Below, piece by piece: positions 1 through 30,344 of a stretch of 30,344 bases of DNA. The stretch's first letter is position 1. Every line of letters starts with the position of its first letter. The notes beneath the pieces are model-generated. The model searched no databases, was not told the DNA's origin, and saw only the letters and a list, made by a program, of their open reading frames with translations. This DNA comes from a virus, in IMG/VR virus record IMGVR_UViG_3300042936_001079, positions 1 through 30,344 of that record; one strand, 5' to 3'. Both the position numbers and the translations under genes were made by a program.

Positions 1-846
1 AATCCAATTGAAGCAGCATCTCGTTTTGAATGTGAACCTCCAACAATGGAAGATGCTTACTTTAGAGATGAAGAATTAGTAAGAAAAGCTTTTATATATT
101 CAGATGACCCTATGGATGAAGAAGGTAGATATAAGCCGTGGTTTAATAATACTGATGGTCATCAAAGATTTATTCATATAGACTTAGGTTTTAAAAGAGA
201 TAGAACAGCATTATGTATGACGCATTGTTCTGGATTTAAAGAAATAGTTACATCAATGGGTGTTGAAAGGCTGCCAGTTATTAATGTTGATTTAATACAT
301 TCCTGGAAGGCTGAACCTGGTAAAGAAATTAACTTTGCTTCTGTGAGACAGCTTATTGTTGATCTCTGTAGAAGGTTTGATGTTGCTAAAGTTACTTTTG
401 ATAGATGGCAATCTATTGAAATGATTCAAAGCTTGAAAGCTCAAGGTATTAATGCAGACTTTCACAGCGTTAAGAAAACTGATTATGATACATTGATGAC
501 ATCTATTTATGACACAAGGCTTCGTGGGTATTGGAATCATGTTCTTGTTGAAGAAGAATTGTTGAAGTTAAGATTATTTAGTAACAATAAAATAGATCAC
601 CCTAATTCTGGATCTAAAGACTTAGCTGATGCTCTTGCTGGGTCGGTATTTAATTCTGTGCAAAATATGGGTGTTGAACAAGAAGTTGAAATAGAAATAC
701 TAGGTATTGATGCCCCAGATGGTGAAGATTTTGAGGATTATGGTACAGTGACAGTATATAATCGTGATATGAATGCATATGTGCCAGGTTTTAATAAAAC
801 ACAAATTCCAGTAGAGGAGGTGGGTGTATGGATGGAGAACATTTAA
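1..846 (+). CDS. terL: Terminase large subunit, C-terminal part (5' truncated by window edge)
   Basis: The frame is open from base 1, so the N-terminal ATPase lies outside the window. What remains is the RNase H-like nuclease domain that cuts concatemeric DNA during head packaging. Seen: the first acidic motif HIDLGFKRDRTAL (Asp at fragment residue 61), a second Asp in VTFDRWQS (residue 134) and a C-terminal acidic pair in KDLADALAG (about residues 207 and 210), the usual three-site arrangement of terminase nucleases. The N-terminal NPIEAASRFEC text matches the linker after the ATPase domain. The gene overlaps the next small gene by 19 bases. Assignment is by family motifs and is firm; the packaging type cannot be told. 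Confidence 0.9.
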   Translation, partial: NPIEAASRFECEPPTMEDAYFRDEELVRKAFIYSDDPMDEEGRYKPWFNNTDGHQRFIHIDLGFKRDRTALCMTHCSGFKEIVTSMGVERLPVINVDLIHSWKAEPGKEINFASVRQLIVDLCRRFDVAKVTFDRWQSIEMIQSLKAQGINADFHSVKKTDYDTLMTSIYDTRLRGYWNHVLVEEELLKLRLFSNNKIDHPNSGSKDLADALAGSVFNSVQNMGVEQEVEIEILGIDAPDGEDFEDYGTVTVYNRDMNAYVPGFNKTQIPVEEVGVWMENI

Positions 847-980
847 TGGATAAGGATACGGTAGATATACAGTTAGTTCTTAAAATTATGAGTGATAAAG
901 TGTCTGAATTGACATTGCAAAATGCTGTTTTAATTGCGCAATTAGATTCAATCAGAAGATCCTCTCTGAAAAATATTTAA
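828..980 (+). CDS. Small helical protein, 50 aa, unknown
   Basis: Starts inside the end of the terminase gene behind a strong GAGGAGG ribosome site (814-820), which makes it a likely translationally coupled gene. It is a 50-residue protein, largely charged/hydrophobic with heptad-like spacing (residues about 14-42), consistent with a short coiled coil. No family recognised; position beside terminase would fit a packaging or assembly accessory protein, which is inference only. Confidence 0.7.
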   Translation: MDGEHLMDKDTVDIQLVLKIMSDKVSELTLQNAVLIAQLDSIRRSSLKNI

Positions 981-1080
981 TAAAATATTTATAGACGAAG
1001 GTTGTTTCTAGTAAAGTTACTGATAAGTTGTATGTCAAGCCGATAGGCGTTATTCAAAACCAATATAGAAACGAGAGAAA
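981..1080 (+). other. Short intergenic spacer
   Basis: One hundred bases between the 50-aa gene and the basic protein gene. It begins with AAAATATTTATAGA, a string seen again directly after the last plus-strand gene (23879-23892). No convincing promoter or hairpin was found here. Confidence 0.4.
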
Positions 1081-1425
1081 ATGCAAATTAAAGAAGCAAG
1101 TTCATTCCCAGTAATCTCAAGAAGTGGTCGTACATCTGCTGAATTGCAAATGATTATTGATACCTTGAACCTATCTAGTCAAAGTGGAAAGCCTTATTCA
1201 ATTGAGGGAGTTCAAGCTGGTAAGAAATACAATTCAATGCAACAGAGAATTCGTGCCCAAGCTCGTAAGATTAATGTAAGCGTTGAGATTCATTACAATA
1301 AAGAAACTGAAACTCTCTATTTTAGAGTGCCAGTATCGTCAGGAATAGAGACCTCTTTGGTCCCCGATAAGGTTGTAAAATCAAAAGATATTAAGAGTGT
1401 CAAGACTTTTGTAAAAAATAAGTAA
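1081..1425 (+). CDS. Hypothetical basic protein, 114 aa
   Basis: Not recognised. Lysine/arginine-rich protein with a central basic stretch (YNSMQQRIRAQARKI, about residues 50-64) followed by a beta-like segment and a lysine-rich tail; nucleic-acid binding is plausible but unproven. A weak GAGAG ribosome site precedes the ATG. The gene ends just before the strong terminator at 1442, so it closes the transcription unit that begins before the window. Confidence 0.75.
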   Translation: MQIKEASSFPVISRSGRTSAELQMIIDTLNLSSQSGKPYSIEGVQAGKKYNSMQQRIRAQARKINVSVEIHYNKETETLYFRVPVSSGIETSLVPDKVVKSKDIKSVKTFVKNK

Positions 1426-1441
1426 TATTAAAATAAAAAAA

Positions 1442-1471
1442 GGGCTGGGAGCGATCTCAGCCCTTTTTTTT
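1442..1471 (+). terminator. Rho-independent terminator
   Basis: Nine-pair stem GGGCTGGGA/TCTCAGCCC (one G-U pair as RNA), GCGA loop, followed by eight T. It ends the terminase-side transcription unit; the next promoter begins within a few bases of the T-run. Confidence 0.93.
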
Positions 1472-1474
1472 ATG

Positions 1475-1486
1475 TATACTATAGGC
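1475..1486 (+). promoter_or_regulatory. -10 element TATACT for a leaderless transcript
   Basis: TATACT at 1475-1480 is followed by exactly six bases and an ATG at 1487, so initiation about seven bases downstream would put the mRNA 5' end at the start codon. The same TATACT-N6-ATG spacing occurs at both divergent genes near 30 kb. There is no ribosome site before this ATG and no clear -35. Confidence 0.6.
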
Positions 1487-2305
1487 ATGGGACTTTTTGA
1501 AACACAATCAATAGAAATTAATCAAGATCAATTGGCAAAATGGAATGTTCTTTTTGCTATTCCTTGCTACGATCAGCAAATATCAGAACCAACAATGATG
1601 AGTCTAATTAAGACTCTAATGTATTTTAGAGATCATAGCATGAAGTTTGCAGTAGCAACTATCACTGATTCATTGATCAATCGTGCTAGGAACAATATGT
1701 CGGCTAAATTTATGGGTAATGAACAATTTACTCACATGATGTTTATTGATGCTGATATCTCCTGGGAACCTGAAGACATTATAAAATTGCTATGGCATGA
1801 TAAAGAAGTAATGACTGCTGCTTATCCTATTAAATCAATTGATTGGGAAAAAGTTGCTAAGAATGTAAAAGACGGAGTTGCTGTTGAAGAACTTGCGGCT
1901 AAGAGTGTTAGATTTGTTGTTAACCCAGTTAAGGATCAAACTACTTTAAATGTTGAAAACGGGGCAATTGAAATATTTGATGCTGGCACTGGTTTTATGC
2001 TTATAAAAAGAGAAACATTTTTAAAGCTTATAGAAGCCCACCCTGAATTAAAGTATGATGATGATACTGGCTCTCTTGCTAAAAATGAAAAACCGTGGAC
2101 ATACGCATTTTTTAATTCTTATATTGATGCCCATAAAAATAGATTCTTATCTGAAGACTATGGCTTTTGTAGATATTGGCAGAATATTGGTGGAAAAGTT
2201 TGGGTAGATCCTGCTATTACTTTAGGTCATCTTGGTCGTATGAAATATACTGGAACAATGATGTCCTTTATTGAAGAGAATGCCAAGATCGTTGATAAAT
2301 CGTAA
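1487..2305 (+). CDS. GT-A fold glycosyltransferase-like protein, 272 aa
   Basis: A probable nucleotide-sugar dependent glycosyltransferase (family 2-like). Seen: N-terminal beta strand NVLFAIPCYDQ (residues 20-30), then FIDADISWEP with a DxD metal/nucleotide site at D88/D90, then a DAGTGFMLIKRETF segment typical of the acceptor half. ATG 1487 is chosen over ATG 1472 because 1472 sits at the end of the terminator T-run, whereas 1487 lies at the expected 5' end of a TATACT promoter. Phage members of this fold modify DNA bases, virion glycans or host surface; the substrate cannot be read here. It has its own promoter and terminator-bounded unit. Confidence 0.82.
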   Translation: MGLFETQSIEINQDQLAKWNVLFAIPCYDQQISEPTMMSLIKTLMYFRDHSMKFAVATITDSLINRARNNMSAKFMGNEQFTHMMFIDADISWEPEDIIKLLWHDKEVMTAAYPIKSIDWEKVAKNVKDGVAVEELAAKSVRFVVNPVKDQTTLNVENGAIEIFDAGTGFMLIKRETFLKLIEAHPELKYDDDTGSLAKNEKPWTYAFFNSYIDAHKNRFLSEDYGFCRYWQNIGGKVWVDPAITLGHLGRMKYTGTMMSFIEENAKIVDKS

Positions 2306-2683
2306 ATCGGTTGGAAATTTGGAATTATACTCTACCTTGTGTATTGAGAAAAAATATATACTAAATTTCGTAGAATAATAGTAAAAAAAGCGTGGAGTTC
2401 ATAAACATTTTAATAATGTTTAGCCTTTGTTGAATCATTTGACGATCTATGAACTCACTAATTACGCACATAGATCTCCTTTTTTTTTAACGGATAGATC
2501 TCAAATTTAATACGATCTCGCTTATGATCTTATTTAACAGTTTTCTGCGACCTTAATATCAGTTTAATGAATTTTCAAATAACTTTCAATTATCTATTTC
2601 CCCCCTGATAAACTGATCTCGTCGGATAATTCTATGACGAAATAAGTAATTATTTAATTAATTAATTAACAAAGGAGATAGCA
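2306..2683 (+). other. Untranslated leader region with structured RNA
   Basis: 378 bases with no gene. It holds -10-like TATACT strings (2328-2333 and 2357-2362), a pair of mutually exclusive stems and a T-run (entered separately), a TCGTC/GACGA hairpin (about 2614-2640), several repeats of GATCTC/GATCT (2445, 2473, 2497, 2514, 2611) and an AT-rich TTAATTAATTAA stretch just before the ribosome site of the next operon. Confidence 0.6.
2392..2488 (+). promoter_or_regulatory. Attenuator-like alternative stems with T-run
   Basis: Stem A pairs GTGgAGTTCATA (2392-2403) with TATGAACTCAC (2448-2458) around an inner AAACATT/AATGTTT hairpin. Stem B pairs GATCTATG (2444-2451) with CATAGATC (2469-2476), perfect over eight pairs, and is followed by TCC and nine T. 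Bases 2448-2451 are shared, so only one stem can form: an arrangement like antiterminator/terminator switches. ATCTCCTTT (2474-2482) is also complementary to the AAAGGAGAT ribosome site of the next gene. No known riboswitch class recognised. Confidence 0.5.
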
Positions 2684-3040
2684 ATGAGTAATTTTAATGT
2701 TGATAATAATGTTGATAATAATGATGACGCTATTCGTGCTAAATTGTTGGGCTTAGAAATAGAAAATGGTTCAATTAATTATGGGACAGTAAGTAATTTT
2801 AAGTATGAGTTTACTGGTTACGAAACTATAATGATTGCTTTGACTGATAAGGGTAATGAAATTGATTGTCATCAGTTATTGCGATTTATGTATTTGATTG
2901 ATATGAAAAATAATGGTAAACAAATAGTTTATCCAGATGGCACAGATTATTCAAATCGTGTATTTGGTCCTCAACGAAAACGAAATGCCAAAGTGTTGAA
3001 TAATTCAAGTTATATTAGCCCACATAATCTTATTTCATAG
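2684..3040 (+). CDS. Hypothetical protein, 118 aa, first gene of the long operon
   Basis: Not recognised. Starts 5 bases after a strong AAAGGAGAT site. The N-terminus is a low-complexity Asn/Asp/Val run (residues 3-16), the middle is beta-like, the tail basic (PQRKRNAK). As first gene after the structured leader it is the one most directly affected by any attenuation there. Confidence 0.8.
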   Translation: MSNFNVDNNVDNNDDAIRAKLLGLEIENGSINYGTVSNFKYEFTGYETIMIALTDKGNEIDCHQLLRFMYLIDMKNNGKQIVYPDGTDYSNRVFGPQRKRNAKVLNNSSYISPHNLIS

Positions 3041-3053
3041 AAAGGTGATAACA

Positions 3054-3563
3054 ATGACAAATACAGCATTATTTACAAAAGTTAATCTTAATGACATTAC
3101 TAATATTGATTACAGTGTCAATAACCATATTCCTCAACCAAAAGTTGAAAGAAGTGGTTTTGTTAAAGTAAATCTTAGTGATGTTAAAAATCTATCAAGA
3201 AGAAAATCTCAAGAAGTAATTAAATTGTCATTTGATACTATTTGTACAAATTATGATACTAATGAAGAATTAGAATTGATCACTTCTTTAGTTAAGATTA
3301 CTGCTATTAGAAAGAATTCCCAAGGTATTGACTATGATCTTTCTCAGGATAGAAGGTTTATCCGAATGAATAAGATTCATCAAATTAAAGTTGTAATATC
3401 TATATTAGATATGGGTATTGATGTATTAGTTGATGGTTGTAAAGAAGTAGCAACTATTGATAACATCAATAGTTTAAATAAAGTACTTGTTAAGTTGGAA
3501 TTGAATAAGTTGGAAAAAGATAAAGTAGTGCGATCAAATATGGAAATATTCACTAGAAGATAA
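3054..3563 (+). CDS. Hypothetical protein, 169 aa
   Basis: Not recognised. ATG 3054 is preferred over the in-frame GTG at 3045 because that GTG lies within the AAAGGTG ribosome site (3041-3047). Two copies of a short motif of the form KVNLxDxxN occur at residues about 9-16 and 36-43, suggesting an internal N-terminal repeat. Rich in Ile, Lys and Asn, consistent with the AT-rich genome. Confidence 0.8.
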   Translation: MTNTALFTKVNLNDITNIDYSVNNHIPQPKVERSGFVKVNLSDVKNLSRRKSQEVIKLSFDTICTNYDTNEELELITSLVKITAIRKNSQGIDYDLSQDRRFIRMNKIHQIKVVISILDMGIDVLVDGCKEVATIDNINSLNKVLVKLELNKLEKDKVVRSNMEIFTRR

Positions 3564-3575
3564 TGAAAGGGACAA

Positions 3576-3989
3576 ATGAAAACTCATTCTGAAATTACAA
3601 AAGTTGACTTTAATCGTTATGTTACCCCAGTTTCTAATTTAGAAGTTGGTGATATCATTAACTGGATCGGTATTTATGATGCTGGTAAAGAAGTCTATTT
3701 TGATACAATTACTTTATTAAAGTATGATCGTCCTATTGCTTTTAAGATTGTTGATATTGATTACAATCCAAATAAGCCAGACGATATCATATTTGAATTT
3801 GATAAAGTATTAGTTCCAACTAATTCAAAAGTTATTACAATAAATAAAGATAGGTTCGCTGGAACTAATATTAAAAACACAAAATCAAATGGCAAGTCAT
3901 TGTTTGATATTGAGCAAGAAATGTACCGTATTCAGTGGTTAATGAATGCTGAAAAATTTGATCTACAAGAAAACAACGAAGGAGAATAA
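3576..3989 (+). CDS. Hypothetical protein, 137 aa
   Basis: Not recognised. Starts after a TGAAAGGGAC ribosome site. Residues about 20-90 alternate hydrophobic and polar residues (VSNLEVGDIINWIGIYDAG), the look of a small beta-barrel. The C-terminus is acidic. One base separates its stop from the next ATG, so the pair is likely co-translated. Confidence 0.8.
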   Translation: MKTHSEITKVDFNRYVTPVSNLEVGDIINWIGIYDAGKEVYFDTITLLKYDRPIAFKIVDIDYNPNKPDDIIFEFDKVLVPTNSKVITINKDRFAGTNIKNTKSNGKSLFDIEQEMYRIQWLMNAEKFDLQENNEGE

Positions 3990-3990
3990 A

Positions 3991-4194
3991 ATGAAAATTG
4001 AATCTGGAGCGGTAATTGATACAAAAGAACACGGCTGTATTCCTATGAATAAGATTAGTCTACTGGAATTGGCAATTGAAATGAATCACAGAACAAATAG
4101 CATTATGGATGTTCTTGAGTTTAATCAAACAATGATCGTTAAAATGCAATCTAAAATTATTGAATTAGAAACAGCATTACTGGAGTTTTTATAA
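3991..4194 (+). CDS. Small helical protein, 67 aa
   Basis: ATG 3991 follows a clear GAAGGAG site located in the end of the previous gene; an in-frame ATG at 3946 has no such site. Residues about 25-66 show hydrophobic heptads (LLELAIEMN through LETALLEFL), so a coiled coil is likely. No family recognised. Its stop overlaps the next start (TAATG). Confidence 0.75.
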   Translation: MKIESGAVIDTKEHGCIPMNKISLLELAIEMNHRTNSIMDVLEFNQTMIVKMQSKIIELETALLEFL

Positions 4195-4424
4195 TGGCTG
4201 AGTGTATATATTGTAAATCAATATTTATTGACGAAAGATTTGAAGCAGGATATGAATACTGTTTAGATGAAGATTGTCAAAAAATTGGTTTGGATATATC
4301 AGAAAGAGCATTTAGGAGAATATATACTCCTGCTCTATTACATAAAAGTAATTATTTCTGGGTTAAAAAAACTGAGTTAAAGTCATTAAATGTCAGAGCA
4401 GATCTATTAGAACAATCAGATTGA
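4194..4424 (+). CDS. Small four-cysteine zinc-finger-like protein, 76 aa
   Basis: Cys4, Cys7 (CIYC) and Cys23, Cys28 (YCLDEDC) form a compact four-Cys site likely to bind zinc. The rest (residues 36-76) is helical and basic. The TAATG overlap with the upstream gene indicates translational coupling. Function unknown; nucleic-acid or protein binding is a guess from the finger alone. Confidence 0.8.
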   Translation: MAECIYCKSIFIDERFEAGYEYCLDEDCQKIGLDISERAFRRIYTPALLHKSNYFWVKKTELKSLNVRADLLEQSD

Positions 4425-4435
4425 AAGGGGTAGAA

Positions 4436-4621
4436 GTGGAAAACAGAAATCAAGTATTAAATGAACTAGAAAAGTTAACTAGTCAAATGGATATTCCATT
4501 CTCTAGGTTAAAGGATTACAATTGGCTTTTGCGTAACGCAGCAATTAATAATCCAGATAGTCTTAAGTTAAAAAAAGTAATAATGATATGTCAACTACTA
4601 GTGAAAGGTGATACACAATGA
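4436..4621 (+). CDS. Small helical protein, 61 aa, GTG start
   Basis: GTG 4436 is chosen because TGAAAGGGG (4422-4430) sits five bases before it; the in-frame TTG at 4421 overlaps that site. The protein is alpha-helical throughout (NQVLNELEKLTSQMD). No family recognised. Its ribosome site is one of those exactly complementary to the loop of the RNA at 16197-16281. Confidence 0.75.
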   Translation: MENRNQVLNELEKLTSQMDIPFSRLKDYNWLLRNAAINNPDSLKLKKVIMICQLLVKGDTQ

Positions 4622-4767
4622 ATGATAATCATGAAAAAGAAGAAGTTTATGATTGGGCTTTGGATACAGATATGAATCCTGATTGGAATACTTGGGAAGA
4701 AGAATTAAATATGATTGAACGAGAGTTTCCACAATCAAAAAAGTTCTTTGGTAAAAAGAAAAAATAA
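4618..4767 (+). CDS. Small acidic protein with lysine tail, 49 aa
   Basis: ATGA overlap with the previous stop and a GAAAGGTG site give a coupled start. Residues 1-36 are acidic and Trp-rich (DWALDTDMNPDWNTWEEE); residues 40-49 are almost all lysine and phenylalanine. A polar, bipartite protein of unknown role. Confidence 0.65.
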   Translation: MNDNHEKEEVYDWALDTDMNPDWNTWEEELNMIEREFPQSKKFFGKKKK

Positions 4768-4789
4768 ATACCTTTTGAAAGGGGTAAAT

Positions 4790-5161
4790 ATGGACATTTT
4801 AAAATTATTTAAATCAACAGATGATGGGCAATATATTTTATTGCTTGAGAAACTTTGGCTAAAGCAAAATCATGAAGATAATGATGGCTATACTCCAAGA
4901 CCAATTCCAGAGAATAGATTCAAATTTGTATTTATCGGTAAAATGCAAGAGTATCTATCAACTGATTACAATATCACAAGTTATGTTGGTCAGAATCTAA
5001 AAGTTGATACTTTTAAAAATAAATACAAGTATGCTATTCAAATGTCATATCCATATCTTGGAACTGATGACAATAAATTGGGTAAAAGCGTTATATCACT
5101 TTATCTTGTAAGGAATAATGATGAAGTATTTCACTATCAAAGGATATGGGAGGAACTATAA
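4790..5161 (+). CDS. Hypothetical protein, 123 aa
   Basis: Not recognised. ATG 4790 follows TGAAAGGGG (4776-4784); an upstream in-frame ATG at 4715 lies inside the preceding gene without a ribosome site. Mixed alpha/beta character with Tyr/Phe-rich beta segments (NRFKFVFIGKMQEYL). Stop overlaps the next start. Confidence 0.8.
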   Translation: MDILKLFKSTDDGQYILLLEKLWLKQNHEDNDGYTPRPIPENRFKFVFIGKMQEYLSTDYNITSYVGQNLKVDTFKNKYKYAIQMSYPYLGTDDNKLGKSVISLYLVRNNDEVFHYQRIWEEL

Positions 5162-5613
5162 TGAGTAAATATTATGGATCAACAATAACGGTATACAAGA
5201 AAGATTGGAATATGTGTGATGGTTGTAATATACCATTAAAACCAGTTTTTTGGGAAACAATAGATGGTATTCCAGTTGATGAACAAATAGTTATAGTCAA
5301 TGATTTTTCTAAAGGAATATTAAATAATATTGACAGTGGACTTACTATTTCACTTATGGGTGGATATGCTGAATTTGTAGATCAAATGTTTATTGATGAA
5401 GATGAACAAATAGAATTGTATCTTTGTCACGATTGTGTAGTAAAAATGTTTTCTATGTATAACAAAACAAAAAAATTAAAACAATGTCATCCAACAACAC
5501 ACGAAGCAAAAAGCAAAGATAATTTGTTTTGTTGTGATTGGTCTTGGAATTTGATTAACAATAAAGTTGTTCACCCTGAAGAAGATATTGATGATTACAG
5601 GAAAGGAGAGTAG
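5161..5613 (+). CDS. Two-CxxC zinc-ribbon protein, 150 aa
   Basis: CDGC (Cys19, Cys22) and CHDC (Cys89, Cys92) are spaced as the two knuckles of a zinc ribbon with a 66-residue insert; further Cys/His lie near the C-terminus (QCHP, FCCDW). ATG 5161 follows GGGAGG. No specific family can be named. TAATG overlap couples it to the gene before. Confidence 0.8.
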   Translation: MSKYYGSTITVYKKDWNMCDGCNIPLKPVFWETIDGIPVDEQIVIVNDFSKGILNNIDSGLTISLMGGYAEFVDQMFIDEDEQIELYLCHDCVVKMFSMYNKTKKLKQCHPTTHEAKSKDNLFCCDWSWNLINNKVVHPEEDIDDYRKGE

Positions 5614-5615
5614 TT

Positions 5616-5774
5616 ATGAATAATTTTGAATTATTGGAATTAAGTGATCTTGATGAAAAATCAAAACAAATGATCATTAGCACATTGAAGCAATTAAACG
5701 AATCAATCATTAAAGCAGAAATTGAATTGTTTAAACTTGATATTGAATTGTTTGAAGCAGAAAGGCTTGGGTAA
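5616..5774 (+). CDS. Small coiled-coil protein, 52 aa
   Basis: A strong GAAAGGAGAG site lies in the end of the previous gene. Residues about 15-50 are a continuous amphipathic helix with the near-repeat IELFKLDIELFEAE, so a dimeric coiled coil is likely. Function unknown. Confidence 0.7.
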   Translation: MNNFELLELSDLDEKSKQMIISTLKQLNESIIKAEIELFKLDIELFEAERLG

Positions 5775-5777
5775 TTA

Positions 5778-5912
5778 ATGAAAGTATACCAATGGATAAA
5801 ACAAGAACCCGAGTTTCAGTATTACTGGACTAAGGATAAAGGTTGGGTTCAAAAAGATATAGAAGAAGTATGGAAAGCCATAGAGATAGGGGAAACACAA
5901 AATGGGTATTGA
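5778..5912 (+). CDS. Small aromatic-rich protein, 44 aa
   Basis: Open frame with ATG three bases after the previous stop; the only ribosome-site candidate is GAAAGG inside the upstream gene. Trp/Tyr-rich (YQWIKQEPEFQYYWTKDKGW). Overlaps the next gene by 11 bases. Likely real from the gene packing, but evidence is thin. Confidence 0.55.
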   Translation: MKVYQWIKQEPEFQYYWTKDKGWVQKDIEEVWKAIEIGETQNGY

Positions 5913-6249
5913 TTATATGGAAATAGGATCATCTCCAAGTGATGAAGATTGTGCTCAATTAGGTTCTGATAATTATGATAAGTTATCCAGAATTCAATTG
6001 AATGCATATGTTCATCAATTGGAAAGGATGTTCCCTTATGTAAAGAATTCAGATTCATTAAAATTTGCTGCTAAAAGATTTAATCACGACTTCGGTACTT
6101 ATGCCGAAGTTGTTATTTATTTTGATACAGCTAATGAATTTGAATATAATTGTGCAATTGATATTGAACACAATCTCCCAATGTATTGGGATGAAGAAGC
6201 TAAGGAAGAAATTAAAAACAAACTACAAACAGAAAAGGATAAATCATGA
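5902..6249 (+). CDS. Hypothetical acidic protein, 115 aa
   Basis: Not recognised. Acidic N-terminus, helical centre, a beta-like segment (TYAEVVIYFDTANEFEYN, about residues 71-88) and a charged helical tail. A GATAGGGGAAA ribosome site precedes ATG 5902. Stop overlaps the next start by four bases. Confidence 0.8.
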   Translation: MGIDYMEIGSSPSDEDCAQLGSDNYDKLSRIQLNAYVHQLERMFPYVKNSDSLKFAAKRFNHDFGTYAEVVIYFDTANEFEYNCAIDIEHNLPMYWDEEAKEEIKNKLQTEKDKS

Positions 6250-6413
6250 ACAACATAGTGTTTCAACATTATAGAAATGCAAAGAACTGGGGTGACAGTT
6301 GGCTATTTAGTACAAAAATGCTATTACAAGGTCATCTGCTAACAGATAAGAAATACGAAAAAGCAATCAAAAACATACTTAACAACCAAAATGAAAATGG
6401 AGAAACAAAATGA
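6246..6413 (+). CDS. Small basic protein, 55 aa
   Basis: ATGA overlaps on both sides tie it to its neighbours. Residues 5-35 are Trp/Phe-rich, residues 36-55 charged and Asn-rich. No family recognised and no ribosome site of its own beyond coupling. Confidence 0.65.
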   Translation: MNNIVFQHYRNAKNWGDSWLFSTKMLLQGHLLTDKKYEKAIKNILNNQNENGETK

Positions 6414-6886
6414 AAAAACTATCAGAGAAGCAATTTGTAACAGTAGTAGAAAATATTCATAATAAAATTAATTACTCATTTGATTCAAAGCATTGTGAAG
6501 CATTTGGCGTTCTCATTGACAAGGAATTAAATGTTCAAATTGAAAAGATTGATAGCAGTTCTGATATTTACGATATGCTTGATACCGATAATGATGATCT
6601 ACTAAATCAAATTAATGACTACGATATGATATCTTTTGCAACTAACGGTTGGGCTGCCCCTACTGGTAAAGATGATGAATATAGTGATTTAGCACCATCT
6701 CAACACCCTGAAAAAAGAAGAGTTCGTCTTCTTAGTTCAGCAAATATTCATAATCAAGTTGGTAGTTCAATTTTGTTTAGTGACGATATTGATTCACCTG
6801 TATATGATTATGGTGATGCTCGTGGAACTATGGCTACAGCAATCATTGAACTTATGGACAAAGCAAAAGATTTGCAGGTCAAATGA
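6410..6886 (+). CDS. Conserved-looking phage protein, 158 aa
   Basis: Unknown function. Centre carries SFATNGWAAPTG (about residues 75-86) then an acidic patch and QHPEKRRVRLLS, a pattern I associate with small conserved actinophage proteins of unknown function (recollection, not a search). C-terminus helical. ATGA overlaps at both ends; ribosome site AATGGAG within the upstream gene. Confidence 0.8.
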   Translation: MKKLSEKQFVTVVENIHNKINYSFDSKHCEAFGVLIDKELNVQIEKIDSSSDIYDMLDTDNDDLLNQINDYDMISFATNGWAAPTGKDDEYSDLAPSQHPEKRRVRLLSSANIHNQVGSSILFSDDIDSPVYDYGDARGTMATAIIELMDKAKDLQVK

Positions 6887-7590
6887 GTAAATTTGGCGAA
6901 AGCGGATATGTCAAAAACATAGAAAAATATGCCAAACAAGCAACTACAAGACCTGATGATTTTGGTTATTGGGGTTCTGATGATATGTTTAAAACTTGGG
7001 GCTTTACTAATATTGATCAGAACAGAGACTCTGATGTATTAGCAAAGTCAAATTTTAAATATATTACTGAAGAGTTGATGGATATCTTCCCTGATGATTA
7101 TAGAATTGAAAATTATGCTCATTGGGCTGTTGGTAATGTTGATAGATTGGTTTGTCGTGTTTATGATGATGATGATAAAAAGATTATTTCATCTTCATTC
7201 TATTTAGCAATGGAATGGTTAGACAAATTAGATGACTATCCAGTTGCTGATGAAGATTCATATCAAACAATGTTGGGTCTTGATAATATTGAAAGTCTTG
7301 ACTTTTGGGCTGATATTTGTCCTGATTATGTTGATATTGAAAAGTATCCCGATTGGGCTGGCGATGTTCTTTATGAATTAGAAGTCAATATGAATATAGA
7401 GTTCCATCTAGATTCAGGTTCACCTAAAGATGAAGATATTATCCAGGCTATTTATAATCTTCAATATTGGAATGCAGCAGGTTATGTAAAGTGGTTTGAA
7501 TTCTGTGATCGTAATAATTTAGAAAGACCACAGTTTTTAGTAAATGATATATCAAAAAATAATCCTAATCAATTAGAAATGGAGTTTTAA
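6883..7590 (+). CDS. Phage protein with HWAVG...VDRLVCRV motif, 235 aa
   Basis: Unknown function. Contains YAHWAVGNVDRLVCRVYD (about residues 82-99) followed by a helix and LDDYPVADEDSY; this combination resembles a widespread phage family of unknown role usually written as HWACGWVE...YPVLDES. Strongly acidic. Coupled to the preceding gene by ATGA. Confidence 0.8.
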   Translation: MSKFGESGYVKNIEKYAKQATTRPDDFGYWGSDDMFKTWGFTNIDQNRDSDVLAKSNFKYITEELMDIFPDDYRIENYAHWAVGNVDRLVCRVYDDDDKKIISSSFYLAMEWLDKLDDYPVADEDSYQTMLGLDNIESLDFWADICPDYVDIEKYPDWAGDVLYELEVNMNIEFHLDSGSPKDEDIIQAIYNLQYWNAAGYVKWFEFCDRNNLERPQFLVNDISKNNPNQLEMEF

Positions 7591-7591
7591 A

Positions 7592-8182
7592 ATGCCAAAT
7601 CATTGTAATAACACTTTAGGTGTCTTAGGTAAGACATCTGATGTAGAGAAGTTTGTAGAATTTGTAACAAATAAGGGTGAAGATAAAGAACAAAATAAGT
7701 ATGAGTTATTTAAAAGTTTAATTCCAATGCCAAAAGAATTGGAAGGAACTACTTCACCATCTAAATTAAGCAATGAAGAGTTGATTAAGAAATATGGAAC
7801 TGATAATTGGTATGATTGGTGCAATAGTAATTGGGGAACTAAATGGGGTGATTATGATATCACTAAAAGTGACCTTGCCAATTTAATTCAATATTCTTAT
7901 CCATTTAAAGAAGATGGTATTAAGGATTATGATAATGCTATTGAAGATACGAGTAATTCATATGTACATTTTTATTATGATACTGCTTGGGCTCCAGGTA
8001 GTGATGAAATTTCTGCTGCTCTTTGTAATCAATTCCCAGAATTAAATTTTAATTTGTATTTTGAAGAACCTGGAATGGGTTTTGCTGGTCAAGTTAAAAT
8101 TCAAAAAGGTGAAGTAATTTATAATGATAGTTGGGACTTTCATCAAGATTGTGACGATATATCCGAAATAGACTTTAGTTAA
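7592..8182 (+). CDS. Api92-like / DUF1281-type protein, 196 aa
   Basis: N-terminal MPNHCNNTLGVLG, then LIPMPKELEG, YDWCNSNWGTKWGDYD, FYYDTAWAPGSDEI, FPELNFNLYFEEPGMGFAG in that order. This is the full signature of the Api92-like (ferredoxin-like fold) family found in many phages and mobile elements; length is normal for it. Biochemical function is unknown for the family. One base separates it from the upstream stop. Confidence 0.88.
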   Translation: MPNHCNNTLGVLGKTSDVEKFVEFVTNKGEDKEQNKYELFKSLIPMPKELEGTTSPSKLSNEELIKKYGTDNWYDWCNSNWGTKWGDYDITKSDLANLIQYSYPFKEDGIKDYDNAIEDTSNSYVHFYYDTAWAPGSDEISAALCNQFPELNFNLYFEEPGMGFAGQVKIQKGEVIYNDSWDFHQDCDDISEIDFS

Positions 8183-8197
8183 CAAAGGGGAAATGAT

Positions 8198-8683
8198 ATG
8201 GGATTAGATAATATGCCTATGGTTTATCCATGTGAAGGTATAGCAGTTAAAGATAGTGATGGTAGAACTGATTGTGTTGCTACAGCGCAGTGTGGTAATT
8301 GTGGTTGGAAAAATGCAATTGAATCAGATCCATTAGTAAAAGACTTGAAACCAGTATTAGGTATTTTTGGTGCTGATTGCTGGTATAGAGGAAAGTATGG
8401 AAATTATCTTTTAAGTGTATTAGAAGATAAAGAAGATACTTATTTTGATGATGCTACTTGGACTTTCTATGGTAGTGGTCATGTAAATGGAGATGAAGGT
8501 ATTGATTCAGATGATTGTATTTCAATGTCTGAATTCATGAAAGACAATGCAGAATTATTTGCATATAAAGCAGGTACAAAATATCCAGATCAATCAAAAG
8601 AATTAATTAGCGATTGGATTTATGCCAGTTGGTGGTTAAATTTTGTTGGTGAGAAATGCAAAGGTTCAGCAATATGGTACTAA
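8198..8683 (+). CDS. Phage protein with zinc-ribbon-like cysteines, 161 aa
   Basis: Begins MGLDNMP and has Cys12, Cys26, Cys32 and Cys35 (QCGNCGW), a likely zinc site, then an acidic Trp-rich body and WIYASWWLNF near the C-terminus. Starts after AAAGGGGAAA. MGLDNMP-type proteins are seen in actinophages (recollection); function unknown. Confidence 0.8.
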   Translation: MGLDNMPMVYPCEGIAVKDSDGRTDCVATAQCGNCGWKNAIESDPLVKDLKPVLGIFGADCWYRGKYGNYLLSVLEDKEDTYFDDATWTFYGSGHVNGDEGIDSDDCISMSEFMKDNAELFAYKAGTKYPDQSKELISDWIYASWWLNFVGEKCKGSAIWY

Positions 8684-8695
8684 TAAAGGAGCAAT

Positions 8696-9061
8696 ATGTT
8701 TAATATGGATGATTTCAATAATGACAATAGTTTAAGAATTCCAAGTGGTTTTAGTAATGATATTGAATTTGTTTACATAATGCAATCAGTAGCGAATGTT
8801 GTTTGCAGAACTAATCATAGTGATCCTAAGGATAGAGAAAGGTTATCTATGAGTTTGATAAATATAGCATGCGGAGATAAAGAAGATGTAGTTGCTGATA
8901 GAGCAGTAAGCATTATTTTGTCATTGGTGCATCATTTGTCAACAATTATTGAGGCAACAGAAGTTGATCTTGATGAATATCATAAAGCTTACAATGATGA
9001 AACATTAAGCAATTTGTATGATAACCCAAATATACCTTATTACGAGGATGACAATGATTGA
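8696..9061 (+). CDS. Hypothetical helical protein, 121 aa
   Basis: Not recognised. Mostly alpha-helical (ADRAVSIILSLVHHLSTIIEA, around residues 63-83), acidic C-terminus. AAAGGAGC ribosome site. Its 3' end overlaps the WhiB-type gene by eight bases, so the two are probably translated together. Confidence 0.8.
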   Translation: MFNMDDFNNDNSLRIPSGFSNDIEFVYIMQSVANVVCRTNHSDPKDRERLSMSLINIACGDKEDVVADRAVSIILSLVHHLSTIIEATEVDLDEYHKAYNDETLSNLYDNPNIPYYEDDND

Positions 9062-9377
9062 TGAAAATAAGGAATCATGGAGAGATGAAGCAAATTGTAT
9101 AAAAGCTCCTTTAAATATATTTTTCCCTGAAGATGAAACTGGTAGCACCAGTAAGAGAAAAATTGATAGAGCGAAAATAATATGTGAAAATTGTTCAGTC
9201 CAACATAAATGCTTAATATATTCTTTAAATGAAAATATTGATCATGGAGTTTGGGGTGGACTTTCATCCAGGGAAAGAAAAGCATTGAAGAAAAATGTTG
9301 ATGCAATGGATTATACAAGCACAGTTTATTTATTGTTAAATAAAACAATCCCAATCATAAGTAAGAGAAAGAAATAG
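9054..9377 (+). CDS. WhiB-type iron-sulphur transcription regulator, 107 aa
   Basis: All family marks are visible: Cys15, then Cys44-x2-Cys47-x5-Cys53 (CENCSVQHKC) that ligate a [4Fe-4S] cluster, and the GVWGGLSSRERK turn (residues 65-76) followed by a basic tail. The family is essentially restricted to Actinobacteria and their phages, where members bind the primary sigma factor or DNA. ATG 9054 follows GAGGATG and overlaps the previous gene. It likely redirects host transcription (inference; some actinophage WhiB proteins are known to repress host whiB2). Confidence 0.93.
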   Translation: MIDENKESWRDEANCIKAPLNIFFPEDETGSTSKRKIDRAKIICENCSVQHKCLIYSLNENIDHGVWGGLSSRERKALKKNVDAMDYTSTVYLLLNKTIPIISKRKK

Positions 9378-9386
9378 GAGAAAGCC

Positions 9387-10325
9387 ATGAACAATCAAAC
9401 GAGAGTGGAAGAGATAGTAGAGGAAGTTTTAACCAGCAAAGATGTTAAATCTATGCATATCCCCATTAAAACCAATAGCCAGCAAGAAATGTTTGGAGCA
9501 TCATTTAACAGTGGTCATGTTTCAAAGATATCTTCTTTGGTTAAAGTATCTGATCTGGTAATTGATTACACATACCAGCGTCAGCCGCTTATTAAGAAAG
9601 TAAATAAGATTGCAAAGAACTTTGACTCAGATATTCTTGGAGTCATTATTTGCTCAATGCGTGAAGATGGATCATTGGCTGTAATTGATGGTAGCCATAG
9701 AGTTCATGCTATGCGTGAAAAAGGAATGAATGATTACTCAGTAAATGCTCTTATCTACTTTGATTTAGATATCAAAGACGAAGCAAGAATATTTGCGATG
9801 CTTAATCAGGAACACACAAAGCCAAATACAACAGATATCTTTAAAGCTGGAATTGTTTCTGGTGATGAAGAAACGATTGCAATTAATAAAATCCTTAACG
9901 GTTTGGGTTTGATTATTGGAGTTGGACCTGGTGATAATAAGGTTCGTGCTATTTCTACAATTAGGCGTGTTTATCGTAATGCTGGAGATAAAGTATTGCG
10001 TGACACATTGTATACGATTAAATCAGCTTATGGTGACTCATCTAGCACAATGCGTGATGTTTTGATTTCTGCTGTTGCAATTATCTATAATCGTTATGGT
10101 GCAAAAGTTGAAGTATCTCGTATGGTTACTACATTGCAAAAGTTTGGTAATCCAAATACGCTTATTGCAAATGCAAAATCAATTGGTGTAAATGCAAGTT
10201 CTGTTACAGCATCTGCTTTACCATTTGTTATTGTAAATGCTTATAATCAAAGATTAACAACAAATCGCCTTAGCGATTACCCAATGAATTTACTTGCTCA
10301 GCAAGTATGGGTTTCAATTAAATAA
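9387..10325 (+). CDS. ParB-like nuclease-domain protein, 312 aa
   Basis: Residues about 52-135 form a ParB/sulfiredoxin-like N-terminal domain: DYTYQRQ (61-67), a VNKIAKNFD helix and VIDGSHRVHAM with the DGxHR motif at 101-105. The rest (about 150-312) is helical and less conserved. Family members act as CTP/ATP-using DNA-binding or nuclease proteins; DUF6551-like phage versions have no assigned role. AGGAGAAAGCC precedes ATG. A hairpin follows its stop, so it ends a sub-unit of the operon. Confidence 0.85.
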   Translation: MNNQTRVEEIVEEVLTSKDVKSMHIPIKTNSQQEMFGASFNSGHVSKISSLVKVSDLVIDYTYQRQPLIKKVNKIAKNFDSDILGVIICSMREDGSLAVIDGSHRVHAMREKGMNDYSVNALIYFDLDIKDEARIFAMLNQEHTKPNTTDIFKAGIVSGDEETIAINKILNGLGLIIGVGPGDNKVRAISTIRRVYRNAGDKVLRDTLYTIKSAYGDSSSTMRDVLISAVAIIYNRYGAKVEVSRMVTTLQKFGNPNTLIANAKSIGVNASSVTASALPFVIVNAYNQRLTTNRLSDYPMNLLAQQVWVSIK

Positions 10326-10332
10326 TAGATTT

Positions 10333-10366
10333 GGGGTTGGGTTAGACTGATCGCTAACTCAACCCC
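10333..10366 (+). terminator. Hairpin, possible weak terminator
   Basis: Thirteen-pair stem GGGGTTGGGTTAG (10333-10345) with CTAACTCAACCCC (10354-10366), one G-U pair as RNA, loop ACTGATCG. The 3' flank is only ATTTAAGT, so termination would be partial; it may instead protect the upstream mRNA end. Confidence 0.6.
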
Positions 10367-10398
10367 ATTTAAGTCCCTCTAAACAAAAGGAGAATGAT

Positions 10399-10770
10399 AT
10401 GAATAATTATCCACCTGGGGTAACTGGTAATGAATATGAAATTGCTGGTGGTGAAGAAACAGAAGAGTATTGGCAATGTGAAGGTATGGTATCAGCAATT
10501 ACTGTAAGTATACCAACTATTCAAGATATGAGTGAACAAATCTTTAATGTATTTACTAAATTAAAAGAGCATAGTTATACTTCATATCAAGAGTGGATTA
10601 ATCAAAATGTAAGAAGTATAAAAAGAACATTAGAGGATCTAATTCATTCTGACGAAGTGGTTGAAGTTGATTGCGGTTTTAATGGAACTGTTTTAATGGA
10701 ACGATACAAGAATAAAAAATGGTGGTCTTGCCCAAATTGTAGGGCAGAGCATGAAGTTGAACTTGATTAA
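10399..10770 (+). CDS. Actinophage-type protein with C-terminal zinc ribbon, 123 aa
   Basis: N-terminus NNYPPGVTGNEYEIAG is a recurrent start of small actinophage proteins (recollection). C-terminus VDCGFNG (Cys92) and WWSCPNCRAEHEVEL (Cys111, Cys114) form a zinc-ribbon-like end; Cys27 lies apart. Centre is a long helix. AAAAGGAGAAT ribosome site. Function unknown. Confidence 0.8.
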   Translation: MNNYPPGVTGNEYEIAGGEETEEYWQCEGMVSAITVSIPTIQDMSEQIFNVFTKLKEHSYTSYQEWINQNVRSIKRTLEDLIHSDEVVEVDCGFNGTVLMERYKNKKWWSCPNCRAEHEVELD

Positions 10771-10866
10771 TATTGTGATCAGAAAGCACACTCAAGTTTG
10801 TAGTTTTAAGAATATAAAAATGGCGGGAGTTCAATGTATATACCAAACAAAATAGATGGAGGAATC

Positions 10867-11385
10867 ATGGAAGATATTAAACTACATAGCGTTAAGAATT
10901 TAAGGGGTGGGTATTTTGTTCCTGAGTTTATAGATAAGAAATTCATAACTCAAGATGGAAACCTTGGTGTTAATGTGAAAGATTACCATACCCGTATGAG
11001 TCCTTCATTAGATGATCAAATGTATTTCAACTATGAATTGAAAGATTATGTTTACAGCGGTGTTCAATCTATGTTTTGGAATAAATGTCAATCAATAGGT
11101 CGTAGTTGGGGTTATGATCATGTTGAAAATAGTGGTAGAAGTGGTGGTTGGGCTTGTCCTATGAATATACATTCTTATAATTCAACAACTACTTTTAATT
11201 ATATCAAATGCCCAGAGAATAATTTACTGAGTGACATATCAATTGCAGATGCAATAAAGATTCAAAGATTCAATGGGTTTGCTAGATATGTACAAACATT
11301 ATTCTTTTTAGTAAAATCAGAAATCGGACACATAACAAACATAGATGAGTTCTTTGAACTCAAGAAAGAAGTTGAAGCATTATGA
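10867..11385 (+). CDS. Hypothetical protein, 172 aa
   Basis: Not recognised. Gly/Tyr/Trp-rich centre (SGRSGGWACPMNIHSY, about residues 88-103), helical C-terminus. Two starts are possible: ATG 10867 after GGAGGAATC (chosen) or ATG 10834 after GGGAGTTCA, adding 11 residues. Stop overlaps the next start by four bases. Confidence 0.78.
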   Translation: MEDIKLHSVKNLRGGYFVPEFIDKKFITQDGNLGVNVKDYHTRMSPSLDDQMYFNYELKDYVYSGVQSMFWNKCQSIGRSWGYDHVENSGRSGGWACPMNIHSYNSTTTFNYIKCPENNLLSDISIADAIKIQRFNGFARYVQTLFFLVKSEIGHITNIDEFFELKKEVEAL

Positions 11386-11780
11386 GTACAAAAACTGATA
11401 GTTGCGAATCAAGAATCCAAGAAAGTAAAAACAATTGCGAAGAACATCTTGAGCTTATGTTTAAATTACTTGATAGCGAAAGACTAGACGAGAATGATGA
11501 AGATGATGCAAAGATACTTCAACTTATTGAAGATGAAGGATTGAATGAAGATAGCATTTATGAGTACGCATTAGGTATTTCAACTCAAAAAGTTATGAAA
11601 ATTGAATTGAGTACTGGTGGTCCTGCTTCTTTTATTGAAGCTTATCTTGATAATGAAAACAATGTTGATGAAGTATTTTATCATTTTCAAGATTGGTTTG
11701 ATGGTGCTAAAAGAAAAGTATCAAGCGATTCAGCAATATATAGATATGCCGAATTTATGGCGGAAGGGTATGCAGTATAA
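11382..11780 (+). CDS. Phage protein with LSTGGPASF motif, 132 aa
   Basis: Residues about 70-131 hold KVMKIELSTGGPASFIEAYL, then EVFYHFQDWFDGAKRKV. That order (LSxGGPxxxxE, then YHFxDWFDGA) is a widespread small phage family of unknown function (recollection). N-terminal part is acidic and helical. Coupled by ATGA upstream and TAATG downstream. Confidence 0.82.
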   Translation: MSTKTDSCESRIQESKNNCEEHLELMFKLLDSERLDENDEDDAKILQLIEDEGLNEDSIYEYALGISTQKVMKIELSTGGPASFIEAYLDNENNVDEVFYHFQDWFDGAKRKVSSDSAIYRYAEFMAEGYAV

Positions 11781-12478
11781 TGAAAGAATTTTTAGAAAGA
11801 ACAGATTCAGCAGGAAACCAAATATACACAACTAAAACAGGAGAAATAACCATGCAAAATGAAACATTAACAACCGAAGCAGTATTTCCACAAATTGAAA
11901 CTATTCCATCACCAGTAAGTAATCTTATTGTTGCGGAAATGTGTTTCCCTAAAGATCAACTTATGATGATGCTGAATGAAGCATGTGTAACTAAAGATCA
12001 AGTTGAAGAAATGATTGAAGAGCACGATATGACCGATTGTGTTGAATCACTTATTGGTGATATTGATTGGACTGATAAAGTAACAGATGTCCTTAATGAT
12101 ATTGATGTAGAAGATTATCTTGAAATGTCTACTTTTGTTGATAGCGTTATGGAAAATCTTGATTACAGAGATATCGCTAGCAATGTAAAAGAATATATTG
12201 AAGAACCTGATGCTGAATCAATGGCTAGTTCTTTGCTAACATCTTTTAATTATGAAGCACCTTGCTATACTGGTCAATTGTATATTAAATCAGTAGAAAG
12301 CATTATTGAGGGCTATATGAAGAAACAAACAGAAGGTGTAGTTCAACCAACTGTTATTGTTGATGATGCAGTTCGCCTTCGTGCATTTACTATTCAAGAA
12401 ATTAATGAAGTTCTAGATGCTTTGCAATATACTGAATACAATAAGAGTCGTATCCTTACATCACTATCACTAAAATAG
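11780..12478 (+). CDS. Acidic hypothetical protein, 232 aa
   Basis: Not recognised. The first ATG (11780, TAATG overlap) is used for the full frame, but ATG 11852 with AGGAG eight bases upstream may be the main start, giving 208 aa. Strongly acidic with repeated helical segments of the form CVESLIGDIDW / VTDVLNDIDVEDYLE / FVDSVMENLDYRD (residues about 85-140), a likely internal repeat of about 24 residues. C-terminal helix basic. Confidence 0.75.
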   Translation: MKEFLERTDSAGNQIYTTKTGEITMQNETLTTEAVFPQIETIPSPVSNLIVAEMCFPKDQLMMMLNEACVTKDQVEEMIEEHDMTDCVESLIGDIDWTDKVTDVLNDIDVEDYLEMSTFVDSVMENLDYRDIASNVKEYIEEPDAESMASSLLTSFNYEAPCYTGQLYIKSVESIIEGYMKKQTEGVVQPTVIVDDAVRLRAFTIQEINEVLDALQYTEYNKSRILTSLSLK

Positions 12479-12488
12479 AGGGGAACTA

Positions 12489-14147
12489 ATGAAAAAATAC
12501 ATTAAGATTGCAAATAAATCAGGTAATGTTAGTCGGATAGCCTTAGAAAAACTAGGGCTATCTACTAAAAGAGATGATCCAAATACAATTGGACAATTTG
12601 GTTCTGGTATTAAATATGCTCCGATTGCCGCATTAAGAATGGGATTGGAATGGATATTTACTGGTACAGACGATAAGGGTTCCTATGTGCTTAAGTATAA
12701 GGTTGAGGAAGAAGATGGAGTTGATTGTATCGTATATGATTACGGTGACTATCAGAAATCATCTTCTTTTACAATTGATGCTGGAGTATTAAGTTGGGAA
12801 GATTGTTTTCAAATCTATAGAGAAGCTATTGCTAATGCTATGGATGAATCTAATGAAAATGATACAGAATGGTATCGTGAAATTGTTGAAGCATCTGAAG
12901 TAAAACAGAATTATGGTGAGTTTGCTGTTTACATTAGTGCATCTCCAAATATGATGGAAATCTATGATGAGCACGATAAGTATTTCCTTGAGAATCGTGA
13001 GCCTATTTACAAAAGTAAAGATGGTTACGCTAAGGTAAAATTCTTTGATCCTTATTCATCTAGCGAAGGTCATGTGTATCATAAATCAGTTATGGTTTAT
13101 GAGAATACAGAACATGATTGTCTCTTTGATTATGAAGTTAAATCACTTCGTTTGAATGAGATGAGAACAGTATCTGATGAATGGCAAATGAATTATTTGA
13201 TTTCTCACGGTATTGCTGAATGTACAGATAATAAAATCATTGAACGAATTCTGGACAATTTGGGAAGTAAGAAGTGGGAATATAAGTTGAGTGAGACCAT
13301 TATTGGAACCGCAGATATTAGTAATGAGTGGTGTAAAGTGTGGGGAAAAAAGTATGGCGAAGCAACTATTATGCTCAATTCAATTGAGGATGCAAATAAT
13401 TCCATTCATATGTATTTGAAAGAAAAAGGACAGAAGTATAAAACTGTTGATTCTTCATTTATGTATACTATATTGGCAAAATCTGGTGTCAATACTTTAG
13501 AAACTATTGCTGGAGAGTCAATCAATTATGACATTGACTATGACACTGATAAGTATCCAAAGCTATTGAAAGCAATTGAAATTGCTGCTAGGTATGAGCC
13601 AGGTATTTTAACAATGGAAAAGCCAATTGTTTGCTTCACCCCTAAACAGAGTGATACATTTCTTGGTTTGCTTATAAATAAAGAAAACGAAGATAAGCAA
13701 ATTCTAATTGAAAAGAACCATGCTCGTGACGGTGAGATATATGAAATAGTTGCTACTGTTATTCATGAATATGATCACTATACAAGTGGTTATGCTGATG
13801 GAGATCATGCTGGTAGAAAGTTTAGGGATTTAGCTGATCGTAGAATTGGTAGATTAATGTGTGAGAATTATAAACTAGATCTACTGTCTATTTGTGCTGA
13901 TGGAATTAGCGTTCCACTCACTAGTATTCCTGATCTTGGTGGTTTGAATTATAACATTTTATTCTTCATGGATTCATACATCTTGTCCATTGGGAAATGC
14001 AAATTTATTATTTCTCAAAAACGAGAACTCAATTCAAAAATCCAGTATAATGATGCTGGGGTTATCAAGCCATCTAATGATGGACAAAGTATGCTTATCC
14101 CAATTGAAAATTGGGATCATAGTAATTTCTATATCAATCAAATCTAA
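12489..14147 (+). CDS. GHKL-ATPase-like protein with HExxH metallopeptidase-like motif, 552 aa
   Basis: Largest gene in the block. Near the N-terminus LGLSTKRDDPNTIGQFGSGIKYA (two pieces, 23-34 and 35-43) resembles the G2/lid motif of Hsp90/MORC-type ATPases; residues 111-120 REAIANAMDE resemble the N-box (ExxxNAxD). The order, G2 before N-box, is the reverse of the standard fold. Residues 426-430 are HEYDH (HExxH zinc site) in a conserved-looking helix, with further His/Asp at 440-450. Phage homologues of the N-terminal half (IGFFGTGLKYA type) are familiar to me as unnamed ATP-binding proteins. Predicted: ATP-dependent, zinc-dependent enzyme acting in the cytoplasm; substrate unknown. AGAGGGGAAC ribosome site. 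Confidence 0.75.
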   Translation: MKKYIKIANKSGNVSRIALEKLGLSTKRDDPNTIGQFGSGIKYAPIAALRMGLEWIFTGTDDKGSYVLKYKVEEEDGVDCIVYDYGDYQKSSSFTIDAGVLSWEDCFQIYREAIANAMDESNENDTEWYREIVEASEVKQNYGEFAVYISASPNMMEIYDEHDKYFLENREPIYKSKDGYAKVKFFDPYSSSEGHVYHKSVMVYENTEHDCLFDYEVKSLRLNEMRTVSDEWQMNYLISHGIAECTDNKIIERILDNLGSKKWEYKLSETIIGTADISNEWCKVWGKKYGEATIMLNSIEDANNSIHMYLKEKGQKYKTVDSSFMYTILAKSGVNTLETIAGESINYDIDYDTDKYPKLLKAIEIAARYEPGILTMEKPIVCFTPKQSDTFLGLLINKENEDKQILIEKNHARDGEIYEIVATVIHEYDHYTSGYADGDHAGRKFRDLADRRIGRLMCENYKLDLLSICADGISVPLTSIPDLGGLNYNILFFMDSYILSIGKCKFIISQKRELNSKIQYNDAGVIKPSNDGQSMLIPIENWDHSNFYINQI

Positions 14148-14155
14148 GGAGCGTT

Positions 14156-14269
14156 ATGAAGGTATATATGTATGGTGCTGGTATATTGATATTTGGAATA
14201 GCATTTCCTGCTCTTGCATTTATTATGTTCTCAGCTATTTTGTTAGCAATATGTTCAAAGGTTAAGTGA
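14156..14269 (+). CDS. Small single-span membrane protein, 37 aa
   Basis: AAGGAGCGTT precedes ATG 14156. Residues 6-33 are a continuous hydrophobic stretch with Gly, Ala, Ile, Leu and Phe, flanked by Lys at both ends, i.e. one transmembrane helix. The stop overlaps the next ATG (TGATG). A holin-like or membrane-regulator role is possible but not supported further. Confidence 0.75.
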   Translation: MKVYMYGAGILIFGIAFPALAFIMFSAILLAICSKVK

Positions 14270-14604
14270 TGCCGAAGTTTGATAAATACTTTATTGTAGA
14301 ATTCAGAATTCCTATTAGGGTTGACGATGTTGATTCAGTAATGGAAGCAGTATCTATGGCTAATAGGATATGTGAAAGACAACATAATTTTAAACCAATT
14401 AATTGGTTTGCAAGAATATTTGAGTATGTGGTTGGTGAGAAAAAAGTTGGTCATGTTCGTGAATATTTTTATAATCCAAATTCGGCAACATCAAGAGAGA
14501 TTGAGAAGAATATTGGATACCATAATGATTTAGTGAAAGAAGGAAAAGCTCCTTCCGATATCATTATGCTTAATGAAGAGTTAATGGAGGACATTGACGA
14601 ATGA
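14269..14604 (+). CDS. Hypothetical protein, 111 aa
   Basis: Not recognised. Begins with a beta strand (KYFIVEFRIPIRV) and a helix (DSVMEAVSMANRICERQ), then a basic aromatic segment (INWFARIFEYVVGEKK). Start at ATG 14269 is coupled to the membrane gene by TGATG. Confidence 0.78.
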   Translation: MPKFDKYFIVEFRIPIRVDDVDSVMEAVSMANRICERQHNFKPINWFARIFEYVVGEKKVGHVREYFYNPNSATSREIEKNIGYHNDLVKEGKAPSDIIMLNEELMEDIDE

Positions 14605-14663
14605 TGTATTTTTGTGGTACAATTGATGAATGTAATTTAAACAAGGGTGTAGTAAATGAATGA
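14601..14663 (+). CDS. Possible 20-aa minigene
   Basis: A 20-codon frame with ATGA overlap on its 5' side and overlap with the next gene's ATGAATGA on its 3' side. It has two Cys (FCGTIDEC). The double coupling is the only support; it may be merely the spacer that carries the next ribosome site. Confidence 0.3.
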   Translation: MMYFCGTIDECNLNKGVVNE

Positions 14664-14991
14664 TCAAGAAGAGTACCTATATACTGACTATGCTATACAG
14701 ATTTTTTCTGCATTTAGCAATAGAGATATCAGTGCAATCATAAAAATGTTTGATACCGAGGATGGTGAAAAGAGAGATGAGTCTTTTGCCCCAGGTATCT
14801 TGTTTGGATTTATGGTTCATCTTGAAATATTGTTTGCAGCAATTGCTGAGAGTAATGATGGAACTCCTTTAGAAGCGTTTCAGGAATATGCTTTACATTA
14901 TAATTCAGTCAGGGATGATCTAAAGAAAATGGCACTTTTAAACCCTACGGCTGTAACAGAAATAATAAAAAATCATGGAGGTTCTTTATAG
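14656..14991 (+). CDS. Hypothetical acidic protein, 111 aa
   Basis: Not recognised. Helical, with a hydrophobic centre (GILFGFMVHLEILFAAIAES, about residues 47-66) that is interrupted by His and Glu, so probably a buried helix pair rather than a membrane span. Followed by a hairpin-bearing spacer, so it may end a sub-unit. Confidence 0.78.
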   Translation: MNDQEEYLYTDYAIQIFSAFSNRDISAIIKMFDTEDGEKRDESFAPGILFGFMVHLEILFAAIAESNDGTPLEAFQEYALHYNSVRDDLKKMALLNPTAVTEIIKNHGGSL

Positions 14992-15098
14992 AATAAAAAC
15001 TCTGTAAAGCGAGCGAGCAAACTTGTAGATTGCCCTCGTTTTGCATCTAAAGATATGCTAATGCGAACTAATCGCAAAACCTAACCTATGGAGGCAAA
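14992..15098 (+). other. Spacer with two short hairpins
   Basis: CGAGcgaGCAA / TTGCccTCG (about 15010-15041) forms a bulged hairpin followed by TTTTGC, a weak terminator candidate; TGCGA/TCGCA (15062-15076) forms a second hairpin before the ribosome site TGGAGG of the next gene. Confidence 0.45.
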
Positions 15099-15626
15099 AT
15101 GAAGACAAAGACTTCAATAATAAGTTTAATAGTAAGTATATATATAGGAATAGTAGCTACAATTGGATATGCTGCAAATACTAATGAGGTTGAATATAAA
15201 AGACCAGTATTTGTACAGAAATCATTGTTAATCATTAATACAGAACCAGTTGTTATTCAGAAAGTAATGGATAGCAGAGTTCCTAAAGATAAAAGTAAGA
15301 GATGCCCTCAATGGGAATCTAAGTTTAAAGAGTATGGATTGCCAGTAGATGTGTTTTCATATATTGCTTGGAGAGAAAGTGGATGTAACCCCGAAGCAAT
15401 AAATGCAAAATTTAATTCTAATGGCAAGGTCATATGGACTTTAAATAAAAATGGTTCTATTGATAGAGGCTTGGTTCAGATTAATAGTTGCTGGAGATCA
15501 GTAACTAAAAAAGTCTGTGGTACTAATCTAAATGGATTGCTCGGTGTAGATTGTAATCTTAAAGTTGCAAAATATATTATGGACAATTCCGAAGGTAAGT
15601 TATTAAACTGGAACATTCAAAACTAA
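15099..15626 (+). CDS. Secreted SLT-type lytic transglycosylase, 175 aa
   Basis: Residues 1-26 are a Sec signal peptide (Lys-rich start, hydrophobic core, GYAA end). The mature part is a lysozyme-like SLT domain: SYIAWRESGCNP with the catalytic Glu at 93, then RGLVQINSCW (GLMQIN-type motif, 124-129). Five cysteines (69, 96, 131, 140, 152) could form disulphides outside the membrane. It should cleave peptidoglycan glycan strands. With its own signal peptide it does not need a holin for export; a lysis or wall-remodelling role is inferred. ATGGAGG ribosome site. Confidence 0.85.
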   Translation: MKTKTSIISLIVSIYIGIVATIGYAANTNEVEYKRPVFVQKSLLIINTEPVVIQKVMDSRVPKDKSKRCPQWESKFKEYGLPVDVFSYIAWRESGCNPEAINAKFNSNGKVIWTLNKNGSIDRGLVQINSCWRSVTKKVCGTNLNGLLGVDCNLKVAKYIMDNSEGKLLNWNIQN

Positions 15627-15642
15627 AAGAAAGGGGTATCCA

Positions 15643-16113
15643 ATGGGATACTATGTAGACACAACGGAAGCAGATATCTTTATTTCTAAAGATAAGTTTG
15701 AGGATTGCTATAAAGCAATGTGCAAGCTTAACGAAAGAGATGATCTAAAAAGTGGTGGTAGTTGGGGTGCAGGAATATCTGCAGATCAACCGAAACCTGA
15801 AGGAATGAGTTATCATCCAGGTAAATGGTTTAGTTGGATGGATGCTAATTATCCAGAAACATGTAAAAGTATGGAAGATATTTTGCATGCACTTGGTTTT
15901 GAAAATATTGATTATGATGAAGAAGGCAATCTGATAGATCTATGCTATAGCAGTAAGATTGGTTCAGAGGATCACTTCTTTCAATCAATTGCACCTTTTG
16001 TTAAAGAAGGTAGTTATATCAATTGGTCAGGTGAAGATAATTCTATATGGCAATGGTATTTTAATGGTAAGGAAATGGTAACTAAATCAGCTCATATAAC
16101 TTGGGTTGAATAA
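15643..16113 (+). CDS. Phage protein with GYYV...WSGEDN pattern, 156 aa
   Basis: Starts MGYYVDTTEADIFI and ends with IAPFVKEGSYINWSGEDNSIWQW (two pieces, about 121-143). The pattern GYYV ... LGF ... KIGxE..FF..IAPxVxxGSxIxWxGEDxxxWxW is one I know from many unannotated phage and actinobacterial proteins. Function unknown. AAAGGGGTATCC ribosome site; tRNA gene begins six bases after its stop. Confidence 0.82.
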   Translation: MGYYVDTTEADIFISKDKFEDCYKAMCKLNERDDLKSGGSWGAGISADQPKPEGMSYHPGKWFSWMDANYPETCKSMEDILHALGFENIDYDEEGNLIDLCYSSKIGSEDHFFQSIAPFVKEGSYINWSGEDNSIWQWYFNGKEMVTKSAHITWVE

Positions 16114-16119
16114 GTTAAT

Positions 16120-16193
16120 GTATCCGTAGCTCAATTGGATAGAGCAAAACACTTCTAATGTTTAGGTTGTAGGTTCAAGTCCTATCGGATACG
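16120..16193 (+). tRNA. tRNA-Arg (anticodon UCU)
   Basis: Full cloverleaf: acceptor GTATCCG (16120-16126) with CGGATAC (16186-16192), D-stem GCTC/GAGC, anticodon stem AAACA/TGTTT with loop CTTCTAA and anticodon TCT at 16154-16156, T-stem GTAGG/CCTAT with loop TTCAAGT. Discriminator G 16193; CCA is not encoded. It reads AGA/AGG, and AGA is frequent in the AT-rich genes here but usually scarce in higher-GC hosts, so it likely supplements host decoding. Confidence 0.95.
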
Positions 16194-16196
16194 CTA

Positions 16197-16281
16197 AGTG
16201 TTAGACTAAGGCATTGTTATCCCCTTTCAAAATGCTTATGTAAGTAATTGATATCCCCGTATCTTATTTATGTCTAACACT
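16197..16281 (+). ncRNA. Three-way-junction RNA element after the tRNA, unidentified
   Basis: Closing stem AGTGTTAGAC (16197-16206) with GTCTAACACT (16272-16281), ten perfect pairs. Arm 2: TAAgGCATT with AATGCTTA (16207-16215 / 16231-16238), one bulged G. Arm 3: TAAGTAA-tt-GATA with TATC-TTATTTA (16241-16253 / 16260-16270), including one G-T pair that is G-U only if the plus strand is the RNA. Both terminal loops contain TATCCCC. The arm-2 loop CCCCTTTCA is the exact complement of the TGAAAGGGG ribosome sites at 4422 and 4776. Starts three bases after the tRNA; probably co-transcribed with it. Confidence 0.65.
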
Positions 16282-16286
16282 ATTTT

Positions 16287-16442
16287 AAATATGGTATAAA
16301 AAAGAATCAGGCTAAAGCTAATCCTTTCTGCTTAAGAGAAATATGCGTCTGTCTATTACATGGGAGTAGAAGATGTCAAAATGTCGTAGTTGTAGTTATC
16401 CGACATAATATTTTTTGCCTGGTTCTTTTTTATACCATATTT
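16287..16442 (+). ncRNA. Structured RNA closed by a 26-pair stem, unidentified
   Basis: Bases 16287-16312 pair with 16417-16442 over 26 positions; the single non-Watson-Crick pair (T16308 with G16421) is a U-G wobble in plus-strand RNA but A-C on the other strand, supporting plus-strand function. The 104-base interior has TCTATT/AGTAGA (16352-16357 / 16365-16370, loop ACATGGG), ATGTCG/CGACAT (16381-16386 / 16401-16406), an AAGC/GCTT hairpin near 16315-16333, and a second ATGTC copy (16373-16377) that could compete for the same partner. No reading frame. No known class recognised. Confidence 0.65.
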
Positions 16443-16470
16443 TTATATACAAACAAGCAAAGGAGAAACA

Positions 16471-16794
16471 GTGAAATCAGTATTAATAAAGTCAAACAAT
16501 TCAATCAACATTGTTGAAATGGACAAAAAATATTCACTTGAACAACTTCAAAAAGAAGTTGGTGGTTGGATTGAAGTAGTTAAGTTGAATGGCAAAATGT
16601 CAATGTATGTAAATGAAGAAGGGCTAATGAGGCAATTTAAAATTAATCCAATAGCAACTTCTTTGTATTTTCAATATACGGGAATTAATACCCCAATTGT
16701 TGGAGATGTAATTATAACTGGAAGGAGTAGTAACGGAAGTCAAATAAATCTTAAAGATGAATGTGTTGAAGAAATCATGAGTGCGCTTAAATAA
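16471..16794 (+). CDS. DUF3846-like protein, 107 aa, GTG start
   Basis: LEQLQKEVGGWIEVVKLNG, MYVNEEGLMRQFKINPIA and VGDVIITG occur in order (residues about 23-85), matching the DUF3846 pattern (VGGxIE ... NEEG ... N..A ... GDVVI) of small phage/plasmid proteins with no assigned function. GTG 16471 follows AAAGGAGAAACA. It is the first gene after the RNA cluster. Confidence 0.8.
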   Translation: MKSVLIKSNNSINIVEMDKKYSLEQLQKEVGGWIEVVKLNGKMSMYVNEEGLMRQFKINPIATSLYFQYTGINTPIVGDVIITGRSSNGSQINLKDECVEEIMSALK

Positions 16795-16816
16795 TCACTA
16801 ACAGGAAACGAGATAT

Positions 16817-16996
16817 ATGAACAATAATAAATCAACCTTTGCACTTCTTCTGATGAAGGAAGAAAACATTATACAAATAAGAACATTACAAGGCACTCAA
16901 GAGTATGCAATAGAACAAGCAAAAATAGTTAGAGATTATGGTAAAGATAAATTTGACAATGTTATGGTATATAAAACAACACCACATAGTAAATAA
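16817..16996 (+). CDS. Small protein, 59 aa
   Basis: ATG 16817 lies after GAAACGAG, a weak ribosome site. A beta-hairpin then a helix (TQEYAIEQAKIVRDYG) and a basic end. Not recognised; supported by continuous gene packing. Confidence 0.65.
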   Translation: MNNNKSTFALLLMKEENIIQIRTLQGTQEYAIEQAKIVRDYGKDKFDNVMVYKTTPHSK

Positions 16997-17013
16997 TTCC
17001 AAGGAGGAATGAC

Positions 17014-17463
17014 ATGCCATTAAGTTACGATATTACAAAAATTGCAATGTACAAAGATAATTACGATGAAGCATACCAAGAGTATAATCAATTGGGTAGT
17101 ACATATACAGATGTAAAGCCTTTCCTAAAAGGTTTGATTTTCTCTGGTGGTATGGTTGCCCTTAGTTCAATTACATTTAAAAATGTAGGTGAATGGTATG
17201 CCAGATTGAAATTGTGTGAAGAAATGTATCATACATATCTTACTTCCAAGTTTGATGAAGAAAAGAATGAATGGGTGAATGTACCTTTGGAAGCAAAAGA
17301 AATAGTTAAATACATTGGTTTGGCAACAAACAATTCAACTGTTGTAAGAAACAAATGGGTTCAGAATGTAAAGCGTAATCAAACTGTTGATCTTACAACA
17401 ACACAAATGCTTGCTCGTTTAAAGAAACTAGAAGAAAAATTTGAGAGAGAGGTATTCCAATGA
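17014..17463 (+). CDS. Phage protein beginning MPLSYDITKI, 149 aa
   Basis: N-terminal LSYDITKI and the central pattern KPFLKGLIFSGGMVAL...ITFKNVGEWYARLKLCE (about residues 34-76) resemble a recurrent phage/actinobacterial family of unknown function (recollection). The C-terminal 25 residues form a coiled coil (ARLKKLEEKFERE). CAAGGAGGAA ribosome site. Confidence 0.82.
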   Translation: MPLSYDITKIAMYKDNYDEAYQEYNQLGSTYTDVKPFLKGLIFSGGMVALSSITFKNVGEWYARLKLCEEMYHTYLTSKFDEEKNEWVNVPLEAKEIVKYIGLATNNSTVVRNKWVQNVKRNQTVDLTTTQMLARLKKLEEKFEREVFQ

Positions 17464-17777
17464 TTAAACCAGGACAAGCAAATATGTATCCAAGAGTATC
17501 AGATTGGTATGAAACTAATGTTATTGAATACCGAGAGAATAGTGCTTTTGATAAATGGTATATTGAAGTTGTTTATTTTGAAGCAGATGCAGAATATTCT
17601 TATGGAGCAGGTAAAACTAAAGCCCTTAGTGGTGGGTATCAAAGAGTTGAAATTACTGACAAACTAAGTGGTAATTTTTGGGAAGATGCATTTCTTGGTG
17701 AGACTGCTCATCAAGATATTGAAAGATGGGCTAATGATATTGTTAACAAAATTAAGCATGGAAGGGTTAAGGTATGA
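17460..17777 (+). CDS. Hypothetical protein, 105 aa
   Basis: Not recognised. Tyr/Trp-rich beta-like centre (WYIEVVYFEADAEYSYG) and helical basic tail. ATGA overlaps on both sides. Confidence 0.75.
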   Translation: MIKPGQANMYPRVSDWYETNVIEYRENSAFDKWYIEVVYFEADAEYSYGAGKTKALSGGYQRVEITDKLSGNFWEDAFLGETAHQDIERWANDIVNKIKHGRVKV

Positions 17778-18019
17778 CTTTGATATATAACTATATTCTA
17801 GGTTACGATAATTCAGACGGAACTTGGTTTCATAATGTTGATGCTGAGGCTGATCTTTTGAATTGTAATACAGTTTACAACGAAAAATATGAAGAGTATA
17901 TAAATGAATATAATGATGGAATCTATTTGCACGATGCAGAGCAGTTGATAGTTAAATTTAATAAAGCTATTGACGAACTAAATAAAAATGAGCGTAAAAG
18001 AAAGAAGGTAAGGAAATGA
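17774..18019 (+). CDS. Hypothetical protein, 81 aa
   Basis: Not recognised. Aromatic acidic N-terminal two thirds, then a lysine/arginine-rich tail (NERKRKKVRK) that could bind nucleic acid. Coupled to both neighbours by ATGA. Confidence 0.75.
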   Translation: MTLIYNYILGYDNSDGTWFHNVDAEADLLNCNTVYNEKYEEYINEYNDGIYLHDAEQLIVKFNKAIDELNKNERKRKKVRK

Positions 18020-18417
18020 CAAAACTAGACGAACTAAAAACTGATCGTGATGTATTTGAATTCATTAAGAATCATCTACTTACGCAAGGAGAACGATCAT
18101 TAATGGAAGATGAAATGACTTGCGCATATCTAGGTGCTGAAGGTAAAAAATGCGCAGTTGGTGCATTAATTAGAGAAGATATATACCATTCTTCAATAGA
18201 AGAAAAGCCTGTAAATCATAGTCTTGTCCGTAGTGCTGTAACAAAATCAGTTCCTAATTGGATAATTAATACCGATATGTTGGGTGAATTACAATGTATT
18301 CATGATGGTAGATCTACCTATGATTGGGAAATGGTTGAATGGCAACTAGATGAATTTGAATCAGATAAACTTGTAGGAGATAATTATGTTCCAACAAAGG
18401 ATGATGAAGATGTCTGA
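18016..18417 (+). CDS. Small paralogous family B protein, 133 aa
   Basis: Shares with the 190-aa protein at 21240 the pattern CAYxG ... KCAxGxLIxxxxY ... IExK ... SxPNW ... IHDG ... W. CAVGAL-type motifs occur in DUF6197-like actinobacterial and phage proteins, a tentative link. Two Cys (CAYLGAEGKKCAVG, about residues 36-49) could pair or bind metal. Function unknown. Confidence 0.8.
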   Translation: MTKLDELKTDRDVFEFIKNHLLTQGERSLMEDEMTCAYLGAEGKKCAVGALIREDIYHSSIEEKPVNHSLVRSAVTKSVPNWIINTDMLGELQCIHDGRSTYDWEMVEWQLDEFESDKLVGDNYVPTKDDEDV

Positions 18418-18826
18418 GATTATAGCAATTGAGTTATTAAATGGACATAACTTAGATGAAAAACAAACATCTCCAGAATTCTTTTGTCTAGGTCTGTCTA
18501 ATGCAGTATGTCATGTAAGTATAAATGGTGGTGATCATGTAACTATTTATTGTGATGGGGATATGCGTCTTATTTATAATGAAGACACAATAACTGATTG
18601 CTATGAATTAGTAGATAATGGTATCACTACTGATAGTGAATTAGCAGATATTTTTGATGAAACTGAAGATGGATCAAGAGTTATTATGAACCCTTGGTTT
18701 GATATTTACGATAGTGAAGGTGAACACCTAGATATTGTTAGTTATGATATCTATCAAGCAATTGAAGATGCAAAAATCCATATAAGAGAAAGAGAGTTAG
18801 CTAATGACAAAAAGATTAAGGTTTAG
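18410..18826 (+). CDS. Hypothetical acidic protein, 138 aa
   Basis: Not recognised. ATG 18410 overlaps the previous stop (ATGTCTGA); nearby in-frame ATGs at 18401 and 18404 are alternatives. Beta-rich acidic centre, helical C-terminus. Overlaps the next gene by 23 bases. Confidence 0.75.
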   Translation: MSEIIAIELLNGHNLDEKQTSPEFFCLGLSNAVCHVSINGGDHVTIYCDGDMRLIYNEDTITDCYELVDNGITTDSELADIFDETEDGSRVIMNPWFDIYDSEGEHLDIVSYDIYQAIEDAKIHIRERELANDKKIKV

Positions 18827-19052
18827 TTATAATGATGTGAATCTTTCTTGGGAAAGAAAGCTGGAGTTAGATTATGAATATAAAGATCTATCAACTATTC
18901 ATGCCAATCACGCAAAAGAATTGATGGCTAGTGTAGAATTTGATCCTAGATGTATTCCAACAATTACTGATCCAGCATTAACTGAAGCATTAATTCATGC
19001 TCAATTAAGTACAACATATGCAATACTGAATGACACTCACAATGGTAAGTGA
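18804..19052 (+). CDS. Hypothetical protein, 82 aa
   Basis: Not recognised. Basic N-terminus (TKRLRFSYND) then mainly helical. The start lies inside the upstream gene behind AGAGAGTTAGCTA; overlaps the next gene by 11 bases. Confidence 0.7.
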   Translation: MTKRLRFSYNDVNLSWERKLELDYEYKDLSTIHANHAKELMASVEFDPRCIPTITDPALTEALIHAQLSTTYAILNDTHNGK

Positions 19053-19185
19053 TAATACAGAACATAAACATGAATGGGAATGCTCAGATGTTCCTGGTAT
19101 ATTTAATTGTTTATCGTGTGATGATATAAGATTGTATAACTATATTGATAAACAATACAGGATATATCCTAAAGAAAGGGTTTAA
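19042..19185 (+). CDS. Mini zinc-finger protein, 47 aa
   Basis: His8/His10, Cys14 and Cys23-x2-Cys26 in HKHEWECSDVPGIFNCLSC make a plausible single zinc site filling most of the protein; the rest is basic. Overlapping starts and stops with both neighbours support expression. Role unknown. Confidence 0.65.
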   Translation: MVSDNTEHKHEWECSDVPGIFNCLSCDDIRLYNYIDKQYRIYPKERV

Positions 19186-19187
19186 CA

Positions 19188-19391
19188 ATGGCAATGTATT
19201 CAGCACATATAGTATTTGATAGATATACGGTTTATATAAACCCGTGGGTATCAAGTGCAATGGATGAGGATGAATTAGAAGATGAAGCAATTGAAATGCT
19301 TCTTGAACTTTATCCAGAGTTAACAAGACAACAAGAAGAACAGTTAGTAAAGAGTATTCAAGATATAGAAGTAGAATTACAAACCGACTAG
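19188..19391 (+). CDS. Small acidic protein, 67 aa
   Basis: GAAAGGG ribosome site lies in the end of the previous gene. N-terminal beta hairpin (AHIVFDRYTVYINPW), then a very acidic helical half (MDEDELEDEAIEM). Acidic small phage proteins sometimes mimic DNA; nothing specific supports that here. Confidence 0.72.
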   Translation: MAMYSAHIVFDRYTVYINPWVSSAMDEDELEDEAIEMLLELYPELTRQQEEQLVKSIQDIEVELQTD

Positions 19392-19404
19392 AGGAGAAAT
19401 AGAT

Positions 19405-19746
19405 ATGGCAACTCGTAAAGTACCTAAGAAATTTGAAGCTAAGAAAGATGCTAAGACAGAAGCACAACTTTTGATTCAAGCAACAGTTAATAGTACATAT
19501 AGTTTATTAATTCCGTGTAAGAATGAACAATTCGTCTATGTAAGAAATCCAATTACAGGTAAAATTTCTCATTTTGAAACCAACAAATCTGAGTTCTTTG
19601 AATTCATTAAAGAACTTACAACACTAGGACTAGGAGAGAAAATTGAAAAAGACTTTGAAGATCTTGTACGCAATAACAATAGTAATTGGGTTAAAGTTCT
19701 TGATCAATTGCGTGAAAGCAATGCGTTCAAACTGGAACAAGTATGA
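19405..19746 (+). CDS. Hypothetical protein with basic N-terminus, 113 aa
   Basis: Lys-rich first 20 residues (TRKVPKKFEAKKDAK), then alternating beta and helix. Not recognised. AGAGGAGAAA ribosome site. Coupled to the next gene by ATGA. Confidence 0.75.
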   Translation: MATRKVPKKFEAKKDAKTEAQLLIQATVNSTYSLLIPCKNEQFVYVRNPITGKISHFETNKSEFFEFIKELTTLGLGEKIEKDFEDLVRNNNSNWVKVLDQLRESNAFKLEQV

Positions 19747-19991
19747 CAACAGTAAAAGAAGCAATTAAAATGCTTAAAGATTACTCAGACCAAGATGAAG
19801 AAATTTGTATTGCTTGGTGGAGTAAAGAGTTATTTGAAAACCAAACTAATTCTGATGAAGATAGCGGAATAAAAGAAGAAGCCTGGAATAAAGTTGTGAT
19901 GGAATTTGATGATATGACTCAGCATTATCAGGGATTAATATACGACATAATTGTAGAAACTATAAGTGAATATGATGGATGGATTATATGA
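19743..19991 (+). CDS. Small acidic protein, 82 aa
   Basis: Not recognised. Begins TVKEAIKMLKDYSDQDEEICIAWW, a pattern common in small phage proteins (helix, acidic turn, beta). Ends with hydrophobic DGWII. Coupled on both sides by ATGA. Confidence 0.75.
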   Translation: MTTVKEAIKMLKDYSDQDEEICIAWWSKELFENQTNSDEDSGIKEEAWNKVVMEFDDMTQHYQGLIYDIIVETISEYDGWII

Positions 19992-20134
19992 ATAAAATAG
20001 ATGGAGATCAGTTACGCAATAATCTAGAAAAACTTTTGCCTAATTGTTCTTTTGATGAAGATAATGAAGGTCAAGTTATTATTTATACCAACCTAAAAGA
20101 AACAACAAACGGAAACTATAAGGAGCTGAAATGA
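19988..20134 (+). CDS. Small protein with DNEGQVIIYTNL motif, 48 aa
   Basis: Helix then a beta element EDNEGQVIIYTNLKE (residues 24-38). This short motif recurs in small unannotated proteins (recollection). Coupled by ATGA on both sides, with GGAG near its end serving the next gene. Confidence 0.7.
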   Translation: MNKIDGDQLRNNLEKLLPNCSFDEDNEGQVIIYTNLKETTNGNYKELK

Positions 20135-20760
20135 ACAAAGATAATATGCAAAAAGTAATTAATGCCATTAAATTTGATGGCGCAAAGAAATTCAATATGA
20201 GTGTATTTGTCGGAAAGCTTGAATATGAAGATGATCATATAAGCGTATTTGAAAATGATGAATTAGCTCATACATTCCCTGTAAGTAGAGTTAGAGTTAT
20301 ACATGAAGGTACTGATTTGTTTAATTGTACCTCAATGGGTTGTATTGCTGGTTTTGCTACAGCATTGGCTAATGATTGGAAAACTCCTGACTGGATGAGA
20401 AAAGATGATCCTTCAGGTCATCTATATCAATTTGAAAATGAAGCTGCTAATTACTTAGGATTAAGTACTGCTGAGGCTAAGAATCTTTTCTTCGGAGATG
20501 ATAATAGTATTTGGAAATGGCTAATGCATCATGAAGCAGAAAGATATCCAAATCTAGAATTGGAAGATTATGAAACAATGCAAGACGCAAATGATTGCGA
20601 GATTGAATGGGATGATAGAGATCTATACGCAAACTTTCATACCATTGATTATCTAACTGCAGTGGATGTATTGACCAGAATTAATAATGAAGAAATTGGT
20701 TTGGCTTGTGATGAAATGCAACAACCTTATTATATCAAGAAAGAAGCGGTAGTGTCATGA
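20131..20760 (+). CDS. Small paralogous family A protein, 209 aa
   Basis: Close paralogue of the 208-aa protein at 21814: shared MNKxNxQxVIxAIKxDGAxKFNMSxFxGK start, FNCTSMGCIAGFATA (about residues 66-80), xxxIWKWLM, DYETM and the YIKKEA end. The GCIAGxA core is familiar from unassigned phage proteins. The two genes bracket a family B gene, suggesting segmental duplication then divergence. Function unknown. Confidence 0.82.
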   Translation: MNKDNMQKVINAIKFDGAKKFNMSVFVGKLEYEDDHISVFENDELAHTFPVSRVRVIHEGTDLFNCTSMGCIAGFATALANDWKTPDWMRKDDPSGHLYQFENEAANYLGLSTAEAKNLFFGDDNSIWKWLMHHEAERYPNLELEDYETMQDANDCEIEWDDRDLYANFHTIDYLTAVDVLTRINNEEIGLACDEMQQPYYIKKEAVVS

Positions 20761-20951
20761 GTAATCCATATTGGAGGGGAATGGTTAAAGATGCACTTGG
20801 TTGTGATGATGATTACGCCGATATTCTTTTAAATTTCCAATATAAAGTATCTAATGGTCCAGATTTTTCTGAAGCTAGCGAAGGAGAATTGGATAAGTAT
20901 TGGAGATGGATACATCTAGAATATCAAGACCACCTAAAGGAGAATAAATAA
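20757..20951 (+). CDS. Small protein, 64 aa
   Basis: Not recognised. Acidic, Trp/Tyr-rich (YWRWIHLEYQDHLKENK end). ATGA overlap upstream, TAATG overlap downstream. Confidence 0.72.
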   Translation: MSNPYWRGMVKDALGCDDDYADILLNFQYKVSNGPDFSEASEGELDKYWRWIHLEYQDHLKENK

Positions 20952-21172
20952 TGGAACTAATTGGAAGAAAGATTGTTGATGTAAGATCACTTAATAAGAA
21001 AGTAATTGAGAAAGAGGGTTGGGATAATAGTCCTTATAACTCTGTTTGTTTGGTATTAGATGATGGTTCAATTATCTACCCCTCACAAGATGAAGAAGGT
21101 AATGGTCCAGGTTGTTTCTTTGCGATGGATAAAGAAATGGACACTGCCTTTTATATTTTCCCAAATGAGTGA
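20951..21172 (+). CDS. Phage protein with DDGSIIYPSQDEEGNGPG motif, 73 aa
   Basis: Residues about 3-58 show the pattern GRKIVDVRxL ... GW ... VLDDGSIIYPSQDEEGNGPGCFF, recurrent in small proteins of phages and other genomes (recollection). Function unknown. AAAGGAGAATA ribosome site. Confidence 0.8.
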   Translation: MELIGRKIVDVRSLNKKVIEKEGWDNSPYNSVCLVLDDGSIIYPSQDEEGNGPGCFFAMDKEMDTAFYIFPNE

Positions 21173-21195
21173 GCTATCTAACATTTAACTTAAAA

Positions 21196-21216
21196 AAACG
21201 ATTACAAACGATTACA
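21196..21216 (+). repeat. Tandem 10-base direct repeat AAACGATTAC
   Basis: Two adjacent perfect copies of AAACGATTAC (21196-21205 and 21206-21215) in the short spacer upstream of the family B gene at 21240. Could be a regulator site; alone it is weak evidence. Confidence 0.5.
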
Positions 21217-21239
21217 GACCCAAATGGAGGGCTTTTAAT

Positions 21240-21812
21240 ATGGAAACACTAGAACAATTAGAGAGAGATTTATCTGCAATAACTAATGACGGACAGGCTT
21301 TGCGTCATATTGCAAAAAACCTTATAAAACAGAATATGAAATCAAAGTTACTTGCATATGAGTTTGATGAGGAAACAGGTGATGATATTGTCATAAATGA
21401 TGATGATTGTGCTTATCGTGGTATGGATGTAAAAACTCAGACAGACACAAAATGCGCCATTGGTTGGCTTATTATGGATAATCTTTATGATCCAGATATA
21501 GAAGGCAAAACAGCAATTGATGATGATGTATTAGATGCTGTTAATGATTCAACTCCCAATTGGAATAAAACAGATAAGAGTATGGCTATGCTTTCTTTTG
21601 CACAAAGAATTCATGATGGTTATGAACCTAAAGATTGGCAAAAGGTATTTGCTGTAACTGATTATAAATTAATCTCTCCCGTAGACGGTTCTTTTAGATT
21701 AGATAAAGACAGTATTGATATTGTTGTTGAAGATCTAATTAAAGCATATAAGATTTCAAGTTCGTATAATATAGACTATCCAAACAATAAACAAGAAAAG
21801 GCAGGGAAATAA
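21240..21812 (+). CDS. Small paralogous family B protein, 190 aa
   Basis: Longer paralogue of the 133-aa protein at 18016: CAYRG ... TKCAIGWLIMDNLY ... IEGK ... STPNW ... QRIHDG ... W in the same order (residues about 61-140). Extra helical segments at both ends. TGGAGG lies about 12 bases before the ATG. Function unknown. Confidence 0.8.
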   Translation: METLEQLERDLSAITNDGQALRHIAKNLIKQNMKSKLLAYEFDEETGDDIVINDDDCAYRGMDVKTQTDTKCAIGWLIMDNLYDPDIEGKTAIDDDVLDAVNDSTPNWNKTDKSMAMLSFAQRIHDGYEPKDWQKVFAVTDYKLISPVDGSFRLDKDSIDIVVEDLIKAYKISSSYNIDYPNNKQEKAGK

Positions 21813-21813
21813 C

Positions 21814-22440
21814 ATGAATAAGGAAAACTTACAAAGAGTAATTGATGCCATTAAGATTGATGGTGCGACAAAATTTAACATGAGCACATTCATTGGTAAA
21901 TTTGACGAAGAATATAAAGTTGAAAATGTATTTGAGCATGGTGAATTAGCAAGTACATATAGGGCAGATCAAGTAAAAAATCTTATTGCAGGTACTGATA
22001 TTTTCAATTGTACATCTATGGGTTGTATTGCTGGGTTTGCTACAGCAATAGTTAATAACTGGAAAGCTCCTGAATGGTTAGCAGGTGACGATACTATTGA
22101 CTTTGTTCGTCAGTTTGAAACAGAGTCAAATGATTTCTTAGGCTTTTCTTATGACGAAGGAAGAAACATTTATTACAATGCTGATTCATGTATTTGGAAA
22201 TGGTTGATGGTTAATGAACCAGATAGGTATGAATTTAAACTTGAAGGTGATTATGAAACAATGGATGAAGCAACTGAATACGGAGAAGAGTGGGATAGTG
22301 GTGATTTGTGTGTTGATTTCACTTCTATTGATTATCTTTCTGCAGTAAATGTATTAACTAGAATCTTAAATGAAGAAATTGGTTTGTGCGATCACAATAA
22401 AGAGCCCTTCTATATCAAGAAAGAAGCCTTAGTAGACTAA
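21814..22440 (+). CDS. Small paralogous family A protein, 208 aa
   Basis: Paralogue of the 209-aa protein at 20131 with the same domain order and near-equal length: VIDAIKIDGATKFNMSTF, FNCTSMGCIAGFATA, IWKWLM, DYETMDEA, YIKKEALVD. Follows the family B gene with one intervening base; both A and B proteins carry Cys-x(n)-C-x-G motifs, so they may be distant relatives. Confidence 0.82.
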   Translation: MNKENLQRVIDAIKIDGATKFNMSTFIGKFDEEYKVENVFEHGELASTYRADQVKNLIAGTDIFNCTSMGCIAGFATAIVNNWKAPEWLAGDDTIDFVRQFETESNDFLGFSYDEGRNIYYNADSCIWKWLMVNEPDRYEFKLEGDYETMDEATEYGEEWDSGDLCVDFTSIDYLSAVNVLTRILNEEIGLCDHNKEPFYIKKEALVD

Positions 22441-22468
22441 TAAATAACCTATTTGAAAGGATTGGGGT

Positions 22469-22792
22469 ATGTCAACTTATACGGATAGACATAAGAGAGC
22501 GCATCAAAGAAAACAGGAAATGAAGAAATTAGACCCAGATTATAAAGGCAGGGTTAAAGGAGAAAGAACTCAAGCTAGAAATAGGAGAACGGAGAAATAC
22601 CTACTTGAAATAGGTTTTGATCATACCAAAATTCATACAGGGATTTGTTGTTTTATTGGCTGCAATACGGTTAAGAGTCAGTATAACAAGGATCATTGCT
22701 GTGTGTTGCATCAAAAGCTAATTGTTTCAAGAGGGTTCTTCTTTATTATTGAAAGAGAAAACTATTCAAAAGCAGAAGGGAGGGATATATGA
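22469..22792 (+). CDS. Basic Cys/His protein, possible HNH-like or zinc finger, 107 aa
   Basis: First 45 residues are strongly basic (RHKRAHQRKQEMKK). Then GICCFIGC (Cys60, 61, 65) and KDHCCVLHQK (His76, Cys77, 78, His81) form a Cys/His cluster. The DHC..H portion loosely recalls endonuclease VII/HNH zinc loops, but key residues are incomplete. Nucleic-acid binding likely; enzyme function unproven. Confidence 0.7.
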   Translation: MSTYTDRHKRAHQRKQEMKKLDPDYKGRVKGERTQARNRRTEKYLLEIGFDHTKIHTGICCFIGCNTVKSQYNKDHCCVLHQKLIVSRGFFFIIERENYSKAEGRDI

Positions 22793-22920
22793 GAATGGTA
22801 TTAGCATTGTTCCTAGGGCTATATATTGGACTTCATTGGCATGCCAAGAGAAGTGTAGATCAATATAGTGGTTATGGAGAAAATAGAAGACATATACATC
22901 GGCATTGGGATAAGGATTAG
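22789..22920 (+). CDS. Small membrane-anchored His-rich protein, 43 aa
   Basis: N-terminal hydrophobic helix (residues 3-16), then a basic, His-rich tail (HWHAKRS, RRHIHRHW). ATGA overlap with the previous stop. Small phage membrane peptide of unknown role; metal binding by the tail is possible. Confidence 0.65.
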   Translation: MRMVLALFLGLYIGLHWHAKRSVDQYSGYGENRRHIHRHWDKD

Positions 22921-22928
22921 GAGTAGTT

Positions 22929-23198
22929 ATGGCTATTGATAAGTATGGAGAATATATGGATCTTACCCTAGAAGAAATGGAAAGTGGTATTGTTTTAATT
23001 AAGGGGTTTATTGAGGATTTACAGCATTCCGTTATGGGATATATGGTTACTTCTCACCCTGATTATGACAGTATCAATGGCATTTTAGATAACATCAGGC
23101 TATTGATTGCGGAGTATAAAAGGGATTTATATGAAGATGATGAAGATACTACAGATGGAAAAACACACAATACAAATGATTGGAGACCATCATTATGA
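22929..23198 (+). CDS. Hypothetical acidic helical protein, 89 aa
   Basis: Not recognised. Helical (SIVLIKGF-type segment, LDNIRLLIAEYKRDLY) with a very acidic stretch (YEDDEDTTDG) near the end. Coupled to the next gene by ATGA. Confidence 0.72.
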   Translation: MAIDKYGEYMDLTLEEMESGIVLIKGFIEDLQHSVMGYMVTSHPDYDSINGILDNIRLLIAEYKRDLYEDDEDTTDGKTHNTNDWRPSL

Positions 23199-23359
23199 AA
23201 TACGAAGAAGCTAAGAGTAGGTTAGTTGCAAAGAAATTGGATGCCGTACAGGTAATGCAAGACCCAGAGACTGGGGAATTCTTTTACGATATCTGTTATG
23301 AATGTGACAAAATGTTAAATGAACAAGAGGCTGCTTATGGACATGACTGCGAAGGATGA
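23195..23359 (+). CDS. Mini zinc-finger-like protein, 54 aa
   Basis: Helical first 20 residues, then Cys34-x2-Cys37 (ICYEC) and His50/Cys52 (YGHDC), a possible single zinc site. ATGA overlap upstream; overlaps the next gene by 23 bases. Confidence 0.65.
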   Translation: MKYEEAKSRLVAKKLDAVQVMQDPETGEFFYDICYECDKMLNEQEAAYGHDCEG

Positions 23360-23582
23360 AATTGAACAAGAAATGTATTTTCTTAATTTAGAGATTCAAT
23401 CCATTGAGGAAAGAATAAAAGAACTATCAAAGGATTATGAAAAGAACCAGGGTTTCTTGACTGTTTTAGATTGGCAAGCGACTAAAAGAACCTTGGCTTA
23501 TTTGGATTTGAAAATGCAATTGGATAAAATAATTGACCCAATACAACCCCATATTAATGATAAGGATAAATATGAACAATGA
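23337..23582 (+). CDS. Coiled-coil protein, 81 aa
   Basis: ATG 23337 follows AAGAGG at six bases; 23343 is an alternative two codons in. Residues 5-70 are nearly all helix with heptad hydrophobics (LNLEIQSIEERIKELSKDYE). Function unknown. Overlaps the last gene by 11 bases. Confidence 0.72.
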   Translation: MDMTAKDEIEQEMYFLNLEIQSIEERIKELSKDYEKNQGFLTVLDWQATKRTLAYLDLKMQLDKIIDPIQPHINDKDKYEQ

Positions 23583-23880
23583 TGAAGATATTGATTTGAA
23601 TCCCGAAGAAGTTTTTAACCTAATCTTTGGTGGTAGGTGGCTGAAAGAGTTGATTAGTAACTCTGATCTGGAGATGGAAGATAAGATTACAGCGAATGAT
23701 ATTGTTAATGAATTTCTTCGTTTCATAAAAAATCGGGTTGAAGGAATATTGAATCATCCTAGTAATCAAGATAGGTATTCATATGAAGTAGTAAAGAGTA
23801 TGTTTGACTCTGGAACAAACCCATTGGCAGATACCCAGGAAGAATTGAATGCCCAGATAATAGATATGTTCAATAGATAA
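23572..23880 (+). CDS. Hypothetical acidic protein, last gene of plus operon, 102 aa
   Basis: Not recognised. Helical, acidic. ATG 23572 lies after AAGGATAAAT; an upstream in-frame ATG at 23533 would sit deep in the previous gene. It is followed by the operon terminator at 24019-24064. Confidence 0.75.
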   Translation: MNNDEDIDLNPEEVFNLIFGGRWLKELISNSDLEMEDKITANDIVNEFLRFIKNRVEGILNHPSNQDRYSYEVVKSMFDSGTNPLADTQEELNAQIIDMFNR

Positions 23881-23937
23881 AATATTTATAGAGAGAAATA
23901 GCCAAAAACCTATAGCATTAGTAAGTAGAGAGTTCCA

Positions 23938-24006
23938 ATATATGATTGATATATTACATATATAGGGTAGTGCGATAGATAATATATAGTTGATATATCA
24001 CATATG
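23938..24006. repeat. AT-rich direct repeat pair
   Basis: ATATATGATTGATATATTAC (23938) and ATATATAGTTGATATATCAC (23982) are near-copies 44 bases apart, each continuing with ATAT. They could be regulator sites or part of an AT-rich unwinding element; no initiator gene is recognised here. Confidence 0.55.
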
Positions 24007-24018
24007 AGTAAAGAGAAT

Positions 24019-24064
24019 TAGCCTCATTTAGCCTTATTTTAAGGTTATTTGGGGCTATTTTTTT
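24019..24064 (+). terminator. Terminator of the long plus-strand operon
   Basis: Outer stem TAGCC/GGCTA (24019-24023 / 24053-24057), inner stem CCTTA/TAAGG (24032-24044), then seven T. The first strong terminator after 23880. Confidence 0.75.
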
Positions 24065-24249
24065 GCCCAAAAACGACTAATTAATTATAATAATTAGCAT
24101 AAATATGACTAAAATGGTCAACAATTGAATGAAAACGGGTAAAAAAAGCTCATAAATAGAGACCCCTTTATATCCCCTATAGTAATCCTGGGATCAAGAG
24201 TAAGAATAATAAAAATACAATATAATTCCCCGATATTTACACTATTCCA

Positions 24250-24600
24250 TTACCTATATCAGGATCTCATTAGGTAACTATCCAGTTGTCGGTTGGGTTG
24301 ATAGATTTACTCATAGAGTAACTGTTTTATTACACCTATGTAATTTGATCTGATAAACCAATAAACCCGACAATTTATTTCCAGCCGTTATTGGTAACGG
24401 TTTGATGGCTCATCAAAGTAACTTTAATATTGGGGGGATATTTGTATCTAAAATCGATTAGATAACTATTAACCCATTTCTATAGGTAGAGAACACATAA
24501 GTATTATCTTCACCCAGCCAGTCGGCATACAGTGCACCAGAATTTGAATACATTTTATAAGCCTAATAGTATCATTAAGTTTTGATTACAAATATGTATT
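24250..24600. other. Hairpin-dense region: candidate large ncRNA or origin
   Basis: Perfect inverted repeats follow one another: TTACCTA/TAGGTAA (24250/24271), TTGTCGG/CCGACAA (24286/24367) enclosing GGTT/AACC (24296/24356), TTACTC/GAGTAA (24307/24316) and ATTACA/TGTAAT (24329/24339); then CCGTTA/TAACGG (24385/24395), TTTGATG/CATCAAA (24401/24411), ATCTAA/TTAGAT (24446/24458) and AATACAT/ATGTATT (24547/24594) around TAAT/ATTA. Nested and adjacent helices suggest a branched RNA; a replication origin is the alternative. Strand unknown. Confidence 0.45.
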
Positions 24601-24629
24601 ATAGTTAGAGATAATAATAATAAAATTTC

Positions 24630-24672
24630 GCGGGTGTGCAATAACAAATACATTTCTTATTGGGACACCCGC
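24630..24672. repeat. Cassette dyad 1 (GCGGGTG arm type)
   Basis: GCGGGTG-tg-CAATAA (24630-24644) pairs with TTATTG-gga-CACCCGC (24657-24672), loop of 12. Same architecture as the other array dyads (outer arm, short mismatch, CAAT-type inner arm), and the same outer arm as dyad 10 at the far end of the array. Confidence 0.7.
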
Positions 24673-24728
24673 CCATAAATAGTAATAGAAAATGTGTGTT
24701 AAATTGAGATAGAAATAGAAACCTAAAC

Positions 24729-24769
24729 GCTGGCGTTCATTGTGCTTTAGCACGGGTATGAACGCCAGC
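24729..24769. repeat. Cassette dyad 2 (GCTGGCGTTCAT arm type)
   Basis: GCTGGCGTTCAT (24729-24740) pairs perfectly with ATGAACGCCAGC (24758-24769); inside is GTGC-TTTA-GCAC. Almost identical to dyad 4 at 25350, as part of the duplicated segment. Confidence 0.8.
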
Positions 24770-24781
24770 CCGTAAACGCAG

Positions 24782-24813
24782 AAAGGGCGTGAACCCGAAG
24801 GTTCACGCCCTTT
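24782..24813 (-). terminator. Terminator of cassette gene 24840 (bidirectional hairpin)
   Basis: Perfect 13-pair stem AAAGGGCGTGAAC / GTTCACGCCCTTT with a UUCG-type loop when read on the minus strand. Short T stretch only, so it may also act as an mRNA end-protector. A smaller ATCCC/GGGAT hairpin sits by the stop codon. Confidence 0.8.
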
Positions 24814-24839
24814 CCTACTGCCCTTATCCCGTATGGGGA

Positions 24840-25145
24840 TTACTTCTTGCTCTTGCCCTTGCGCTTCATCAACGACACAACGCAACGACCATCGCTAGTC
24901 CATTGGACTGTGACAGCAATTCCATTTGTCTCGGCGACTTTCTCAACACGACCACGATACTTAGCCTTGTGGTTTGTGTAATCGTCATCGTTTGGATTAC
25001 CTTGTGCGATATCCCAAACAAACGCATCACCGTCAATGGCAGGATCAAGAGCCAACAACTCTTGCTCTAGCGCAGGATCAGAGTAAGGCGCTCTGCCCCT
25101 ACCCTTTAGTTCGCCTACTAGATCACTCAGGTTTATCTTAGCCAT
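24840..25145 (-). CDS. Cassette protein, paralogue 1, 101 aa
   Basis: Unknown function. First 21 residues (MAKINLSDLVGELKGRGRAP plus Y) are identical to paralogue 2 at 25462, and LDPAIDGDAFV, AQGNP, DYTNHKA and VQWTS are shared. C-terminus is a lysine-rich tail (KRKGKSKK), suggesting contact with nucleic acid. AAAGAGAGATAACACT precedes the ATG. Own promoter, leader hairpin and terminator. Confidence 0.85.
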   Translation of the reverse strand: MAKINLSDLVGELKGRGRAPYSDPALEQELLALDPAIDGDAFVWDIAQGNPNDDDYTNHKAKYRGRVEKVAETNGIAVTVQWTSDGRCVVSLMKRKGKSKK

Positions 25146-25233
25146 AGTGTTATCTCTCTTTCATTAGGTTATGTCATAGCAAGTCGCTATGACATCTATA
25201 AACTTATCATATGAATAGAAATGTGTACTTAAG
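25146..25233 (-). promoter_or_regulatory. Cassette promoter and leader hairpin (gene 24840)
   Basis: Minus-strand block TTAAGTACACATTTC...TATGAT AAG (-10 at 25206-25211), followed in the leader by a near-perfect hairpin TGTCATAGC / GCTATGACA ahead of the ribosome site. The block is shared by eight cassettes. Confidence 0.7.
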
Positions 25234-25258
25234 CCAGTTGAGAGTGTGTAACCCTTTG

Positions 25259-25301
25259 GCTGGAGTGCAATTGCTATGCTAAAGCGCCCTTGCCCTCCAG
25301 C
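25259..25301. repeat. Cassette dyad 3 (GCTGGAG arm type)
   Basis: GCTGGAG (25259-25265) pairs with CTCCAGC (25295-25301) around the conserved core CAATTGCTATGCTaAAGCGC. Lies just upstream of the promoter of gene 24840 on the minus strand. Confidence 0.75.
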
Positions 25302-25349
25302 GGGGATTAGAAATGTGTATTAAAGAAGAGAGAGAGTGTGAACCCAAGG
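25302..25349 (-). promoter_or_regulatory. Promoter-block relic lacking the -10
   Basis: Contains TTTAATACACATTTCTAATC on the minus strand as in the live promoters, but the sequence then runs into CCCCGCTGGAGG instead of TATGNTAAG. It sits downstream of a gene and is followed by no start codon; interpreted as a leftover from duplication. A similar degenerate relic lies at about 24680-24705. Confidence 0.55.
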
Positions 25350-25392
25350 CGCTGGCGTTCATTGTGCTTTAGCACGGGCATGAACGCCAGCG
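25350..25392. repeat. Cassette dyad 4 (GCTGGCGTTCAT arm type)
   Basis: CGCTGGCGTTCAT (25350-25362) pairs perfectly with ATGAACGCCAGCG (25380-25392), inner GTGC/GCAC. Near-identical to dyad 2, 622 bases away. Confidence 0.8.
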
Positions 25393-25406
25393 AATAAACA
25401 AAAAAA

Positions 25407-25432
25407 GGGCGTGAACCCGAAGGTCCACGCCC
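25407..25432 (-). terminator. Terminator of cassette gene 25462
   Basis: Minus-strand stem GGGCGTGGACC / GGTTCACGCCC (one G-U) with TTCG loop, followed by seven T. Confidence 0.9.
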
Positions 25433-25461
25433 TTTTCTTTACTTTACCTATCCGTTAAGGA

Positions 25462-25776
25462 TTAACGGCTTTTCTTTGCCTTTGCCTTTTTCGGCTTGAC
25501 CAATGACACAATCATTCTGCCAGTGGATGTCCACTGAACACTGATTGCGATATTGTTCTTTTCAGCAATTTTCTCAGCACGACCTCGCCACATTGCCTTG
25601 TGGTTCGTGTAATCCTCATCATCAGGATTGCCTTGTGCCAATTCGCATACGAATGCGTCACCGTCAATCGCAGGGTCAAGTTCTTTGATCTCTGCCTCTA
25701 ACGCTGGGTTTTCGTATGGTGCTCGTCCTCGTCCTTTAAGTTCTCCAACGAGGTCACTCAAGTTAATCTTTGCCAT
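25462..25776 (-). CDS. Cassette protein, paralogue 2, 104 aa
   Basis: Second copy of the gene at 24840 with the same N-terminus and domain order, diverged mainly at residues 22-33 and in the tail, here even more basic (KPKKAKAKKSR). AAAAGGAAAAACAAC precedes the ATG. Gene, terminator and following dyad are all repeated with a spacing of about 622-631 bases, so the two arose by tandem duplication. Function unknown. Confidence 0.85.
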   Translation of the reverse strand: MAKINLSDLVGELKGRGRAPYENPALEAEIKELDPAIDGDAFVCELAQGNPDDEDYTNHKAMWRGRAEKIAEKNNIAISVQWTSTGRMIVSLVKPKKAKAKKSR

Positions 25777-25863
25777 TGTTGTTTTTCCTTTTCTCTAGGT
25801 AATGTCTCGGCAAGTCGCTTTGACATAAATAAACTTAGCATATGAATAGAAATGTGTATTAAA
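25777..25863 (-). promoter_or_regulatory. Cassette promoter and leader hairpin (gene 25462)
   Basis: Promoter block TTTAATACACATTTCTATTC then TATGCTAAG; leader hairpin reduced to ATGTC/GACAT around AAAGCGACTTGCCGA, related to but weaker than the one of gene 24840. Confidence 0.7.
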
Positions 25864-25888
25864 CGCAGTTGACAGTGTGTTCCTCAAT

Positions 25889-25932
25889 GGCTGGAGTGCA
25901 ATAGCTATGCTGAAGCGCTCTCGCCCACCAGC
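25889..25932. repeat. Cassette dyad 5
   Basis: Arms GCTGG/CCAGC around GCAATAGCTATGCTGAAGCGC; five clean pairs, then mismatches. Followed on the plus strand by the second conserved dyad (CTC..AAGAATAGA..GAGTGCTGTGT) at about 25941-25975. Confidence 0.65.
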
Positions 25933-26003
25933 ACGAATAGAGAGCACATACTCAAGAATAGAGAGTGCTGTGTACTGCGTGGTCGGTGTACGGGCAACAA
26001 AAA

Positions 26004-26041
26004 AACCCCCAAGCCCGAAGGCTTGAGGGTTTGATTGTCGG
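26004..26041 (-). terminator. Terminator of the three-gene cassette
   Basis: Minus-strand AACCCTCAAGCC-TTCG-GGCTTGGGGGTT followed by a run of T, then TGCCCG, a tail shared by several cassettes. Confidence 0.9.
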
Positions 26042-26048
26042 GGGGAGA

Positions 26049-26222
26049 TTATTTAGTGTGTCTTGCTCTCTCTGAGATAATACCGTGCCTATGAACACGC
26101 TTTATCTCGGCGCTGATTACTTGCTTTATCTCCCACTGTTCGCCACCGTCAATGACAGATAGGATATGGCGTATTGCAGACAGTGGCACTGTATCTGCCC
26201 TGCCGTTACTGTTGCGCCTCAT
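26049..26222 (-). CDS. Small basic cassette protein, 57 aa
   Basis: ATG 26222 overlaps the stop of the upstream gene (ATGA) with GGAGCG eight bases before, so it is preferred over a start at 26243. Arg-rich ends (MRRNSNGRAD, RVHRHGIISERARHTK) around a helical centre. Not recognised; nucleic-acid binding plausible. Confidence 0.75.
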   Translation of the reverse strand: MRRNSNGRADTVPLSAIRHILSVIDGGEQWEIKQVISAEIKRVHRHGIISERARHTK

Positions 26223-26461
26223 ACGGCTCGCTCCAGCACGCAATCACCGTCTACTGTCCAAAGGACAAATACCGAGTGGATAAAGTGATCCTCAAGTAGT
26301 TGTTGCTGGATATCCTCTTTGTAATCTCTCACGGCTCTAGCGTCTTGTTGGAATATCCCCCGAGGTATCTTGAGAGCCTGGATGATTATAGCGTCACCCT
26401 TGATCTCCATAGTGGATGCCTCATCTCGGATGTATTGAGCCATATTGTTGCTTATTTTCAT
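26219..26461 (-). CDS. Cassette protein, 80 aa
   Basis: Strong AAGGAGG site nine bases before the ATG, located in the end of the upstream gene (TAATG overlap). Helix-beta-helix-beta look (GDAIIIQALKIPRGIF, HSVFVLWTVDGDCVLE). The ending WTVDGDCV recalls the WTSDGRCVVSL end of the 24840 paralogues. Function unknown. Confidence 0.8.
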   Translation of the reverse strand: MKISNNMAQYIRDEASTMEIKGDAIIIQALKIPRGIFQQDARAVRDYKEDIQQQLLEDHFIHSVFVLWTVDGDCVLERAV

Positions 26462-26631
26462 TATGCGACCCTCCTTAGGGTACTAACGGGGACTTTTCTT
26501 GAGTATTTGTTTTGGTAAGTTGTTGGGTAGATCAGGGCATAGCCCCAACCGTCAATCTCGGCAATCCTGAAGAAACCGTCACCACCGACAATCTCTACAA
26601 AGTTACCAATCTCCAGTTTATCGTTATCCAT
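26461..26631 (-). CDS. Small beta-barrel-like cassette protein, 56 aa
   Basis: First gene of the three-gene cassette. GGAGGG lies a few bases upstream of ATG 26631, directly after the leader hairpin. LEIGNFVEIVGGDGFFRIAE (residues 6-25) then GWGYALIYP look like a small SH3/KOW-type barrel; tail basic (STLRRVA). Stop overlaps the next ATG. Function unknown. Confidence 0.78.
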   Translation of the reverse strand: MDNDKLEIGNFVEIVGGDGFFRIAEIDGWGYALIYPTTYQNKYSRKVPVSTLRRVA

Positions 26632-26705
26632 ATTCCCTCCGTGTTGATGTTGTAGGTGTCACCAACACAAATAAACTTATCATATGATTAGAAATGTGTA
26701 TTCAA
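26632..26705 (-). promoter_or_regulatory. Cassette promoter and leader hairpin (gene 26461)
   Basis: Promoter block with TATGATAAGTTTA; leader hairpin GTGTTGGTG / CATCAACAC (one G-U) with loop ACACCTACAA; the 3' arm runs straight into the ribosome site CGGAGGG. Confidence 0.75.
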
Positions 26706-26733
26706 GGGAGTTGAGAGTGTGTACCCTGTGAGC

Positions 26734-26772
26734 TGGTGTGCAATTGCTGTGCTGAAGCGCCCTCGCCCACCA
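26734..26772. repeat. Cassette dyad 6 (TGGTG arm type)
   Basis: TGGTG/CACCA around CAATTGCTGTGCTGAAGCGC. The second conserved dyad follows at about 26783-26817. Confidence 0.7.
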
Positions 26773-26845
26773 TCGCATAATGAGAGAGCATACTCAAGAA
26801 TAGAGAGTGCTGTGTGCTTGTGTGCTGGAGTTCGGGCAACAAAAA

Positions 26846-26875
26846 AACCCCCCAAGCCTTTCGGCTCAGAGGGTT
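26846..26875 (-). terminator. Terminator of cassette gene 26901
   Basis: Minus-strand AACCCTCTGAGCC-GAAA-GGCTTGGGGGGTT then a T-run. GNRA-type loop instead of UUCG. Confidence 0.9.
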
Positions 26876-26900
26876 CGTTTGTTTGGGGGGTAAATAGTCG

Positions 26901-27197
26901 CTATTGAGCGATTGTGTTTGCTTTGGCTTCGGCTTTGGCTTTATCCGTTGTCTGGGCTTTGATTGTCTGTGAGTAGGAACGAACGAGGAACAAGAGCCCT
27001 TGTGTTGATGGGTGATTGCTTCCGTTCTTGCTCAATGCCTGCTCGTACTTATCGGTGAGCATTGCCAATTGCTCGCCCAGTGTCATTACGGTATCGCCGT
27101 TGCGCATATCGGCTGTGACAGCCTTGATGCGCTTGTTGGCTTGTACCTGCTCACGGCTCTTGTTAGCCCGTGCTTGTGCCTTGCTTGTCTTTTTCAT
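26901..27197 (-). CDS. Basic helical cassette protein, 98 aa
   Basis: Lys/Arg/Gln/Ala-rich: KAQARANKSREQVQANKRIK at the start and TIKAQTTDKAKAEAKANTIA at the end, with a leucine-containing helix between. The composition is that of a nucleic-acid-binding or nucleoid-like helix protein, but no family is recognised. AAGGGGC ribosome site just after the leader hairpin. Confidence 0.8.
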   Translation of the reverse strand: MKKTSKAQARANKSREQVQANKRIKAVTADMRNGDTVMTLGEQLAMLTDKYEQALSKNGSNHPSTQGLLFLVRSYSQTIKAQTTDKAKAEAKANTIAQ

Positions 27198-27272
27198 TGT
27201 TGCCCCTTGTTGGTGTTGTAGGTGTCACCAACAGACATAACCTTAGCATAGGGATAGAAATGTGTATTAAAG
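27198..27272 (-). promoter_or_regulatory. Cassette promoter and leader hairpin (gene 26901)
   Basis: Promoter block with TATGCTAAGGTTA; perfect leader hairpin TGTTGGTG / CACCAACA (27208-27233), loop ACACCTACAA. Confidence 0.78.
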
Positions 27273-27297
27273 GTAGTTGAGAGTCTATAAGCCTTTC

Positions 27298-27340
27298 GTT
27301 GGTGCACAATTGCTATGCTGAAGCGCTCTCGCACACCAAC
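27298..27340. repeat. Cassette dyad 7 (GTTGGTG arm type)
   Basis: GTTGGTG (27298-27304) pairs with CACCAAC (27334-27340) around CAATTGCTATGCTGAAGCGC; second conserved dyad follows at about 27352-27385. Confidence 0.75.
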
Positions 27341-27412
27341 ACGCAATGAGAGAGCACACTCAAGAATAGAGAGTGCTGTGTGCTTGCTTGATGGTGTTCG
27401 GGCAAAAAAAAA

Positions 27413-27440
27413 TCCCCCCAAGCCCGAAGGCTCAGGGGGA
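27413..27440 (-). terminator. Terminator of cassette gene 27464
   Basis: Minus-strand CCCCCTGAGCC-TTCG-GGCTTGGGGGG then a run of nine T after one A. Confidence 0.9.
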
Positions 27441-27463
27441 CTACACGAATTACTTGCTCTTAC

Positions 27464-27682
27464 TTACTCGCCGTCTGGACCAACGCCCAACTCGTAGAAC
27501 AACATTGCCTTAAGTATTGCGTTTGCGTCACCCAAGACCCGAACACGCTGATCAACGGCTTCACGGGCAGTTACTATCCCTCTACGCATTTGTTCATCAA
27601 TCCGATCTAACTCCTTAAGTTTGTCAAGCAGTCTCGGCATTGGGGGCTTCAGTTCCACCCCGTCAATTACTGGATATTGCAT
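27464..27682 (-). CDS. Helical cassette protein, 72 aa
   Basis: MQYPVIDGVELKPPMPRLLD then a long charged helix (KELDRIDEQMRRGIVTAREA) and a C-terminal hydrophobic helix (AILKAMLFYELG). Not recognised. AAGGAGAGAC ribosome site at the base of the leader hairpin. Confidence 0.8.
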   Translation of the reverse strand: MQYPVIDGVELKPPMPRLLDKLKELDRIDEQMRRGIVTAREAVDQRVRVLGDANAILKAMLFYELGVGPDGE

Positions 27683-27755
27683 TGTCTCTCCTTGTTGATG
27701 TTGTAGTTGTCATCAACAAGATAACCTTACCATGTGATAAGAAATGCGTACTAAA
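27683..27755 (-). promoter_or_regulatory. Cassette promoter and leader hairpin (gene 27464)
   Basis: Block CTTTAGTACGCATTTC then CATGGTAAGGTTA; hairpin TTGTTGATG / CATCAACAA. Compared with the TGTTGGTG/CACCAACA version the G-C to A-T change is compensated on both arms. Confidence 0.75.
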
Positions 27756-27782
27756 GAGAGTTGAGAGCCTGTACCTCATTGA

Positions 27783-27823
27783 TTGGTGCACAATTGCTAT
27801 GCTGAAGCGCTCTCGCACACCAA
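27783..27823. repeat. Cassette dyad 8 (TTGGTG arm type)
   Basis: TTGGTG/CACCAA around CAATTGCTATGCTGAAGCGC; second conserved dyad follows at about 27835-27868. Nearly identical to dyad 7. Confidence 0.75.
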
Positions 27824-27896
27824 CACGCAATGAGAGAGCACACTCAAGAATAGAGAGTGCTGTGTGCTTGCTTGATGGTGTTCGGGCACAAAAAAA

Positions 27897-27922
27897 GGGG
27901 AGGAGCCGAAGCCCCTCCCCTT
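27897..27922 (-). terminator. Terminator of the two-gene cassette
   Basis: Minus-strand GGGGAGGGGC-TTCG-GCTCCTCCCC then seven T. Confidence 0.92.
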
Positions 27923-27927
27923 TGTAC

Positions 27928-28017
27928 TTACTTGCGTAGGTATGTCTTGACCATAGTGACTGCGCCCCAGATCACCATAACCATCATTGCCGTAAGCGGG
28001 TCAATGTTGATATCCAT
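27928..28017 (-). CDS. 29-aa membrane peptide
   Basis: TAATG overlap with the upstream stop and a very strong GGGGGGTGA site. Residues 7-23 (PLTAMMVMVIWGAVTMV) form one membrane span, followed by KTYLRK, so N-out/C-in by the positive-inside rule. Too short for ordinary gene calling but well supported by signals. Role unknown. Confidence 0.7.
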   Translation of the reverse strand: MDINIDPLTAMMVMVIWGAVTMVKTYLRK

Positions 28018-28289
28018 TATTCACCCCCCTCTTTATACTCGTAGGAATAAACAATGAAGTTGCTTTGGTCATCAACCATTACCCACTCACCAATGACTTC
28101 CAGTTCCGCATAGAAGCGAACTGGGAACGCATACTTCTTTATGCGATCCTCTGTATTCCACTCACCTATTGGGTATGAGTGAGCCATTAGCGCATTGACA
28201 AACGCTTGTAACAATGGCAAGTGTTCTACCATCTTAGCGTCAGGGAAGTGGCGAAGTACCAATTCCATTGTTTCGTTTGGACTAGGCAT
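28017..28289 (-). CDS. Cassette protein, 90 aa
   Basis: Helical N-terminal half (ETMELVLRHFPDAKMVEHLP) and a beta-rich acidic C-terminal half (VIGEWVMVDDQSNFIVYSYE). Not recognised. AAGGAGACAGTA ribosome site after the leader hairpin. Co-transcribed and coupled with the 29-aa membrane peptide. Confidence 0.8.
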   Translation of the reverse strand: MPSPNETMELVLRHFPDAKMVEHLPLLQAFVNALMAHSYPIGEWNTEDRIKKYAFPVRFYAELEVIGEWVMVDDQSNFIVYSYEYKEGGE

Positions 28290-28363
28290 TACTGTCTCCT
28301 TGTTACCGTTGTAGTTGTCGGCAACAAGATAACCTTACTATATGAATAGAAATGTGTATTAAA
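28290..28363 (-). promoter_or_regulatory. Cassette promoter and leader hairpin (gene 28017)
   Basis: Block TTTAATACACATTTCTATTC then TATAGTAAGGTTA; hairpin TTGTTgCCG / CGGtAACAA with loop ACAACTACAA. The CCG/CGG pair replaces GTG/CAC of other copies on both arms. Confidence 0.72.
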
Positions 28364-28391
28364 GCCAGTTCAGAGTGTATTCCCCTTTCGT

Positions 28392-28430
28392 TGGTGCGCA
28401 ATTGCTATGCTGAAGCGCTCTCGCACACCA
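28392..28430. repeat. Cassette dyad 9a (TGGTG arm type)
   Basis: TGGTGcGC / GCaCACCA around AATTGCTATGCTGAAGCGC, next to a variant second dyad (CTCAAGAGTAGAGAG) at about 28448-28482. Confidence 0.7.
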
Positions 28431-28506
28431 CCGCACGAATAGAGACCATATGCTCAAGAGTAGAGAGTGCTGTGTGCGTGCCTGGGGGTGTTCGGGCACA
28501 AAAAAA

Positions 28507-28532
28507 ACCCCCAAGCCCGAAGGCTTGAGGGT
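28507..28532 (-). terminator. Terminator of cassette gene 28559
   Basis: Minus-strand ACCCTCAAGCC-TTCG-GGCTTGGGGG then a T-run. Confidence 0.9.
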
Positions 28533-28558
28533 TGATTGTGTCGGGGTGATTGGTTTGA

Positions 28559-28834
28559 CTAGAACTCTATATGTTCCTCAATGGCTTGCGTGGGATTTTG
28601 TTTCATCTCACGCTGATCGGCTTCCAAGCCATACTGAATCATTTGTGCACGATGGTCAAAATCCTGAACCATGCGTGTCAATTGTTCAGCGGTTCTTTGC
28701 CAACCGCTTACTCTGCAATAGGCACTTGCGTTCGTGAAACGCAGAGCACCTTTTTGCAGTCGTACTACCAAGTTGGCGATAAGCCGAAGCATCTCTTCTT
28801 CTTGGGTCTCGCTAGGTGATGAATGTTTTGCCAT
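28559..28834 (-). CDS. Helical cassette protein, 91 aa
   Basis: ATG 28834 (MAKHSSPSET) follows a CAGGAGGTTTATC site; an upstream in-frame ATG at 28867 lies where the other cassettes have their untranslated leader. Mostly helical with basic and Gln-rich segments (RLIANLVVRLQKGALRF, QREMKQNPTQAIEEH). Not recognised. Its leader lacks the clean conserved hairpin. Confidence 0.8.
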   Translation of the reverse strand: MAKHSSPSETQEEEMLRLIANLVVRLQKGALRFTNASAYCRVSGWQRTAEQLTRMVQDFDHRAQMIQYGLEADQREMKQNPTQAIEEHIEF

Positions 28835-28928
28835 GATAAACCTCCTGAGTTTATTTGTTGTTGGCATTGGGATACTTCATCACCCCGACATCTATTACCT
28901 TACCATGTGAATAGAAATGTGTATTCAA
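28835..28928 (-). promoter_or_regulatory. Cassette promoter, divergent leader (gene 28559)
   Basis: Promoter block TTGAATACACATTTCTATTC then CATGGTAAGGTAA. The leader starts ATGTCGGGGTGATG and lacks the ACNACTACAA loop; only this cassette differs. Confidence 0.65.
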
Positions 28929-28956
28929 GGCAGTTGAGCGTGTGTCACCCACTGAT

Positions 28957-28995
28957 TGGTGTGCAATTGCTATGCTGAAGCGCCCTTGCCCACCA
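28957..28995. repeat. Cassette dyad 9b (TGGTG arm type)
   Basis: TGGTG-tg-CAA...TTG-cc-CACCA around TTGCTATGCTGAAGCGC; variant second dyad follows at about 29008-29040. Confidence 0.72.
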
Positions 28996-29071
28996 CCGCA
29001 TGCGAAGAGAGAATGTGCTCAAGAGTAGAGAGGGTTGTGTGCTGTGAAACGGGAGTTTAGACACAAAAAAA

Positions 29072-29107
29072 AGCGTGTGATGTGTCGGGGGCGACACACC
29101 ACACGCT
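29072..29107 (-). terminator. Terminator of cassette gene 29116
   Basis: Minus-strand AGCGTGTGGTGTGTCG / CGACACATCACACGCT (one G-U) with a short C-rich loop, then eight T. Confidence 0.92.
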
Positions 29108-29115
29108 TGCTCGCA

Positions 29116-29382
29116 TTACTTCCAATTGCTCCAATCCTCAGACACCTCGTCTGCGGCACCTGTAGCAATCTCATGGGCACTGTACTTGCTCTCCATGTAG
29201 ATATCGTAACCCTTGTCTATCTCATTGTCTAATGCCCTAGACAAGTCCTTGATCTGATCGTGTTGCTCACCCAAACGGCGCTGGAACTTATCGCTCGCTT
29301 GACCGTAGCCCATTGACCAGCCAATCACTGCGCACAAGGCGCAGAGACCCATGACCATGACCATTACCAATTCCTCACTCAT
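29116..29382 (-). CDS. Membrane-anchored coiled-coil cassette protein, 88 aa
   Basis: Residues 5-27 are a hydrophobic span (LVMVMVMGLCALCAVIGWSM), then a charged coiled-coil helix (KFQRRLGEQHDQIKDLSRAL) and an acidic end. Resembles a membrane-tethered spacer protein; an i-spanin-like outline is noted, but an actinobacterial host without a classical outer membrane would make that unlikely. CGGAGAGAC ribosome site after the leader hairpin. Confidence 0.8.
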   Translation of the reverse strand: MSEELVMVMVMGLCALCAVIGWSMGYGQASDKFQRRLGEQHDQIKDLSRALDNEIDKGYDIYMESKYSAHEIATGAADEVSEDWSNWK

Positions 29383-29455
29383 TGTCTCTCCGTGTTGGCG
29401 TTGTAGTTGTCACCAACAAGATAACCTTAGCATACGAATAGAAATGCGCATTAAA
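29383..29455 (-). promoter_or_regulatory. Cassette promoter and leader hairpin (gene 29116)
   Basis: Block TTTAATGCGCATTTCTATTC then TATGCTAAGGTTA; leader hairpin TGTTGG / CCAACA with loop TGACAACTACAACG. First cassette of the array in transcription order. Confidence 0.75.
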
Positions 29456-29481
29456 GAGAGTTGAGAGTCTGTTCCCCAATT

Positions 29482-29524
29482 GCGGGTGTACAATCTTTAT
29501 GCTGAAGCAAGATTGATCACCCGC
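29482..29524. repeat. Cassette dyad 10, the most perfect copy
   Basis: GCGGGTG-ta-CAATCTT (29482-29497) pairs with AAGATTG-at-CACCCGC (29509-29524), 14 perfect pairs, loop TATGCTGAAGC. Relative to other copies the inner arm CAATTGC became CAATCTT and its partner changed to match. Confidence 0.85.
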
Positions 29525-29665
29525 CATGAATTGACCATACACGACACAAGAAATATCTACGGCTGAAAACATAAAGTAACTCTCATAAAATATGTACTAA
29601 AATTTGGGATGGGATGGTTCGGTGCGGGTAATGTACTAGATAGAAAGTTCGGGGGAATAAAAAAA
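29525..29665. other. Array boundary spacer
   Basis: No gene. A degenerate promoter-like block (minus-strand TTTTAGTACATATTTTATGAG, in two pieces around 29585-29605) suggests a decayed cassette start. Ends at the T-run of the FmdB-side terminator. Confidence 0.45.
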
Positions 29666-29728
29666 GACCGCTAAACATGCACATGCCCCTGGGGGTTGAG
29701 CCCAGAGGCATCTGCACCTATAACGGTC
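29658..29728 (-). terminator. Long hairpin terminator after the FmdB-like gene
   Basis: Read on the minus strand: GACCG, TGCA, ATGCC, CTGGG then CCCAG, GGCAT, TGCA, CGGTC in mirror order with small bulges (29666-29728), followed by seven T. Unusually long (63 bases). Confidence 0.85.
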
Positions 29729-29806
29729 CTAAGGTTAGCTTTCGCTGCCTCTCCTAGTATAGGCAGAGAATTATTTGTCTCATAATAATAATGTATGGGT
29801 GTATTA
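29729..29806. other. 3' spacer of the FmdB-like gene
   Basis: Short stretch between stop and terminator with a CTCTGCC/GGCAG-type hairpin. A 60-codon minus frame crosses it and the terminator but is not credited. Confidence 0.4.
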
Positions 29807-29995
29807 TTATTTCTTGGAGTTGTTCTGGGTGTTACGGTAGAAGCCGTGCCCACGGAACTGAATTCCAGGCGGGGAATATGATTGTTTGAGCGAAGCTCCG
29901 CATTCGGGACAATCTTTTGTTTTCTGGTCTTCCAGAATAGATCTTACTTCTTCGTAGGTATGCCCATTAGGGCAGCGATAGTTGTACTGTGGCAT
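29807..29995 (-). CDS. FmdB-like zinc-ribbon protein, 62 aa
   Basis: PQYNYRCPNGHTYEEVRSI with Cys8 and His12, then DCPECGASL with Cys29 and Cys32, then SPPGIQFRGHGFYRN: the full FmdB-family zinc-ribbon pattern at normal length. Named after a formamidase regulator, but the biochemical role is unclear. ATG 29995 has no ribosome site; minus-strand TATACT (30002-30007) lies exactly six bases before it, so translation is probably leaderless. Confidence 0.9.
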   Translation of the reverse strand: MPQYNYRCPNGHTYEEVRSILEDQKTKDCPECGASLKQSYSPPGIQFRGHGFYRNTQNNSKK

Positions 29996-30031
29996 TTATA
30001 CAGTATAGCGTAAAAATGGTATACTTCCTAT
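29996..30031. promoter_or_regulatory. Divergent leaderless promoter pair
   Basis: Thirty-six bases separate the two start codons. Minus-strand TATACT at 30002-30007 serves the FmdB-like gene and plus-strand TATACT at 30020-30025 the ferredoxin, each six bases from its ATG. Each -35 region would fall on the other gene's start side, so simultaneous occupancy by two polymerases is unlikely. Confidence 0.7.
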
Positions 30032-30277
30032 ATGAGAGTTTGGATTGATCAAGACTTATGCACTGGAGATGGATTATGCGCAGAGATAGCTCCCGATGTG
30101 TTTACGATGATGCCCGATGGTTTAGCGTATGTGCGAGAGGGAGACAAAATTTTTGCCTCCTCTGTGGGAAACCCCGAAGGCGCAGCTGGTTTAGCATCTT
30201 TTGCCGATGATCGGTTGGAAGATGTGATTGAAGCCGCCGAGGAATGCCCTGGCGAATGCATCTTCATTGAACCTTAA
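30032..30277 (+). CDS. Ferredoxin, single-cluster CxxDxxC type, 81 aa
   Basis: CTGDGLC (Cys10, Asp13, Cys16) and CPGEC (Cys72, Cys76) with the APDVF strand after the first motif: the pattern of small actinobacterial ferredoxins carrying one [3Fe-4S] or Asp-ligated [4Fe-4S] cluster, often partners of P450s or other oxidoreductases. An acidic insert (residues 36-70) is typical. No redox partner gene is in view. Leaderless start behind TATACT. If the region is phage it is an auxiliary metabolic gene; alternatively it marks host DNA at the window edge. Confidence 0.9.
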   Translation: MRVWIDQDLCTGDGLCAEIAPDVFTMMPDGLAYVREGDKIFASSVGNPEGAAGLASFADDRLEDVIEAAEECPGECIFIEP

Positions 30278-30327
30278 TGCCACAATCTTCTTAAGCTTTT
30301 GTTACTACAATCATTTTTCGCCACCTG

Positions 30328-30336
30328 TGATATAAT
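30328..30336 (+). promoter_or_regulatory. Extended -10 promoter at right edge
   Basis: TGATATAAT (30328-30336) is a perfect extended -10 (TGnTATAAT). It points to a gene beyond the window. No clear -35. Confidence 0.55.
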
Positions 30337-30344
30337 ATAAAGAT

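Follow-up and report, generated by a model that had tools for sequence, protein, structure and literature searches.

Class-matched hairpins in a phage small-gene array suggest a possible new control system that includes a small protein

What is conserved in a hairpin whose arms differ from copy to copy, and how might it serve a phage that places one outside the expected transcript of each of its small-gene units? The question is raised by eight minus-strand units at positions 24,626-29,528 of the window (the whole 30,344-nucleotide stretch analysed, from virus record IMGVR_UViG_3300042936_001079), each with a terminator, a hairpin, a promoter block and small genes. To our knowledge, few hairpins with conserved structure lie beyond the expected transcript, and the case of a DNA hairpin serving as a promoter signal has been worked out mainly for the early promoters of phage N4. 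Each phage of the family retains one hairpin class despite gene swaps, which points to a control system, so far unrecognised, with a small matching protein.

Units, promoter blocks and hairpins of the array

The earlier note had proposed eight transcription units of one layout. This is supported by direct repeats of 154 nt, present in eight copies that mark the common unit layout, and by the terminators, the hairpins and a conserved box. A terminator hairpin with a T-run lies 3' of seven units (minus strand; units 1 to 7: 29,071-29,108, 28,506-28,533, 27,894-27,923, 27,411-27,442, 26,845-26,876, 26,003-26,032 and 25,400-25,439), whereas the terminator-like hairpin of unit 8 (24,783-24,819, minus strand) has a weak T tail and falls below terminator scoring. 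Terminator-like sites number 14, compared with 4.1 ± 2.2 in shuffles.

All array genes are on the minus strand. The unit 1 protein (29,116-29,382, 88 aa) has a weak spanin-like match (E 0.005). The products of units 2 (28,559-28,831, 90 aa, 67% identical to its L014 homologue), 3 (gene a, 28,017-28,289, 90 aa, next to a 29-aa ORF at 27,928-28,017) and 4 (27,464-27,682, 72 aa) have no assigned function. Unit 5 (26,901-27,197, 98 aa) is shared with phage L037, where the gene stands with a hairpin of the other class; the two cassettes are about 88% identical. Three overlapping genes (26,461-26,631, 26,219-26,461 and 26,049-26,243) make up unit 6 (26,049-26,631). Units 7 (25,462-25,776, 104 aa) and 8 (24,840-25,145, 101 aa) encode members of what we call the MAKINLSDL family, the proposed cognate regulators. 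Pfam and PHROGs gave no firm annotation for the array proteins, and Rfam detected one tRNA and nothing else in the window.

The promoter blocks (minus strand; units 1 to 8: 29,424-29,455, 28,897-28,928, 28,332-28,363, 27,724-27,755, 27,240-27,271, 26,674-26,705, 25,832-25,863 and 25,201-25,232) comprise, in unit 1, the conserved box TTTAATGCGCATTTCT and the -10-like TAAGGT. The spacing from TTGAAT to TAWGKT is 20-21 nt, long for sigma-70, so the promoter remains a predicted one. As a sigma-70 consensus scan gave no excess of promoters in the array region, the call relies on conservation and position. An upstream copy of the box (A') was rejected as a promoter, as it has no -10 and is often absent; the box was also rejected as a nut-like boxA, which it matches in part only.

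Ten dyads with a common core had been described. The core CAATTGCTATGCTGAAGCGC is shared by eight dyads, of which seven have at most one mismatch and that at 29,491 has five, and there are separate inverted and end types; thus, the window contains 11 dyads of three types, namely eight main (type A), two inverted (type B) and one end hairpin (type C). Type A hairpins (minus strand; units 1 to 8: 29,478-29,528, 28,951-29,001, 28,386-28,436, 27,778-27,828, 27,294-27,344, 26,728-26,778, 25,886-25,936 and 25,255-25,305) are placed between terminator and predicted promoter, in agreement with the claim that the dyads fall outside the expected mRNA. The unit 1 copy has a GC-TTCA-GC apex and a 3-nt 3' bulge, and matches the covariance model with 59 bits. 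The sequences GCTGGCGTTCAT/ATGAACGCCAGC, read before as outer arms of the common dyad, form instead the distinct inverted type, whose apex is identical but lies on the other strand. One type B hairpin, on the 3' side of the regulator-family gene in unit 7 (25,347-25,395, plus strand), has a perfect 12-bp stem; its apex, TTTA, is read on the plus strand, and it scores 27.4 bits on that strand and 20.5 bits on the minus strand. The other, found by the covariance model, occupies the corresponding 3' position in unit 8 (24,725-24,773, plus strand), again next to a regulator-family gene. The GCGGGTG dyad (24,626-24,676, no strand assigned), also taken for a same-core member, is the third type, with a AAATGTATTT loop, and closes the array; its arms change in a compensatory way from CAATAA/TTATTG in the window to CAAAAA/TTTTTG in relative L020. 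Stable stems were computed for the window hairpins.

Conservation of pairing, strand and spacing

Related arrays are present in another 11 distinct IMG/VR phages; the hosts of these uncultured phages are probably actinobacteria. Dyads are present in every related array found, and genes kept with the dyads absent were not seen. In a relative of 108.8 kb, the covariance model finds hairpins exclusively in the array. Exact search of IMG/VR with the core recovered one true relative (L008 and L009 are chance matches), a promoter-motif search a single contig (L029) that is Bacteroidetes-like and unrelated, and the array DNA is unmatched in INPHARED.

The proposals that changes on one arm are matched on the other and that pairing is the conserved feature are both well founded. 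When 25 copies, drawn from three phages, are aligned, the cells that pair amount to 87%, compared with 77 ± 1 in shuffles, and there are 47 double-change cells compared with 17.7 ± 3.4, a count reached in 0 of 500 shuffles; the double changes involve 9 of the 18 stem pairs. Over the 96 pooled main hairpins, Watson-Crick pairs number 357 and 504, as against 245 ± 13 and 335 ± 17 after within-phage shuffling of arms, and none of 500 such shuffles reached the observed pairing. Type B stems are Watson-Crick at 247 of 252 pairs, with compensated changes.

On the gene-sense strand of the 96 main hairpins, G·T outnumbers A·C by 128 to 10, which indicates that one folded strand is conserved. The distance from apex to promoter box is 52.3 ± 1.4 nt (98 copies, 12 phages) even though the intervening sequence is class-dependent, whereas that to the A' copy varies from 39 to 61. 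Some 79 nt separate the apex from the -10-like motif downstream of it, after which starts are assumed. What is conserved is thus a single strand (in the main type, the gene-sense one) at a fixed spacing to the promoter box, a spacing that may partly reflect descent. Type B hairpins are inverted and nearly devoid of G·T, which is unexpected under a purely one-strand reading.

Apex classes and the MAKINLSDL family

All hairpins of an array share their apex class, either TTYA or GNNTA; the arrays yielded none of the opposite class, though one L052 match is ambiguous. Natural class switches number at least two, each separating phages that are about 94% identical: outside the array, identity is 94.0-94.3% for the window phage (TTYA) and L037 (GNNTA), and 93.9% for L020 (TTYA) and L042 (GNNTA). 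Genes that are 98-100% identical stand behind class-matched hairpins in different phages. As the earlier note had anticipated, cassettes on the common chassis are gained, lost and exchanged across related phages. The exchange boundaries are in terminators, leaders and genes and at no fixed point of the hairpin, which keeps the class of the recipient. The rule of exchange is that the gene moves and the control hairpin remains with the phage type, and the arrays look like a pool of exchangeable small early genes, mostly of unassigned function.

Two to three copies of the MAKINLSDL family (about 100 aa) are found at the end of every array whose end was reached; the contig of L042 stops short of them. 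Each type B hairpin that the scan detected is 69-100 nt after the stop of a family gene. In the family tree, a single branch (moderate support, 90/88) separates the two apex classes, so that protein clade and apex class co-segregate. Protein and hairpins are physically linked, and co-inheritance alone could therefore explain their match in the window phage and L037. Most members have a short basic C-terminal tail. The family has no match in INPHARED and no relative in 84,980 bacterial and archaeal genomes; BFVD has one match, an uncultured-phage protein without assigned function (E 1.9e-5). A Foldseek search with the protein model gave no confident fold (best E 0.1 and 0.25), and its best VIA match, which spans 58 residues, has a Z of 5.7. 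Among the matches at Z about 4 are several R3H and IF3-C entries, which are a lead only. The family protein probably reads the class-specific upstream site.

Possible modes of action and known systems

We propose an early-gene array with promoters that carry a class-specific folded upstream hairpin, for which the MAKINLSDL-family protein is the likeliest factor; we consider the chances of this model evenly balanced. In this model the phage is a relative of the Stanwilliamsviridae and the array its early-gene region, similar to a host-takeover module and presumably expressed early, with a terminator and a promoter for each small operon. The upstream site of each promoter would work as a folded single strand, of DNA rather than RNA, with arms that could vary as long as they pair and a 3'-bulged apex (GC-TTYA-GC or GC-GNNTA-GC) that would be read by sequence. 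A factor specific to the phage type would recognise the apex and set the activity of all array promoters together. The protein best placed to bind the hairpin would be the product of the final two or three units, whose genes have the perfect inverted sites beside them. That this amounts to a new form of promoter control, in which a strand-specific DNA hairpin at constant upstream spacing is a specificity tag read by an array-encoded protein family, is a possibility that we regard as rather doubtful. If true, genes would swap freely between phages only on taking the resident hairpin class. The family offers about 100 natural hairpin variants in two apex classes and, with the natural switches, makes the recognition code directly testable.

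Alternatively, the hairpin may act in RNA, an explanation that we find unlikely but serious. Transcribed by a read-through polymerase (a convergent one for type B), it would be bound by a small basic phage protein that arrests or antiterminates polymerase, thereby insulating or coupling units. HK022 Nun and lambda N act on boxB to arrest and to antiterminate polymerase, respectively. Consistent with such a role are the gene-sense bias, the location of type A 3' of each terminator in gene direction, the orientation of type B, which suits convergent transcripts that reach the distal end (the plus-strand genes of the window point there), the basic tail of most family members and the R3H domains among the weak structural matches. 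The apex is phage-specific, like boxB loops, and the paired arms are variable in both systems; the small basic cognate protein of lambda N and HK022 Nun has a candidate counterpart here, the MAKINLSDL protein, by co-segregation only. However, boxB is in the transcribed leader, after boxA, whereas the hairpin here is upstream of the predicted promoter. Furthermore, the fixed 52-53 nt to the promoter box would be needless for an RNA-only element, strong terminators stand before the hairpin, and type B goes with a single gene family, not with just any array end.

In our view, passive insulation against read-through, or backup termination, with no dedicated factor involved, is an improbable role for the hairpins. 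Their location between terminator and promoter and their stable stems would suit this role, and actinobacterial terminators often have no U-tracts, but the conserved apex and bulge, the class homogeneity and the class-matching after exchange all need a factor that reads sequence. Gene conversion among the array repeats, without selection for a matching factor, could produce the class homogeneity, since repeats of this kind homogenise. We consider this very improbable, as arms stay diverse inside one array whereas apex, spacer and box are uniform, and the intervening terminators and genes are not homogenised. A role in recombination, as sites at which cassettes are inserted or shuffled in the manner of integron attC or REP/RAYT elements, would fit one hairpin per cassette, the uniform orientation, the strand-specific fold and the cassette turnover between phages, but is scarcely credible given the exchange boundaries and recipient class described above, the promoter block and terminator of each unit (integron cassettes are promoterless and joined at the site), and the absence from five incomplete contigs, including the one of 108.8 kb, of tyrosine recombinase (PF00589, controls positive in 14 of 14 genomes) and Y1 (HUH) transposase (PF01797, positive controls matched).

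The proposed promoter hairpin has partial precedents. The promoters of the N4 virion RNA polymerase are DNA hairpins with conserved and variable bases, the latter free if the stem pairs (PMC4496689). They resemble the proposed array sites in having a hairpin at early promoters with one strand read, but their centre is at -11 and a phage RNA polymerase reads them (PMC4496689); the apex here is far upstream. The T7-like polymerase PF00940 has no match in three contigs, and the control set likewise has none; a 4375-aa tail protein matches PhageMin_Tail and no polymerase.

Cluster A mycobacteriophage stoperators, asymmetric 13-bp duplex sites bound by the immunity repressor, are similar in their many one-orientation sites per genome, type-specific consensus and cognate protein, but have no hairpin structure and are mostly not at promoters (PMC6550527). 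The conserved unit here is a hairpin of about 40 nt with compensated arms. The kinship to the cluster K extended start-associated sequences (ESAS) suggested by the earlier note is not supported. In the available part of their description, these are 17-bp inverted repeats of conserved consensus beside a 13-bp ribosome-binding-site repeat (SAS); like the array, they include inverted repeats upstream of many small genes and a consensus that differs between phages, but their arm sequence is conserved and that part describes no compensatory arm variation (PMC3203893). Rather than being conserved repeats directly before the start codon, the hairpins here have varying arms and are upstream of the promoter block, and the 13-bp SAS GGGATAGGAGCCC is absent from the leaders of all eight units, which have SD-like GGAGA/GGAGG instead.

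By layout, the array can be likened to the SPO1 host-takeover module, small early genes with their own promoters in a terminal region of about 12 kb, for which no structure-conserved upstream hairpin is reported (PMC6873191). Streptomyces phage StarPlatinum (Stanwilliamsviridae) has a leftward small-gene array too, mostly with an own terminator and promoter-like spacer per gene, at the same place in the gene order, before glycosyltransferase and ribonucleotide reductase, and likewise with a GC content above the rest of the genome (56% versus 47-49%). By covariance model it has no hairpin of this type, and its promoters (by eye, TTGNNN-17/18-TAGACT) are unlike those of the window array. The StarPlatinum array is inside the terminal repeat (12,199 bp, 100%), and the array here may be terminal as well, given the agreement in gene order; the metagenomic contigs collapse or lack ends, which would hide such a repeat. 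Rhodococcus phage Grayson also keeps a leftward small-gene block at this place, but as operons.

Array layout and related phages

The window is a linear IMG/VR fragment of 30,344 bp, in which rightward genes on the plus strand (1 to ~23.9 kb, GC ~33%; the terminase end, a WhiB-like gene, DUF6551 and one tRNA-Arg) are followed by a leftward array of small genes running from 29,528 down to 24,626 (GC 46-49%). Third-position GC is 0.505 in the array genes (24840-29382) versus 0.221 in the rightward genes (1-23880); host codon adaptation of early genes and a separate gene pool are candidate readings. The eight array units share one layout: a terminator, a hairpin, a conserved promoter box (TTKAATACACATTTYT), a -10-like TAWGKT 26-27 nt past the box start, a leader hairpin, one to three small genes and a terminator. 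The core that the earlier note ascribed to all of the intergenic hairpins is found in eight of them (type A), but two others, 3' of the last two array genes, are inverted relative to these (type B) and the one that closes the array has a different loop (type C). The leader hairpin of each unit (for example 29390-29420, minus strand) lies directly 5' of the ribosome-binding site, has stems that vary yet pair (GTTGGTG..CGCCAAC; in relatives TGTCAAGG..CCTTGACA) and is probably a stabiliser of the 5' mRNA end.

An exact core match was found in one IMG/VR contig, L014 (33.8 kb). Searches with the MAKINLSDL-family protein encoded in units 7 and 8 and with the neighbouring FmdB-like protein reached contigs of further uncultured array phages: L020 (108.8 kb), L037, L039, L042, L048, L049, L050, L052, L053 and L057 (L018, L038 and L058 are the same phages as L020, L037 and L057, respectively, and L051 is approximately L050). 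These phages are absent from INPHARED, and the family protein has no match among 84,980 prokaryote genomes. Terminase (42% identical to that of StarPlatinum) and gene order place them near Stanwilliamsviridae. In StarPlatinum, ~25 small genes form a leftward array at the equivalent position, within its 12,199-bp direct terminal repeat, and this array is also GC-raised (56% versus 47-49%); because of this synteny, the window array is probably a terminal-repeat, early region. The evidence is wholly sequence-based and the contigs are fragments; from these we infer promoter function, timing and host. The WhiB-like gene and the kinship suggest an actinobacterial host. Phages of the freshwater genus Planktophila that likewise carry whiB-like genes have been described (PMC10202952), and a link to this host is conjecture. 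The relative IMGVR_UViG_3300032321_001491 (L014 and L017) encodes several prolyl-hydroxylase-like proteins in a run adjoining its structural genes, as seen in ORF sequences only.

Stem pairing, folded strand and distance to the promoter box

The pairing of the hairpins is genuine. An alignment of 25 type A hairpins, drawn from three phages, is gapped at one bulge base only; across 18 pairs, 87% of cells are paired versus 77 ± 1 shuffled, double-change cells number 47 versus 17.7 ± 3.4, and pairing falls to 25-39% when the partner is slid by 1-3 columns. The apical pair also changes on both sides (GC-TTYA-GC to GG-TTTA-CC). Among 96 hairpins from 12 phages, Watson-Crick pairs number 357 versus 245 ± 13 and 504 versus 335 ± 17 in the two apex classes (TTYA or GNNTA at the tip) when right arms are shuffled within each phage, none of 500 shuffles reaching the observed pairing; these counts overstate the number of events, since sequences from one phage, or from close phages, cannot be treated as independent. 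Type B stems are Watson-Crick at 247 of 252 pairs, with compensated differences at most positions.

On the gene-sense strand, type A hairpins contain 128 G·T pairs and 10 A·C mismatches, figures that would be exchanged on the opposite strand. Type A is therefore conserved as one folded strand, a bias that RNA or single-stranded DNA would equally give. In type B the apex is unchanged but lies on the other strand, and its covariance-model scores by strand are 27.4 versus 20.5 bits for one in the window and 48 versus 25 in L053.

The apex starts 53 nt from the box in 55 copies, 52 in 29 and 51 in 9 (mean 52.3, sd 1.4, 98 copies), and this fixed distance indicates that hairpin and promoter are coupled. 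The two classes share no sequence in the ~27 nt that separate arm from box. Some units have a second copy of the box (A') upstream, at a distance of 39-61 nt. The chief rival reading is that the hairpin would work as RNA and act on polymerase that is reading through or converging, in the manner of N or Nun at boxB. The strand bias is as expected of RNA, but the fixed distance speaks against an element that depends on transcriptional read-through alone. Most likely, each hairpin would instead be an upstream control site for an array promoter: one strand would fold, and a factor specific to the class would read it. Recombination sites are a disfavoured reading. In L039 (10087-10200 and 11478-11580), and likewise in L042, another paired stem (for example TGCGATGAGAT/ATCTCATCGCA) has A' in its loop, so that the fold upstream of some hairpins may be more complex.

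Apex class and its candidate reader

A single apex class is used throughout each array: TTYA in the window, L014, L020, L052 and L053, and GNNTA in L037, L039, L042, L048, L049, L050 and L057. When the fixed position was rescanned without regard to class, no array proved clearly mixed; one hit, in L052, was ambiguous. Core-genome relatedness does not predict apex class. The window and L037 differ in class, yet their flanks match at 94.0% (810 nt) and 94.3% (4,718 nt) identity on the two sides of the array; L020 and L042 also differ, with 93.9% identity across 3,820 nt of flanking DNA. Cassettes move across the class border: the common genes of L020 and L042 are 98-100% identical, with apex, spacer and the stretch from box to -10 replaced in each unit (in one, identity begins directly past the -10 region), and the window and L037 have one cassette in common (88%) behind different hairpins. 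Nineteen gene families recur among arrays in varying combinations and orders. The class-matched hairpins before transferred genes suggest that the recipient phage contains a reader of apex class.

This factor would probably be the MAKINLSDL-family protein, which would also control its own genes. In arrays whose distal end was reached, the last 2-3 units encode paralogues of this one ~100-aa family, with conserved K-x-N-L, R-G-R, N-H-K, R-x-R, W and G and, in most members, a basic tail. The protein tree divides by apex class on one branch (support 90/88), an argument weakened by the physical linkage of protein and hairpins. A type B hairpin lies 69-100 nt past the family genes in every array where the scan detected one; those that it missed, in L049 and one in L014, are visible by eye. 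The family protein has no relative found in Pfam or PDB, and its structure model (mean pLDDT 81; helix, strand, helix, strand, strand) matched no known structure confidently; the several hits to R3H and IF3-C entries (Z ~4) are a lead only. Its N-terminal helix-RGR-helix may resemble the Lsr2 DNA-binding domain. A more distant paralogue (MKRVPKGSVKVMKRGR...; L020 8288-8545 and homologues) is encoded earlier in several arrays.

The nearest worked precedent is the N4 early promoter, a DNA hairpin whose stem bases are free if paired (PMC4496689); unlike the array hairpins, it is centred at -11 and read by a phage polymerase (PMC4496689). Cluster A stoperators are a case in which a cognate phage protein goes with many sites of one orientation (PMC6550527).

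A putative rRNA-complementary element

An element at 29718-29735 on the minus strand (ACCTTAGGACCGTTATAG) lies within the region 29659-29760, 3' of the FmdB-like gene (29807-29995), and precedes a long hairpin, the arms of which vary from phage to phage. We take ACCTTAGGACCGTTATAG (18 nt) to be exactly complementary to the stretch of 23S rRNA around m5U1939, which is universally conserved. No Rfam family matched the element. Every relative examined has it at the matching position, and in L052, L053 and L048 the match to the rRNA complement extends to ~27/28 nt. Sixty-eight IMG/VR stretches contain the 18-mer CTTAGGACCGTTATAGGT; many are apparently unrelated, and each copy has a strong hairpin 3' of it that differs in sequence. 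The element appears to be a hitherto undescribed phage RNA, with 23S rRNA as a possible pairing partner.
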